Below, piece by piece: positions 1 to 64,000 of a stretch of DNA of 64,000 nt. The notes under the pieces are model-generated. The model had not been told where the DNA came from and ran no database searches. It worked only from the letters and a program-made list of their open reading frames with translations. Both the position numbers and the translations under genes were made by a program. How positions within the stretch are numbered: position 1 is the stretch's first letter; each line of letters starts with the position of its first letter. The stretch is from Flectonema sp. DT1601 (taxonomy: Eukaryota > Euglenozoa > Diplonemea > Diplonemida > Diplonemidae), in NCBI GenBank assembly GCA_964019425.1, contig OZ025816.1, forward strand, positions 989,001 to 1,053,000, written 5' to 3'.

Positions 1-2
1 GC

Positions 3-788
3 CACCGAACGACAGCAAAAATTCGACTTGCTGTTTGTGGTAAGGAGGCGGTGTTCATTTATACATTCGGTGATGAGTTAAGGACTTGTATGAAACAAGT
101 TGAAGTTCTGAGGAATTTCGGAACAGAAAAAGCTTTTGACTACTGCGTGTTCAGTCCTTGCGAGAATTACATTGCAGCTTGTGGACTGGGGGTGTCAATC
201 TTTTCATTGACTGGTGAGGATGGACACAATGAAGGGTTTGGTGTATCTCATTACCCAAACGAAATTGTTCAACACGTGGCTTTCTCTCCAGTCCCAGATG
301 TGTATGAACTCGCTGTTGCTTTAGAAGGAATTCACATAATTAAATGGAAAGAACAAGAACCTGTACCTGTTCTGGTTATTGATATCCCTTGGGGTAGTGT
401 TCGGAGTGTTTCATATTCTCCGAATGGAAATAATTTATTATTTAACAACACATTATCAACTCAAGTCTATACTTTTAGTACTGATTCTGTAACTCAGATG
501 GTATTCGATGACGACGAATCACAAGATGCTCCCCTCCGAAGTCTTCGTAAGATGGCAAAATCCATCTACTCACCTGACGGTTGTTTTATACTTTCAACAG
601 GTCTCGAATCTCATGTTGAGGTTTATAACATTCGTTCAAAGCAACGAAAAAAGATCGAAATTGGTACTCGTCCCTGTGCTGACTTCTCTCCATGTGGGAA
701 CTATCTCGTGGCTGCTCGGATCTTTAATGAGGAGGACGGCTTTGATTCGTGTCCGGTTCAACTTTACGTTTTTCATTACATGGATTAA
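3..788 (+). CDS. WD40-like repeat protein, 5'-truncated by window edge
   Basis: The frame is open from the first bases of the window to a TAA at 786-788, so the start lies upstream; the GTG at 51 is only an internal codon. The visible ~260 residues contain repeated beta-propeller signatures: FSPCENYIAACG, YSPNGNNLLF, YSPDGCFILSTG and FSPCGNYLVAA, spaced as WD40 or YVTN-like blades. WD40 proteins are scaffolds; the partner cannot be deduced here. No catalytic motif, signal peptide or membrane segment is seen. It is the first of an unbroken run of plus-strand genes. The family assignment as a propeller is fairly sure, the specific identity unknown. Confidence 0.7.
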   Translation, partial: HRTTAKIRLAVCGKEAVFIYTFGDELRTCMKQVEVLRNFGTEKAFDYCVFSPCENYIAACGLGVSIFSLTGEDGHNEGFGVSHYPNEIVQHVAFSPVPDVYELAVALEGIHIIKWKEQEPVPVLVIDIPWGSVRSVSYSPNGNNLLFNNTLSTQVYTFSTDSVTQMVFDDDESQDAPLRSLRKMAKSIYSPDGCFILSTGLESHVEVYNIRSKQRKKIEIGTRPCADFSPCGNYLVAARIFNEEDGFDSCPVQLYVFHYMD

Positions 789-1208
789 ATATCCTCCCAT
801 TATTATGAATTTAGTAGTTGTTGTACTCTTCGTAGTACTGCAGCAATAGTTTAATTGAATTGTATTTCTGGACTTGTCGTCTTGAATGGTATTCAACTAA
901 CTGTTGCACTGCTTAAGTAAGAGTTGTCTGTCAACTCGCTGCTCTTCGATAGCTCCCACTAACTTTGAGAAGAGACCCGATCTGAATTGTTTTGTTCTGT
1001 TTTCTGTTGACGATCCGACTTTTCGTACTACGCAACTACAGTTAATTGGAATCTAAAAAGACATTCTTTTCGTTACAGAGGAGACTAATCTTTTATAGAG
1101 AAGATGGGAATGTACTAACGAGAAGCAGCTCAAAGAATAAATAAATTAATTAATTTAAACTTCTCTTCTTCTTAACAGGTTCTGTGTTTGTCTGAGTTGG
1201 AGAGCAGA
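789..1208 (+). promoter_or_regulatory. intergenic region with trans-splice acceptor for Spo11
   Basis: No gene is seen. A long pyrimidine tract ending TTCTTCTTAACAG lies at about 1160-1178, and the first ATG after it is the in-frame start at 1209. This is the layout expected of an SL trans-splice acceptor with a 30-nt 5' UTR. Confidence 0.5.
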
Positions 1209-2411
1209 ATGACAGATTCAGTTGCTGAGGTTTCTGGTTGTGATGACAATGATTGTCAACTTAAAGACGAAAACCAGCATCATCAGCAGAATGTTACATC
1301 TGCGACAGAAAACCTGCTGAAAATTAAAGGAAGTTCTCAGAAGAGTGAAGGGAGTGCAGGCAACCAACTAGCTGTCAAGAATGACGAGCACAGCGAAGTG
1401 ATTGCGGGACTTGAAAATCTATCACTTGATGTCCTGACTAACGGAGGAAGTGGTCGAGTAATAAAAAGAGATTTAATAAACATCAAAACATCTTCTGATG
1501 GAATCCTTCAAATGGATTTCGCAAACGCGACCTACTCCCGAGTGGGTCAGAAGCGAACAGCTTTTCTAATGCACGTGGCAGCTCATTGTTATCAATTAAA
1601 GAAGACTAAGAGACACGCTACTAAAAGAGATGTTTATTATATGAAAACACAACTGTATGGAGATCAAAGGAATACCAATACCGCTGTTGATGATATTGCC
1701 TGCACGTTAAGGGTCCCTCGCTGCTTACTAAACATTGGAAGTACTTGCAAAGGAATTGTTGCCGGCCCTTTAAAATATAAACTTAGATCGGCTGGAGGTG
1801 ATGTCATTTCTGTGAACGTTTCGGACTACCAGTTGGGACACACAATTCCAACCGAAGCTGCTTTTGATTTCTTTACGAGTGCGAGTTTTGTACTAATAAT
1901 TGAGAAAGACTGCTGCATGTCTCGACTCATTGAGGATAAAACGTGTGAGAAACTAAACTGCGTATTGGCTACTGGAAGAGGATTTCCTTGTATCGGAACT
2001 CGATTTTTCCTTCGTCGTTTGCAATCTGAAGTTAGAATTCCTTTCTTTATCCTGACGGATGCGGATCCATTTGGAATTAATATCGCACTTGTGTACGCAA
2101 TGGGTTCAGTTGCTCTCTCACATGAAAATAAATTCCTTGCAATTCCTTCGTTAGAATGGATCGGTCTGTCTCCACTCGAATTTAGTAATCTTCCGAAATC
2201 TTCTCTGCTTCCGTGTACGTCGCAAGATATCAAACGAGCTGCCTCTCTCATCAAACACCCATCGATTAGGAAATCATTCCCAACTTGGATACCTGCTCTT
2301 CGATATTTCTTATCTCATAAACAGAAAGCTGAAATTCAATCACTTCAATCAAATGGTCTCACTTATGTAAGTGACGTCTATTTAAAACAGAAGTTATGTG
2401 ACGCACCGTAA
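1209..2411 (+). CDS. SPO11: Spo11 / topoisomerase VI subunit A-like meiotic nuclease
   Basis: Spo11 makes the meiotic DNA double-strand breaks through a catalytic tyrosine, acting in the nucleus. The 400-residue protein has the family's 5Y-CAP region (KRDVYYMKTQLYGDQ, candidate catalytic Tyr near residue 141) followed by the conserved VxDIACTLxVPRxxLNI stretch. A Toprim region follows: ATGRGFPCIGTRFFLRRL in place of the usual GKGYPD, then ILTDADPFGINI with the DxD metal-binding aspartates near residue 282. The first ~110 residues are acidic, polar and probably disordered. Start choice: the first ATG after a strong pyrimidine/AG acceptor; the frame extends upstream only by non-ATG codons. The Y of GKGYP is F here and the following D is C, a departure worth noting. 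It ends TAA. Confidence 0.88.
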   Translation: MTDSVAEVSGCDDNDCQLKDENQHHQQNVTSATENLLKIKGSSQKSEGSAGNQLAVKNDEHSEVIAGLENLSLDVLTNGGSGRVIKRDLINIKTSSDGILQMDFANATYSRVGQKRTAFLMHVAAHCYQLKKTKRHATKRDVYYMKTQLYGDQRNTNTAVDDIACTLRVPRCLLNIGSTCKGIVAGPLKYKLRSAGGDVISVNVSDYQLGHTIPTEAAFDFFTSASFVLIIEKDCCMSRLIEDKTCEKLNCVLATGRGFPCIGTRFFLRRLQSEVRIPFFILTDADPFGINIALVYAMGSVALSHENKFLAIPSLEWIGLSPLEFSNLPKSSLLPCTSQDIKRAASLIKHPSIRKSFPTWIPALRYFLSHKQKAEIQSLQSNGLTYVSDVYLKQKLCDAP

Positions 2412-2586
2412 AGTGAAAACTACTGAAAATCTAACAACACAAAACATGAATTATCTGTTTGCTCACTCAGAGTGAATCAACACCATCTTCCATTTGATTT
2501 GTTTAAATAGTTTTACTGTTTTCGATTAAATTATTTCTAATTCAGCATCACAATACTTTGAATGGGTTAAGTGATATGTGATTGAG

Positions 2587-5442
2587 ATGGTTGGATGGGA
2601 AACAGTCGGTAAGAGTGTCAGCACCATGGCGTCCTCATCAAATAAGACGACGGGAGTGGTTAGACGACCCAAACTACTCGACATTGCAAACACCGCCGCT
2701 CAGCTGCCTGCAATGAAAGTTCTGATGACGAAGTTGATCGAACTTAAAGGAGACGCACAGTCTCAGAACAGCGCCCTTGATAGTACTATAATACAAATGC
2801 AACGACTCCTATCGGATGACTTAGAAACCCAACTCAGCGTATTGCAGTCAGAGAGTGAGAAATCACCAGCAGCTCTGGAGGAAGCTATTCAAGTGTTGAT
2901 TGAAAGAGCTTCAGCTCCTCTACAAGTTTCATCGAGAGGTGTGACTTCAACTGTTGCAGTACTTTCTGTGTTGGTGAATGAGGTCACTTTTTACAACTGG
3001 GAAAGTAATGAACTCGCTGTTATATTTACTGCAGCTGCCAACACTTCGCCAGCTACAGCAGGCGCAATGGACTTTGGGATCGAAGTGCTTTCGTTGATCT
3101 CCGTTCTGTTGGAGAAGCCAGAAATCGGACCACCGGCATTGTTGCAGAATCAAATATTCTCCGGAATTGCATCTCTCGCCCTCCCTTCAAACCTGACTGA
3201 AGAGTCGAGCAGCGGAGACACAGCCTGGGAAGTAATTGTCGCTTACATCGAGTTCTTAGGCAGCGACGAGTTAAATTGGGTGTTTCCGGATCTTGAGGTA
3301 CTCTTTACGGAGCATATTTATCAATTTCCTGCAGAAGTGATCGACTGTTTGACGTCAGCCAGTGCTTCTGGTTGTGAAGAAACCCTTCGTAGTGTAGCTG
3401 ACAATCATCTCGCTGCAGCAATGTCGTTGTCTTCATTCGCACCAGAGTTAATAATCGTAGTGTTGGGTAATGTGACTTTGGGAATACCGAATAAAGTGTT
3501 TCCATCATCGTATTATAATATTGCTTTTGATATTTTAGAACAAAATACTTCAGTCTCGGAGTTCTGCTGCGGAAAGCACATGTACGCGGCATCCTGCATA
3601 GCAAACATATCTTCACCTGACTTGTTCTCAAGGAAGACTGATATTGCAGAAAGGTTGTTGAGTTTTTCATCTTCTCTGATGTCTCTCCCTGCCAGGAATA
3701 TTATTTTCTTAATCAAAATTGTGGAGACAAGCTATGAGAATGTTGCACTGCCGTTCTCATTCCTGCGGAGTGTATTTTGTATATTGAGAGATATTTACCC
3801 AATCATATTACACATTATTAGAACTAATGAAGTACATCATTCAATGTTGTTGGAACTATCTCCAGAAGTGTATTCCAAAGACGATGATGATGTTCTCCCA
3901 GTTCTGGCAATTACCTGCCTGAGGTTGTTATTGAATTCTGCGAGTCAGGTACTGGCTTTTGCCAAAAGTGAGATTGCTGTTATACCGTTTACGATATTTG
4001 ATGAAAAGTATAGTAATTCGTGTTTTCATGAGAAAACAATTGTAGGCTTCACTTCGAACCTTTCATCTGTTGGAAATCTTCCACAACTCGCATCTGAACT
4101 TCTCTCCCTCTCAATGGACATTCGCTCTCTTCGATCTCGTAAACAGAATAGCGCCAGTTCTATCATCCGATCTTTTCGGTCTTCGCAATGCCGCGGTGGT
4201 GTTACACTCGCAATGCGAAACAGAGTTGCTGTTAAGGCTTGCATTACAATCCAGTCCGTTTATCGCATGCAACGAGTCTTCGCGTTTGGGAAGCAGCTCC
4301 GCAATGAAAAACAGAAATTGTTAGACCGCGAAAGGAGGTGGAGAGGTGGGATTTGGGATGCGGAAACGAGAGATTCTATCGAACTTTGGGAAGTAGCAGC
4401 TCGTCTGAAGCAACTGCTTCCACAAACTCTGATGAGAAAAGAAGAACAAAGTCGAAATAATGTTGGCGCAATCGCAGCTTTTACTGCCAGAGAACTTCGC
4501 TATCGAGGAGTTCTCGCAGTCGACAACGTGGTGGAGTTGGTTGCTCTCTGTGATGAGTATCTTTGGCAATCCTCTTTCACTAATCACATCGAACGCAAGA
4601 CTCAGCGATCACGAACCGTTTTAATGCACCGAGAACTCCGTGAAAGACATCAACTGACTTCTCTTTTTAATAACAATTTGGAAATTGTTTTGCAAAACGA
4701 AAAGTACCATCGACAGGCTCGAGTGCTGTTCAAAATTAGTTTAAAGAAGCGAATTCGCATATCACAGGAAGAAGCTGAAGAACGAGACTCTATCGAGTCT
4801 TACCTGCTACTTAAATACTTAGAGGGCTACGATGAAATATCGGAACGGATTATTATTACTCGGAATGAGTCCAGACTTTGGTCTGTCCTCCACAATAAAG
4901 GAATAGATGTCATGCAAGAGTCTTTAAGACGTGGAATTGAAATAGAATGGGGAAGTCAACTGAAGAAATGTATAAAAGAATGGAATCTCAGGATAAGCGT
5001 CGGATACACTGCTTCAGTAACTGCTCTGGCAGTAGCAGCAGTAGTTGGTGAGGGTTGTTGTTGTTCACAACTTGCAATTGAAGATTCACCGCAGTTCGCT
5101 CCAATTTCACTTTCACCAATTTCATCAGTTGGAACTCAATCAGTTTCCGCTGTTGAAGCGACCCCTTACTTGACACCTCTGACTTCTGATTTCGGTTCTG
5201 AGTTAGATTGCGATCCAAGGCAATCTGCTGTTGCAGCGTCTGTTGTAATATTAACGGCTTCTTGTTCTCTTTTATCGTCTTCGTTACTTGAACTGAGAAG
5301 TGTTGTACAGAATATTCATCAACATCCTTCACATTATAATACTGGTCTTATCAAGAAGAATACCACAATAGGAGACTTCAGAGGACCACAGGGATCGCCT
5401 CTCTCGATGAGAAGATTTCAAAGAAATAGAGAAAGTTGGTGA
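2587..5442 (+). CDS. alpha-helical IQ-motif protein, function unknown
   Basis: A ~951-residue protein I do not recognise by name. The first ~500 residues are hydrophobic/helical and look like an alpha-solenoid. One IQ-like motif (ACITIQSVYRMQRVFAFGKQ) lies near residue 550, suggesting calmodulin or light-chain binding. The region from about 575 to 850 resembles the C-terminus of the giant IQ protein encoded next door: a WxGGI..xET patch, an ELRYRGVL/EIHFRGIL patch and a final xIKxWN...LAVAAV patch. The two are probably tandem paralogues for this domain. The start is uncertain: ATG 2587, or ATG 2626 in a better context (CACCATGG). Two tiny uORFs precede it (ATG-GGT-TAA at 2562; ATG-TGA at 2576), after an acceptor ending at 2545. 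Confidence 0.65.
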   Translation: MVGWETVGKSVSTMASSSNKTTGVVRRPKLLDIANTAAQLPAMKVLMTKLIELKGDAQSQNSALDSTIIQMQRLLSDDLETQLSVLQSESEKSPAALEEAIQVLIERASAPLQVSSRGVTSTVAVLSVLVNEVTFYNWESNELAVIFTAAANTSPATAGAMDFGIEVLSLISVLLEKPEIGPPALLQNQIFSGIASLALPSNLTEESSSGDTAWEVIVAYIEFLGSDELNWVFPDLEVLFTEHIYQFPAEVIDCLTSASASGCEETLRSVADNHLAAAMSLSSFAPELIIVVLGNVTLGIPNKVFPSSYYNIAFDILEQNTSVSEFCCGKHMYAASCIANISSPDLFSRKTDIAERLLSFSSSLMSLPARNIIFLIKIVETSYENVALPFSFLRSVFCILRDIYPIILHIIRTNEVHHSMLLELSPEVYSKDDDDVLPVLAITCLRLLLNSASQVLAFAKSEIAVIPFTIFDEKYSNSCFHEKTIVGFTSNLSSVGNLPQLASELLSLSMDIRSLRSRKQNSASSIIRSFRSSQCRGGVTLAMRNRVAVKACITIQSVYRMQRVFAFGKQLRNEKQKLLDRERRWRGGIWDAETRDSIELWEVAARLKQLLPQTLMRKEEQSRNNVGAIAAFTARELRYRGVLAVDNVVELVALCDEYLWQSSFTNHIERKTQRSRTVLMHRELRERHQLTSLFNNNLEIVLQNEKYHRQARVLFKISLKKRIRISQEEAEERDSIESYLLLKYLEGYDEISERIIITRNESRLWSVLHNKGIDVMQESLRRGIEIEWGSQLKKCIKEWNLRISVGYTASVTALAVAAVVGEGCCCSQLAIEDSPQFAPISLSPISSVGTQSVSAVEATPYLTPLTSDFGSELDCDPRQSAVAASVVILTASCSLLSSSLLELRSVVQNIHQHPSHYNTGLIKKNTTIGDFRGPQGSPLSMRRFQRNRESW

Positions 5443-7011
5443 ATCGAATCGGTTCGGAATACTTCCCCTTATTTGCTTGTGATCGTTTTTTGCGTTTTTT
5501 TTTTTTTTTTTGGATCCGTTTCTTATCAAATACTTCCTTACTCACTATGTCTGCGAGGCACCAGGTGCAGTCGCTTATAATTATTTCTTTTTTGTCGTTT
5601 GCTTTATTAGTTATGTTCTGCCTCCGACAACCCAACAATATACTTTAAAGTTAATCGCTGGAATGTTTTTGAGTCTTCATTTTGCAGCTCACCTCAGATT
5701 GACAATTTGGTGTCCTTTCTAACCTTCTCACCATCGTTAGTGTGATTGCAGTAGTTGGGTTTCAGAAGTTTTAACAATTAATTAATTTATTTATTTTCTT
5801 TTTTTTGTTTTTTGTTCTTTTTTTTTCCCCCTGTCAATATCCCACTTGCGTCCGTTGAACGGAAACCAACACGGAGGATAGTTGTCATTCCTGAGATTGA
5901 TTATTAATTATATTGATAAACAACAACTCAAATAGAAGACGTTACTCGTATTCAAACAGGGCTGCCTCAACTCTGTTGTCCAGCAAACATATTATTTGCG
6001 GTTAACTTATCTCTCTATTGCTGTTTTGTATAATCAGACTCGCGTTACGTGTTCTTTATTTTTGTTTAGTTTTGGCTTATTATTATGTAACGTCGTGGTT
6101 GCCATACTCATCCTAATGAGTGAAAACAGTAGCAACATAATATTGGATTTCATCATTCGTGCGATGTATTTCTTATTTCATATTTCGTGTTGATAAATAC
6201 GCAACTCAGAACTTATTCTGTTGATGTGTCAACACTGGTGATGGATTGATGACTCGTCAGACTTCTGTTGCCAACCTTTAATTTTGATAGATACTGAAGA
6301 CTCCGTTCTCTATTAAGATAAATAGAAGCAGAGTACGAAGTATTCCAACTTAGCGTGCCTGCGGTGAGCCATTTCAAATTTACGGCTTCAAAAAAGAAGT
6401 TCGAAACGCGACGCAGGCTTGTGCCAGGCTGCTTCTATCCCCTTTGCGACTTTATTTTATAATTATCTGCGCGACGGGCATTTCTGGAGTGCAAGTCGGC
6501 CCAGTATTTGTTTTTTTCTCCAGTGGCCGAATAATTAAATACACTATTTGAAGTGAATCGCGTGAACCTGTAAAGTCGATTAGATATGTTGAATTGCCTT
6601 CCAGTACGCAACCTTTTTACTGTTTTTATGAATGTTTGTAACCCAGGTTACAGTTAGTGAGAATAAAATGTTATCGACACGTAGTCGAGTCGCTTCACTT
6701 TAGAATCTGGCCGATTGTTTTCGTGCACACACAGATTCCTTTGGTGTTAACGCCCCGCAGCTAAGACAGAGAGCGAACTATCGATCAGTTTCTGTTGTTG
6801 CTCTTTATCTACAAATGATTTCTTAGAAATCATCTTCTACTTTTTTATTAGTCTGTTATTGAGGTGACAATATCATCACCTGACTATATTCCTATTTGAA
6901 AGTCATTCACACAAAGCCATTGAGGATCAAGGCTACACCAGGATAGCTTCGATAAATAAGTAAAAGTGATGAATTGGGTCTTTTTATTTCATGTTCTTTC
7001 AGGTGGACAAA
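5443..7011 (+). promoter_or_regulatory. 1.57-kb intergenic region with acceptor for the giant IQ gene
   Basis: AT-rich, with T-runs at about 5496-5511 and 5807-5828; the short open frames here look like chance. An acceptor (TTTCATGTTCTTTCAG) ends at 7002, ten bases before ATG 7012. It overlaps an in-frame upstream ATG at 6991, which would therefore be removed from the mature mRNA. I see no RNA gene. Confidence 0.45.
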
Positions 7012-10000
7012 ATGGCGCCGAAGAAGAAAAAACCAAAGCAATCGGTGGATGCCGCACTTGTAGTGCAAACACAGGAAGCACAAATTAAAGTTAGCACTGC
7101 AGCTGATAATGCTTGGAATGGAAGGGGTGGTGAGTTCTTATCAGCGCCAACAACTTCCAATACAACTGGTCTCGTATCCCCAGCACGACAGATGTTGACT
7201 CAGTTGATTACACCAACGTCTCACTCATCTCAAGTGTCGGAAACGTCGGAAATTAATTCGTTGGCGTCATCCGTAGTTGCCGCAACAGATGGGAGGAGAG
7301 GAACTCGAACAAGTGACAACCCTATTAAGAAGAAGAAGAAAAAAAAGAAGAAATTGACAACCGCCGCGAGCAACGCTACGGAAGACGACCGTTCGACAGC
7401 TGAACTATCTCGCAAGGATAGCTCAAATTCACTTCTCTCTGATCGGTCTGCAAGTTCTCAGCAGTCAGCAGTACGACGGCGTCCTAAGAGGAGTTGGCAT
7501 CCAATTGTTCCAATTTATATTGCTTCTTTAGATCAACTCTTCACTGAGGAAGGAACCTCAACTCTGGAGACTGTTGCTCGTTTATTTGCGAGTCCCGCAT
7601 TGATGTCATTATTCTTATCAACTCTGTTACACGTCAAAGTAACCACGAGGACACTCGTTAAAACAGAACGTGTTCGTCCATTAAAACAATCGTATGGAGT
7701 ATGTATACCTGAAGAATTAGAACAACAAATAACAATTCCTTTATTAACGATTGCTAACTGTGCAGTAAACTCTTGTGATGTCGTAACAATGGTCAGTGAC
7801 GGGTTTCGGTTAGCAGGGATTCGAACAAGTGACGGAATTGTAACGAGAGTACAGGTTGGAGCGTTCTTAGCGAAGTTCAGATTACAAAGAATTCTCGATG
7901 AGCAAATAGCTTCGTACTCGGCAGTCGCGACAGAATCGGCGGCTCGTAAGACAGTCGAAGAATCCGAAACTAAACAACTGCAGGTAGTGGCTACGTACTT
8001 CTTCAACATTCTCCTTCCAAATAGAGCGGCAGGTAGGATTCAATCGCAGTGGAGATGTAAGAAAGCCAGAGATGCTTTCTCTTTAAGACTTCGACTGAGG
8101 GATCAGGGACTTGATCCCGATGGCCAACCCATTGTAGCGAAGGTCAGAGTCAGTTCAGCAGAAAGGCGCAAAGCCGGATTGTTGACATTCATAACGAGGA
8201 CTGATTTAGAAGAAATATTTTGTAAATCAGCTTATTTACTTCCACACATCATCTGTTACGTCACGGGATCAGAAAGGCCTGGAACACTTCTCCAAGAAAA
8301 GGAAATATTATTACTATCAAGAGCCTATGGTATCCCACTTGTGAAAGGAAAACGTGCAACAGTTTGGGACGTTTGTCAAGTTGTTCAATCGAGACGTATT
8401 GGATTGCGACCTCTTTTAAGAGACGCTGGAGATTTAGCATCACTGGACTTGTTTGAAACTAAGTGTATGCCAGTCAGTAAGTTCTTACAATTAATAACTC
8501 ATTACGAAATGAATGAAGTCTTTAGATCTGAATTAGTCTCATCGAATTGTATGAACTTCGGTGATCTCATTGGAGATGGACTGTTCAACTTACTAAGTGG
8601 TCGCAGTGAAGAACCTTTCAAAAGATGTCAAATATTAGATGCAGAAGATCACAAGAGAAGTCTTTACCAACACATGTTCAAAAGGCTTAATAACTCGAAA
8701 ACAAGTATTTCAAAGAGACGACGTTCTGTTGTTGACACCGTGGTGAGAGTTCCTCTGACAGCATTTCAAACTGACAAAGATCTCATTCTCTACGGAGAAA
8801 CAGAAGACCTCGGCAAGATACTAACCTGTCAGCGTGCTTGGAAACGGAAGAAATTTCTTATGCGGAGGAGAAAGGCAGCAGCGAAAATTCAGCAGAAGTG
8901 GCTTCGCGTTAAAGGAATGCAGCTATTCAGACAACGTGTTGAGGAACTTAAAGAAGTCCGCAGACAAATGATGGAAGAAAAGTACGGATGGCAAACACGA
9001 ATGCTCCAACGAATTGGTCGAGGTTACATTGAGAGGTTTTATTTCACTTCGTGTGGAATTTATTCAAAACAGGGGAAGTCGTTGCAGCGTATTGCTCGAG
9101 CTTTCTTTTCCCGAAAACGTGCCAGACTGTTACTTCAATTAAAACGAGCACAGTTCTTATACCAAAGGCTCGCTGTAGTCTGGCGTCGAAAACTGAACCA
9201 GCGAAATATCGAACGTGCGAACTGCGTTAATTTAATAAGAAGAATACAGCGCGCAATGATCAGCAGAAAGCAATTGTGCAACTCACATTGTCATAAAATA
9301 TTACAGCAAAAGGGAGCTCAGATTCAACGACTTGCGAGAGGTATGATCGTCCGCGAGCACCTACAAGTCATCCGCAAGTTCTTCAGAAAGAATTTAACAA
9401 AAAAAGTTGTATTTCGGTGGAGGAATTTTGCCGCTAAGAGGAAGGCCCATCGGCTACTCATGTTAACGAGGCTTCAATCATGTGGCAGATCCATTACCAC
9501 AAGGCGTCAATTATATGAACAGTTTCATTACACGCAAGCAGTACGATATCTTCAGTCAGTAGGTCGCGGGAAAGCTTCCCGCAGGGAGGTTTTCGGGAGA
9601 AAGACGACACCAACTTTTCAACGAATTGGAAGAGGTCTGTGTGACCGACTTGAAGTAAATAAACTTCATTGTTTATCTGTTTTATCTAAAACAGTTATCA
9701 CTCTTCAGAATATCTCCAGAGGACTAAAAGATAGAATAACACTTCAACACCAGAGATACTACAGACACGTCTTACGAAGAGCAATTGATCTGCAGAGAGT
9801 TGGAAAGGCCTGCATGACGAGAATGAATTGTAATAATCAGAAAAACCTTTTAATTCTTTCAAACACTTCTCAACACTTACAAAAGTCTGGAAGGGCTCTT
9901 CGTGTTAGATTAATAACAAATAAGTTGCTTTGTGAGTTGCGGTTGACTCAAAAAGCTCAAATCGTACAAAAGGCTGGGAGAGGTCTCTTCAGCAGAATTG

Positions 10001-13000
10001 AAATGGGATCTGAGAAAACTGAGACATCTCTGAAACTACTGATGAGAGTGTCAGAAGGATATCGATCAAGATATCAATTAGGTTCTCAATATAATTCTAC
10101 TGAGAAACATGTTCTTTTATTACAAAGAATGCTACGAGGACATGGATGCAGATGGGCAGTAAATGTTCTTCGGAAGATGAAAGCAGCCTCCGTATTCAGA
10201 AGACTCTGCACGAGATGGAAAGCTCACGTTCGAAAACGGATGAAGAAACGATCGAAATTCCATCAAAGAATGGAACTTCAGAGATACGGCAGAGGATACA
10301 CATCTCGACTACACTCGTTTGAGGAACTAACATTGCGATCAGCTACTCTCATTCAATCAGTCATGAGGGCAGCAACTGTTAGAACAAAGATCAGAGTTCT
10401 GTATCAGTTTAGACTTCTTCGAATTCTTACAAACAAAGTAGCCACTCAATGGAAAAGGTTCGCAATGACGCAACGTGTTGAACGACGACAGCAATATCAA
10501 AGAAGAAAAAGTAGCGTAGCTATTCAACGAGCCTGGAGATTCCACCACGCAAACAAAGTAATGACACAAAGAGCTGATCAACAGGCTGCGAGAACTATTC
10601 AATCTGCTTATCGTAAAAGTAGATTCCGAACTGAAATTAAAATGAGAATCCTCTGCAGGAAGTGGATCGGAAAGGTGCGGACGCAATTAAAACGCAGAAA
10701 AGACATGCGAATGGCGAGTATACGCACCAGAAGGAGAACGTCAGCAGTCCTGGTACAGCGTGCGTGGCGATATAAGAGAACAAAGAAACTTATTGAGCAG
10801 CGAGATGAAACTGAACAGGAAGCCAGTGCAGTTATCATTCAGCACGCGTGGAAATGCACCGTTAGTCGCGCGGAACTTCGATCACTTAAAGTCGAGCGTA
10901 GCATTTCAATTATCCAGCGAGTGAGTGCCGGAATGACATCTCGCCTTCAATTACATATTTTATTTCGTTGCAAGCACCTACAACAAGTAGGGAAGGCCTT
11001 CTTATGTAGGGAACAACTTTCTAGAAAATTCAGTAGTCGCGCGGAACTTCAGTCACTTAAAGTCGAGCGTAGCATTGCAATAATTCAGCGAGTGAGTGTC
11101 GGAATGACATCTCGTCTTCGACTCTTTATTTTATTTCGTTGCAAGCACCTACAACAAGTAGGGAAGGCCTTCTTATGTAGGGAACAACTTTCTAGAAAAT
11201 TCAGTAGTCGCGCGGAACTTCAGTCACTTAAAGTCGAGCGTAGCATTTCAATTATCCAGCGAGTGAGTGTCGGAATGACATCTCGCCTTCAATTACATAT
11301 TTTATTTCGGTGCAAGCACCTACAACAAGTAGGGAAGGCCTTCTTATGTCGGGAACAACTTTTTAGAAAATCCCACATTGCAGCAGACCTAATGAAACGA
11401 AAGAAATCAACAGAACTTCTACAACGTAACGCCAGAGGATACCAACAACGAGTCAAACTGTTCAGAGAAAGTGTTTCACTTCAATTTGCAGTCGACTTGT
11501 TAGAGAGAATTGCTACTGCTTACAAAACCCGACTCGTCTTATTCGAAAGCTACTCAGGAGCAGTTGAGGTTCTTCAAAAAGTATTTAAAGCCCACTCTGC
11601 TAGAACAAAATGCGCTCGTACCGCAGCAGTTCGAAAAGACTTCAAAGAACGAGGAACTTCTTTATTACTACTTCAGAGAGTTGGTAAAGGGTCAATAACA
11701 AGGTATTACTTAGCCATGAGTCTTCTTGAAAGGGAAGTGAGTGAACAAACAGAACATTCTATCGAATTGTTGCAAAATACTTTTATTGGATTCTCTGTCA
11801 GGAGAAACTTATTCAACACGTTTACAGTTAGACAGATTTACCTCCGCATTCTACATAGATGGAGATGTCTTGTGTCTGAAAAACAGAAAGGGGGATTACG
11901 AAATGAAGCTGCTGCTTGTATACAGCGAGCCTGGTTGTGTTCTTTAGCTCGCGAAGAGTTTCAAGTTCTGAAGATCCAAGCGAAGAAGAATATTCGAAAG
12001 AGGAGATCAGTTTTTGCAATTGCTACGTCTGACCTTCACAAAGAATTAGAAAAGCAGTCCAGCAGTTCTGCGATCATCTTGCAGCGAATTGGCAGAGCTG
12101 CAATAGCGAGAAGCCGCTGTCGTTTATTGCAATGCGCTGACATTATTCACAAAACTGGAAGAGGATACATTGAAAGAATATTCTTATGCGGCAGGCTCGC
12201 CGCAATGGTTTTGGCAGAGGAGGAGTCTGTGGCACTGAGAGCTCATTCTTCAAGTATTATTCAAAGAGGGTGGAAGCGCCACTTGCGCCTAGTTGAAAAC
12301 CAAAAGAACCATTCCGCTGTAAACATCCAACGCCTGTGGCGCGGGCACAGCTGTAGCAATCTCGTGAGATCCCTTCGGCAGTTGCGACACATCAGCTCAA
12401 TTTGCATTCAAATGCACACCAGGACTTTGTTGTCACAACAGTATGTTACTTCGCTTCAGGAGGCCGTAGCCCGCGAGCGTCAACAAGAAGTTGTAGAACA
12501 GCAGAAATTTGAAGAAAAGCAACAGGCTTCCTTTGTTATCCAAAGAGGTTGGAAACAGCACGTGAACTTCGTTGACAATCACAGGAATTCTTCTGTTACG
12601 AACATACAACGCGTGTGGCGTGGTTACAGCGGAAGAAATCGTGTCAAGTCTCTTCGACAGTTGCGACAGACCAGCGCAGTTTGCATTCAAATGTACACCA
12701 ACACTGTGTTGTCACAACAGTTTGTTGCGTCTCTTCAAAAGAAACGCAGCCAGCAAGTCCACCGATTAGCCTCAGCTCGCGATCGTGTAGATGCTTCTCA
12801 GAAAGCAAAGAATCTCAAACAGCAAAAGGCAGCTGATGAAGTTGCTGCACTCCTGGCTGGTGGCAAAGAAGTAGACGAGAGGAAGGCAAAAAGTTCCAAC
12901 AAAAGGATGGAAATCATCATGCCACCTCATGTTCAGAACTCACTACTGCCGGCTACACAAGTTGTACGTCCAACAGTTTCTCCCACAAATGTACTAATTA

Positions 13001-15513
13001 AGTCTGAGGAACAATCAGCGAACGAAGTGAAGCAGCGATCTGAAGTTATCAATTCCGAGAAGTACTTCCGAACTCAACTCGAAGACTGTGAAGGCGACGA
13101 ATTTAATTTGATTAGAAGCAATGGCGAAGAACAAAAGCTGCTCCTGCCACACCAGCAGATGTCACCAATTTGTAGCGTTGGAACAAAAGATATTCCGTCA
13201 GTTCCTCCAACAGCACCCTGTTCTGAAGATGGATATCAATTATCGGATGAATTGATTGACCAGCCTATCGTTAGTACCCATCAGTCACTGACAGACCTTG
13301 AGTCTGTATTAGCGGCAGCAGCTATAACAACAGTGTTAGATAATAAAAAGTATCTTCAAGAAGTTGAAACATTAGTCTCTGACGAGAACATTTCTAGATC
13401 TGAATTAAGCGAACAATTCTTACAAATTAATCATAAAGTAATCCTCCTGTGGGAAGAACAGCAGCTGATCAATGATCGGACACTGACAGCCGTTGAGTCT
13501 AATAAGTATCTTCAAGAAATTGAAACATTAGTCTTTGACGAGAACATTTCTAGATCTGAATTAAGCGAACAATTCTTACAAATTAATCATACCGTAATCC
13601 TCCTATGGGAAGAACAGCAGCTGGTCAACGAGATTCACATCAAAGAAAAATCCTGCAGACAGCAGCTGACATCAGAAGAGGGAGCAAGTAACTCACTGTT
13701 AGCAAACAAGTGGGTGGCAGTTGTGTCCACGCAGAGTGTTGTAGACGAAGAGAACAACAGCAGAGTGGCTCTCTCGAGTGACAATTTCAAAACATCGAAT
13801 GATGTGTTTCAACGAGAGGCTATCGACAGAAAGCAACTGCAACAAACTTCGGAAGATAAAATCATCTCCGTACCTCACCTAAATAATACTTCTTACGCAT
13901 CCCTCAGCGCTGAGGAGAAATCTAATCGAGATGCTCTCACAGATGAGGCTTTTAAAGTTGTCGAAGTCATCATTGAAGAAGAATGGGAAGAAGAGATCAT
14001 TGACGGAGAGAAAGTCAGAAAGAAGAGAAACAAGCAACTCGAGACAACACAGAAAGTATTAAATGAAATAATATCAACTGAACTAATACAACGAGTGGGT
14101 AGAGGGTTGCTACACAGACATCAATTCCCGTCTGCGTCCGTACCGAAACTCGACCCGCCATCTAAGACCCAAAATGATACGCAAACTGGAACTCCCTTTT
14201 ACACACCGAGAGAGGATCCGATTGAAGTTTTCTTCTGCGATTTGATGATGACTGCGGCGTTGATAGTTCTTCGAGACGCAGCGATGTTTGCACGCGACGC
14301 CGTATGTCTGTCAGAATTAGAATCTCCAATTCGATCTCAACTTCTGAGAAAGCAATCAACTGAATTCGTAAAACTCAAAGAGATTTATGTTTTCTTAAGA
14401 AGTCTACGAAATGGAATCGTTAAGAGACCTGAATACCAACACAGACTCCAGATAGCAGTAATGCAAACATTTGAACGCAATGAGTTAATAAAAAGATTAA
14501 ACCTCGTTGAGGATTATCAAAATCAACTTCAAGACACAAGAGACTCCTTCTTATGGTGGGGAGGAATCGCAACTTCTGAAACTGAGAGAGTGATGGCTTC
14601 AAGTAGGAAGGCTGTTGGTGAAGAAGAGATTCACTTCAGGGGAATCCTATCGAAGTTATATCAATACGAGTTGGAAGACAATCTGAGAGAGCAATCGATG
14701 AAGACATTAATGAAAAACGCTGACGAGGTATTTCAATCAAATTCAATACAACGAAATGAATTTATTGACAAGGCCTTCCAATCTCGTGACTTCGGATGTT
14801 TAGAGATTGCTAAACGAGCGAAGACTCGTCACGTTGAACGTCATCTCCGTCACCTGATCTCATCACGATTACATGATGATACAGAGCAGTACTACAGGGA
14901 TATTGTTATGAGTGATTGGGTTTATAATTTAAGGAATAGAATTAAACAATGGAATACATGTGTTATAGAACCTGTTTATTATAGTTGTATTGTTTTGTGT
15001 GGAGTTGTTCATGCTTCAAGACTGCTACCTCCTGAAGTAACATTTAGAAGGAATTGTATTGTGACAGCTTCACTAGCTGTAGCTGCAGTCTCTAATAACA
15101 TCTCACTTGATATGGATAGATTCCTTGCTTTAGCTGCTGTTGAAAAAATAAATGAAACTCTCGACCCGATCTTCAAACTCGCTCCATTAGCGACGTACTC
15201 AGGGAGTGCTAATCTGTGTCTTCCTCTACTTCGTCCTAGTCGAGGTAATTCTTTTTGTGGTAACAATACTTTGTCAAAACGTCTAAATAGTAACCCTTCA
15301 GCCAACATCAGTTCCACTCGTAGAGTTGGAACTAAAATGTTATTCGTTACTCAGTGCAATGCTGATTCTGACCTCGCAATGCCAAACAGTACTTTCATTC
15401 CAATTAGTAGATCTCAATCATTCACTTCTGGTATGAGAAGTAATCTCAGACTTGACGGGTTGAGAAGACCAAAGAAAGCTAGGCAAGCAGGCTCTTCGCG
15501 TCAATTTAATTGA
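7012..15513 (+). CDS. giant IQ-repeat protein (2,833 residues)
   Basis: Very large cytoskeletal-type protein of unknown name. It starts MAPKKKKPKQ and has a second poly-Lys run near residue 108. A helical region follows, then dozens of IQ-like repeats from about residue 600 to 1910, many in an unusual form (LQRIGRGYIERF, IQRLARGMIVREHL, LQKSGRALRVRL, VQKAGRGLFSRIEM) in which Gly-Arg or Gly-Lys occupies the usual IQxxxRGxxxR spacing. More canonical copies (IQRAWR, IQRVWRGYSGRN) occur later. Residues ~1930-2380 are charged and acidic. The C-terminal ~300 residues match the neighbouring 2587-5442 protein. IQ arrays bind calmodulin or myosin-type light chains, so a flagellar or cytoskeletal scaffold role is inference. 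Internal tandem duplications are listed separately. The start is the first ATG after an acceptor at 7002. Confidence 0.75.
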   Translation: MAPKKKKPKQSVDAALVVQTQEAQIKVSTAADNAWNGRGGEFLSAPTTSNTTGLVSPARQMLTQLITPTSHSSQVSETSEINSLASSVVAATDGRRGTRTSDNPIKKKKKKKKKLTTAASNATEDDRSTAELSRKDSSNSLLSDRSASSQQSAVRRRPKRSWHPIVPIYIASLDQLFTEEGTSTLETVARLFASPALMSLFLSTLLHVKVTTRTLVKTERVRPLKQSYGVCIPEELEQQITIPLLTIANCAVNSCDVVTMVSDGFRLAGIRTSDGIVTRVQVGAFLAKFRLQRILDEQIASYSAVATESAARKTVEESETKQLQVVATYFFNILLPNRAAGRIQSQWRCKKARDAFSLRLRLRDQGLDPDGQPIVAKVRVSSAERRKAGLLTFITRTDLEEIFCKSAYLLPHIICYVTGSERPGTLLQEKEILLLSRAYGIPLVKGKRATVWDVCQVVQSRRIGLRPLLRDAGDLASLDLFETKCMPVSKFLQLITHYEMNEVFRSELVSSNCMNFGDLIGDGLFNLLSGRSEEPFKRCQILDAEDHKRSLYQHMFKRLNNSKTSISKRRRSVVDTVVRVPLTAFQTDKDLILYGETEDLGKILTCQRAWKRKKFLMRRRKAAAKIQQKWLRVKGMQLFRQRVEELKEVRRQMMEEKYGWQTRMLQRIGRGYIERFYFTSCGIYSKQGKSLQRIARAFFSRKRARLLLQLKRAQFLYQRLAVVWRRKLNQRNIERANCVNLIRRIQRAMISRKQLCNSHCHKILQQKGAQIQRLARGMIVREHLQVIRKFFRKNLTKKVVFRWRNFAAKRKAHRLLMLTRLQSCGRSITTRRQLYEQFHYTQAVRYLQSVGRGKASRREVFGRKTTPTFQRIGRGLCDRLEVNKLHCLSVLSKTVITLQNISRGLKDRITLQHQRYYRHVLRRAIDLQRVGKACMTRMNCNNQKNLLILSNTSQHLQKSGRALRVRLITNKLLCELRLTQKAQIVQKAGRGLFSRIEMGSEKTETSLKLLMRVSEGYRSRYQLGSQYNSTEKHVLLLQRMLRGHGCRWAVNVLRKMKAASVFRRLCTRWKAHVRKRMKKRSKFHQRMELQRYGRGYTSRLHSFEELTLRSATLIQSVMRAATVRTKIRVLYQFRLLRILTNKVATQWKRFAMTQRVERRQQYQRRKSSVAIQRAWRFHHANKVMTQRADQQAARTIQSAYRKSRFRTEIKMRILCRKWIGKVRTQLKRRKDMRMASIRTRRRTSAVLVQRAWRYKRTKKLIEQRDETEQEASAVIIQHAWKCTVSRAELRSLKVERSISIIQRVSAGMTSRLQLHILFRCKHLQQVGKAFLCREQLSRKFSSRAELQSLKVERSIAIIQRVSVGMTSRLRLFILFRCKHLQQVGKAFLCREQLSRKFSSRAELQSLKVERSISIIQRVSVGMTSRLQLHILFRCKHLQQVGKAFLCREQLFRKSHIAADLMKRKKSTELLQRNARGYQQRVKLFRESVSLQFAVDLLERIATAYKTRLVLFESYSGAVEVLQKVFKAHSARTKCARTAAVRKDFKERGTSLLLLQRVGKGSITRYYLAMSLLEREVSEQTEHSIELLQNTFIGFSVRRNLFNTFTVRQIYLRILHRWRCLVSEKQKGGLRNEAAACIQRAWLCSLAREEFQVLKIQAKKNIRKRRSVFAIATSDLHKELEKQSSSSAIILQRIGRAAIARSRCRLLQCADIIHKTGRGYIERIFLCGRLAAMVLAEEESVALRAHSSSIIQRGWKRHLRLVENQKNHSAVNIQRLWRGHSCSNLVRSLRQLRHISSICIQMHTRTLLSQQYVTSLQEAVARERQQEVVEQQKFEEKQQASFVIQRGWKQHVNFVDNHRNSSVTNIQRVWRGYSGRNRVKSLRQLRQTSAVCIQMYTNTVLSQQFVASLQKKRSQQVHRLASARDRVDASQKAKNLKQQKAADEVAALLAGGKEVDERKAKSSNKRMEIIMPPHVQNSLLPATQVVRPTVSPTNVLIKSEEQSANEVKQRSEVINSEKYFRTQLEDCEGDEFNLIRSNGEEQKLLLPHQQMSPICSVGTKDIPSVPPTAPCSEDGYQLSDELIDQPIVSTHQSLTDLESVLAAAAITTVLDNKKYLQEVETLVSDENISRSELSEQFLQINHKVILLWEEQQLINDRTLTAVESNKYLQEIETLVFDENISRSELSEQFLQINHTVILLWEEQQLVNEIHIKEKSCRQQLTSEEGASNSLLANKWVAVVSTQSVVDEENNSRVALSSDNFKTSNDVFQREAIDRKQLQQTSEDKIISVPHLNNTSYASLSAEEKSNRDALTDEAFKVVEVIIEEEWEEEIIDGEKVRKKRNKQLETTQKVLNEIISTELIQRVGRGLLHRHQFPSASVPKLDPPSKTQNDTQTGTPFYTPREDPIEVFFCDLMMTAALIVLRDAAMFARDAVCLSELESPIRSQLLRKQSTEFVKLKEIYVFLRSLRNGIVKRPEYQHRLQIAVMQTFERNELIKRLNLVEDYQNQLQDTRDSFLWWGGIATSETERVMASSRKAVGEEEIHFRGILSKLYQYELEDNLREQSMKTLMKNADEVFQSNSIQRNEFIDKAFQSRDFGCLEIAKRAKTRHVERHLRHLISSRLHDDTEQYYRDIVMSDWVYNLRNRIKQWNTCVIEPVYYSCIVLCGVVHASRLLPPEVTFRRNCIVTASLAVAAVSNNISLDMDRFLALAAVEKINETLDPIFKLAPLATYSGSANLCLPLLRPSRGNSFCGNNTLSKRLNSNPSANISSTRRVGTKMLFVTQCNADSDLAMPNSTFIPISRSQSFTSGMRSNLRLDGLRRPKKARQAGSSRQFN
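10864..11376 (+). repeat. three tandem 171-bp coding repeats in the IQ gene
   Basis: Units start at 10864, 11035 and 11206 (period 171 bp, 57 codons), each beginning AGTCGCGCGGAACTTC. By eye they are nearly identical at the DNA level, far more alike than the other IQ repeats. This points to recent in-frame duplication. Each unit holds two IQ-like helices (IIQRVSVGMTSRLQL and LQQVGKAFLCREQL). Confidence 0.9.
13348..13659 (+). repeat. two tandem 156-bp coding repeats in the IQ gene
   Basis: Units begin at about 13348 and 13504 (52 codons). Each encodes NKYLQE[V/I]ETLV followed by DENISRSELSEQFLQINH and ILLWEEQQL. The copies are almost identical and lie in the acidic region after the IQ array, so this duplication is separate from the 171-bp one. 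Confidence 0.85.
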
Positions 15514-16765
15514 TGTTGTTGAAGTATCTCTTTGTGTTCAGTTGCGTGAAATTCTTTTTATTTTATCACTTTTTATGATATCTTTTCTCTCATATCGCTC
15601 TTTACAGAGTGAGAATCCTGTCTTCAGACTTATATTTTATTACACGATTTCACACTTATAGTTGTTTAGGTGTCTTTTTATGTTTTCTTGTTTGATGCAA
15701 TCTTTCGACCGCTATTTTGCTACGATTCTATTTTAGACTTGTTTTGATATTGAGTAGCCGAATAATATTATTCTACTCAATGATTTAAGCATAATTCCTC
15801 TCTTTAATTTATTTTTTTTTTTTTTCCGATGCGAAAAAAATATTTCCTAACTTGACTGCTCAATTTTCATTGATGTGTTGCCAGGTTGTAGCTTTTTTCG
15901 GTTTTCGGTTGAATTTAATTTAAAAAATCTATTTTTTAGATTTTTCTTTTACTTATATTGTGTTTCCGTAGTGTTCTAATATCACTTTTTTTTATTTTTT
16001 ATTTTTTTTTTTTTCTTTCTTATTTCTATGAAATAATTTCTAGAATGCCACGCCGTTTTGTCAATTATTTATTTAGATTTCCACTGATGGATGTTCTGTT
16101 GTTTTATTCAGGTCCGTCTCAGTTATGACCTTAAACTGACTGTCATCTCACCTGATCCTTTTGGTTTTCATTTCTTGCTGAGTGATATGGCTATGTGCTG
16201 CCCAATTTTTTTTTGTGGTACATTCCTAAAGCTTTTCGGTAAGCCCACAGTACAATTATAATGCTTTGGACAACTGGGGGTGAACGATACTCGGTAATGT
16301 TCCGGGGTTTTCTATTTTCTTTCGTGGAGTGTGGGCATATGGCACATGTGGTCGTATTATAAAGAAAGATGTATATGAAAGAAAGAAGGTTTTTTTTATT
16401 TTTTTTCACCTTCCCCCCCACTCCCAGATTATTTCTCTTTTATTTTTTTTTAGTTGTTTACAACCTGTTAGCCTCTGGGCAAGGTGGGAGCTGGTAGTCG
16501 ATCACTTCCAGCCGAAGCTATAAAACTACAATCTTCGCGATTGGGTCCTTACTGATGCGGGCTACCCAGACCCCTGGTAGTCATCAGTTTGTATTTTGCT
16601 AACTAACTAATTGTTGTGCATCCGTCAGGTAGTCTAAACCATGGCAGCTATCTGATTATTATATTTACGGATTGCTTTCGTTAAAACATTCAACAGGAGT
16701 TGAATTGACTGTAGTCGCCATTCCTAAATGAAGTCTTTCCTTTTCAGTAATAAATTCTTCAAACG
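15514..16765 (+). promoter_or_regulatory. 1.25-kb intergenic region with acceptor for ALDH
   Basis: T-rich, with several long T-runs between 15811 and 16450. The acceptor TCTTTCCTTTTCAG ends at 16747, 18 bases before the ATG. No gene is seen. Confidence 0.45.
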
Positions 16766-18190
16766 ATGCTTCGCAAAGCTGCAGTTGGATGCGGTCGTCG
16801 TGGACTCACTTTGCAGGCAGTGAATCCATTTAACGGAGAGATTGCTCATGAACTTCCTCGATGGGGAAAAGGAGATGAAAGAGTTGTACAGGCCATCGAC
16901 GGACTCGTAGACGGATTGGGAAAGTGGAGATGGAAACAGGAAGTTGGAGTTCGCGCAAAGGTTTTGAAAAGATGCAGTGAGATCCTCAGGGAGCGTGCTG
17001 ATGAGTTTGCTGAGGTGATGGCAATTGAAATGGGGAAGCCACTCGCACAGGGAAAAGGAGAAGTACTAAAGTGTGCTACAATCACTGATTACTACGCTGA
17101 AAATGGAGAAGAATTTCTGCAAAATGAAGTTGCTGAAGCCGGATTCAGTAAGAGTTACGTTTCAAAGGAACCACTTGGAGTGGTTCTTCTTCTGATGCCT
17201 TGGAACTTCCCATTCTGGCAGGTATTCCGTCAGGCATCTGCAGCTTTGATTGTCGGTAACACTATTGCCTGTAAACATGCACCAAACGTACCGAAGTCAG
17301 CTGTTCTAATTGAAGAAGTTATAAACCAGGCAGCTGCTGACTGTGGAGTTGGTTACCAGGTGTACACTAATCTACCAATGCACGCGGAGGATATTAAATC
17401 CGTCTTTGAACATCGCGAGGTGAGAGCTGTCTCACTGACGGGATCTTCAGCAGCGGGAGCAATTGTTGGAGGAGCAGCTTCTAAATTACTGAAGCCGTCA
17501 GTATTAGAATTAGGTGGAAATGATCCAACACTTGTACTCGGTGACGCTGACTTGGACTTAGCAGCCACTGCTGGAGCAGCTGGAAGGATGCTCAATGCCG
17601 GTCAGTCCTGCATCGGTTCAAAGCGTTTCGTTGTCGTAGACTCGGTTTACGATGACTTTATTGAAAAGTTTATTCCCGCCATGAAATCTTACACTCATGG
17701 TAACCCTCTAGATGCTGCTACTAAACTCGGACCTCTTGTAAATCACTCAGCAATGAAGACATTGGCGTACCAAAGTTCTTTAACTACCAAGACTGGGAAA
17801 GTCTTATTGGAAGGAGGTATGATAGAAGGTCATGCTGGAGCGTTTTACTTGCCAAGCATCATTGGTGATGTTCAACCAGGAACCCCAGGATACGATGATG
17901 AGTTATTCGGACCTGTGGCTTCAGTTATTCGCGTTAAGGACGAAGAGGAGGCAGTTGAAGTCGCTAACCAGTCGAAATACGGACTCGGTGCCTCAATTTA
18001 CACCAGAGACTTGGAAAAGGGTGCAGCACTGGCTGAGAAGATTGATGCCGGAATGTGTTTTATTAACGACTTTGTAAAATCCCATCCAGCGCTTCCATTC
18101 GGAGGAGTAAAGCAGAGCGGATACGGAAGAGAATGCTCTCGTTATGGTATTCAAGCGTTTTGTAATGTGAAATCTGTTGTCTTTGCGTAG
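16766..18190 (+). CDS. NAD(P)-dependent aldehyde dehydrogenase, succinate-semialdehyde type
   Basis: A 474-residue ALDH superfamily enzyme oxidising an aldehyde to its acid, most likely succinate semialdehyde to succinate, since it resembles bacterial Sad/YneI. Visible motifs: MPWNFPFWQVFRQ and KHAPN (cofactor site), SLTGSSAAG (Rossmann glycines), LELGGND with the general-base Glu near residue 247, GQSCIGSKR with the catalytic Cys near residue 281, DELFGPVASV, and PFGGVKQSGYGRE near the C-terminus. All key residues are present and the length is normal. The N-terminus (MLRKAAVGCGRRGL) is basic and Ser/Ala-compatible, so mitochondrial targeting is possible. The start is the first ATG after the acceptor at 16747. 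It ends TAG. Substrate choice is inferred from family resemblance only. Confidence 0.9.
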   Translation: MLRKAAVGCGRRGLTLQAVNPFNGEIAHELPRWGKGDERVVQAIDGLVDGLGKWRWKQEVGVRAKVLKRCSEILRERADEFAEVMAIEMGKPLAQGKGEVLKCATITDYYAENGEEFLQNEVAEAGFSKSYVSKEPLGVVLLLMPWNFPFWQVFRQASAALIVGNTIACKHAPNVPKSAVLIEEVINQAAADCGVGYQVYTNLPMHAEDIKSVFEHREVRAVSLTGSSAAGAIVGGAASKLLKPSVLELGGNDPTLVLGDADLDLAATAGAAGRMLNAGQSCIGSKRFVVVDSVYDDFIEKFIPAMKSYTHGNPLDAATKLGPLVNHSAMKTLAYQSSLTTKTGKVLLEGGMIEGHAGAFYLPSIIGDVQPGTPGYDDELFGPVASVIRVKDEEEAVEVANQSKYGLGASIYTRDLEKGAALAEKIDAGMCFINDFVKSHPALPFGGVKQSGYGRECSRYGIQAFCNVKSVVFA

Positions 18191-18697
18191 ACGATGAGAT
18201 GTAATAAACCAACCAAAGGCTGCGTGGTGTTCTATTCCATCTTCGTCAATTATTCTCCTCATGTTGATTCCTCGTCAACTTGATTGCCGTTCGTCTTTTA
18301 AAGGAAGCGCTGTGCCATTGGTATTATTAATTATGTCAACTTAAATTTAAAGAAGGAAGTTGAAACTTTTACTTTTCGCAAGGCATTGGCGAACTTGTCT
18401 TTTATTTTCCCAGTTGAGCGCAACAGAAACATGTTCTGTATGAAGCTGACCACTTTTCGTTGAATCCATGTCAATTGTGCCACTTTTTGTGTAATTTTCA
18501 ACGTTGAAGAGTTTGTTTTGCTGTTGAGCTGATACAACAGCACACACATCGTTTTCGCTGAATTCCGATCGTGTGATGTGAGTCAGTAACAGAGTGTCGT
18601 CTCATTTGTGTCCACAAATTCACTTGATACGAATGTGTGATTATCAGGTTATTAATTAACAAACTATTCTAATTAGGTTCATGGGGGAGGGTAACAC
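18191..18697 (+). promoter_or_regulatory. intergenic region with acceptor and overlapping uORF
   Basis: No gene is seen. The acceptor CTATTCTAATTAG ends at 18676. An upstream ATG at 18681 is out of frame and overlaps the main start at 18698, so it could reduce initiation. Confidence 0.4.
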
Positions 18698-21445
18698 ATG
18701 TCTGATAAAAGTAAAACATTCGCAGAGTGGATGAACAGCAGACCAAGTACGTCACCCGTTACTGCTTCAGCGAAGAGTGAAAATATAAAAAAACAAGGTC
18801 TAATTTCCGACTCGAAGAAGGGTAACTATAAAAAGCAGGAAAGAATACCTGCACCGCCTTGTTTTTCATTATCTGACGAGTTGGGGAATAGACATGCGGC
18901 GGTGCCGAAGGAAGAGGTGCCATCTGTGAAGATGAAGTCGAGGATTCATCCTCCTCATTCACATCCACATCCACCTCACTCTCACTCTCAGTCTGGTGGA
19001 AGTGGAGTTAATAATTCATATTCGATTGGGAGGAACGAATCAACTTCTTCTTATTTAAAGAATAGTGAATCATCAAATAGTCTGAGTGGTAGTAAATGGA
19101 AATCATCTGTTATTTATCATGAAGTAGCCTTGAAAGAACTGTTGTCGGATGACTTGAGATTTCCGAATACTGAGCGTCTTGAGAAAACACTTCAACACTA
19201 CCAGGAGGTCGCAATGCTGTTTCCACTCTTTCGAAATGTTTTTGAATTAATGCTATCGGAATTCCGAATATCAATGTTCGCATCGACAGTCTCAACGTCT
19301 GGTGTGGTAGAACGAGTTCCTTACTTTGAGACACTCGCTTCCCTTAAAAAGGAAAATGATGAGCTGCAGAACGAGCTGGCAGATGCGAAACGAGAAGTCA
19401 GCCAAGACACACTTAATTATGAGCTACAAGCCACCCGCAGCAGAAACAAATATTTAACTCACCAAGTTGATCGTCTCAATCAAGAGACTGAAACATTACT
19501 CGAAGACGTGTCGCAATTGAATCGCGAGAATGAAGCGATCAGTAGAAATGGTAGGCAGGCTTTCAGTGACTTGGAAATTCAGAATCGCAAGGCTCAGGTT
19601 GAAATCCGACGCCTTGAAAAAGAGAATACGCTGATGACTCATGAAGTCCGCTCTCGAAAGTCTAATATTTCAGAATACAGTCACCTGAAATTAAATCAAA
19701 TGTCAAATGTGATTTCGATGTTTCATCCGTCCTTTGAGTACTCAACTTATTTACAATTCCGCTTTCAGTTGGAAGCTGCTGAGAATCAACTTCTTGATGA
19801 TCACGATACCGACATGAGACACCTGGCATCACAAGAACATCTTCCTTCTCAAGTTAAACTTGTTAATAAACTTAAAATAATACTTCAGGAAGTCAAAGAC
19901 TTAGATGATCACTGTAGACTTCTACTCAAAGGAGAAGAGTTAGCAATTCCTGGGAGAGGTCGATTACATTCTGACATAAGTGTTGACGATAAAAATGAAA
20001 TGCTACTTGTGGCGGGAGACAGTGAAAGTAGGGAACAATTTGTTGAAAATATGTTGAAAAAGGAACCATCGTGTACCCAAGAAGTACTTCTCGATATTAT
20101 TAGTGAGCTTGCAAATCGAATTCCAACTTCTGAACCAGGCAAAGCACTAAAAGAAAAGTTGGTGGTTCCGTTATTAGAAGAAGACGTCAAGCGCTTCGAC
20201 AGCAAAATAGAAATCCACGTCGGGAGTGGCAGCAGTTTAGAACATTTGAAAACAGTTTCTTACGTCGATGGAACAGCATTTGAATTGCCTCCAAAAAGTA
20301 CGTTGGTTGCTCTCAAACACTCAAAACCATTTCTTCCTCTCCCGGATCCGTCGTCCCTCAACGCAGCGCAACATGAGGAACTTGTCGATGAGATGAATCG
20401 ATGTCCTGAAAACTGTGAAACATTCTATGCTGACATACTAAAGAAGGCGTTACCCAGAATGTTCTTCTCAGATAATAACTTTTTCAAGGAATGGCCTAGC
20501 TTTGATTCGCGGGATAGTTCAGCTCAGGAAACTTGGAGCACTTACTTCACTCGGATTGGGGACTGGTGTCCGAGTCTGCCTCGAGCACTGCCAGATTTCG
20601 TGTTGGAAGATTTTATTGGAAAGTGTTACGAAGTTCAGGGCCAGTTATTGTATAGTCGGTTTCTAGAAGCGAAAGGGAATTCTAAGGATTGGGTTGAGGG
20701 TTTCTGTGATAGCGTTAAGAAACACGATGTCGTTGACAGTCTGGTGCAGGTGTTGGAAAAAACATATCAGCTGCCGCAAGTAGTCGCAAAGGTTTTGTTT
20801 GAAATTATCATCAACAGTGAGAAGAATTGCCAAAAGAGTGGCAGGGAATTCGTTAGACTGTTTCTCGAAGTGTTACCAGGAACAGCAGATGTTTCGTTAC
20901 CAAGACTACTGTCTGTTGTGATTAGACTTCTGACTTCTTTGTGGCCAGTTTCAGACCTTCAGATGGATAATCCAGTTAGTCAAAAAGAATTATCGAGTGT
21001 TCTTGAAGTTATGTATCCAACCTACTCAAGTAGTAGACTCGATGAAGTAATGTCTGATGTTGCGATATTCACAAAAGCTGTCTTCACTCTTTCTTCAGTT
21101 CGGAAGTACTTCATAGTTGCAATAACTGGCAGGCAAGAACATCACATCCGAAACGCACAGGAGGCAATTGAATTTAAGACCTCAGCACTTAAATGGAGAG
21201 AATTGGATCGGTATGACTTCGCAGACGCCTGTTCTTCACTCGATTTCAATCACGACAGTGATTACGCTGTAATGAAAGATCGTTTTCAATACCGTCACTT
21301 AGAATCTTGTGTTAGGCTGGGTGCTCGTTCTCGTCTACCTGTTGCCGAACTCTCTCTCATTGCTGCCGAGACAATTTGGATTTCACTCGCAGAGTTGCAG
21401 GGAATTTGGGGAAAATTGAAGAAAGAAACTACATTTACATTCTGA
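18698..21445 (+). CDS. coiled-coil protein, possibly TSNAXIP1-like
   Basis: A 915-residue protein. Residues 1-130 are Ser/Pro/His-rich and low-complexity (a HPPHSHPHPPHSHSQSGG stretch). Residues ~150-200 form a helical block (ERLEKTLQHYQEVAMLFPLFRNVFELMLSEF) and ~210-330 a clear coiled coil (LKKENDELQNELADAKREV onward). The rest is helical without motifs I can name. The helical block directly before a coiled coil recalls the N-terminal domain of translin-associated factor X-interacting protein 1, a ciliary/sperm protein in animals; this resemblance is weak and needs a profile search. Its closeness to the giant IQ protein does not prove a shared role. Confidence 0.6.
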   Translation: MSDKSKTFAEWMNSRPSTSPVTASAKSENIKKQGLISDSKKGNYKKQERIPAPPCFSLSDELGNRHAAVPKEEVPSVKMKSRIHPPHSHPHPPHSHSQSGGSGVNNSYSIGRNESTSSYLKNSESSNSLSGSKWKSSVIYHEVALKELLSDDLRFPNTERLEKTLQHYQEVAMLFPLFRNVFELMLSEFRISMFASTVSTSGVVERVPYFETLASLKKENDELQNELADAKREVSQDTLNYELQATRSRNKYLTHQVDRLNQETETLLEDVSQLNRENEAISRNGRQAFSDLEIQNRKAQVEIRRLEKENTLMTHEVRSRKSNISEYSHLKLNQMSNVISMFHPSFEYSTYLQFRFQLEAAENQLLDDHDTDMRHLASQEHLPSQVKLVNKLKIILQEVKDLDDHCRLLLKGEELAIPGRGRLHSDISVDDKNEMLLVAGDSESREQFVENMLKKEPSCTQEVLLDIISELANRIPTSEPGKALKEKLVVPLLEEDVKRFDSKIEIHVGSGSSLEHLKTVSYVDGTAFELPPKSTLVALKHSKPFLPLPDPSSLNAAQHEELVDEMNRCPENCETFYADILKKALPRMFFSDNNFFKEWPSFDSRDSSAQETWSTYFTRIGDWCPSLPRALPDFVLEDFIGKCYEVQGQLLYSRFLEAKGNSKDWVEGFCDSVKKHDVVDSLVQVLEKTYQLPQVVAKVLFEIIINSEKNCQKSGREFVRLFLEVLPGTADVSLPRLLSVVIRLLTSLWPVSDLQMDNPVSQKELSSVLEVMYPTYSSSRLDEVMSDVAIFTKAVFTLSSVRKYFIVAITGRQEHHIRNAQEAIEFKTSALKWRELDRYDFADACSSLDFNHDSDYAVMKDRFQYRHLESCVRLGARSRLPVAELSLIAAETIWISLAELQGIWGKLKKETTFTF

Positions 21446-21831
21446 CATTGTTGAGTGAAGTCATGTTAGCCCAGATCAGATTATAATGGTGTTTTCTTAT
21501 GTTATCCTTTGAGAGACTCTCTTGCTCAAAGTGAGACTTTCATATTTACTGTCTGCTGTCTCTGTGCCCCTGTTTTGCACTTACACAAAATAAACTTTCA
21601 ACTGGTGGCCACTAATGACAAGTTGTGTTCAGTTACGTTATTCATTTATCCTTTTTAAGATAATAAATTAAACCTTTATCTGTTGTGATGATTATTTATA
21701 TGTCTTCTCTCAATAATTTCACAGTAGAAATAATGTCTGCGGCATGTGTGGAGGTGGTTTATACTTTTAAGAGAAGAAGTGCTAAGTGTTGATATTGTTG
21801 TATGAATTACTTTCCCACAGATTGGCACAAA
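21446..21831 (+). promoter_or_regulatory. intergenic region; acceptor decides the downstream start
   Basis: No gene is seen. The acceptor (ACTTTCCCACAG) ends at 21820. An in-frame ATG at 21802 lies upstream of it and would be removed by trans-splicing, leaving ATG 21832, which opens directly into a signal peptide. Confidence 0.5.
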
Positions 21832-24800
21832 ATGTTGTTACTTCTGCAACTGTGCGCAGTGTTCAGCGGGCTAGTTGTAACTGAACATGGGATGCTGAGT
21901 TTCCCATTCGGAGGGGTTCTTGCGAGTTTCCAGACAAGAGAAACATACTTAGATCCTCCGATAGTATTCTTAACTGACGTGTCTACTAATGATAATGAGA
22001 TTCCGATATCAGCTCGAATATTAAGAAAAGAACAATTCGGAACCAATTGGACAGTCTCAGTAGGATTAATAATCCCTTGGTGTCATCAATATTTTAATAA
22101 TAAACTTGGTGATGTTACTGTAAAGTATATCGTCGTACAGAATCCAATTACTTTAATTAGAATTCAATCAAACTCTTCAGTTTTAATTCCTGTCCAATCA
22201 TCTAATGAAATAATATTAGCAACTGTCCAGACTTACGAAGTGTTACCAGTTGCAAGCACTTCATGGGAGTGTCAGGTCGATAAATTGAATAGTTCCAACG
22301 CATGGGCACCATCTTGTGATTCTTCACTGCAGGGATCTATTCGATTACCGTGGCTATCATTAACTGTGACTAAGAAAGCAAATAATTGGTATATTAATCT
22401 AAATAAAGATCTAGGTACTAATACTTTCCTCAATGAGACGATTGCTATCGCTCGTGTGTCATCACTCGATGTGCCTACAGTTACTACATCAGAAGTTGAT
22501 TACTTCGCTGGTTATCAAAATATCGTTTCTGGATGGGCTCCGTCTGTTCTGATTCGATCTCCTGAGGCATTCAATAACAAAGATAGTTTTATATTTTCGT
22601 ATTTATCAAGTAATCTTGAAGGGTTACAAACATCTCCAAGAATAGCTGCGATTGGAACCTATTCTGGAGTTAGAATTGAATTATCTTCAAGTAACTGTCT
22701 GGCAACAGGTTTCGTAGGATTGCCGGAGTTAACGATGTCAGTAGCGATGTTGAAGTTTGGACCGCTGACCCCAAATCCGTCCTGCGGTCCTTCTCCTGTT
22801 GTTGATCCTCTTTTTGTAGACCCGGATGTGATATCTGCAGACGTGAAGAAGATATTTCTATTTGACGTGTCCTCGCTTCAAAATACATCCACCGCATTAG
22901 ACTCAGTTAGGGAAGCGTTTATATTTATTTCAGGATATAATTCTTCATTTATGACCTACGGTAGCAATGATGTTATTCCGTTCGACTTATCAACATCAGG
23001 AAGCTCTTTATCACTTCGTTATAGTTCTACTCCGAGTGGTGTTGTATTTGATGTCAGTTCTGTTATTGATGCTGTTGGTTCTTTTTATATTTCGTTTCAA
23101 TTAAGACCTGAAGTGAAGGAGTTCCCAATTGTAAAGAGTTACTTCACAATAAATAACATTGGAGGGGCTACAAGAAATCCAGTTACTGGACACTATTACA
23201 AAACGTTCAGCGGAGGAGCTCCTTTTACAGCAATTGTTGCTAAGAGTGAGTGTGAAGCGATGAGATTATTGTCCAGTTCTGGGGATTTAATTTCAATTCA
23301 AATCCCAGAAGAGAACATTTACGAAGAGTCATTTCTGTCTGCGGAGAACATTAGTGGTGATTGGTACTGGAGTGATAGTTCGTTACCAATCGCTGCGGGA
23401 TATAATAATTTGATTAATCCTTTTCCAGCCTCGGATTTTATTTACAAAGACACGAACGGATCAAACGGAAACTGGTTGCCTGGTTACTCTGCCACTCAAC
23501 TTCAAAGTTCTACTTGTGAATTTATACCAAATGAAACCTTCTCTGGTATTGTTACAAGTACAATAGTTCCGGGATGTATGATGTTAGGTATCACTCGTGA
23601 GTCTTGTAACACATTACAATTAAGTTCGTTATTTGATTTTGGTGGTCGCTGTCGGTGGGAAGTATCGTCGGATAGCTGTGTTCCTGGCTGTCCAAATCAA
23701 TTGTCTGGACCGGACTGTTCTGTTTGTCAATTGAAATATACTTCTTCAGGTTCTTGTCCATTTCAGTATTGCGACAGTTGCAGTAACGGTTTCGCAGTAC
23801 CAAAATGTTTGATTCCTTGTCCATGTCTTGATGAAGGAATAAGTTCTAAGATCAACACAGACACTGAATGCAAGTGTTTATGTAAACCTGGATATGATGG
23901 TAATTATTGTAATCAAACAACATCTACGACTGTTGTCCTTAACGCCGTAGTTTCTACACCCACAGTTGTCCTGGAGACGACGACAACGATGACGATTGAA
24001 GTAGCGACACCAGAGCCAGCTGTTGACCCAACGGCGATGTTAAATCAAATTGACGTCGTTTCTATTGCAGTTCCTACTTCAGCAGGAATTGGACTTTTGG
24101 GAGGAAGTTCTTCAGCGACAACAGGCCTACTACGACAGTCGCTATTGCTGAAAGTAGTGAAGTGTACAATTGAAGATAACATCGATCCCGACACCGCTCC
24201 GATAGTTCTCGACGTCAATCCGAATTGGATTGGAGCTGGTTTGGGAAATATCACTCTCACTGTGGCTATCTTATCCTTTCATGCTATCATTACTCTCTTT
24301 TGGATGAAGAAAAGGAGAATCTCATGGATACATGCTCGTTCTAGTACGAGGTTCCCGCATCACTCTCTTCTTGGGTTCATATTCTTGTTTCCTGGAATGG
24401 TTTTAATATCTTCGAAGTTACTATTTCATCATTCGGGTTCTTTGAATAAGATTGTCGGTGTACTGTTCTCTTCCCTTTGGATGTCTTTTATGGTTCTCGC
24501 TTTTTTGAAAATACGAAATCTCGATGCCGAATACATGATAGCGACGGGTAAGAAACGAGTTGAACAATACCTACTTGGTGAAGGAGAGTGGGTGTCAACA
24601 AATGAAAAGCGAGTAGCACAATGTTGGGGATTACTGTTCGAACAGTTTAGAGGAGGTTGTAGTAAGTTTCTACTCGCAGAACTGTTGTTCCTTTTTATAA
24701 TATCCAACCTCGCTGCAGTTGAAAGTGGAGAGTGCTCAACTTGTTTTAATCTTTCAATCATAACATCTGTTCTATTCCTTGGTTGGCTTTGTTTGTGCGT

Positions 24801-25407
24801 TAAGTTCCGTCCTTGGGCCTCTCCTTTTGACAACCATTTCAATATTGTTGCTACTCTCATCCAACTCACCGCTTTGGTTCTCGACGTGGCCGCTTTCCAT
24901 ATTTGCGATGCGTCCCACTGGACAGCTGTAGCTGCGGAGATCTTCATGTTGACATCTTCACTTATCGCTGTTGCTAAAGGTTTACTTGATGCTATTTTAA
25001 TGTTTTATCAATTCATTACTGGAAGGAGAAAGAGTCTACAAAAGCAGGCGGATGTTTCTTTATCTCCCAAGAGTGTTGCGCAGTCTTCAGAGATGAAGGA
25101 ATATTCCTTAGAAGAATTAAGTAACCCTGAGCGGGGGATACTTGAGATAGAAATCAACAATCACAATGGTGAAGCAGAAATCACAATTACTGAGGCGTCG
25201 CCATTTCCAAATTTCAGTTTTGAGAAGCAGCCCGTTACCTTCGCAGGTCTCGCAGTTCCCAGCCAGAGTAATACTCCTCTCGATGCTCCGCTGTTGCTTT
25301 CTCCTCCCTATGTTGACTTCGCACCTGTCAGCAGCTCAAAAACCCTCCCGACGTCCTCCCGATGCTCCCCTTTTGCGAAACTTACTTCTCCAATTAATTT
25401 ATCATAA
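21832..25407 (+). CDS. surface protein: signal peptide, Cys-rich ectodomain, seven TM segments
   Basis: A ~1,191-residue secreted-then-anchored protein of unknown identity. MLLLLQLCAVFSGLVV is a typical signal peptide. It is followed by ~780 extracellular residues with many NxS/T sites and a Cys-rich EGF-like region (~603-696; e.g. CPNQLSGPDCSVC, CKCLCKPGYDGNYC) and a Thr/Val-rich stalk. By eye there are seven hydrophobic helices between about residues 798 and 1060 (LTVAILSFHAIITLFW, LLGFIFLFPGMVLIS, GVLFSSLWMSFMVLAFL, LLAELLFLFIISNLAAV, IITSVLFLGWLCLCV, IVATLIQLTALVLDVAAF, IFMLTSSLIAVAKGLLDAIL), then a ~130-residue cytosolic tail. The plan suggests a receptor or TRP-related channel-like protein, but no pore or G-protein motif is recognised. 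Confidence 0.7.
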   Translation: MLLLLQLCAVFSGLVVTEHGMLSFPFGGVLASFQTRETYLDPPIVFLTDVSTNDNEIPISARILRKEQFGTNWTVSVGLIIPWCHQYFNNKLGDVTVKYIVVQNPITLIRIQSNSSVLIPVQSSNEIILATVQTYEVLPVASTSWECQVDKLNSSNAWAPSCDSSLQGSIRLPWLSLTVTKKANNWYINLNKDLGTNTFLNETIAIARVSSLDVPTVTTSEVDYFAGYQNIVSGWAPSVLIRSPEAFNNKDSFIFSYLSSNLEGLQTSPRIAAIGTYSGVRIELSSSNCLATGFVGLPELTMSVAMLKFGPLTPNPSCGPSPVVDPLFVDPDVISADVKKIFLFDVSSLQNTSTALDSVREAFIFISGYNSSFMTYGSNDVIPFDLSTSGSSLSLRYSSTPSGVVFDVSSVIDAVGSFYISFQLRPEVKEFPIVKSYFTINNIGGATRNPVTGHYYKTFSGGAPFTAIVAKSECEAMRLLSSSGDLISIQIPEENIYEESFLSAENISGDWYWSDSSLPIAAGYNNLINPFPASDFIYKDTNGSNGNWLPGYSATQLQSSTCEFIPNETFSGIVTSTIVPGCMMLGITRESCNTLQLSSLFDFGGRCRWEVSSDSCVPGCPNQLSGPDCSVCQLKYTSSGSCPFQYCDSCSNGFAVPKCLIPCPCLDEGISSKINTDTECKCLCKPGYDGNYCNQTTSTTVVLNAVVSTPTVVLETTTTMTIEVATPEPAVDPTAMLNQIDVVSIAVPTSAGIGLLGGSSSATTGLLRQSLLLKVVKCTIEDNIDPDTAPIVLDVNPNWIGAGLGNITLTVAILSFHAIITLFWMKKRRISWIHARSSTRFPHHSLLGFIFLFPGMVLISSKLLFHHSGSLNKIVGVLFSSLWMSFMVLAFLKIRNLDAEYMIATGKKRVEQYLLGEGEWVSTNEKRVAQCWGLLFEQFRGGCSKFLLAELLFLFIISNLAAVESGECSTCFNLSIITSVLFLGWLCLCVKFRPWASPFDNHFNIVATLIQLTALVLDVAAFHICDASHWTAVAAEIFMLTSSLIAVAKGLLDAILMFYQFITGRRKSLQKQADVSLSPKSVAQSSEMKEYSLEELSNPERGILEIEINNHNGEAEITITEASPFPNFSFEKQPVTFAGLAVPSQSNTPLDAPLLLSPPYVDFAPVSSSKTLPTSSRCSPFAKLTSPINLS

Positions 25408-26522
25408 GTTTATAATTATTAATCATAATAATAGTATTAATTATTAATAAATACTTTTGAAGCTAAACAACCTAACCTTTTGGAACAACACTCGTGTCGT
25501 ACTTTCGGTTATTAGTTGTTAAGAAAATGTGAAACAATCTACGAAATTAGATTCTACAGCAATCGGTCATCAGCTTATCGACAGCTCTTTATTGAGGAAA
25601 TCGAAACCAGACGCTACACTTAAATGTGCAGACGCTCATGGTGTGATATTGAATACACTTTTGTTTGTATCATTCTGGTACACTGCGTATTCCATTTCAA
25701 TTTAACGGCAGAATTTTAATTCCTTTTACTGCGGCCACACAATGTCACATAATGTATTATGTTCTTCTCATATCATTCTGTAATCTGTTTATTTAAATTT
25801 AATCTTTTTGTTGTTCCTTGAGATTGTTACGTTGAACATAATATAATCTGTTTCCTTTTCCTTTTCCTTCTTTTCTTTTTTTCTTCTTCTCCCAGTTGCG
25901 CTTTCAATTTGATTCAAAGCGACTGAAGGATTGTGATCCATACGAAATTGTTGTTGTTGACTACGTGAAAGTCAATTATCGATTTGTGTAATCCTTTTCA
26001 GCGATTCGTGTAATGAATCCTTCTACGACAAGAGAGTGCTCTACTGCGATCTTCTTAAGATGAGTTCCTCTTTTTTTAGGAAGATAGAATGTTGGTCGTC
26101 CACGGTTTTAACAAACCTTCTCTCGTTCATCTTCACAGTAGCGTCAGCAAAACCAATTTCGTAAATAAATGAAATCCTTCCAACAGTACTCTCGAATTGA
26201 ATTTGTATATTCAGCTACTGAGTCTCTCAGCTGCCTGTTGCCAACTTCCAAATTATGAACCAGATACAAATTATGAACCAAATAGTCAGTCGAAGTATTT
26301 ATATTTTCATTAGACGTTTCACAACGTCACTGCGAGTATGATCTGTCATTGATCAGTTCTGTAGAATGTTATGTGTTTTGTCTATTAACAACATTCTGAC
26401 TTATTACAGCTTACACTCAATATGTAGATAAGTCACAACTCACCGATATGTATGTAATAATAAGTATCTGATTCTTACTTTACAACTCTTCTTAAATACA
26501 GAATAATTATTTTACAAACAAC
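25408..26522 (+). promoter_or_regulatory. 1.1-kb intergenic region
   Basis: AT-rich, no gene seen. A probable acceptor (CTTCTTAAATACAG) ends at 26501, 21 bases before the ATG at 26523. Confidence 0.4.
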
Positions 26523-27707
26523 ATGCAGCTGTCAATAACATTCGAAGATTCTGGATTCTCAGACGTGTTATTCACAGCAAGCAGGGATTCGTTGGTTAAA
26601 GATGTTGTTGAGGTTGCTGCAGGTGAATGGGGAGCCGATTCCGATATAATCGAATTAACTTTTGATGGTTCACTCCTCCCTGCGGAGAGTCGGCTACTGT
26701 CTCATAGCGTTGAGAATGGATCGCTGTTAGTTGCATCACGATTGCAAGACTTTCACATGAGCTGGTTGTTTGATGTTAAAAAACGAGAGAAACTCCAACT
26801 CCTCTGTCAAAATAAATTACTTCGTCTCGACACTCCATCTTTTGTTTCGGGTCGTTCTCTTGAATTTGAAGCGGATTGGTTGCCAACAAACGTACGCGAT
26901 ATTTCATTCAGAAACTCTTGTTCTTCTTTAACTGTAGTAAGTGACGGTTTTTTAAGGAGAAGCCAAATTGAGTCTCTTTACCTAACTGGTCTTAGTAGTA
27001 CTACTTCTATTGGAGATAATTTTCTTGAGGGATGTTCGTCCCTTACAACAGTTGACTTATTAAGCCTCCCTGACATAACGCGTATTGGAGACAATTTTCT
27101 TGAAGGGTGTGACTCACTCACCGGTGTTGACTTAGTTTTCAATAACCTTACTTCTATTTCCAATTCCTTTCTTTATTCTTGTTCATCCATTTCGTTTCTT
27201 GACTTATCTCATTTTAATAGCGTTACGTCCGTTGGTAGTTATTTTCTTTGTGAATCAAGAGTTACAGAAATAGATCTATCAGGTCTCCGTAACTTAACAT
27301 CTATCGGGGATGGGTTTCTATGTTGGTGTGATTCGATAACGGAAATTGATTTATCAGTTCTTCGAAGTCTAACTTCCATCAAAAATGATTTTCTCCGCAG
27401 ATGCGGATCACTTGAGGTAGTCGACTTTTCTAAACTCGACAAACTGACATCCATCGGAGATGGTTTCCTCCGAAGGTGCGAATCCCTTCAGTCTCTCGAT
27501 TTGACGGGACTACGCAACGTGACGTCCATCGGAGATGACTTTATCAGTGAGTATAAGTCTCCGATTTCTTTATCGTGTCTGAGTAGTCTGACGGAAAATG
27601 GATCTAACTTCCCAGTTTCCTCCGACAGTAATCGAAGGCAATCTCTGGATTCTATATCTGAAAGGGAAATTATTGAGATGCTTGAAAGTCTTACCGAATA
27701 CGATTGA
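26523..27707 (+). CDS. ubiquitin-like domain plus BspA-type leucine-rich repeats
   Basis: A 394-residue protein with two parts. Residues 1-~76 read as a ubiquitin-like beta-grasp fold (MQLSITFEDSGF...SLVKDVVEVAAGEWG...IIELTFDGSLLPAESRLLSHSVENGSLL), with the usual spacing of strand, helix and strand. From ~130 to ~355 there are about nine 23-24-residue repeats of the form LTSIGDGFLRRCESLQSLDLTGL, the Treponema/BspA-like LRR type. No diglycine end follows the ubiquitin-like part, so it is a domain and not a modifier. LRRs of this type bind proteins; the partner is unknown. A broken paralogue lies at 48.2-49.2 kb. Start is ATG 26523 after the acceptor at 26501. Confidence 0.8.
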   Translation: MQLSITFEDSGFSDVLFTASRDSLVKDVVEVAAGEWGADSDIIELTFDGSLLPAESRLLSHSVENGSLLVASRLQDFHMSWLFDVKKREKLQLLCQNKLLRLDTPSFVSGRSLEFEADWLPTNVRDISFRNSCSSLTVVSDGFLRRSQIESLYLTGLSSTTSIGDNFLEGCSSLTTVDLLSLPDITRIGDNFLEGCDSLTGVDLVFNNLTSISNSFLYSCSSISFLDLSHFNSVTSVGSYFLCESRVTEIDLSGLRNLTSIGDGFLCWCDSITEIDLSVLRSLTSIKNDFLRRCGSLEVVDFSKLDKLTSIGDGFLRRCESLQSLDLTGLRNVTSIGDDFISEYKSPISLSCLSSLTENGSNFPVSSDSNRRQSLDSISEREIIEMLESLTEYD

Positions 27708-28164
27708 TTTCACATCTGTCGTGTTGCTAAAGTTAGTGTTAAAGACTAACTGACTTCGTCGTGTTCCCATTTTAGTGTTACTTCTTTTTATTTTTAGCTC
27801 TCCACAACTTCATTTAACTGCGCTAAAGGAAAGCTAGCAGTGAGGTTGAAAGCGAGCTTTTTGCGGTTTGCACAATCAAAAAAAAAAAATATACATAAAA
27901 AAACAAAAAAAAAAAAAAATATTATTTTCGCAAATTAGCTCAACCTTTTTCCCCTTTTTTTTTCAGTGAAGACCGAATTGTTTCAAATATGTTTTTATTT
28001 TGTTGTGTTTTTAAGGCTCTTCACTCGAAACCAATTCAAAAGGTTCCATTTCAATTAATTTTTGTTAATGAGGTCTTTTGGTGTATTAACGCAGTTCACA
28101 TATCAATAAGGTGGACTTTTCCTTTTTAATTTTCGTACAACTAAAATTAAGCTATTATCAGAAT

Positions 28165-28200
<36 letters not shown>

Positions 28201-29119
28201 ATGTTGTTAGCACACGCAAACAATTTCGGTTTGCTGTTTTCCTGCTGATGGTGTTGCTTGATCACGAGTGTATTTAAAATTCAAAAACTAAATACAGTCC
28301 CCCCTTTTTATTTTTTTTTCAAAAAATGATTTCTCTTTTTTGTTACCCCTCTTGCCTAATGCACTCACTCGAGCGCAGCTAATGCTGTCCTTATTGTCTG
28401 ATGGATGGTAAAGAAATACCTAACAAAATAGTCAGGTTCAATATACTACCGCAGTATTGGAAATTCCTGAAGAGCTACCCATTCTCTTTGACCACCCGCT
28501 TAACTGGTACTCGGTGGCTTGTTGGACTAGTTAACTAACTTTTCCTGTCGACTGCAGATCAAATGCATCAGCAGCTGCATTTGCTACTGCTGTGATGCTT
28601 TTCATCAGTCGAAGAACGGCTTGTTGTTATCAACTTTTGTTCTCTTCGATTAAATTATTGAATTCACAGAAAAATCAATGAGGTGGACTTCTTTACATTT
28701 TATGTTAGTGTTATTTTCTTTGAAATTTTCCCCCCCTTTCTTTTTTTTTTTTGAATTTCTGTTTATTGTGCTCTCATTGGAAAGGTTGTAATTCAGCAAC
28801 CTTTCTTTTGCTCATTTTCTTTTTTTTATTTTGTTATCGAGGCGTTACTACGTAGGATGGTTACCGAATTATTTTCTTCCTCTGCACATACAGTTGCGCT
28901 CACTGAGTGCAATTGATTCTGTGAGACTTCGAATCCAGCAGCATCGTGTATATGTATTGGAATAGGTAGCCTCCCTGTTAAGTAAGCTATTGACGGGTTC
29001 AAGTTTTATTATCAAGTTTTGGTGTTTTGTGTAAACTGTTCGTATCGTAGAAAACAAAGTAGGGGCGCCATCAACTCGGTGTTTAATATATTTATTAAAA
29101 AGTTTACAAAAACAATGAG
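27708..29119 (+). promoter_or_regulatory. 1.4-kb intergenic region rich in homopolymers
   Basis: No gene is seen. It contains an A-run of about 30 at 28169-28198, further A-runs near 27879-27919, and T-runs near 28310 and 28740. A short ATG-AGA-TGA uORF at 29114 overlaps the region just before the POP5 start. Confidence 0.4.
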
Positions 29120-29593
29120 ATGACGAGAGTCAAGAGAAGATATCTGACGTTACAAGTTAGGGGGCGAACTTCACAAAATGTGGGCGAAGCAATACTACAG
29201 GAACTTAGAAAGTTGATGGCAGAGATATATGGAGATATGGGAATAGGAATGACTACAAACCAGATGACAATAAAATGGGATGGAACCCCTCACGGGATCC
29301 TTATTCTTAGAGGACCGGCAGGTGCACTTCGTATGTACCGAACCTGCTTAGTTTTTATGAACTCTTTGGGAGGCGAAGAAGGCGTCGTCTCGGTAGTCCA
29401 TACTTCTGGGAGTATTAGCAAGTCGATTAAGAAGACGATTTCGTTCTTAAGAAAACAATCTCGTGATAGAGCGCGTCAATCTCGCCTGCAATCACTTCGA
29501 TTAAAGGGAGAGGCTATCGCGGTTGACATCAATGAAATTACTTGCAAATTAGATGAAGCGATCTATTCCGTCAGTCAGGTAAGCGGTGCATAG
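29120..29593 (+). CDS. POP5: POP5, protein subunit of RNase P / RNase MRP
   Basis: POP5 is a small conserved protein subunit of nuclear RNase P (tRNA 5' processing) and RNase MRP (rRNA processing). The 157-residue product has the family pattern: MTRVKRRYLTLQV at the start (compare MVRxKxRYLL), a helix ILQELRKLMAEIYGDMG, strand GILILRGPAGALRMYRTCLVF, and VVSVVHTSGSISKSIKKTISF (compare the TLHVGGTIRTCQKFL region). The length is normal. The short ATG-AGA-TGA at 29114 overlaps the start and could tune initiation. The C-terminus could be changed by a 30-nt GTAAGC...CAG stretch at the end, but that is shorter than the other introns here. Confidence 0.78.
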   Translation: MTRVKRRYLTLQVRGRTSQNVGEAILQELRKLMAEIYGDMGIGMTTNQMTIKWDGTPHGILILRGPAGALRMYRTCLVFMNSLGGEEGVVSVVHTSGSISKSIKKTISFLRKQSRDRARQSRLQSLRLKGEAIAVDINEITCKLDEAIYSVSQVSGA

Positions 29594-29946
29594 TTCGTAA
29601 CATTTCAGGTCGCAGCATATCTCGAGTGCGGTTAAATTGTAGTCGGCAATGCAGCCTTACAGAGTGCTGATGTTATCTGCCGTTTGGATTCGATTAACTT
29701 CATCCGCCTGACTTTAATTATTTTACTTTCATTTTTCAGATACAATTTTTTACGTCTGAGGAATATACAGCAGCTGTGGTAATTCTTCATTGGTTCTTTG
29801 GTTTGTTAAGTTTGTGATGAATAATCATTTCCCCAATCAACAGGTGGTTCTGGACGTTCATATCTTCTGTTCGACAAAAGGGGAGAAGAGTTGTAAACAC
29901 TTGCAACACACAATAAACATGACATGAAATGGAGTGAAGCTACATT
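29594..29946 (+). promoter_or_regulatory. intergenic region with acceptor
   Basis: No gene is seen. A pyrimidine/AG acceptor (TTTCCCCAATCAACAG) ends near 29843, about 100 bases before the ATG at 29947. Confidence 0.4.
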
Positions 29947-31476
29947 ATGAAGAACGCCGTGTTATTGACGAGCATCTTGTGGGGACTCAGTAGAGCAACA
30001 AGTGCTCCACTTGAACTTTCGGGGAATGTAACTAACTTGCTAACTCCAGCGCCGCGGGACGATATTCCTCTAGCTGGCCGTATTATCGCCTTGTGTATTG
30101 GGATTGTCGTTTGCGCGTTGGGAATTATTGCTATCGCATGGCAGTATCGAAAGAAGCCTCGCATCAGCAGAGATGCAGAATTTCGCGCTTCTATCATGCA
30201 GTACATAACCGAAAAAGACATTTTGATGATGAACAACCCTCAGACAAGAGATGAACCTGTTAATAAATCAGCTCTCAAGGAAAGTTCTTTACAACAAAAA
30301 GACGCTGAAGAAGAAAGATCTTTCGAAGAGGAAGCGCCCCCACAGTACGTCGGCAAACGCCGCAATAGCAAACCACGTGTATTGTACGACGACGGTGAAG
30401 AGTTAAGGTCTCCCGCGTTATCAACACCAAGCGATGGGAATCAGAGGCAACGTTTGCTGTCTATTTCTGACACGAGAAGTTCTCCTAACAATCCATTACT
30501 TCAAAGTGGTTCTGAAAGATTTGATGTAATATCAGACGGCTATCGCCAGTCACCAGTTGCTCAAAGTACTTCCCCTCACTTTCCTGGTCAGGATCTGCAC
30601 CTCGCTAATGAAAGGTTTCAGAAACACGAACCCCCTGAATTCCAACCAAACGGAATCCGTAATAACAAACACGGGAAAAAAGATAAAAAGGAAAAAAGAG
30701 AGAAAAGAAAAGACAAGCGCAGATCTCTCTCTCAGAATTCTATCGAGGAGTTCAAAAATGAATGGTCTGCAGCACAAGTAGAGGATGGCATTGTGGAGAG
30801 AAAACTTGTTCCTCCTGCTGTCAATCGACGTTCGCTTGATTCGTTGAATTCTCCGAGTAGTAAGAAATCAGGGTGTTGGTCAACTGAATGCTCTTTTTGT
30901 GGAAAGGCGGCTACAATGATGTGCACAGACTGTGGGATTATTTGCAGTAATTGTAACACGTCCCGGCACCCGCACTCATCGCATCACGTGGTCGTCCCGC
31001 TTGAAGGTGGCAATGATGCTAGCACTAGCAATGAAAGCAGCAGAGGAAAACATTCCAAAAAATCACCTTCTTCTCATTACCTTGCTCCATCCAGAGTAGG
31101 TAACCACAGTTTTGACCAGTCTTTAGCGACATACCCCAAATCTCACCGTCGGTCTGGAGGCAGTTTATCCCCGCCACCTGTCCGCGAAAGCCGAAAGCAA
31201 CGCAAAGATGACCGTTCGATAGCTTCCTGCAATAGCTGTACTGACCTTCCTACGTATCAGTGCTCCACATGCGAATTGTTTTTCTGCAATTCCTCAAATT
31301 GTCGTTTCTCCCCCTGCGTGGTTCAGGGTTTTCCACACAATTTAGTTTCCCTCTGCAAGTCATGTCGCAGTCGGGTTGCTCCATCGGGAAATACTTGCAG
31401 TAGCTGTTCACAAAAGTTACCCGGGATGGGTCGAGGATCAAATGGAACGCGAATGTTTTCTCAAGTAACTTATTGA
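29947..31476 (+). CDS. single-pass membrane protein with B-box-like zinc-binding regions
   Basis: A 509-residue protein. MKNAVLLTSILWGLSRATSA is a plausible signal peptide, followed by a very short ectodomain and one TM helix at ~42-66 (IIALCIGIVVCALGIIAIAW) with a basic stop-transfer YRKK. The cytosolic part is disordered and charged (Lys-rich GKKDKKEKREKRKDKRR near 240). It then carries two Cys/His clusters: CSFCGKAATMMCTDCGIICSNC followed by paired His (~310-350, B-box-like) and a second at ~425-492 (CNSCTDLPTYQCSTCELFFC, later CKSCRSR and CSSCS). B-boxes usually mediate protein interaction. A type I membrane protein with cytosolic zinc fingers is an unusual plan; the function is unknown. 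Confidence 0.65.
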   Translation: MKNAVLLTSILWGLSRATSAPLELSGNVTNLLTPAPRDDIPLAGRIIALCIGIVVCALGIIAIAWQYRKKPRISRDAEFRASIMQYITEKDILMMNNPQTRDEPVNKSALKESSLQQKDAEEERSFEEEAPPQYVGKRRNSKPRVLYDDGEELRSPALSTPSDGNQRQRLLSISDTRSSPNNPLLQSGSERFDVISDGYRQSPVAQSTSPHFPGQDLHLANERFQKHEPPEFQPNGIRNNKHGKKDKKEKREKRKDKRRSLSQNSIEEFKNEWSAAQVEDGIVERKLVPPAVNRRSLDSLNSPSSKKSGCWSTECSFCGKAATMMCTDCGIICSNCNTSRHPHSSHHVVVPLEGGNDASTSNESSRGKHSKKSPSSHYLAPSRVGNHSFDQSLATYPKSHRRSGGSLSPPPVRESRKQRKDDRSIASCNSCTDLPTYQCSTCELFFCNSSNCRFSPCVVQGFPHNLVSLCKSCRSRVAPSGNTCSSCSQKLPGMGRGSNGTRMFSQVTY

Positions 31477-33067
31477 ACAACATTTCGCCTTACCAGAATA
31501 CTGCCTACAACTTGTTCTTGGTTGGGATACTTTCAAATTATATTTTCGTTGTTTCTGTTCGACCTCAGGGTTTGCTACGCTTAACAGTATTAAGGCTCCG
31601 ACTTGGAGTGCCGCTACGTTTTGCGCAATTTTGGAAACACTGCGACTTTAACAATTGGAGTTAGTATCTACAAGCGACACCTGGGTGTGGATCTTTTGGG
31701 ATTTGCTTTTTTTTGAATTATACTCACAGACACCAAGCGGTTTGCGGACTATAAAACAACAATTCAGATGCTGCAATGCAGATCTTAAATCGATTGTTAA
31801 CTCTTCGTGTGTCGTATTTGAGGAGGATAGAGATTGCTAAGAATGAATGATGTCTGAATTCAGACATGACTTTTCGACATTGCGAAGTATTATGTTCCTC
31901 AGTTGTGATCCGTTTTGTTTATGTAATTTGTATCAGAGCAGAATACGTAAGGAATGTCTACCTGCCTTCACTTACGCACTATGGCTGCTAACAGCCTCGA
32001 TATCTATTTCGCACATCTCGTCTATGTATCTTTGAGCAGTGAGTATTGCTTCATACGACTACTCAAAATTCAAACACAAAACACTAATACTTGCCTACAC
32101 AGTACACAAACAGGAGGGAAACCTTCCTAGGTCTGTACAAAGAGTAAGCAGGTGCAAGAATGGTGCGTAAAAATACCGATCTTAAATACGTTCTCGTTTG
32201 TTCCGGTTTTCACAAAACTAGTTGTTTTAATTAACTTCTTAGCTGCGTATCCTTCAGCTGGTTGCTGAATGGAACTAATTTAATTAATTTGTGAATTTGT
32301 GCGATTTCAGCGAGAATTAAACAAATTAGTTTTCTTAACACTTCTGACTGGAGCTTTATGACACCACGAATTAATTACGTTTCCTGCATGCGGTAAACAT
32401 GTCAATCCACAGACTGAGTAATCTGTTTGTTGTACATCGGATTCCAAGGCTTTACGACATATGCTCGTATTCTCAAACAATAAATTCCAAAAAAAAAAAA
32501 AAAGAACACTTCAAGCAATGCTTTATTTTGTGTGCAAAGAAAACGGCCTGTTAAAAAGACTGCAGTAATTTATTAAGTTGTTTTATTCGGATTCAACGCA
32601 TGCTGTTTTTTTATGTCTAACACGATTAATGAAGTAATGATATTATAAAGTATTAGTATTTATTTGTGTAAATATAAATTGGGTAAGTCTTGGGTACAGA
32701 AATCGTGTAGTGCGATAGTTCCTTGTCTCATCCAAGCTTAATTATTTGATGCTCAAATGTGTAATTTACTTTAATTCAAATTATTAATAAAATTAGTACG
32801 GAGTTGTTAATCAGAATTCTAATGTTGATCTGTTCCTTTGTTATGTCGTTTTCAGTTATCTTCGAGTAGAAATGGGACCTTTGCTTTGCATTTCTCCTCA
32901 TTGTACTTCTTTTCAGGCAGGAGGATCAGAAATAATTTCAATTTAGTTTTGCGGAAATTATTTAGGAAATCTGCTGACAAACAATCGACTATATTGTCAC
33001 TACAGTACCTTTTATGTCTTTTACTTATTTTCTAATTAAGATCTTGTTCACTAAAACTTTTACAAAA
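31477..33067 (+). promoter_or_regulatory. 1.6-kb intergenic region upstream of the eL30 cluster
   Basis: No convincing gene; short open frames are chance-sized. An A-run lies at 32490-32503. The acceptor TTTTCTAATTAAG ends at 33040, 27 bases before the first eL30 ATG. Confidence 0.4.
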
Positions 33068-33486
33068 ATGGTATCCAAGAAGGCCAAGCGTTCCATGGAG
33101 AACATCAACTCCCGTCTCCAGCTTGTCATTAAGAGTGGAAAGTACTCATTGGGACAGAAGAGTGCCCTTCACTCCCTCCGTATGAACAAGGCTAAGTTGG
33201 TTATCATCTCAAACAACTGTCCAGCCGTTACCAAGAGTATGCTCGAATACTACGCGATGTTGAGGTTTGTTTTATTTCTTTTTGTAAAACTTTTCTGACA
33301 GCAACTGGTAATTGTTATCGAGCGAAAAAGAAAATAACTAACTTCTTCCAACTACACAGCAAGTCTTCCGTTCTCCACTACAACGGAAACAACATCGACT
33401 TGGGTACTGCATGCGGTAAGACCTACCGTGCCCACGTCATGACCATCACCGAGCCAGGTGACTCTGACATCCTCGGAAAGATCTAA
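33068..33486 (+). CDS. RPL30: ribosomal protein eL30 (RPL30), copy 1, one intron
   Basis: Large-subunit ribosomal protein eL30. Exons are 33068-33264 and 33360-33486. The 95-nt intron starts GTTTGT, has a perfect ACTAAC branch site and ends CTACACAG; splicing joins a split AGC serine codon. The product ([20 protein letters not shown]... [29 protein letters not shown]... GTACGKTYR... [10 protein letters not shown]) matches eL30 along its whole length, 107 residues. It is the first of four copies whose coding DNA is nearly identical. Its 5' UTR (ATCTTGTTCACTAAAAC) is shared with copies 2 and 4. In yeast, L30 represses splicing of its own pre-mRNA; whether that holds here is unknown. Confidence 0.95.
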
Positions 33487-33941
33487 TGAGTTTTTGAGAA
33501 GTAGTAAAAAGTGACTAATGAAGGATGCGTGGATGATAAAAATATCTTTTGTGGTCAATGTTGTTGGAAATGTGAAACTTTGACAAATGGCCAGGTAATC
33601 AATTTACGGTCAATTTGATTAGTTAGGCCGAACAAAGCGACGAATAAATGTCGCCTTTTCTTCATCCTCCTACTGCAACTATCGAACGATGCGACGAAGG
33701 AATTGCGCCGCGATGTGTAATTTTCTTTAATTCAACTACGAAAGAACTACAACAACAGTGGTTGGCAATCAGAATTCCGATGTTTATGTTGTAGTTCATT
33801 ACGTTTTCACAATTACTTCCTTAGCTAAAGTGATATGTACAGCGAAGCATTGACGCCATCCCCGTCACCAGTTAAATGAGAGTGTTGTATTATTTACCTA
33901 CTATTAAACAGGATATTGTTCGCACTAAAACTTTTACAAAA

Positions 33942-34355
33942 ATGGTATCCAAGAAGGCCAAGCGTTCCATGGAGAACATCAACTCCCGTCTCCAGCTTGT
34001 CATTAAGAGTGGAAAGTACTCATTGGGACAGAAGAGTGCCCTTCACTCCCTCCGTATGAACAAGGCTAAGTTGGTCATCATCTCAAACAACTGCCCAGCC
34101 GTTACCAAGAGTATGCTCGAATACTACGCGATGTTGAGGTTTGTTTTATTTCTTTTGTAAAACTTTTCAGCAACTGGTAATTGTTATCGAGCGAAAAAGA
34201 AAATAACTAACTTCTTCCAACTACACAGCAAGTCTTCTGTTCTCCACTACAACGGAAACAACATCGACTTGGGTACTGCATGCGGTAAGACCTACCGTGC
34301 CCACGTCATGACCATCACCGAGCCAGGTGACTCTGACATCCTCGGAAAGATCTAA
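33942..34355 (+). CDS. RPL30: ribosomal protein eL30 (RPL30), copy 2, one intron
   Basis: Exons 33942-34138 and 34229-34355; intron 90 nt with the same GTTTGT donor, ACTAAC branch site and CTACACAG acceptor. The protein is the same as copy 1, with only a few silent DNA changes seen by eye. The intron has lost five bases around TTTTCTGACAGC relative to copy 1. An AG acceptor (CTATTAAACAG) ends at 33911 and the 5' UTR resembles that of copy 1. The 3' flank (TGAGTTTTTGAGAAGTAG) is also shared with copy 1, showing that the duplicated unit is larger than the coding part. Confidence 0.95.
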
Positions 34356-34655
34356 TGAGTTTTTGAGAAGTAGTAAAAAGTGACTAACGAAGAACACGAC
34401 AATATAAAAAAAATAACTTTTGTGGTCAATGTTGCTAGGAACGAGAAAATGCGTAGTAGACGCCTTTGTTCCCCTCCGTTGTGAATCAGTCTTACGTACA
34501 TTGCAACAAAATTCCGAAAAGAAAGTAAAATGTACCCGTGCGCTTATCACTTTGTTGCCTTCGTAGAGTTTAAGTAGTTGTTTCGGAACCATTTTAACTT
34601 TTCTTTTTCAGAAAATAAACTAACAGAGGTTTCCACTTATAATTAAAGAGCGACA

Positions 34656-34718
34656 GTACTCGTGCCATCGAGTACCATTACCCATGGTACTCGTGCCATC
34701 GAGTACCATTACCCATGG
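34656..34718 (+). repeat. 31-bp direct repeat with hairpin upstream of eL30 copy 3
   Basis: Two 31-bp copies start at 34656 and 34687. Each holds a perfect inverted repeat, GTACTCG-TGCCAT-CGAGTAC, followed by CATTACCCATGG. It lies ~110 bp before the copy 3 ATG and upstream of that copy's acceptor (ends 34798). It is absent from the other three copies. Confidence 0.8.
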
Positions 34719-34825
34719 ATCAAGGGGAACATCTGCGAAAGCAGTCAAACGGTCGTAAAAATTGAAAATGTGTTCGTAAGTTTATTCCCTTTCCGCAGCT
34801 TAATCACCCTCCCCCTTTTATCAAA

Positions 34826-35229
34826 ATGGTATCCAAGAAGGCCAAGCGTTCCATGGAGAACATCAACTCCCGTCTCCAGCTTGTCATTAAGAGTGGAAAG
34901 TACTCATTGGGACAGAAGAGTGCCCTTCACTCCCTTCGTATGAACAAGGCTAAGTTGGTCATCATCTCAAACAACTGCCCAGCCGTTACCAAGAGTATGC
35001 TCGAATACTACGCGATGTTGAGGTTTGTTTTATTTCTTTTTATAAAACCTTTAATTGTTGTCGAGCGAAAAAGAAAATAACTAACTTCTTCCAACTACAC
35101 AGCAAGTCTTCCGTTCTCCACTACAACGGAAACAACATCGACTTGGGTACTGCATGCGGTAAGACCTACCGTGCCCACGTCATGACCATCACCGAGCCAG
35201 GTGACTCTGACATCCTCGGAAAGATCTAA
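34826..35229 (+). CDS. RPL30: ribosomal protein eL30 (RPL30), copy 3, one intron
   Basis: Exons 34826-35022 and 35103-35229; intron 80 nt, the shortest of the four because a block after the donor (around CTTTTCAGCAACTGG) is missing, while donor, branch site and acceptor are intact. The protein is the same as the other copies. Its 5' region is unrelated: the acceptor CTTTCCGCAG ends at 34798 and the UTR reads CTTAATCACCC. The 3' flank also differs. Coding identity with diverged flanks suggests gene conversion. Expression may differ from the other copies. Confidence 0.95.
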
Positions 35230-35478
35230 AAAGATTAGTAAACTAGTTGTTGGTTGTGTAAAAGTCGTCTTTTCATAACCCTCAATAAAAGTGTTTGTCC
35301 CAACCCCCTTCTTGGTTTTCCGTTTTGGAATGAGACCTTTATTGTTTTGTTGTTCACTTCAATTACCTTACAGAATACGTCAAGGCCGTTCAATGAATAG
35401 GAGAAGAACAGATAATTATATTCAACCAGCCTTCATTCTGTTTAATATAAATTCGTTAAAGTGACACAACAAGAAACG

Positions 35479-36372
35479 ATGGATGCGATGGAAAAACTGG
35501 CGGAATTTGTATCGATGAATGCAGCTTTTAGTTTCTCATCGGATATGATTGCGCAAGTACTCGTCGAGGGAGGCAATGAGGGAATCGACTTTGCGAGATC
35601 AGCGCGATTCGCAGGGACTGGGGTTGTATTTTGTGGGCTGGCGCAGTTTGTAAGACTGCGGGTGATCGAAACTGCATTTGAAGGTGCGGGAGATGATTTG
35701 AGTGTTGCAGTTAGTAAGACTGTTGTGAATCAGGTTCTCTTTTCACCAGTTATACGAGTAGCCAGCATGGCCAGTATTACAGCTATGCGCACTAATGATT
35801 GGAACGAAGTAAAATCCAAGATAAGAAATGACTTCATAGAAGCACAAACCGTCTCATATCTCGTAAAACCCGCCAGCAATTTAATAGCCTTCGTTGTCTT
35901 TCCACATCACATATTTGCCCAGGCAGTTACAATAAGAAGCGTAGCCTTCGCATATAACATTTATTATTCTTATTTATCGCATCGACAATCAGAAGAAGTA
36001 GTATCAAATAAACATGTCAGTGGAATAAAGATTGAAGAAGATGATGGATTAGAATGGTCAGAAGCTTATGTTAAAGTTGCTGTTGATGATTTCGTGAGGG
36101 AGTGCAGAGAAGACGAAAGTTCTAGTAGTGCAGATCTGTCTTCTGCAGAACCGTTGGATGTCGTTTCGTTGCATTCACCAACTCAATCGGGTCCTAAACT
36201 GGAAGACTTGGCAGATTTCGAAGAGTTCGTCGCACTCAGAAAGTCCCGCCGCGCAGAATTAGAAAACAGCATCAAGCGAGCTGCTCGTCTTCGCCGTCAA
36301 CAAGAATTATTATATGCAAACAAGCAAGATCGCGCATCGTGTAGATTCTTACAGTTCATGAAATTTTGGTGA
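35479..36372 (+). CDS. Mpv17/PMP22 family membrane protein with long C-terminal tail
   Basis: A 297-residue protein whose residues ~10-170 fit the Mpv17/PMP22 family of four-helix proteins of mitochondrial inner membrane or peroxisome: DMIAQVLVEGG...DFARSARFAGTGVVFCGLAQFVRLRVIE (N-terminal signature) and the C-terminal signature VSYLVKPASNLIAFVVFPHHIF...AFAYNIYYSYLSHR. It replaces the usual W in the WxVxPxxN motif with L (YLVKPASN). The family is ~170-200 residues, so the acidic then basic tail of ~120 residues is an extension. The start is the first ATG in frame; the upstream GTG at 35461 is not needed. It lies between eL30 copies 3 and 4, so it was either captured in the tandem array or the array expanded around it. 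Confidence 0.7.
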   Translation: MDAMEKLAEFVSMNAAFSFSSDMIAQVLVEGGNEGIDFARSARFAGTGVVFCGLAQFVRLRVIETAFEGAGDDLSVAVSKTVVNQVLFSPVIRVASMASITAMRTNDWNEVKSKIRNDFIEAQTVSYLVKPASNLIAFVVFPHHIFAQAVTIRSVAFAYNIYYSYLSHRQSEEVVSNKHVSGIKIEEDDGLEWSEAYVKVAVDDFVRECREDESSSSADLSSAEPLDVVSLHSPTQSGPKLEDLADFEEFVALRKSRRAELENSIKRAARLRRQQELLYANKQDRASCRFLQFMKFW

Positions 36373-36753
36373 TTGGTTCTGTCATTGTTTGATAGTTCAT
36401 CTCCGTATCGGGATTCACTTGTACGATAATTACACTCGTCAATTGAACGATTTATTTATTTTGTTTACCATTTCATCGTTTACACTCAGTCTTCCGAAAG
36501 GAATTCAGTTTGAGAAGTTTTGTACGCCTCCTGCGGTTTTAGTCTGTTTTGTTGAGGAGAAATCCTGATGTAGTTTCTATTCAGAGTTTGTAATTATATG
36601 TTCAGATATTAGGATCCGTGAATTATCAAATGTGGCGCAGTTCTGGCTCGTGAGGCTTCTTCATGTTATTCAAGCAGTTTCAAAAAGGTGAGGGCTACGG
36701 GTATTTATTTTCTTTCTTGCAACAGGATCTTGTTCACCAACACTTTTACAAAA
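36373..36753 (+). promoter_or_regulatory. intergenic region with acceptor for eL30 copy 4
   Basis: No gene is seen. The acceptor TTCTTTCTTGCAACAG ends at 36725; the following GATCTTGTTCACCAACAC matches the 5' UTR of eL30 copies 1 and 2. Confidence 0.45.
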
Positions 36754-37172
36754 ATGGTATCCAAGAAGGCCAAGCGTTCCATGGAGAACATCAACTCCCG
36801 TCTCCAGCTTGTCATTAAGAGTGGAAAGTACTCATTGGGACAGAAGAGTGCCCTTCACTCCCTCCGTATGAACAAGGCTAAGTTGGTCATCATCTCAAAC
36901 AACTGCCCAGCCGTTACCAAGAGTATGCTCGAATACTACGCGATGTTGAGGTTTGTTTTATTTCTTTTTGTAAAACTTTTCTGACAGCAACTGGTAATTG
37001 TTATCGAACGAAAAAGAAAATAACTAACTTCTTCCAACTACACAGCAAGTCTTCCGTTCTCCACTACAACGGAAACAACATCGACTTGGGTACTGCATGC
37101 GGTAAGACCTACCGTGCCCACGTCATGACCATCACCGAGCCAGGTGACTCTGACATCCTCGGAAAGATCTAA
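36754..37172 (+). CDS. RPL30: ribosomal protein eL30 (RPL30), copy 4, one intron
   Basis: Exons 36754-36950 and 37046-37172; the 95-nt intron is nearly identical to that of copy 1 (one visible change, GAACG for GAGCG). The protein is the same as the other copies. The 5' UTR is shared with copies 1 and 2, but the 3' flank (AAAAGTGTTTACC) is not. It lies 380 bp after the Mpv17 family gene. Confidence 0.95.
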
Positions 37173-37403
37173 AAAGTGTTTACCAAGTAAGAGACAGTGC
37201 GTCTCATAACTGTATTCTGGGTTGGTGTTAGTGGATGCAGTTGATGTTTTTGGTTTTCGGGAAATGTATTCTTCAGCTAATTTTACAGGTCAACAGCACC
37301 ACACGGATACCTTGTGTATTACAACTGTTTTTTGTTTTTGTTTCAGAACATATTTATTTTCACCGCTAAAAGTTACATATTGAAAAGTGGCTCAGCACCT
37401 AAA

Positions 37404-39042
37404 ATGAGACGTAATTTTATGTTGCTGTTGGCAGAGTCACCCGAGGAGGCATATCGAATTCCAGTTGCTAAGCGAGCCTTTGTGAAGATGCTACCACTTC
37501 CGAGGTATTCGGCCTTACCGCCACCTAGGGAAAGGAAACCTGGGAAGATGATGAGTAGAAATGCGTACTTGAAACACATCCTTCAACCTCCGAAACCACG
37601 GTGGTATGCGGACCTGAACCAAACTGCTCTCTACAGTTCTGTACTCAAATATACGGAACATCAGTTGTCTGATGAAAAACTGTTCAAACTTGAAGACTAT
37701 TCAGAAATCATACCAGCAGAACAAAAACAAACACATACCCTTAAACAGAAACTAATTCGGGCAGATACGAGAGTCGTTCAGCCGAGTTTCAAGGAGTTAG
37801 AACCCGATGAGAAACATCACAATGAGCGTACGTCTGATGTAGACCAAGCTGTATTAAATATGTTACAAGAATTAAAGGAGAGTCCGCCATCACTTCTTCC
37901 GCATCCGGGATTAGCAGCTTACGGTGAAGCTCTTGCGCGGACATTTATTGTAGAGTATGCAACTGATTGTTTCCCGAGACTTCATTCAAGACACTTGGAG
38001 GACTTACTCATGAGTAAGACGAGTCTATCAGCGATTGTATCAACAGGAAGCCGTATAGGTTTATGTAGAGGTCTCGCAATGGAGAGGGAAGTCAGACTCT
38101 ATATGTCTACGGTATCATTAGCCGGAGAGAAATTAAAATACGAATCCTTAATTAAGATGCGTACTAAAAACATTTTGAATGGATCGATGACTGATAATTT
38201 AGAAACTCCTAAAACGTTGTTGAAGTACACTAATGGTAAAATAAGCAAACTTCGACTTAGCGACGAGCAATTCGACCTTCTTGAAGAACGCATGAAGCTA
38301 CTGTCCAGACACGTTTACTCATTTATCGCCTACAGTTCAATTCTCAATGGGGAGGATTTTGCCAAAGCATTTGTTATGAGATACTGCATGCCGGATGTTT
38401 TAAAACAAGAACTATCTAAAAATGAAGACATGAAGGCCTGGCTTGAAATAAATTGCAAATGGAAGTTTACTAACTCAGATTTAGTACCAAGGGAAGCAGA
38501 TAGGTTTGTAGAACAAATAGAAAATGTTGAGGCGCATTCTGGAGTTATTGCACCAGCAGTTAGAAAAATGTTAGTAACGTCTAATCCGATTAAAGAGCTT
38601 CAATTAGTTGTTTCTAATGACATGACGACAAAAGGATATCTCGACGCCCAACCTCTCGAGTACAAAGTCCTCTTCGAGAATTTCGAAGACGTCGAATCCC
38701 CCGACAGCGTTGAATTGGAACGGGGCGTCAGAACAATTAAAGTTGGAGTGTACGCTGGAGACTTACTCCTTGGAGAAGGCAGCGGTCGCACCTTTGAAGA
38801 TGCGGCTCACAACACGGCTCAAACAATACTCTATTCGTATTATATGGTATGTCTTTTTATTTATATGAAGTAAGGTTGGTAGTCTTTCTCTTTATTGCAC
38901 AACAACAACCAAACAGAATCCCCAAAAGAATTACCTCCCAACTCCAGAAGCAGCATCTCTTGAGGAAAGTCAACCAAAAAACAAAGGTCGACGAAAAAAA
39001 CGGGTAAAGAAGAATATTGAGAAAGAGGTACAGCCAAGTTGA
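37404..39042 (+). CDS. putative mitochondrial ribosomal protein mL44-like, two exons
   Basis: Exons 37404-38846 and 38917-39042; the 70-nt intron starts GTATGT and ends CCAAACAG, giving a 522-residue protein ending with a Lys/Arg-rich tail. A region around residues 165-240 (LAAYGEALARTFIVEYATDCFPRLHSRHLEDLL) resembles the degenerate RNase III-like domain of mL44. The C-terminal IKVGVYAGDLLLGEGSGRTFEDAAHNTAQTIL (~residues 450-480) is a double-stranded-RNA-binding-like fold. mL44 sits in the mitochondrial large ribosomal subunit. The N-terminus MRRNFMLLLAESPEEAYRIPVAKRAF could be a targeting peptide. The acceptor GTTTTTGTTTCAG ends at 37346. Other RNase III/dsRBD proteins remain possible. Confidence 0.5.
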
Positions 39043-39482
39043 TTTATATAAAGTTGAGGAATTGTCTCACCGCAATCAGTTGGAGTACAACATCTCATGA
39101 ATCTAATTTCTGACAATATTTCTGAGAATAGTAGTCCGTAATTAAATAGCAACAAACGATTTGAGTCATCGACTACGTTGGCCTGTGACGTTACGACCTA
39201 AAGCATCATTTGTATTTACTTGACTCTTTATATTATTAATTGCGTACCAGTAGTGGTACTACTGGGGACGCTGAAGATCAATATGAATGAGGTTGTGCTG
39301 CTTTTAATTCTTTTCTTTCAAAGCGGGAAGGGGGTAACATATTCGAATCAACCACAACTGATAACCTTTAGTCTTGTTGGGTGTAGTAAGGCGGGATCAA
39401 CTGATTTGGTGGATGAAATATACAAAAAGGAAATTAGATTTTTGTAAAACTTTGCTTTCAACAGGTTGCTAAAAGTGATGTG
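39043..39482 (+). promoter_or_regulatory. intergenic region with acceptor and start-stop uORF
   Basis: An acceptor (CTTTGCTTTCAACAG) ends at 39464. A minimal ATG-TGA at 39478-39483 overlaps the main ATG at 39483 by one base. A 75-codon open frame at 39220-39447 lies wholly before the acceptor and is probably not coding. Confidence 0.45.
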
Positions 39483-40598
39483 ATGGCTGACTGGTCGCAG
39501 TCGCTTCAACGGCTCCGAGATGTTTGTGGTCGGAGTGGACCGTCATTATTACGGTCACCAGAATTACCATCACACGCATCGTCTTCACTCCTTTCTATTG
39601 TTTCTGACACGAGAGTCTCGCAACAAAATCTCTCAGAATTCGAACTGAAATCGCAATTGAATTCCACAATTCCACTGCAGATGGGAACAGCAACGGAATC
39701 GTTCGATAGCCGAATAAATTATCTGAACAGGTTGGTTTCTGATGTCAGCATCAACAGCAATGAAATTGTTGCGCCACTTAAAACCTTCGAGAGCAACAGT
39801 CCCATTGGCCAGCTCGAAAATCTCAATCGGGTTTGCGACGCCAGTAGTGTTACCTTGAGGAATACTGATAATAACATAAGCAGCTCGGAACTGAAACAAT
39901 GGGAGGCAGCTAACGCGTCTTTGAAGCAAAGGGATGAGAGATCTCTACACGTTGGTAGCAACAGTACTTTAGAAAGCGCATCAAACTCCGTAAACTCACC
40001 AAAACTGCAAACCGTAAACAACAGCGAGGATGATGATTTCAAAAGTGATGCCAGTTGGGATACCAACAGTCGACAACATGACGGGACTGATGATCAAATT
40101 TATTCAGAAATGATTGGCCGCAGTAATATTACAACCCCGTCATCATATTCTGGACGGGAAATAAGTAGCCTCACACCATTAGACACAACTTTAGAAGGAA
40201 TTGCTTACGCCACAATCAATCGAAATAATGATAAAGATGGTTTCAAGAGATCGCTCGAAACAATTATGATGAACGAGCCCCTGGAAATCCTCAACAACGA
40301 AAGAAGCGAAATTTTCAAACTCAACGAGCAGCTACTCGGAATCAGAACATATCTTCGGTGGCAGCATTGGGCGCAAGAACAAAAAACTCGACGAGTATAC
40401 CGTGCGGCTAGTACGCGGGCAGCTCGTGAGGCGGCTATTCTCTCGGAAAGGATTATAAGAACTGCCGTCAGTGCGCTTCGTAACGCAAACACAATGCGAG
40501 TTGGGGAGAAATATTATAATCTCTGGTTTTGGTATTCCAAGAAGTCAACAAGAAAGTTGCGGAGGTTTGATAACTTAAACCTCATGAATTCCTTCTAG
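39483..40598 (+). CDS. unknown protein, Ser/Asn-rich with a Trp/Arg helical C-terminus
   Basis: A 371-residue protein I do not recognise. The first ~270 residues are Ser/Asn-rich and probably disordered. The last ~90 are basic and helical with spaced tryptophans (YLRWQHWAQEQKTRRVYRAA ... YYNLWFWYSKKSTRKL), reminiscent of SFI1-type centrin-binding repeats, though only one or two units can be seen. No signal peptide or membrane helix. Start: ATG directly after a start-stop uORF. Function unknown; a cytoskeletal or basal-body link is only a guess. Confidence 0.6.
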   Translation: MADWSQSLQRLRDVCGRSGPSLLRSPELPSHASSSLLSIVSDTRVSQQNLSEFELKSQLNSTIPLQMGTATESFDSRINYLNRLVSDVSINSNEIVAPLKTFESNSPIGQLENLNRVCDASSVTLRNTDNNISSSELKQWEAANASLKQRDERSLHVGSNSTLESASNSVNSPKLQTVNNSEDDDFKSDASWDTNSRQHDGTDDQIYSEMIGRSNITTPSSYSGREISSLTPLDTTLEGIAYATINRNNDKDGFKRSLETIMMNEPLEILNNERSEIFKLNEQLLGIRTYLRWQHWAQEQKTRRVYRAASTRAAREAAILSERIIRTAVSALRNANTMRVGEKYYNLWFWYSKKSTRKLRRFDNLNLMNSF

Positions 40599-40842
40599 AC
40601 CTGCAATGCGATTCTGTGATTCGATTTCATTGAAGTGCGTCAATATTATGAGATTTGACTTTAGATCCTATTCTTGTTTAACTACGTAGGTTTTTGATTT
40701 AATATCATTTACTTATTAATACAACACAGGTTTCACAACAAATATGACATCCTAGAAACTAGTGAACTGTTAGATTACAACAGAAGTTGTAAATCATTAC
40801 ATTAACTTATTATGAAATCTTTCACAGGTAGAGGTTGGGGAA

Positions 40843-43800
40843 ATGATGCAGCCCCCGTCAGCTGCTGGCGAGTCAGAAGAGGTTTTGTACCCGTCAGATA
40901 TTCAGAATATTGTTGATGGTGATGACATAAAATTCGAAGTGCACCTCGAAGGGTTATTAAGAGTCTGTTTACTGGATCGATCAAGACCTTTAGCAGACAC
41001 ATCTACAGTGCAGCAGCTGCTCTGTCTGCAATGGGTGATTTCTCCTTTGTCATTCCCTGACCACGTGCTTGTCACCAGACCTTGCCACAGAAAGTTTATC
41101 CAGGAAGTTTTAACAAGAGGAGTTGTAACGAACATAATTAATCTGCTCTGCGAACAATTGAAAGCCGCCGGCATGTCCGAACCTCCGGAGCAATGTATCC
41201 ACGCGGTGTCTGCACTTCTTGGAATCACTCAGAGATTCCAATTAGCGACAGCGGAAGCAAAGATGCTTCTTGGAGCATTTTATCACTGCCTTCAAATATT
41301 GGAAGGTCACAGTACCAATTCACAATCATCAGCTATTGGATCCCCCAGCACTGTGGCGGGAGCAACGGCGGTCCCGAGATTGAGGTTTCCATCTGGAACA
41401 CCTGGGGCTCTGATTGAAGATGTTGCTTATCTTCTCTCACTGTCGTTAATGAATGTTCTCAGAATTAGCCATCATGACTCTCAGTACCTTTGGCCTAGAG
41501 ATCTTGGTAGAGACCTTCCTGACCTTAACAAATCGAATAGAGACTCTGCGCTACTGCAAGACCAGTCTTTTGTTGATGACTTAAAAGCTCTTTGTGTTAA
41601 AACCCAGGGGCGCACTGATGAGTACATTCTCGAAAAGATTGCGCAAGTCGGACAAGGCAACCGAAGATCTCGCGAAGAAGCAGCCGGTTATTATGCGATG
41701 GTGTTAATTGGAGTATCTGGTTTTTTAATTGGACACAAAGATCAAAGTGCTCAGGTAGCTGGTCTGCAAGCTCTTCGCATGTGCTGTGGATCAATGATAA
41801 CCTTAACGCAAGGCTGTCGAGTTCTTGCTCGTTGTAGTTGGAAGGGAGGATCACTGTGTCGGGGTGTTATTAGAGGAGAATCTGAGGCGGGATTATTTAT
41901 CGTCAAGTTCGATGAAGGTGAAGAGGAGCATGTCCCATCAGCGCACATTAAAATCGAATCAACACAACAATTAATTGGAAGGGGTTGGATGAGAGTAAGG
42001 GAATGGTTTCCGACGTTCTACTCATGCGGAATGGGTGCGGTGATTAGCCAGGAGTGTATTCAACAGGGAATATCCGCAGTGCTTGACTGTTGGTTGGCAG
42101 AGACAATGCCTGCGATAGTTGATGAACTTATCCCCGCAGAACAAGAAGAGTACCGAGCGTGGGAGGAGTCTACCAGACAACTCGACAACGCAGCCAACAC
42201 GCCGTCAGCTTTATATCAACACAATCAGTATCCAGAAATGCAATATTCAAATTCTTCTCAACAGCAATCAGGTCCGCTTTGTAATATTCTAATTGACGTC
42301 ATGAGAGCGATTGCGTTTACGTTGCAGAATATTCCTCAAGAAGCAGCATTCATAAGCAGAGATAAACAATCTCCTGGATGGAGAGACGAGATGGTGGGAA
42401 ACATACTCGACTATAACAAAAATGAAGCTCTCATTCAGAAGCCAAGAGCTGGAACTGCACTGTTCTTTCGTTTTGTACGCAAAGCTCACGGATCTCAAGG
42501 TCCCATCGCGTGGCTTATAGAATCCAGTCCCGGTAGACAGGGCGACTTAGACTCAACTGCGCTCTCCTGCCTCGCTGCGTATGTTGAAATTTGTACCTCA
42601 CTGTGTTTGTCAGAAGAAGCTTGTTTATCAATGTTTCAAGTGATGCAATCAGATTCTGATTCTCGATCAACATTTCATGTGTCTCTTAGATTTATTATGG
42701 GTGATCCTGATGGTAGTGTGTTGGGTTCATTCATTAATGGAACCCTCAAGTGGTCCGATGAAACAGAAACCTTCCTGTGCGCCGCCCTGAACTTAACTGC
42801 AACCCTGGTATCCGGTTCTGATAGAGTGCGTAACGCAGTCAGCCAGCTTCCGGAACTCACTCAAACCTGCTTTGTGCGACTATTCTCTTTATTGGACAAA
42901 GGAAGATCCTTATCAGGTAAAGTTATTGGAAAAATATTTACCGCGCTTGCAGCTTGGTGCGATGGACATGACAATGCGATCAACTTGTGGCTGAAGATAT
43001 ACAAAGGAGGTGTATTGCAATATCCGATCGCGGGAGGAGGGTTCAGTCAAAATAACAATTTAATAGCAGCTGTGCCACCAATGAATGGTCAAATGGGTCA
43101 GTCGGGAGTGATGAATGGGTATGGGTATCCGCAAAATCAAATTCAGCAACCCGAACAACCCGGCGGCATGGAGTATGAAATACAGCAGGAAAGACGCCTG
43201 CGTCAGTATCCTCAAACCCTTGGTTTCTTACACTTAATTCATAAGCTTCTCAGTACCATTAATTGGCGCACTACCACAGCTGCTAATCCACATAATCTTG
43301 ATCTTCCAATTAACGAGATCGCAGCAATTCACGTAAGCTGGACTCTCGAATCGGTCTTATCTCGTTGGGATGAACAGCGGTATGATAATTTATGGGAGCG
43401 ATGGTATATGGCAATTTTAATACTCAGGATTATTAAGACGTCACTGCATATACCTGACATGTCGCCGAAGAGTCCTTATGGAGTTGTTTGGTCTGCAATA
43501 GTTCATGGTGATTTACTGAGGAAGATCATGTCAACCACTTTGGAGCGTCGTGAACGGGAGTGCAGAACTGGAGCAATAATGGACAACTTATTAGCAGAAT
43601 CCCTTTCGACTATTCACTGTATATTGAAATCAGCGAAGTCTCCATCTCAACCAATTAATCCAATATCTGCTTACGGATCCTCTCATTATAATCAACCAGG
43701 TCAGAGTGTTGCTCAAGACATCGTTGACTGGGACAATGGTGGTCTTGTAATGAAACTTGCTTCAGAAGAGTGGCACGGCATTACATTAAATAGCACCAAT

Positions 43801-46800
43801 CCTAATCAAATTTCTCAATTGTGTTTGAACATAACTTTGGAACTCGCAGCTGCGCGGTGTCGGTTATCACACCACTTCATAGTCCCCGGAAGGGGTCGAC
43901 CTGAAGACATTACCAGAGACGCTGAGGAAACAATTTTGGAAATCGCTAAAAGCACCCACCGGAACATGTCTCGCCACACGCAACTCAGCGGGATTGCTGG
44001 TTCACTGGATCGCTATTTTATTAGACCAGTGGAGGCAGGTGTTCGTGTTTCTAGTCTGTTGGGACCACTAAAGAGGTATTTAATTGGTCCCTTGGAAGGT
44101 GCTGGTCAACAGAGGGAAGCCCTGGAGGCCAAAGAGTGCGTACAGGTGTTCATTGATAACAAAGCAGAGCAAGTGCAGGAAGTGCTGGCAGCAATTCTCG
44201 ATCTGGACAATACGGATGATTCCGACGTCCGTCCAATTTTGGTTTGTGACATAATTAACGCAACGTTGCAATGCGGTACGGGATATTACAACTTGGCTCA
44301 CATCCTGTGTGGAATTCCTGAGCGGTACGTTGATGCCAAAACTCGTGGAGCTCAAGTGACCGACGAGGGAGTTCTCCGCCCATACGGGTGCCAACGCATG
44401 ACATGTCTTTCAGTTTTAGTTGAAAAACTCTCACGCTCTAACTTCGTCTTTGTGAAAGTAAATCCTGTGACTGCCAGCCACTTTCTCAGAGTACTGTCTG
44501 CTCTAGCTTCGGATCGAGTGATTGGTAGCGCAGTTCTCCGTTATCTCAGAAGCATTAATTTGGTTGATAGGTTAATGGGTCTCCTTAAGGAGCGACTCTC
44601 AGAACTTCCAGCTCAGCCATCGGTATGTAGTATTGATATTTTTTGTGTTAACAAACTACATGTAACACAAGCAGAATGTGATGTAAAAGACACACAAAAA
44701 CAGGCATCTCGTGACCCGAGCAGTATCGGTAGAGAATTTGGAATTTGTGCTGCGATTTTGCAATTGGCAGCGCTGGAGTTGTTTACAAACCACGATGCAA
44801 ATGCTCAGAATCATGTATGTAATTACTCTATTGCGATTGTGCTTTTATGGAATTCAATATAAATATCTGTGAACGAAATATATCACAAATAAAAAAAACA
44901 GCTTTTAAAAATGTTAGTCACCACGAGGGAACTGCACCGACCGCTTTTGTTGGAGGCTATCAGATCGCTTGATATGGATTCGTTACCGGTTCCACCTGCG
45001 CTTCATGAAATGTTGGCAGTTCCTGTTCCCGTTGTACGCGATCAGGATATCCCACGCTATTCGATTGAAGACCTCGAAAACTTGCTGGGTGGGGCACCTG
45101 GCGCCGTTAGTGCAGTGCAGTTAGCTGTCTCTGCGAACAATATTTTGAGTATTTACCCAAGGGTTGCGGAGTACGTTGAAGCTTGGTGCCGTCTAACAGA
45201 CGTGACGCTAGTGATAATGGACACGGAGCCAGACACTGGGGGTGACAAAAGTACAGCTGCTGAAATCGACGAAGTTCTATTTCAAACGTTACTTACTCTT
45301 GTAAACCAGATGGCAAGCAATTTAGGAAGATCTAAAGTTGTGGGACAGTCGGAGAATGTAATTGACAGGTTGCTGACTCGTCAAAAGCTTCGGATCGACA
45401 CCAGATTGTCACGCACAGCATTAGCGCTGATTGATGTAATTAGAAGTAGAGCTGGCAGCGGTAGCACAACTACGAACCGTTCTGCTGAACAATTGGGACA
45501 CCTTCTAAGGCCTCTGCTGCAATGTTTATGCGACGCAAATGATACCGAACTGAGAACAAATCTATACACGGTTTTAACAGCATTTTTGTATCACGTGGAA
45601 TACCCAGCTGTCGAAGGCATATTATCTTGTGGAGCAATGGATGCAACGTCCCTGTTTAATGATAGATGTCACATCAAGAAAGCTTGTCAGGATGAGTTAC
45701 TCAGAAGTCCATTTTCCTTCTTGCAGCGAATGCTGTCAGATATTGCCAACATCGAAGCAAATGGCACTCTTACAACAACTGCTTGGACGACTCTCACCAA
45801 AGCGATTGAATGGGACACAGAAGGTCAACTGGTTACAGAGTTGCACGGGTCCAACATAGTATCACAGCATTTAGCAAATTATGATAATATTTTATGTCAA
45901 ATTCTTCACGGTGCAAACCATGGAGATATGACTGGCTCTCAGTACTTAGGAGGTTATCAGGCGTTCATGACATTCTTATTGGCGTATGCCAACAGCCCGG
46001 GGGGTGCTCGGATTTTAACGGAGCAGCATGGATTGTTGTACAATTTGAAGGGATGTAAATTTTTAGAGGCATGCGGAGATGGATTTCCGTCAACATCGGA
46101 GCTGATGCAAGAGAGATGCGCTCAAATTGCACTGCCAGCGTTGAGAATGATTGCAGCGGTTGTCCAGAGACTAACATCCGATCACTCAGTGATGGTTGAG
46201 GTGCGCTCTTTGCTTAATCACCACACGCGCCTTTTCGAACACATTCTTCGGAGGCCATACAATTTAAGCAAAAGTCAAGACGGTATTGACATGCCATCAC
46301 TGTCACTCTTAGAGTGCACTACTAGACTATTCGCTCTCTATGCAGGTTCAGCTGCCCAAAGTACACAAGACATCTTCAGACTAGTCCAACAGTTTCAACT
46401 TAAGAATACCTTAGCTGACTTCTGTGGTAAGGCTGTTTGGGCACACCGTGTTGTCTCCAATGCACCTCAAATGCATCCGGAGAGGTATGATGGAGGTGAT
46501 TCTACAGATGCTGTTAAGGATGAGGCGAATTTTGTTGTCACTGGAATAGTGCTAAACATTTTAACATGTATGAGAAGAGCTTGTGCGATTGATGTCAACG
46601 CCAGTACTGTTGCTTCTGCGATGTCTGGCGAAATGCAACCAATCTTCCAGCTAACTATTCATGACCCGGAAGGGTTAGCTTTCGATACGCTGCTAAGTAG
46701 GGCTGACTTGACCGTTCTGTTGTGTACTCTAAGGGATATTTATGCCACGTCTCATCACCTGTTGAAAACGCATCCAAACACCGCTGCTGCGGGTAATATT

Positions 46801-47208
46801 ACTGGTAATGTCCCACCTGAAAGGTTAATCAGAGCATCACAAGTAGACGCTTTGCTGATTGTTACCCACCACTCCGCTGCCAATGCGCTCCTTCTCTTAT
46901 TATACCACTTGCGGGGTATTTCGGAGGGCAGATTCAAAAATCAGGCACAGCAACATGTCGAACCACTTCTACGCGATACTATGGAATATGTTCAAACTTT
47001 TACAGCTGCTAATAAGCAAGACTCAGTTACAACTGAGGTATGTATTATTTTTGTAGTGAGTTACTCTCAGGTGCATCATTAGTTAAAATCAAAACAGGTT
47101 ATGAACTTCATCTCGGCAATAGTCAAAGTAACTGCCGAAGTTTTGAGAGTTTCTGTCTCGAGATCGAATGCACAGGAAACTCGCTTTGACTCACTCTCAG
47201 GTTGGTAG
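40843..47208 (+). CDS. Nup205/Nup192-like nucleoporin, four exons
   Basis: Exons 40843-44622, 44704-44814, 44902-47037 and 47098-47208, joined in phase 0, give 2,045 residues, close to the ~2,000 of Nup205. Donors are all GTATGT and acceptors ACAG. The protein is almost wholly helical without catalytic motifs, as in the large alpha-solenoid inner-ring nucleoporins Nup205/Nup192/Nup188 that scaffold the nuclear pore. C-terminal parts such as GARILTEQHGLLYNLKGCKF and MQERCAQIALPALRMI fit that family's tail in style. An insert at ~326-372 (WKGGSLCRGVIRG...LFIVKFDEGEEEHVPSAHIKI) reads as a small SH3/Tudor-like barrel; Nup188 is known to carry an SH3-like insert. Intron 1 is 81 nt with no stop, so its retention keeps the frame. 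Start is the first ATG after the acceptor at 40827. A different large solenoid protein cannot be excluded. Confidence 0.6.
44623..44703 (+). other. 81-nt cis-intron, in frame and without stop
   Basis: Donor GTATGT at 44623, acceptor AAAAACAG ending at 44703. The intron is 27 codons long with no stop. The alternative AG at 44674 would give an early stop. Removal joins ...LPAQPS to ASRDPSSIG. Confidence 0.65.
44815..44901 (+). other. 87-nt cis-intron in the nucleoporin-like gene
   Basis: GTATGT donor after AAT-CAT, acceptor AAAAAAAACAG ending at 44901. The intron contains a TAA, so removal is needed to join the two long reading frames. Confidence 0.8.
47038..47097 (+). other. 60-nt cis-intron in the nucleoporin-like gene
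   Basis: GTATGT donor directly after ACT-GAG, acceptor TCAAAACAG ending at 47097. The last exon then reads VMNFISAIVKVTAEVL and continues to a TAG at 47206. Confidence 0.7.
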
Positions 47209-48235
47209 ACCACAGGAGTGATCCAGCAACTCTACTACTAGATCTCCTCAACTCGGTGCAGTAAGATATTTGATAACGACTATCATCTTTCTCCCAAGAT
47301 CCCGTCATCACAACCCAACTGGTTTTTGAGGTACCGACAGTTTGAAATTATTAGAATGGTCAAAAAAAAAAAAAAAAAAAAAGAACTAAAAAAAGAATCA
47401 GAAGTTTGCTTTCCACTTCGTGGAAGTAAGTGTTTAAGAATACTTTAGAGTGTGGATTAAATTTATCATAAATCAGAACAGTAAAAGGGTAGATCTTGAG
47501 TGTCTTCAGCAATATTGTTGAGATTTCTTTCTACCTACTGGTTTCCGAGCTCTCATCAGGAGCTTTCTCCAGGTCTGCACGTTACGAATACAAACGGAAA
47601 CAAAGAAAAAAAAAAAGATTTGGGTTCATATCCAAAGGAGTATTCAAGCCACTACGGCATTTGTTTAGTGTGGCAACTCATATTTAATGGACCAGCTTTA
47701 TATCTTTTTTCTTTTTTCAAATGTAAGAATATGTTGTTAGGGGAATGCATAAGCAGGAACTGGATTATCAACGTGAAGGCTACTCAGTCAGATAATTTTT
47801 ACAGGTTTTGAAGTCATTCCATAATTCTTTTGCTGTTCCTTTATTCACCTTTTTGCCGCAAAGGTCGTAGCAAGTTTTCTGGGGAGTTATATCCTTTTTG
47901 AGATGTATAGGCGCTCAGCACCCCGCAACTCAGCCTTCGCTTCATTGAAGCAAATAAAATGAGGCACTTCGGGATCGAGGATCGAGGAGGACCTCACTTA
48001 AAACGGCCAACCATATTGGGCAGCTAAAGTCAGCCGCTGTTTGTTTTTTGATTCGTCTGTTTCTTCTAAAGCGAAACTTTAGAAGAACTTTTTACTTAAC
48101 AGGGAAGACCTCCCAGTGGTCAATGGGTTGGGACTAAGTTGTGCAGCAGAATAAAAGAAGTCTGTTTGAGGAAATATGTTTTGCGTTAATCTCGTACTTC
48201 CAAGCCATTCATCACGTTTCGTAGCTCAGGCGAGT
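47209..48235. other. 1-kb gene-poor stretch
   Basis: No gene recognised. It has an A-run at 47362-47380 and other short A-tracts. It marks the end of the dense gene cluster. Confidence 0.4.
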
Positions 48236-49220
48236 TACGTTCCCAGACACAGGATTTCCTGACGTTCTTTTCACAGCTTCTGGAGAGTCGCTCGTGAAGG
48301 ATGCATTGCAGGTTGCAGCTGATGAGTGGGGTACCGATGCTGACTTTCTTGAGCTTTCTCACACAGGATCGCGGCTGCGAGCAGGTAGTCGATTGGTGTC
48401 ATACGGAGTGGAGGACGGCTAGCTGTTGGATGCATCGGTGGTGCGCTTGTTTGGATTGGGATGGTTCACAGATGCTGCAAAGAGAGCGAATGCATTCCTA
48501 CGTGGAGAACGGGATCAGGACGGGTTTTTCTGTCTTGATACCCCCACATTCGCTGTGGATGGCTGTCTTCAGTTCAACAACGGTGAGTGGTTCTCGGGTG
48601 ACGTTACTAACTTCTCATTCAGCAACGCTGAACCCTCAGTCACGACCGTTTCAGATGATTTGTTACGCTTTTCTCTCAATATTATAAAGTAAGTCTGTCT
48701 GGTCTTCAATACGTCACATCTGTTAGTAATAATTTCCTCAGAGATTGTTTGCAATTCACTGTCATCCGTAGACTTATCAAGCCTCAGCAATATTTCAGCT
48801 GTTGGAAACCATTTTCTAAATAATTGTTTGTCACTCGCATCTCTGGACTTATCAAGTCTCAGCAATATTTCAGTTATTGGAGACTACTTTCTTTATAACT
48901 GTTCGTCCCTCGCATCTGTTAACTTATCGGGTCTCAGCAATGTTTCAGTTGTTGGAAACCATTTTCTAAATAATTGTTTGTCCCTCGCATCTCTGGACTT
49001 ATCAAGCCTCAACAATATTTCAACTGTTGGGGACAATTTTCTAAATAATTGTTCGTCCCTCCGCATCTCTGGACTTATCAAGCCTCAACAATATTTCAAC
49101 TGTTGGGGACAATTTTCTAAATAATTGTTCGTCCCTCGCATCTCTGGACTTACCAAGTCTCAGCAATATTTCAGTTATTGGGGACTACTTTCTATATAAC
49201 TGTTCGTCCCTTGCATCTTG
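48236..49220 (+). pseudogene. decayed paralogue of the ubiquitin-like/LRR gene
   Basis: The reading frame from ~48241 matches the 26.5-kb gene from its ubiquitin-like part (GFPDVLFTASGESLVKDALQ versus GFSDVLFTASRDSLVKDVVE) through the linker and into LRRs (LSNISAVGNHFLNNCLSLAS, LSNISVIGDYFLYNCSSLAS). It is broken by no in-frame ATG (a TAG precedes the homology), a TAG at 48419-48421, a TAA near 48690, and a frame change near 49060. The 3' half is five to six very similar LRR units, so the repeats were still being copied before or after decay. I describe the parts only and treat it as non-functional. Confidence 0.85.
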
Positions 49221-49844
49221 AAATCTTCGAGTTCTTTTGAAATAGACCAATTGATGGACCCGATTTATTATTTAACTGGAATGAAGTCGCAGAACAATGT
49301 GTTTTTATAACTTTTCTTTTTTATATTTTATTTTAGTGCACTTTTTTTATAACAAACTCATATTCTAACTTCGGTAACTACCATGTGGGGGCTCGCTTAG
49401 GGTCTACCAGTGGAGGTTGCCAAGCTGCTAGGAAGCAGCATATGACGGGGTATTTTGGTAATTAGCCTTCCTATACTGTATGCACCTGGGAAAGAGAAGT
49501 ATACTTAATTGAATGAACATGCAGTTAACAAGTCTGAGATCACAAAGAAGAATCTACACTGTGGTGCAGATTACTTCTGCGTAGGGGTTGTGCCGGTAGG
49601 GGCCGTTTCGATTCGACAGGGCACCGGCGGGGGAAGGGTGGGTGGGACTTAATTTAAAGATAAGCCCGCAAACCCGCAAACCCTAACACCAATATGGGAA
49701 TCTCCCGGGATCGGCCGTAGTTTACTATCTTATCATGTTTTACCGTCTTATCATTTTATATAGTGCTATGCGATTGGTTCGTTATGCCTATCTGCCTTTA
49801 TCCAGGCAATTTTGCATCCTTTAAATAAATTAAATTTCTTTTAA
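49221..49844. other. boundary region between gene cluster and mobile DNA
   Basis: No gene is seen. It holds an inverted-repeat element at 49591-49629 (GCCGGT...ACCGGC, enclosing CCGTTTCGATTCG) similar to the reverse complement of the start of the B repeats of the later retrotransposon. It also holds the two-copy CCCGCAAA motif at 49664-49686. Confidence 0.5.
49664..49686 (+). repeat. short copy of the CCCGCAAA motif followed by CCCTAAC
   Basis: Reads as two CCCGCAAA units and then CCCTAAC. The same unit fills 61.3-64.0 kb. It lies ~160 bp before the first open frame of the degenerate YR element. Confidence 0.8.
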
Positions 49845-51201
49845 ATGGATCAAGTGCCAATGAACATCGATCAGCCAGGGACATTAGTCGCGGCTTCAAG
49901 TTCATCTGGCTTCAGGTTACCTTCTAGCTTAGAAGAAGCTTGGAAAGGCGTTTTCGGCGGAGAAGAGCTGAAACGTGGAACTTACAAAATGGATGATGTT
50001 AGGATGAACCTTGGGGGATGGTGTGCGCAGCAGCAGGCCGAAAGTATTATCAATGATATGCTAATGGCTTTTTTAGGTATACCAAGGGAATCGATCCAAG
50101 GCATCGCGTTGAGGCCGAAGGAGGTGATGTTGTCTCACCTGAGGAACAGGAATGTCACTAGGTTTGATGGGATGTTGAACGCGTGCGGTGTAACCGAGGG
50201 GTTGCCAGTGTCACGTTCTAAGTTTCACCAGGTCCTCGACGGCGCCAGCCAAGCAGTAACACACACCGTCCAGAGACAGAGTGCTTTGGAACAAGCCACG
50301 TCCCAGGCGCTGAATTCTGCAGGGCAGCGGCAGGCCGTTTTAGAAAACGAGACCGTCAACGTGATAAACCGCCAGCAGGCACTTGAACAAGGACATGCAA
50401 GAATAGCCAACGAACTATCTCGACAGGGGCAGACGACGAACAGCCTGGCAGGGATGACTGACTCTGCGATCAGGGGGCAGCAGTCAGAGATGGCGAAGAT
50501 GCAGGGGGCCATCACCGCAAACCGCGAGTTGGCAATAGCCCAAGATAAGAAGATCGACAAGATTCTGGGGTGTTTGAAGGACGTCTCAAAGAGACCAATT
50601 ACAACTACTCAACCAGTAACGACGTTGGGGCAAATCGATGCGTCAGATGAACGGGTGGGTAGGCTAGCGGCGATAGCGAAGGGAACTGGTTCGGAAGATG
50701 TACCGACCACGTTGCAGGCTCCTCAGGCACATGCGAAGGTTGTCTTTACGACGACGAGAGTCGAAGACAAGAAGGATGTGCTGCAGTGGAGAGAAGCGAT
50801 CGAGGAGGACGCGACAGGTTTCATCAGGGACCTGCGCTTTAAGTACACTAGTGGGTGTACCACTGCAAAGCCCGGTGACCGTGTCCTTCGCATACCTTGA
50901 AATGCTTGTTGATTGGATAAGGGTGGCAGGGCAGGTAGATTCATGGGAAGAAATGCCTGAGATGGTAAGTCTGGGTAATAGGGGGTTGTCCTTGTTACGC
51001 GCACAGCAAGGTTACGTTGTGCAAGGGGCCAGACTGAGTGATGTTTTGACGGAGATGGAGGCGAAGGAGAGCGATAATATGGATAAATCCATTATCAAAG
51101 CATCCAAGAAAAAGTCTTGGACTCCTAAGCAAAGACCCTCCATCAAGCCTTTTTTAGGTCCAAGGGGCCGTGGTGCCCAGGTGCAACCTCAAAGAATTTG
51201 A
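49845..51201 (+). pseudogene. gag-like ORF of the degenerate element, one frame change
   Basis: ATG 49845 opens 351 codons in one frame, with a helical Gln-rich centre (QALEQGHARIANELSRQGQ). At about 50885 homology continues in the next frame to 51201 (YLEMLVDWIRVAGQVDSWEE...VSLGNRGLSLL), which aligns with the gag-like protein of the intact element (MEFIPGWDKNENAVSLGNNLL). The tail is basic (KKKSWTPKQRPSIKPFLGPR), as expected for a nucleic-acid-binding gag. A programmed frameshift cannot be excluded, but other breaks downstream favour decay. Confidence 0.55.
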
Positions 51202-51331
51202 ATGTCGGTGAGAAAGAAGAAGTTTACCTGGGCCCGGCCAGGCATGACTTCGTTAAGCAGAACTACCGGAGGCGCAACCGCCAAAATGCGGCAAGACTAG
51301 TTAGTCAAGGGAAAAGGAATCATAGAGCATC

Positions 51332-52071
51332 TTGCAACGCAAACCCACAAGGGGAACACACTCGGAAGACGATGTTACCATAAAGGCAGCCGAAAAGCGT
51401 GTACGCGCAATAGTAAGAAGGATGTGGGCGACATCAACAATCGATCAAAGAAAGCGGTTATGGTCGAGGTTTGCAAAATGGACCACCGACAAGAACCTCC
51501 CGATGGATGCGAATTCTGCAGTCTTATTCGTAACCGCAACAGGGGCGAAGTTACAGGGTCTTCTGAACTACGCGAAGGCATTGTCGGGGATTATGAAGCA
51601 CATTGGAATGGAGAACCAACCACTCAGAAGCTTTCAGATGGCCTTAAGGCAGATGGCGCTGCAATACCCGAATCGCAGGCAACTCCGATCCCGAGGGAAG
51701 TCCTGGAGGAGTGGAGCCAGACACAGGAACTGAAGGTTACAACCGCAGCGATGATCGCCTGGAAGACGATGTCACGCTGGGGGGAAGTCGCGGCGCTATC
51801 TTCGGCCAACTTCATACAGAGCGACCCTTTGACAGTAATAATAGACTGGAACCAGATACCAAAGGGAAAGAGGGAAAATCCATTCACGGCATCAAGGTTC
51901 GCGGTGATCACCGGAAGATGGACGGAGGAGATAAACCTGGCTATCAGAAGGTTGGGATTCTTCGATCGTCTGACAAAAGTCGACACTCCAGAGACAACGC
52001 TAAGATACGCAGGGTCGACTAGGGGGCTGGCTCTTTCACTACGTACAGCCCGAGTAACACAACATCTGTAG
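51332..52071 (+). pseudogene. tyrosine recombinase remnant lacking the HxxR box
   Basis: The N-terminal core-binding part (RRMWATSTIDQRKRLWSRFAKW...AVLFVTATGAKLQGLLNYAKAL) is in one frame and the catalytic part in another from ~51650. The first Arg (TMSRWGE) and the beta-hairpin Lys (IPKGKRENPF) are present. Sequence then jumps from FFDRLTKVDT to PETTLRYAGSTRG, so the ~55 residues that hold H-x-x-R and the second His in the intact relative are missing, while the nucleophile Tyr region remains. It cannot be an active recombinase. Confidence 0.7.
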
Positions 52072-52178
52072 CTCCAAGGACTGCCTGGAGACTTATGCAG
52101 AATTTCACTCGGAAGTCGAAGACCACATGACTCCCTACAACTGACGAGGGGAAGGCGGCACCTCTTCATGCCAAGGAA

Positions 52179-52450
52179 GTGGGGACCATCGATGTTGAAG
52201 AAGTGAAGAAGATGATGACTGAAGGTACCCGCAGGAGGTTCGGAGAGGTCTGGGACCAAACCTTTAATCCGAAGGGACAAGGGACCATTGGGTACAAGAA
52301 GGGCCATAAGGAGTCTAGTCTGCAGTCGGAACATGCGCGGCGACTGGTGGAGGCAGGGGTTGCAACCCTAGCCGACGGCCCCGGGATACTCGAGTCGATA
52401 CCCTTCACTATCCTCGAAGAACGGCAGGCTGGGATTCGACAACGGTTGTT
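52179..52450 (+). pseudogene. 5' fragment of the RT ORF
   Basis: FGEVWDQTFNP and SIPFTILEERQAGIRQRLL match the region before the RT fingers of the intact element (FNETWDLTFKN; VPFTVFEERETGDRQRF). Similarity ends near 52445, where unrelated sequence with tRNA-like parts begins. No palm or RNase H domain follows. Confidence 0.6.
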
Positions 52451-52515
52451 AAGTCCAATTTTGTACCCTTTTCCTTGCTACTTTCTTCTTACTAACTTTT
52501 CTGGTTGAAAAACAC

Positions 52516-52597
52516 AAAAAATGTGCCTGGGAATTGAACCCTTGCCACGGCTACCGAAGAGATTTAAGGTATCCACTCGGCTGTGCAGCCCTGGGAT
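52516..52597 (-). pseudogene. tRNA-Leu-like sequence with pol III signals
   Basis: On the minus strand: an A-box-like AGCCGAGTGGAT (52571-52582), then TCTCTTCGGTAGCCGTGG, much like the variable arm of eukaryotic tRNA-Leu, then a B box GGTTCAATTCC (52530-52540) and a T-run at 52516-52521. The anticodon arm is shortened and the acceptor ends do not pair, so it is a tRNA-derived piece, perhaps a SINE head, and not a working tRNA. Confidence 0.45.
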
Positions 52598-52767
52598 TTT
52601 CTTTTTTTTTTTTATTTATTTATTTGTGTGTTCTTAGCCTCTTTATGGAAATCCTTCCATTTTCCCTTCCCCCCAGTCTTAACGTAGGGGAGTCTACCAG
52701 GTACCTACCCTGGACGCCCTTCGGGTGCGGGATTTGAACTAATTGCGTGTACGGGCGCGATGGGTTA

Positions 52768-52845
52768 TTGCAGTGGCAGGGGGTCGAACCAGCGATCACC
52801 CAGCCCCAGGGCGAGGGTTATACCACTACCCCTGGGATACCGCAA
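52768..52845 (-). pseudogene. tRNA-like sequence with paired acceptor ends
   Basis: A 78-nt minus-strand sequence. The ends TTGCGGT and ACTGCAA pair over 7 bp, with A-box-like GGGGTAGTGGTATAA and B-box GGTTCGACCCC. The internal arms fold poorly: CCCAGGG can pair with CCCTGGG instead of forming D and anticodon stems. A further B-box-like AGTTCAAATCCCG lies just beyond (about 52724-52736). Confidence 0.35.
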
Positions 52846-53848
52846 CTTTTTATTATTATTACTTTTCTGCAATTTTTATTTATAAATAAGTTTTCGAAAA
52901 GGTGGGAAGTAACGGGCTGGGGGCTTTTGGCTCCTGCCCTATTCCCGATGTAAACTTTCTTTTTTTTTTTTTTTTTTTTTTTTTTTTCAACAGGCCCAAA
53001 GGGCGACAATGACTGTTGCCGACCAAGGAATAATATTCAAATGAATTTTCGTTTCAAAGAAACGAACAGGATTAAGGGAGAGGCAGAAAAAAAAAAAAAA
53101 AGTAATATGAAGAGGAAATAATCAAACATGAAAAAAAAAAATAAAATAAAAATAAATAAACGTTATATATAAGCAATTTCTTTTTTTTTTCGCAATTTTT
53201 TATTTATTTATTACCTTTCTGTCCCAACGGGACGACAAATGAAAAATGTCCTCCCTTAGCTGAAAATGCACACTGCACCCTGTTTTATCAAGTCCTTTGC
53301 TTTTGTTTTTCTGAAAGATATCTGTAGTTGTTGTTATATTAATATGCTAGCACGAAAACGACGGCTAGGTTTATGATGATTGGATATGTGGCTTAGGTTA
53401 TCTGTTTGTTACATTTGGAAGTATTTTACAACAGGTTTATCGAACCTGTATCTGCAATGTGTGTGACCCTGGGATGGGAATATAGGAATTTAGTTATATT
53501 AATAAGGTTATCGTTCATTATTTCCAATAAAATAGAAATGTGGGAAGAACTATGGGATGGCGGGACGCAGCCCCCCCCCCAACCCCCCCCAAGGGGGGGG
53601 GGGCCACTAATAAAGGCCAACTTCTTGAAAAAGAATCAAGAAAAAACAAAAATGCCCTCACCCAGGGTCGAACTGGGCGGTTTACAGCCATTTGGGTTTT
53701 GTAAAGAATGGTTAGTTCTGAAACTATTTGTGTAGGAAAGACCCTTTACCCAAAAAGAAATGAAATCAAAGATTGCTTTTTCACAGCTTGGCACCTAAAA
53801 TCCAAAACTCATTAAGAAGGAAAAAATTATTTCAAAAATAAAATCTTT
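52846..53848. other. low-complexity spacer before the SL array
   Basis: T-run at 52959-52987, A-runs near 53087, 53131 and 53150, and a C9-11/G12 inverted tract at 53571-53602. A third tRNA T-arm-like sequence lies on the minus strand at 53661-53677 (CCCAG-TTCGACC-CTGGG) and runs into TTTTT. No protein gene is seen. Confidence 0.5.
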
Positions 53849-54104
53849 GTAAAAAATTTTAATATATTTTTTTTTTTTTGGCTTTCTTCCCCGAAAGACG
53901 TAATTTTCGCCGCTCCCACGTTAACGTTAACGTTAAAGCTAAGGCCGAGCCCAAGCCCCCACTCTTCAAAATAAATAAAACTTGCTGCAAATTCATTCCT
54001 CCTCTTACTTCCCTACCTGCAAGCAAGCATTTCTGTTAGTACCGGCTAGTAGTTCTAAAAGCCACACAGTTTCTAATAACCTGAGGTAACTACTTTTTAA
54101 GGTT

Positions 54105-54222
54105 AACCAACGATTCTAAAGCTACAGTTTCTGTACTTTATTGGTACAGTCTCAACATCCGAGCTTGCTTGGAATATTTAGCTGACCTCTTAGGAAGAAT
54201 TTTCTTCCTTTGGGGTTTTTTT
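54105..54222 (+). ncRNA. spliced-leader RNA gene, copy 1
   Basis: The SL exon is 39 nt, 54105-54143, beginning AACCAACGATT and ending CAGTTTCTGTACTTTATTG, then a GT donor. The ~75-nt intron part holds a perfect inverted repeat GGAAGAA-TT-TTCTTCC enclosing an Sm-like AATTTTC, followed by GGGG and a T7 run (54216-54222) as probable terminator. The exon's 3' half equals, from memory, that of kinetoplastid and diplonemid SLs. SL RNA donates its exon to all trans-spliced mRNAs, matching the AG acceptors before the protein genes here. Confidence 0.88.
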
Positions 54223-54544
54223 ATTGTCCGTGGACTTGTGTTTGCCAAGTAGAAGAAAATGTACAAAGATGTTTCCTCCATTTTTACGTAAAAATTTTTA
54301 ATATATATTTTTTTTTTTTGGCTTTCTTCCCCGAAAGACGTAATTTTCGCCGCTCCCACGTTAACGTTAACGTTAAAGCTAAGGCCGAGCCCAAGCCCCC
54401 ACTCTTCAAAATAAATAAAACTTGCTGCAAATTCATTCCTCCCCTTACTTCCCTACCCGCAAGCAAGCATTTCTGTTAGTACTGGCTAGTAGTTCTAAAA
54501 GCCACACAGTTTCTAATAACCTGAGGTAACTACTTTTTAAGGTT

Positions 54545-54662
54545 AACCAACGATTCTAAAGCTACAGTTTCTGTACTTTATTGGTACAGTCTCAACATCC
54601 GAGCTTGCTTGGAATATTTAGCTGACCTCTTAGGAAGAATTTTCTTCCTTTGGGGTTTTTTT
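54545..54662 (+). ncRNA. spliced-leader RNA gene, copy 2
   Basis: Exon 54545-54583, GT donor at 54584, Sm-like hairpin and T7 run at 54656-54662. Same sequence as copy 1 through exon and intron as far as I can see. Confidence 0.88.
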
Positions 54663-54984
54663 ATTGTCCGTGGACTTGTGTTTGCCAAGTAGAAGAAAAT
54701 GTACAAAGATGTTTCCTCCATTTTTACGTAAAAAATTTTAATATATTTTTTTTTTTTTGGCTTTCTTCCCCGAAAGACGTAATTTTCGCCGCTCCCACGT
54801 TAACGTTAACGTTAAAGCTAAGGCCGAGCCCAAGCCCCCACTCTCCAAAATAAATAAAACTTGCTGCAAATTCATTCCTCCCCTTACTTCCCTACCCCGC
54901 AAGCAAGCATTTCTGTTAGTACCGGCTAGTAGTTCTAAAAGCCACACAGTTTCTAATAACCTGAGGTAACTACTTTTTAAGGTT

Positions 54985-55102
54985 AACCAACGATTCTAAA
55001 GCTACAGTTTCTGTACTTTATTGGTACAGTCTCAACATCCGAGCTTGCTTGGAATATTTAGCTGACCTCTTAGGAAGAATTTTCTTCCTTTGGGGTTTTT
55101 TT
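54985..55102 (+). ncRNA. spliced-leader RNA gene, copy 3
   Basis: Exon 54985-55023, donor at 55024, T7 run at 55096-55102. Intact. Confidence 0.88.
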
Positions 55103-55424
55103 ATTGTCCGTGGACTTGTGTTTGCCAAGTAGAAGAAAATGTACAAAGATGTTTCCTCCATTTTTACGTAAAAAATTTTAATATATATTTTTTTTTTTTG
55201 GCTTTCTTCCCCGAAAGACGTAATTTTCGCCGCTCCCACGTTAACGTTAACGTTAAAGCTAAGGCCGAGCCCAAGCCCCCACTCTTCAAAATAAATAAAA
55301 CTTGCTGCAAATTCATTCCTCCCCTTACTTCCCTACCCGCAAGCAAGCATTTCTGTTAGTACCGGCTAGTAGTTCTAAAAGCCACACAGTTTCTAATAAC
55401 CTGAGGTAACTACTTTTTAAGGTT

Positions 55425-55542
55425 AACCAACGATTCTAAAGCTACAGTTTCTGTACTTTATTGGTACAGTCTCAACATCCGAGCTTGCTTGGAATATTTA
55501 GCTGACCTCTTAGGAAGAATTTTCTTCCTTTGGGGTTTTTTT
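55425..55542 (+). ncRNA. spliced-leader RNA gene, copy 4
   Basis: Exon 55425-55463, donor at 55464, T7 run at 55536-55542. Intact; it is the last complete SL gene before the retrotransposon. Confidence 0.88.
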
Positions 55543-55865
55543 ATTGTCCGTGGACTTGTGTTTGCCAAGTAGAAGAAAATGTACAAAGATGTTTCCTCCA
55601 TTTTTACGTAAAAAATTTTAATATATATTTTTTTTTTTTGGCTTTCTTCCCCGAAAGACGTAATTTTCGCCGCTCCCACGTTAACGTTAACGTTAAAGCT
55701 AAGGCCGAGCCCAAGCCCCCACTCTTCAAAATAAATAAAACTTGCTGCAAATTCATTCCTCCCCTTACTTCCCTACCCGCAAAGCAAGCATTTCTGTTAG
55801 TACCGGCTAGTAGTTCTAAAAGCCACACAGTTTCTAATAACCTGAGGTAACTACTTTTTAAGGTT

Positions 55866-55891
55866 AACCAACGATTCTAAAGCTAAAGTTT
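55866..55891 (+). pseudogene. first 26 nt of an SL exon, cut by the retrotransposon
   Basis: SL exon nt 1-26, with one change (GCTAAAGTTT for GCTACAGTTT), directly followed by the element's TTGCAAATT end. The other 13 nt are at 60604-60616. Confidence 0.9.
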
Positions 55892-56263
55892 TTGCAAATT
55901 TATTTCAGTAATTGCGCAGCCATCCAAAATGCACCAGAATTTAGGCAGAAAACTTTCTTACTAGAAAAGTAAGAAAGGTTTTTTTGCCCAAGGAAAGGAT
56001 GCTGGATTTCTGCGCATAAGCAGATTTAGGAAAGATAGATAAGGTATAATAGGATGAGAAAGGACTCCTTTTAGTATGCAATTAGTTTTTGAAATCTAGG
56101 TGTTCGGCTGCTAATTCAGTTAGCAGTAAAAAAATCATGGAGTTTTGGTGCTAAGTTGTCTTTTTGTTATAGTTTAAATAACTTGGATTCTAATAAACTT
56201 ATTCTTTTACTTTTGCAGTTATTTGCCACCTTGTCACATCTCACCACTAAAAGTAAAAGAAAA
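55892..56263 (+). repeat. A1 terminal repeat
   Basis: 372 nt starting TTGCAAATTTATTTCAG, repeated at 60037-60408 (A2). It holds an internal acceptor-like tract ending TTTTACTTTTGCAG at 56218, which could be the trans-splice site for the element mRNA. Confidence 0.93.
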
Positions 56264-56398
56264 CAGCAACAGCTCCAGCAGCATTTTCAAAATACACCAC
56301 ATCAGCAGACCTCGCAGGGGCCACAGCCTGTACCACCACCAGTGCTTCCTGCAGCGCCTCAGCAAGGTACTCAGCAAGGTGGAGAAGAAGATTCACAG

Positions 56399-56887
56399 AT
56401 GCAGTCTGCTGTATTAGACACGAATAGTGTTTTAGACTGGATTCCAATCATGGAACAACGGCTGACAGAGATCTTGCTGATTAAACTGGAATCAAAATTC
56501 GTAGGAAGAGTTCCCCCTGGACCAGGGGTTGAGTTGCTAGAGAATTATTACAATAACTTAGAAAGATTCATATTAGCTATGGAATTCATCCCAGGATGGG
56601 ACAAGAACGAGAATGCAGTCTCATTAGGAAATAACTTGTTGAGAGATTTGAAGATTCAGAATATGTATTGCATGAATGGGACAAAGAGGTCGGATCTAAT
56701 CAATCAGCTTAAAACAGAGGCTAATGATCCGTTACAGAAGGCTAATGCAGTACTTATGGCAAAGAAGAAAGCAATTACCAGAAACCTTACAAGCAGTGCA
56801 AGTACAAAAGGAAGAAAAGGAGGATATGTTCCATTCCGTAGGACGCTCCAGCGAGGACAGGGAAACGGAAGGGCTGGGGGACAATGA
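56399..56887 (+). CDS. gag-like protein of the YR retrotransposon
   Basis: ATG 56399 is the first ATG after the acceptor-like site at 56218 and opens 162 codons to a TGA at 56885-56887. The frame is open further up (from 56156) without an ATG, through a Gln/Pro-rich part. The protein is helical with a basic tail (KGRKGGYVPFRRTLQRGQGNGRAGGQ) that could bind RNA; no zinc knuckle is seen. WDKNENAVSLGNNLL aligns with the gag-like protein of the degenerate element. The TGA overlaps an ATG (ATGA at 56884), and the recombinase frame continues in the same frame after the stop. Confidence 0.6.
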   Translation: MQSAVLDTNSVLDWIPIMEQRLTEILLIKLESKFVGRVPPGPGVELLENYYNNLERFILAMEFIPGWDKNENAVSLGNNLLRDLKIQNMYCMNGTKRSDLINQLKTEANDPLQKANAVLMAKKKAITRNLTSSASTKGRKGGYVPFRRTLQRGQGNGRAGGQ

Positions 56888-58120
56888 CTGGCGACGTCCA
56901 GCCCTACACTGCCAGTGAGGAGAGCAAGAGCCTCGGGAAACTTGCTACAAATATTGAAGGTAAAGAAGCAGGTAGAAATAGAAAGAGGAACACTGAAAAT
57001 TCAGAGAAATCTCAAAGTAATTGGTCTAATGCGCAGGTATACCCCGGGAAAGCCTGGGATGGCAATTTCAAAAAGTATCTCATCTCTAAGTCCAGTCAGG
57101 GAAAATTCAAAGAATCTCAAAAATCTGGAAAAGACAGACTTAGTAGAAAAAGTGGAGGAAGAACCCAGAAGGGACTCTTCAGGGGTGATCCAAAATGTCC
57201 TTCTAGACATAGTGGAGCCCTCTGCCCTGAGCAGAAATCAGAAGGAAGACTCTGTGGGAGTGCTCCAAGCAACAGAAAGACTTGGAGAGACAATGGAGAA
57301 GATGTGGGCAAAGGAGACCACTTCCAGCAGGAAGCAGCTCTGGAAGAGACTGATAAATTGGGCAGGCAGCCAGAACCTACAAGTCAATGGGGACACAGCT
57401 GTTCTCTTCGTGATGGCAACGGGAGCAGCGGAATCGGCGCTTCTTACATATTCAAAGCACCTGTCAGCCCTGATGGGGAAGATGGGAATGGACAGCAAGC
57501 CACTTTTAACCTTAGCAGCAGCAATCAGAGCAGCAGGAGGGAACATTCCAACTCAGCAAGCAATCCCCATGAAGAGGGAGCACTTAGTAGGACGGGCGAT
57601 GAAACAATGTACGAGGACGAGAGTCGCGATGCTCATCAGCTGGAAGGCAGCCGCACGATGGGGAGAGACAGCAGGACTAGCAAGGGAGCAGTTTATACTG
57701 ATTTCAAAGGAAGAAATAATAATAGATTGGGCAACCACACCAAAGGGCCGCAGAGGCAATCCGTTCTACCCGAGCAGATGGGCCGTGTTGGTCGGGGATC
57801 TCGTGGAGGAAATAGCGGATGGACTGACGGAAATAGAAGAATTCGAAACCTTACATCCGTGGGACACATCACGACTAGTAAAAGAGTGGAAGGAAGACAG
57901 TATTATGAAAACCTATACAGCCCACTCGATAAAAAGAGGCGCAATAAGCACCTTACTAGAGCTCCTCGCGGGCGGATGCGACCTGAAGGAAGAGCTGATA
58001 AGCCGCCTTGCAAAGCACTCGACGACGTCGGCGATCTCAAATACAACAATAAGATACGGAGGGAACGCAATCGCCACCGCTCGGGCCCTGAAGACATCCT
58101 TAGTGACGAAGTTCCTATAA
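56888..58120 (+). CDS. tyrosine recombinase of the YR retrotransposon
   Basis: Frame open for ~410 codons directly after the gag TGA and in the same frame, with no ATG before the conserved part, so expression probably needs readthrough or reinitiation. Numbering from 56915: core-binding domain ~120-210 (MEKMWAKETTSSRKQLWKRL...AVLFVMATGAAESALLTYSK); catalytic residues R248 (ARWGE), K277 (TTPKGRRGNPF), H337 with K340/R341 (TAHSIKRGAIS), H368 (AKHSTTSAIS) and nucleophile Y381 (TTIRYGG). The full R-K-H-R-H-Y set is present, so this recombinase could be active. It would integrate and excise a circular DNA, unlike a DDE integrase. Confidence 0.82.
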   Translation: MATSSPTLPVRRARASGNLLQILKVKKQVEIERGTLKIQRNLKVIGLMRRYTPGKPGMAISKSISSLSPVRENSKNLKNLEKTDLVEKVEEEPRRDSSGVIQNVLLDIVEPSALSRNQKEDSVGVLQATERLGETMEKMWAKETTSSRKQLWKRLINWAGSQNLQVNGDTAVLFVMATGAAESALLTYSKHLSALMGKMGMDSKPLLTLAAAIRAAGGNIPTQQAIPMKREHLVGRAMKQCTRTRVAMLISWKAAARWGETAGLAREQFILISKEEIIIDWATTPKGRRGNPFYPSRWAVLVGDLVEEIADGLTEIEEFETLHPWDTSRLVKEWKEDSIMKTYTAHSIKRGAISTLLELLAGGCDLKEELISRLAKHSTTSAISNTTIRYGGNAIATARALKTSLVTKFL

Positions 58121-58454
58121 AACTGATAAGAAAAATGGGGGCTCAGTTCACACACAGGGCTAAGTCAACAAGGATACCGAGTACGAGCTACGAGAAGTCG
58201 GCCCCATTACACGCAGCGATCGTACAGCCGATGGATATTCAAATAATCAAAGACCGGATGCTTCCGAGCGTCCTAGAGCGTTTCAACGAGACTTGGGACT
58301 TGACATTTAAAAATGCAGGAAATCTGAAAAGTTTAGGTAAAAATAGAGAGAAGAATCCCCCTCCCAGACTCGGACCGGCGCTCCCTAACGACCCTTCGAG
58401 ACACTCATCCCGTTCTCCCTCCAACCATTCCACCACTCCCCACCTGAAAGATAA

Positions 58455-59924
58455 AAAACCCAAAATTCTTTTCAAAAAACAAAGCTTTCCTGTCTTCACT
58501 CTAAGGAGTTAGTAAGGTGTAAAATTGCAGTACCTTTTAAGAAGGAACTTTCTAAGTCCAGGAACGTGCCTTTCACAGTTTTCGAGGAAAGGGAGACAGG
58601 AGATAGGCAGCGCTTTATCTTGTGGACTAAGGAAGAGAACGAGAAGATTTACGAGACTGGATATGAACCGTTTGTACCTTTACAACATATCTCGAAGTAC
58701 TTAGGTGCAGTGCACTCAGAAGTAGCTTCTTTAAGAGACTTTAAAACAGGTTTTTATCAGATACTTATTCCAGAGGCTTCGAGACCTCTTTTTACCTTCG
58801 AGGATGCCTCGGGGGACTGGTTCGCGCTAACCAGATTACCGATGGGGCACGTTTGTGCGCCCGAAATTATGAATACGATTACTGCAGTAGTTTCTGGCGA
58901 CCCCTTGTTTGTTAGGCCAGAATTTGCAGAAAAGCAAGTGAAAATTGATTGGTGGATAGATAATATAAGGATTTATGGGGATAAAGAAAGGGTCCGAGAG
59001 GCCACGAATAGAATGGACGAGTTTGCCAGGCTTTGCAACGCAACCTGGAAGGTACAAGATACTGTTAATTTAGGCACTGAATACGAATTTTTAGGTGCAT
59101 TTTTCTCACATCCTACTAGGGAAGTTTCTTTAGGTGAAAAGATTACTAAAAGAATAAAAGCTTGCAATTTGAACTGCATAACTGCAGCAGCAGCAGAATC
59201 TCTTTCGGGAAGGCTTTTGCATGCTAGTGCCATATCGGGGGTCCCTCCTGGTAGGTTCTGGTTTGCAATGAAGTTTCTGCGAAGACTTACTAATAAGCTC
59301 AATCGAGGAGCAATTCTTGTTTCAGAAAAGATTTCTTTACCAAACTCAGTGAAAGCTGAGCTGCGCGCGTGGATGCACCAAGTCCAGAAGGGACGTACTA
59401 TTCCACCAGATGAGAAGGTCGGTAAAACTGCAGAGGTCTTTATCGATGCCTCGCTCAAGGGCTGGGGAGGTGTGATTGTTTGGGACTCTGCAGAGATGGA
59501 AATCTTAGGTGGCCAATGGCCTTTAGGCGAAGAACGCCATATTAACATTCTCGAGGCAGATGCCTTAGGGAAGACTTTGAGCGCTATTACTAGAGCGGAC
59601 CATTTGTCCATCTGGGTCGATAACACCACGGTCTGCGGATCGTTCAGAAAGAAGATGTGTGCTCGCTCACACTCTCTTAATTCATTTATTTTAGTTTCAA
59701 TAGAAAAATTACTTCGTTTAAAATGTTCTTTCACACTTCAATGGGTGAGCACAAAGTATAACCCCGCAGACATCCCCTCGAGGGAGCCTATCACCTCGGA
59801 AACGAGGGCGAAGGTCGAACTTGCGCTCGGGGGCCTCTTCAACTCGCGACGGGGTGGCGGAGCCGGTGTCACGCCGAATCGAAACGGGCACCAGCCACTA
59901 CCCCAACGCAATAAACTGTCTTAG
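58455..59924 (+). CDS. reverse transcriptase / RNase H of the YR retrotransposon
   Basis: Frame open from ~58455 after a TAA, without a clear ATG. RT blocks: SLRDFKTGFYQILIPE (first catalytic Asp), ALTRLPMGHVCAPEI, and KIDWWIDNIRIYG, where the usual xxDD is WIDN. RNase H follows with all four acidic residues: VFIDASLKGWGGV, INILEADAL, IWVDNTTVCG and KYNPADIPSRE. The sequence expected before the fingers (MDIQIIKDRMLPSVLERFNETWDLTF) is at ~58228-58310 in a different frame, so a frame change lies between ~58320 and 58510. The last ~20 codons run into B1. Family assignment is firm; activity is uncertain because of WIDN and the frame change. Confidence 0.82.
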   Translation, partial: KTQNSFQKTKLSCLHSKELVRCKIAVPFKKELSKSRNVPFTVFEERETGDRQRFILWTKEENEKIYETGYEPFVPLQHISKYLGAVHSEVASLRDFKTGFYQILIPEASRPLFTFEDASGDWFALTRLPMGHVCAPEIMNTITAVVSGDPLFVRPEFAEKQVKIDWWIDNIRIYGDKERVREATNRMDEFARLCNATWKVQDTVNLGTEYEFLGAFFSHPTREVSLGEKITKRIKACNLNCITAAAAESLSGRLLHASAISGVPPGRFWFAMKFLRRLTNKLNRGAILVSEKISLPNSVKAELRAWMHQVQKGRTIPPDEKVGKTAEVFIDASLKGWGGVIVWDSAEMEILGGQWPLGEERHINILEADALGKTLSAITRADHLSIWVDNTTVCGSFRKKMCARSHSLNSFILVSIEKLLRLKCSFTLQWVSTKYNPADIPSREPITSETRAKVELALGGLFNSRRGGGAGVTPNRNGHQPLPQRNKLS

Positions 59925-60036
59925 ACAGCTTCTCTGTGTTTGCTAGTTTGATCCATTAGTTTGTTTTATTAGTTTAATTAGTTTCATCTATACATTTCAT
60001 TCGTCAGGTGCATGATATGGAAGGCAAGCGCAATTA
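59862..60036 (+). repeat. B1 repeat
   Basis: 175 nt from GCCGGTGTCACGCC to GGCAAGCGCAATTA, repeated as B2 at 60429-60603. The RT stop codon TAG lies inside it. It abuts A2, and the junction GCAAT-T-ATTGC is a perfect inverted repeat. Confidence 0.92.
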
Positions 60037-60408
60037 TTGCAAATTTATTTCAGTAATTGCGCAGCCATCTAAAATGCACCAGAATTTAGGCAGAAAACTT
60101 TCTTACTAGAAAAGTAAGAAAGGTTTTTTTGCCCAAGGAAAGGATGCTGGATTTCTGCGCATAAGCAGATTTAGGAAAGATAGATAAGGTATAATAGGAT
60201 GAGAAAGGACTCCTTTTAGTATGCAATTAGTTTTTGAAATCTAGGTGTTCGGCTGCTAATTCAGTTAGCAGTAAAAAAGTCATGGAGTTTTGGTGCTAAG
60301 TTGTCTTTTTGTTATAGTTTAAATAACTTGGATTCTAATAAACTTATTCTTTTACTTTTGCAGTTATTTGCCACTTTGTCACATCTCACCACTAAAAGTA
60401 AAAGAAAA
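60037..60408 (+). repeat. A2 terminal repeat
   Basis: 372-nt copy of A1, directly after B1. Differences seen: CATCTAAAA for CATCCAAAA, AAGTCATGG for AAATCATGG, and GCCACTTTG for GCCACCTTG. Confidence 0.93.
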
Positions 60409-60428
60409 ACCCACCCTCCATCCCTCCG

Positions 60429-60603
60429 GCCGGTGTCACGCCGAATCGAAACGGGCACCAGCCACTACCCTAACGCAATCAACTGTCTTAGACAGCTGCT
60501 CTGTGTTTGCCAGTTTGATCCATTAGTTTGTTTTATTAGTTTAATTAGTTTCATCTATACATTTCATTCGTCAGGTGCATGATATGGAAGGCAAGCGCAA
60601 TTA
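60429..60603 (+). repeat. B2 terminal repeat (right end of the element)
   Basis: 175-nt copy of B1, ending CAATTA at 60603, where SL exon nt 27 (CTGTAC...) resumes at once. A 20-nt C-rich spacer (60409-60428) separates it from A2. Confidence 0.92.
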
Positions 60604-60695
60604 CTGTACTTTATTGGTACAGTCTCAACATCCGAGCTTGCTTGGAATATTTAGCTGACCTCTTAGGAAGAATTTTCTTCCTTTGGGGTTTTTTT
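60604..60695 (+). pseudogene. 3' part of the SL RNA gene cut by the retrotransposon
   Basis: SL exon nt 27-39 (60604-60616), donor GT, Sm-like hairpin and T7 run (60689-60695). It lacks its 5' exon part and its upstream region. Confidence 0.88.
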
Positions 60696-60835
60696 ATTGT
60701 CCGTGGACTTGTGTTTGCCAAGTAGAAGAAAATGTACAAAGATGCTTCCTCCATTTTTACGTAAAAAATTTTAATATATATTTTTTTTTTTTGGCTTTCT
60801 TCCCCGAAAGACGTAATTTTCGCCGCTCCCAGTAT

Positions 60836-60927
60836 CTGTACTTTATTGGTACAGTCTCAACATCCGAGCTTGCTTGGAATATTTAGCTGACCTCTTAGGA
60901 AGAATTTTCTTCCTTTGGGGTTTTTTT
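60836..60927 (+). pseudogene. SL RNA gene lacking exon nt 1-26
   Basis: Begins at exon nt 27, preceded by CGCTCCCAGTAT instead of the exon 5' part. Intron, hairpin and T7 run (60921-60927) are intact. Confidence 0.85.
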
Positions 60928-61249
60928 ATTGTCCGTGGACTTGTGTTTGCCAAGTAGAAGAAAATGTACAAAGATGTTTCCTCCATTTTTACGTAAAAAA
61001 TTTTAATATATATTTTTTTTTTTTGGCTTTCTTCCCCGAAAGACGTAATTTTCGCCGCTCCCACGTTAACGTTAACGTTAAAGCTAAGGCCGAGCCCAAG
61101 CCCCCACTCTTCAAAATAAATAAAACTTGCTGCAAATTCATTCCTCCCCTTACTTCCCTACCCGCAAGCAAGCATTTCTGTTAGTACCGGCTAGTAGTTC
61201 TAAAAGCCACACAGTTTCTAATAACCTGAGGTAACTACTTTTTAAGGTT

Positions 61250-61335
61250 AACCAACGATTCTAAAGCTACAGTTTCTGTACTTTATTGGTACAGTCTCAA
61301 CATCCGAGCTTGCTTGGAATATTTAGCTGACCTCT
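61250..61335 (+). pseudogene. SL RNA gene with truncated intron part
   Basis: Complete 39-nt exon (61250-61288) and the first 47 nt of intron up to AGCTGACCTCTT. The Sm-like site and terminator are lost where the satellite begins. Confidence 0.85.
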
Positions 61336-64000
61336 TCCCGCAAACCCGCAAACCCGCAAACCCGCAAACCCGCAAACCCGCAAACCCGCAAACCCGCAAA
61401 CCCGCAAACCCGCAAACCCGCAAACCCGCAAACCCGCAAACCCGCAAACCCGCAAACCCGCAAACCCGCAAACCCGCAAACCCGCAAACCCGCAAACCCG
61501 CAAACCCGCAAACCCGCAAACCCGCAAACCCGCAAACCCGCAAACCCGCAAACCCGCAAACCCGCAAACCCGCAAACCCGCAAACCCGCAAACCCGCAAA
61601 CCCGCAAACCCGCAAACCCGCAAACCCGCAAACCCGCAAACCCGCAAACCCGCAAACCCGCAAACCCGCAAACCCGCAAACCCGCAAACCCGCAAACCCG
61701 CAAACCCGCAAACCCGCAAACCCGCAAACCCGCAAACCCGCAAACCCGCAAACCCGCAAACCCGCAAACCCGCAAACCCGCAAACCCGCAAACCCGCAAA
61801 CCCGCAAACCCGCAAACCCGCAAACCCGCAAACCCGCAAACCCGCAAACCCGCAAACCCGCAAACCCGCAAACCCGCAAACCCGCAAACCCGCAAACCCG
61901 CAAACCCGCAAACCCGCAAACCCCGCAAACCCGCAAACCCGCAAACCCGCAAACCCGCAAACCCGCAAACCCGCAAACCGCAAACCCGCAAACCCGCAAA
62001 CCCGCAAACCCGCAAACCCGCAAACCCGCAAACCCGCAAACCCGCAAACCCGCAAACCCGCAAACCCGCAAACCCGCAAACCCGCAAACCCGCAAACCCG
62101 CAAACCCGCAAACCCGCAAACCCGCAAACCCGCAAACCCGCAAACCCGCAAACCCGCAAACCCGCAAACCCGCAAACCCGCAAACCCGCAAACCCGCAAA
62201 CCCGCAAACCCGCAAACCCGCAAACCCGCAAACCCGCAAACCCGCAAACCCGCAAACCCGCAAACCCGCAAACCCGCAAACCCGCAAACCCGCAAACCCG
62301 CAAACCCGCAAACCCGCAAACCCGCAAACCCGCAAACCCGCAAACCCGCAAACCCGCAAACCCGCAAACCCGCAAACCGCAAACCCGCAAACCCGCAAAC
62401 CCGCAAACCCGCAAACCCGCAAACCCGCAAACCCGCAAACCCGCAAACCCGCAAACCCGCAAACCCGCAAACCCGCAAACCCGCAAACCCGCAAACCCGC
62501 AAACCCGCAAACCCGCAAACCCGCAAACCCGCAAACCCGCAAACCCGCAAACCCGCAAACCCGCAAACCCGCAAACCCGCAAACCCGCAAACCCGCAAAC
62601 CCGCAAACCCGCAAACCCGCAAACCCGCAAACCCGCAAACCCGCAAACCCGCAAACCCGCAAACCCGCAAACCCGCAAACCCGCAAACCCGCAAACCCGC
62701 AAACCCGCAAACCCGCAAACCCGCAAACCCGCAAACCCGCAAACCCGCAAACCCGCAAACCCGCAAACCCGCAAACCCGCAAACCCGCAAACCCGCAAAC
62801 CCGCAAACCCGCAAACCCGCAAACCCGCAAACCCGCAAACCCGCAAACCCGCAAACCCGCAAACCGCAAACCCGCAAACCCGCAAACCCGCAAACCCGCA
62901 AACCCGCAAACCCGCAAACCCGCAAACCCGCAAACCCGCAAACCCGCAAACCCGCAAACCCGCAAACCCGCAAACCCGCAAACCCGCAAACCCGCAAACC
63001 CGCAAACCCGCAAACCCGCAAACCCGCAAACCGCAAACCCGCAAACCCGCAAACCCGCAAAACCCGCAAACCCGCAAACCCGCAAACCCGCAAACCCGCA
63101 AACCCGCAAACCCGCAAACCCGCAAACCCGCAAACCCGCAAACCCGCAAACCCGCAAACCCGCAAACCCGCAAACCCGCAAACCCGCAAACCCGCAAACC
63201 CGCAAACCCGCAAACCCGCAAACCCGCAAACCCGCAAACCCGCAAACCCGCAAACCCGCAAACCCGCAAACCCGCAAACCCGCAAACCGCAAACCCGCAA
63301 ACCCGCAAACCGCAAACCCGCAAACCCGCAAACCCGCAAACCCGCAAACCCGCAAACCCGCAAACCCGCAAACCCGCAAACCCGCAAACCCGCAAACCCG
63401 CAAACCCGCAAACCCGCAAACCCGCAAACCCGCAAACCCGCAAACCCGCAAACCCGCAAACCCGCAAACCCGCAAACCCGCAAACCCGCAAACCCGCAAA
63501 CCCGCAAACCCGCAAACCCGCAAACCCGCAAACCCGCAAACCCGCAAACCCGCAAACCCGCAAACCCGCAAACCCGCAAACCCGCAAACCCGCAAACCCG
63601 CAAACCCGCAAACCGCAAACCCGCAAACCCGCAAACCCGCAAACCCGCAAACCCGCAAACCCGCAAACCCGCAAACCCGCAAACCCGCAAACCCGCAAAC
63701 CCGCAAACCCGCAAACCCGCAAACCCGCAAACCCGCAAACCCGCAAACCCGCAAACCCGCAAACCCCGCAAACCCGCAAACCCGCAAACCCGCAAACCCG
63801 CAAACCCGCAAACCCGCAAACCCGCAAACCCGCAAACCCGCAAACCCGCAAACCCGCAACCCGCAAACCCGCAAACCCCGCAAACCCGCAAACCCGCAAA
63901 CCCGCAAACCCGCAAACCCGCAAACCCGCAAACCCGCAAACCCGCAAACCCGCAAACCCGCAAACCCGCAAACCCGCAAACACCGCAAACCCGCAAACCC
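61336..64000. repeat. 8-bp satellite (CCCGCAAA)n to the window end
   Basis: About 2.66 kb of the octamer CCCGCAAA (minus strand TTTGCGGG), over 300 units. It is interrupted only by single-base slips such as CCCCGCAAA (61921, 63765, 63877) and ACCGCAAA (near 61977, 62374, 62861, 63030, 63287, 63308, 63612), plus one AAAACCC at 63060. It reaches the last base of the window. The G-run of three fits a telomere-type repeat, but the C-rich strand reads left to right. Confidence 0.95.

Follow-up and report, generated by a model that had tools for sequence, protein, structure and literature searches.

Among well-known retrotransposons, those with a fixed target are for the most part LINE-type elements guided by an endonuclease. 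Those of the CRE clade found in spliced-leader (SL) genes insert between nt 11 and 12 and make use of a restriction-like endonuclease. In the sections cited here, SLACS, CRE1 and CZAR (CRE clade) and NeSL hold a fixed position in SL RNA genes (PMC12278014, PMC3636483), a likeness to the element of the window (the whole 64,000-nt stretch of DNA that was analysed); the difference is that CRE/NeSL elements are LINE-type, lack a tyrosine recombinase (YR) and have a target duplication, whereas the window element encodes a YR and has an exact joint of 26+13 nt.

Among the YR retrotransposons, TATE of trypanosomatids is described, in the passages cited, as having gag-like, YR and reverse transcriptase/RNase H (RT/RH) genes in that order, with overlapping frames and split repeats, and as inserting precisely at one position of the telomeric hexamer repeat (PMC6681497, PMC12278014, PMC2696322). 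Its flanks carry a TT duplication according to the cited part of PMC2696322 and no target duplication according to that of PMC12278014; TATE-like ORFs are mentioned for Diplonema papillatum in the cited part of PMC10161547. Compared by description, the window element resembles TATE in its YR, gene order, split repeats and single fixed position in a repeated target, but TATE's target is the telomeric repeat, whereas here the counted external ends are all in the SL exon, without duplication. With VIPER/SIRE, also of trypanosomatids, it shares gene order, the layout A1...B1-A2-B2, absence of target duplication and short A2-B2 derivatives, although no fixed target site is given for VIPER in the sections cited (PMC12278014, PMC6681497). 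Ngaro, PAT and DIRS-1 are likewise YR retrotransposons; Ngaro is given as A1-[ORFs]-B1A2B2 plus solo AB repeats, but its order is gag, RT/RH, YR, and the cited portion describes no SL target for it (PMC8547959). In our literature search a YR retrotransposon in SL exons was unreported; the SL refuge turned up only in descriptions of a retrotransposon class quite unlike this one. The element reported here is very probably a VIPER/TATE-type YR retrotransposon with integration specific for SL exon position 26|27: a Cre-like recombinase appears to direct retrotransposon insertion to a single nucleotide within an essential small-RNA gene.

The interrupted exon and its element

The window element splits a 39-nt SL exon after nt 26 (Table 1). 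As the original prediction had it, the joint is exact (26 + 13 = 39 nt), with neither duplication nor loss of target; the sole substitution in the left half is A replacing C at SL nt 21, and SL half-words would be expected by chance 0.01 times within the window. The empty site, which had been placed in neighbouring intact SL genes at a 440-bp spacing, is indeed found in the adjacent unit, and further intact exons occur in three upstream 440-bp units (at 54105, 54545 and 54985) and downstream at 61250. The joint of element and SL is of the type AATTA-CTGTACTTTATTG. An Rfam scan of the window at gathering scores returned no RNA families.

Table 1. Features of the interrupted SL gene, the element and the adjacent SL unit (window coordinates).
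Feature	Position	Strand	Remark
Intact 39-nt SL exon, empty site, adjacent 440-bp SL unit	55425..55463	+	Sequence
Left flank of insertion, SL nt 1-26 with C21A	55866..55891	+	51 such junctions genome-wide
YR retrotransposon, 4,712 bp	55892..60603	+	Commonest length among long family copies 5,148 bp
Split direct repeat A1	55892..56263	+	369/372 identical to A2 (99.2%)
Gag-like ORF	56156..56887	+	Assigned from position and gene order only
Candidate trans-splice acceptor in A1 (polypyrimidine tract + CAG)	56202..56218	+	Suggested by analogy with the family-2 repeat
RT/RNase H frame, upstream part, overlapping YR frame	56884..58512	+	Frameshift splits off remainder in window copy
Tyrosine recombinase ORF, 401 aa; R248, K277, H337-S-I-K-R341, Y381	56915..58120	+	Alignment, model
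Reverse transcriptase / RNase H	58566..59924	+	ORF, alignment, profile
Split direct repeat B1	59862..60036	+	CAG|GTGC acceptor-like motif, CAG at 60005-60007
Split direct repeat A2	60037..60408	+	B1|A2 joint 60036/60037, joint of the presumed circle
Split direct repeat B2	60429..60603	+	171/175 identical to B1 (97.7%)
Right flank, SL nt 27-39, then SL intron (GTACAG...)	60604..60616	+	50 such junctions genome-wide

RT with RNase H, a YR, split repeats and the absence of a target-site duplication together characterize the element as a YR (DIRS-order) retrotransposon, and its order of gag-like, YR and RT/RH genes, with YR and RT frames overlapping, is that of the VIPER/TATE group. Across the family the repeats are laid out as A1...B1-A2-B2: the B|A joint occurs at 29 places, and in 20 of 27 copies B1 and B2 are identical over 172 nt. 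Of 29 copies, 24 retain the 1,027-aa RT frame; in the window copy a frameshift leaves 489 aa. A Pfam search with the gag-like ORF gave zero matches. In the repeat of a related family (family 2), the sequence after the CAG was found joined to SL (L084); a tRNA suspected in the A2 repeat of that family received no confirmation from ARAGORN.

In an alignment of 17 YR sequences R, K and H are invariant and Y near-invariant, while box II reads H-S-I-K-R, K occupying the usual H+3 arginine position. Taken as a single sequence the YR had neither a Pfam YR match nor a PDB match; the best PDB matches of its AlphaFold model are Cre and XerA. Predicted fold and conserved residues support the view that the encoded protein is a Cre-like tyrosine recombinase. 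For the RT, a profile built from 28 sequences matches solved RTs; individually, 12 of the 28 matched the RNase H model and two the RT model at E 0.01, the window protein alone falling below the Pfam cut-off. RT motif C is W-I-D-N, unlike Y-x-D-D. Protein matches named by organism were all from Diplonema papillatum, one of them labelled TcC31.12.

Element ends across the assembly

Junctions were counted on the 89.5-Mb assembly with exact left- and right-end words of the window family (family 1), a count that would miss copies with more diverged ends. The left-end word is present at 80 places: 51 are joined to SL nt 26, 29 are internal repeat joints and none lie elsewhere. The exact right-end word is present at 77 places (49 at SL nt 27, 28 internal), and there is a further SL joint with one mismatch, so that 50 external right ends in all join SL nt 27. 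Among the counted words the ends of family 1 are exclusive to SL 26|27. The original prediction, which made the SL exon the home of a recombinase-type retrotransposon and proposed a search for its junctions, is borne out on the assembly: all 51 external left ends and all 50 external right ends are at this position, and the contrary pattern, a majority of copies in unrelated sequence, was sought without success. The left joint recurs on 10 contigs and the right joint on 9. Junction letters from 60 fetched loci concur, with 35 readings of external left ends and 42 of external right ends (loci that overlap contribute repeatedly). Wherever a copy is joined to SL nt 26, it runs in the same direction as the SL gene. 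Interrupted exons number 51, compared to 718 intact 22-nt SL words (dispersed words included).

Likely recognition of the exon and a proposed mechanism

A second SL family, with an RT 67% identical to that of the window family, inserts at the same nucleotide: of its 16 external right ends, 12 join SL nt 27 and four are not at SL, and SL flanks seven copies left and right, one of these having variant ends. The single-celled host flagellate splices the SL onto its mRNAs. Ten joints read from this family and the variant are to SL sequence outside SL genes, with no SL intron after it, and eight of these precede an mRNA-like leader and an ATG. In the part read, the SL exon is the only feature that those loci and SL genes have in common. 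Exon sequence, rather than the SL array, is therefore the likely target. These mRNA-like loci amount to a natural experiment that narrows the recognized sequence to the exon, and the rule is therefore directly testable with a 39-bp duplex.

The same ten joints, being followed by no SL intron, could also be taken to mean that targeting operates via array chromatin or RNA (SL RNA or its cDNA) and not via DNA-level recognition of the SL exon; in principle, trans-splicing of an interrupted SL RNA could be followed by its copying back into DNA. We regard this as unlikely: beyond the exon being all that the loci share with SL genes, the seven two-sided inserts are all of different length (246-4,998 bp), and non-SL sites of the second SL family keep a similar core (for example GAGTTT|CTG on C15), which fits DNA recognition. 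We favor DNA recognition and consider it probable that the YR reads the SL exon as an attB-like site, that any SL-bearing DNA can serve as a home, both SL genes and scattered DNA copies of trans-spliced mRNAs (including other retroelements), and that at least two lineages within one genome have followed an independent, recombinase-based route to the CRE/NeSL niche. This suggests that unrelated parasites are repeatedly attracted by SL exons.

In the proposed mechanism, element RNA would be made from the SL gene promoter – copies joined to SL nt 26 being all co-oriented with the SL gene – and would then be reverse transcribed. The split repeats would permit a double-stranded circle bearing the B|A joint, which the Cre-like YR would recombine with the SL exon conservatively, leaving no target duplication. 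The exon may offer the element a safe home: because SL genes are multicopy, losing some units would be tolerable.

One point against this mechanism is that YR exchange usually wants identity over the overlap. In family 1 the circle (A|T) and the target (T|C) have no base in common at the crossover; shared crossover bases are CCC in family 4 and CTGT in the second SL family. The circle joint of family 1 (GCAAT-T-ATTGC) and the SL target (TACAG-TTT-CTGTA) have the same centre. That the target is itself an inverted repeat had been offered as a sign of a recombinase site: the repeat is real, but the argument is only suggestive, since those of the relatives' repeat joints and non-SL sites that were read lack the palindrome, which was rejected as a general rule and remains a hint.

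Copy number, independent insertions and relatives with other targets

When 30 of the 51 left flanks were compared, they grouped into eight types at 98% identity and into two spacer classes. Between these classes the spacers match at just 25-37%, yet A1 reaches 100% identity (rounded). Near-identical copies are present in SL units with unrelated spacers, so several insertions were independent. The copies do not, however, equal 51 insertion events, as their number was certainly increased by expansion of the arrays or by gene conversion. Among the 30 there are 12 distinct 400-bp flanks, and lengths are shared by 15 copies at 5,148 bp and by 10 at 475 bp, all ten on C20. Shared spacers and lengths make tandem amplification likely, and the exon and intron start common to SL units could seed gene conversion; unequal crossing-over and gene conversion, inside one array or from one array to another, might thus have multiplied a single SL-gene insertion, without continuing target specificity. 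This is very improbable given the match of A1 within such dissimilar spacers and the identical joint of the second family, which is also at SL outside SL genes; as sole cause, a tandem-amplified single insertion is contradicted by the second family and the unrelated spacers. SL arrays and repeats are difficult to assemble, but fusion of element ends to SL arrays as an assembly artefact has a negligible chance of being correct and was rejected on the assembly data, in which the same nucleotide-exact joint is met on 10 different contigs, both in several types of array and at loci outside arrays.

The notion that all relatives are SL-specific was likewise rejected: in addition to the four non-SL ends of the second SL family, the right flanks of families 2 and 3 are varied, and family 4 is found in a (CCCGCAAA)n repeat. 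Relatives other than the SL families occupy either dispersed sites or this repeat, an 8-bp satellite. The family-4 counting word was overly specific, and of its four places two are followed by the satellite, one is internal (L071) and one is on C70. These same-genome relatives form a natural series for mapping changes in YR target choice. For the family-2 copies on C66 and C65, the part read contains no A1, and the same repeats flank these copies on both sides. Flanks begin with C in 20 of 21 cases.

The SL-exon insertion in the window and across the assembly

The original prediction placed the element exactly inside a spliced leader (SL) exon, between nt 26 and 27, and this held in full: 26 and 13 nt on the two sides make up the 39-nt exon, with neither duplication nor loss at the joint. 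The exon is one that we take to be of the diplonemid/kinetoplastid kind, and only 0.01 SL half-words are expected by chance in the window. The intact SL exons claimed nearby are likewise present (four upstream units at 440-bp spacing and one downstream unit). One substitution, C21A, sets the left half apart from the intact exon; the earlier description lacks it. A 5'-truncated SL unit lies 232 bp downstream of the interrupted exon.

A genome-wide count of element/SL junctions, as originally proposed, was made by searching the assembly (89.5 Mb, 92 contigs) for the end words of the window element's family (family 1, a VIPER/TATE-type tyrosine recombinase (YR) retrotransposon), and every external end counted joins SL nt 26/27. 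Of 80 occurrences of the left-end word, 51 lie at SL nt 26 (49 exact, two with a single SL base mismatched); the other 29 are internal B1|A2 joints between split direct repeats, directly behind a B end (in 28 of them the B word is exact, and the remaining one, at locus L048, has a one-base variant of it). The exact right-end word occurs 77 times, 49 at SL nt 27 and 28 internally; an extra SL joint with one mismatch gives 50. No external end carrying the family-1 end words was found away from an SL exon in the assembly, the counts covering copies within the allowed mismatches, so that more divergent copies escape. Forty-four of the 51 left ends pair with a right end (seven are unpaired). Of these pairs 23 are long copies of 3,190-5,271 bp, 15 of them 5,148 bp, and the other 21 are short A-B forms, measuring 354, 475, 525 and 564-565 bp, which are reminiscent of SIRE or of solo AB repeats (PMC6681497, PMC8547959).

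At 98% identity the left flanks of 30 of the 51 loci sort into 8 types, and at 60% into 2 spacer classes. Spacers are 25-37% alike across the two classes, while A1 identity reaches 100% (rounded; 17 loci, pairwise). Because there are 12 distinct flanks among the 30 loci, and ten 475-bp copies on contig C20, array amplification of copies is likely. Of 27 measurable copies (two of 29 loci are without a second B), 20 have B1 and B2 identical across 172 nt, and on this identity the majority of insertions look recent; the most diverged pair of the 27, with 4 differences, is that of the window copy.

Element structure and a Cre-like recombinase

Family-1 elements have the order A1 - gag-like ORF - YR - RT/RNase H - B1 - A2 - B2, the RT frame overlapping the YR frame; this is the order of VIPER and TATE, unlike that of Ngaro (PMC6681497, PMC12278014, PMC8547959). 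The RT frame is 1,027 aa in 24 of 29 copies (99-100% identity; 93 scored of 501 candidates) and shorter in the other five: 489 (window), 706, 556, 522 and 692 aa. The window copy is defective, being frameshifted and 4,712 bp long against a commonest length of 5,148 bp. Across 17 aligned YR sequences R248, K277 and H337-S-I-K-R-G do not vary, and Y381 is nearly invariant. With an E-value cut-off of 0.001, the AlphaFold model of the YR (mean pLDDT 75.7, pTM 0.58) matches 30 PDB structures, every one Cre-type (variant Tre included) or XerA. For the RT profile 12 PDB sequences score E 0.1 or lower, led by 'Enzymatic polyprotein' (8r0s, 6e-13) and followed by Ty3 and retroviral RTs. The protein relatives that carry an organism name come from Diplonema papillatum (41-49% identity); taken with the type of the exon, they make the host probably a diplonemid. 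The window RT has one ENA counterpart at 98% identity, which means that either a close relative or this same organism, in another assembly, has already been sequenced. RT motif C reads D-N, not D-D, in at least 90% of 28 aligned sequences (window RT residues 132-133). Five related families (the window copy, L060, L067, L068, L069) have, 24-29 nt ahead of the B end, a polypyrimidine-CAG|GTGC motif that may couple trans-splicing and polyadenylation.

Insertion is precise, conservative and single-site, and the element encodes a Cre-like recombinase. A circle would form through the split repeats, its B|A joint would recombine with the SL exon, and the element would be transcribed from the SL promoter. 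The family-1 joint shares no base at the crossover, so overlap length is unreadable from the joints. TATE is a precedent for a fixed, repeated target in a YR retrotransposon (PMC2696322), and CRE and NeSL for an SL target (PMC12278014, PMC3636483); among the open-licence papers listed as matches, titles and abstract openings yielded no description of a YR retrotransposon in SL exons.

Related families and their targets

A second SL family (67% RT identity to family 1) uses the same nucleotide. Of the 23 occurrences of its right-end word, 12 are at SL nt 27, 7 are internal and 4 lie elsewhere (C15, C25:11.9k, C26, C80; the flank at C25:11.9k is partly A-repeat-like). Two of the internal ends read as B|A joints (C33:46458, C22:112082), and the other five are presumably internal, judging by another B end that follows at 454-458 bp. 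An additional SL joint, with a variant end, lies at C24:955042. Left ends gave 17 matches (at most 3 mismatches). In 13 of these the A start is preceded by the SL stretch CTACAGTTT (8 are exact; in the other 5 the changes are confined to the element part), and 4 have another flank. SL sequence stands on both sides of seven copies (246, 392, 401, 411, 458, 1,890 and 4,998 bp, the 411-bp copy with variant ends); six SL-joined left ends are without an exact SL right partner.

One copy lies in the C33 SL array; its right end joins SL nt 27, and the SL intron comes after the exon. Ten other right flanks joined to SL were read for this family and its variant (C24:960918 excluded), and none of the ten has the SL intron GTACAG after SL nt 39. 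Nine of them (C24:955k left out) were searched for an ATG after the SL: eight have one at 11-72 nt, and its frame runs without a stop through the rest of the piece (15-36 codons); C22:116k has none. Four of the eight share the start MAGKKAMRPQDRRAAERR, and are for that reason probably another multicopy retroelement. At the C12 locus the 49 nt after the SL match, with one change, the A repeat of family 2 just downstream of a CAG. This suggests that family-2 RNA is trans-spliced there, and that SL-bearing loci of this kind, outside SL genes, are DNA copies of trans-spliced RNAs. In the part read, the exon is all that these loci and SL genes have in common, which points to the exon sequence as the feature recognised. 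Isolated SL words remote from arrays also occur on C1-C18, among the matches listed, and are perhaps such DNA copies.

Families 2 and 3 (63-68% RT identity) have varied insertion sites. Among 21 non-SL right flanks read (17 of families 2/3, two in the same C66 repeat context, and four of the second SL family) C comes first in 20, the exception being L074, and CT in 16. From the few sites tabulated below we propose that the target comprises a short core, TTY|CY, and outer SL contacts. Family 4 (about 50% identity) lies within (CCCGCAAA)n in the two copies read (L070, L071), with CCC common to circle joint and target.

Window features and insertion sites (slash, joint)
Feature	Location	Site or remark
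Upstream YR-type remnants	49845-52400	immediately upstream of SL array
ORF preceding both YR-like ORFs	49845-50900	
YR-like ORFs	51332-51733, 51424-52071	37-39% identity to parts of the YR
SL exon nt 1-26	55866-55891	
Element	55892-60603	cuts the SL exon in two
CAG of the CAG|GTGC motif	60005-60007	
SL exon nt 27-39	60604-60616	
Truncated SL unit	60830-60854	
(CCCGCAAA)n array	61340-64000	long, at contig end; same 8-bp repeat houses family 4
SL site, for comparison	SL exon	CAGTTT/CTGTAC
Non-SL site, both sides known	C15	GAGTTT/CTGACC
Non-SL site, both sides known	C26:141k	CATTTT/CCTTAC
Non-SL site, both sides known	C13 (L068)	AAAATC/CTCCCT
Non-SL site, pairing uncertain because an inverted B fragment makes up the right flank	C26 (L066)	GCCTTC/CTATAC

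Family-2 copies without a visible A1 on C66 (L060-L063) and C65 (L064) have the same repeats on both sides; those flanking the C66 copies are 1.1 kb long and 98% identical.
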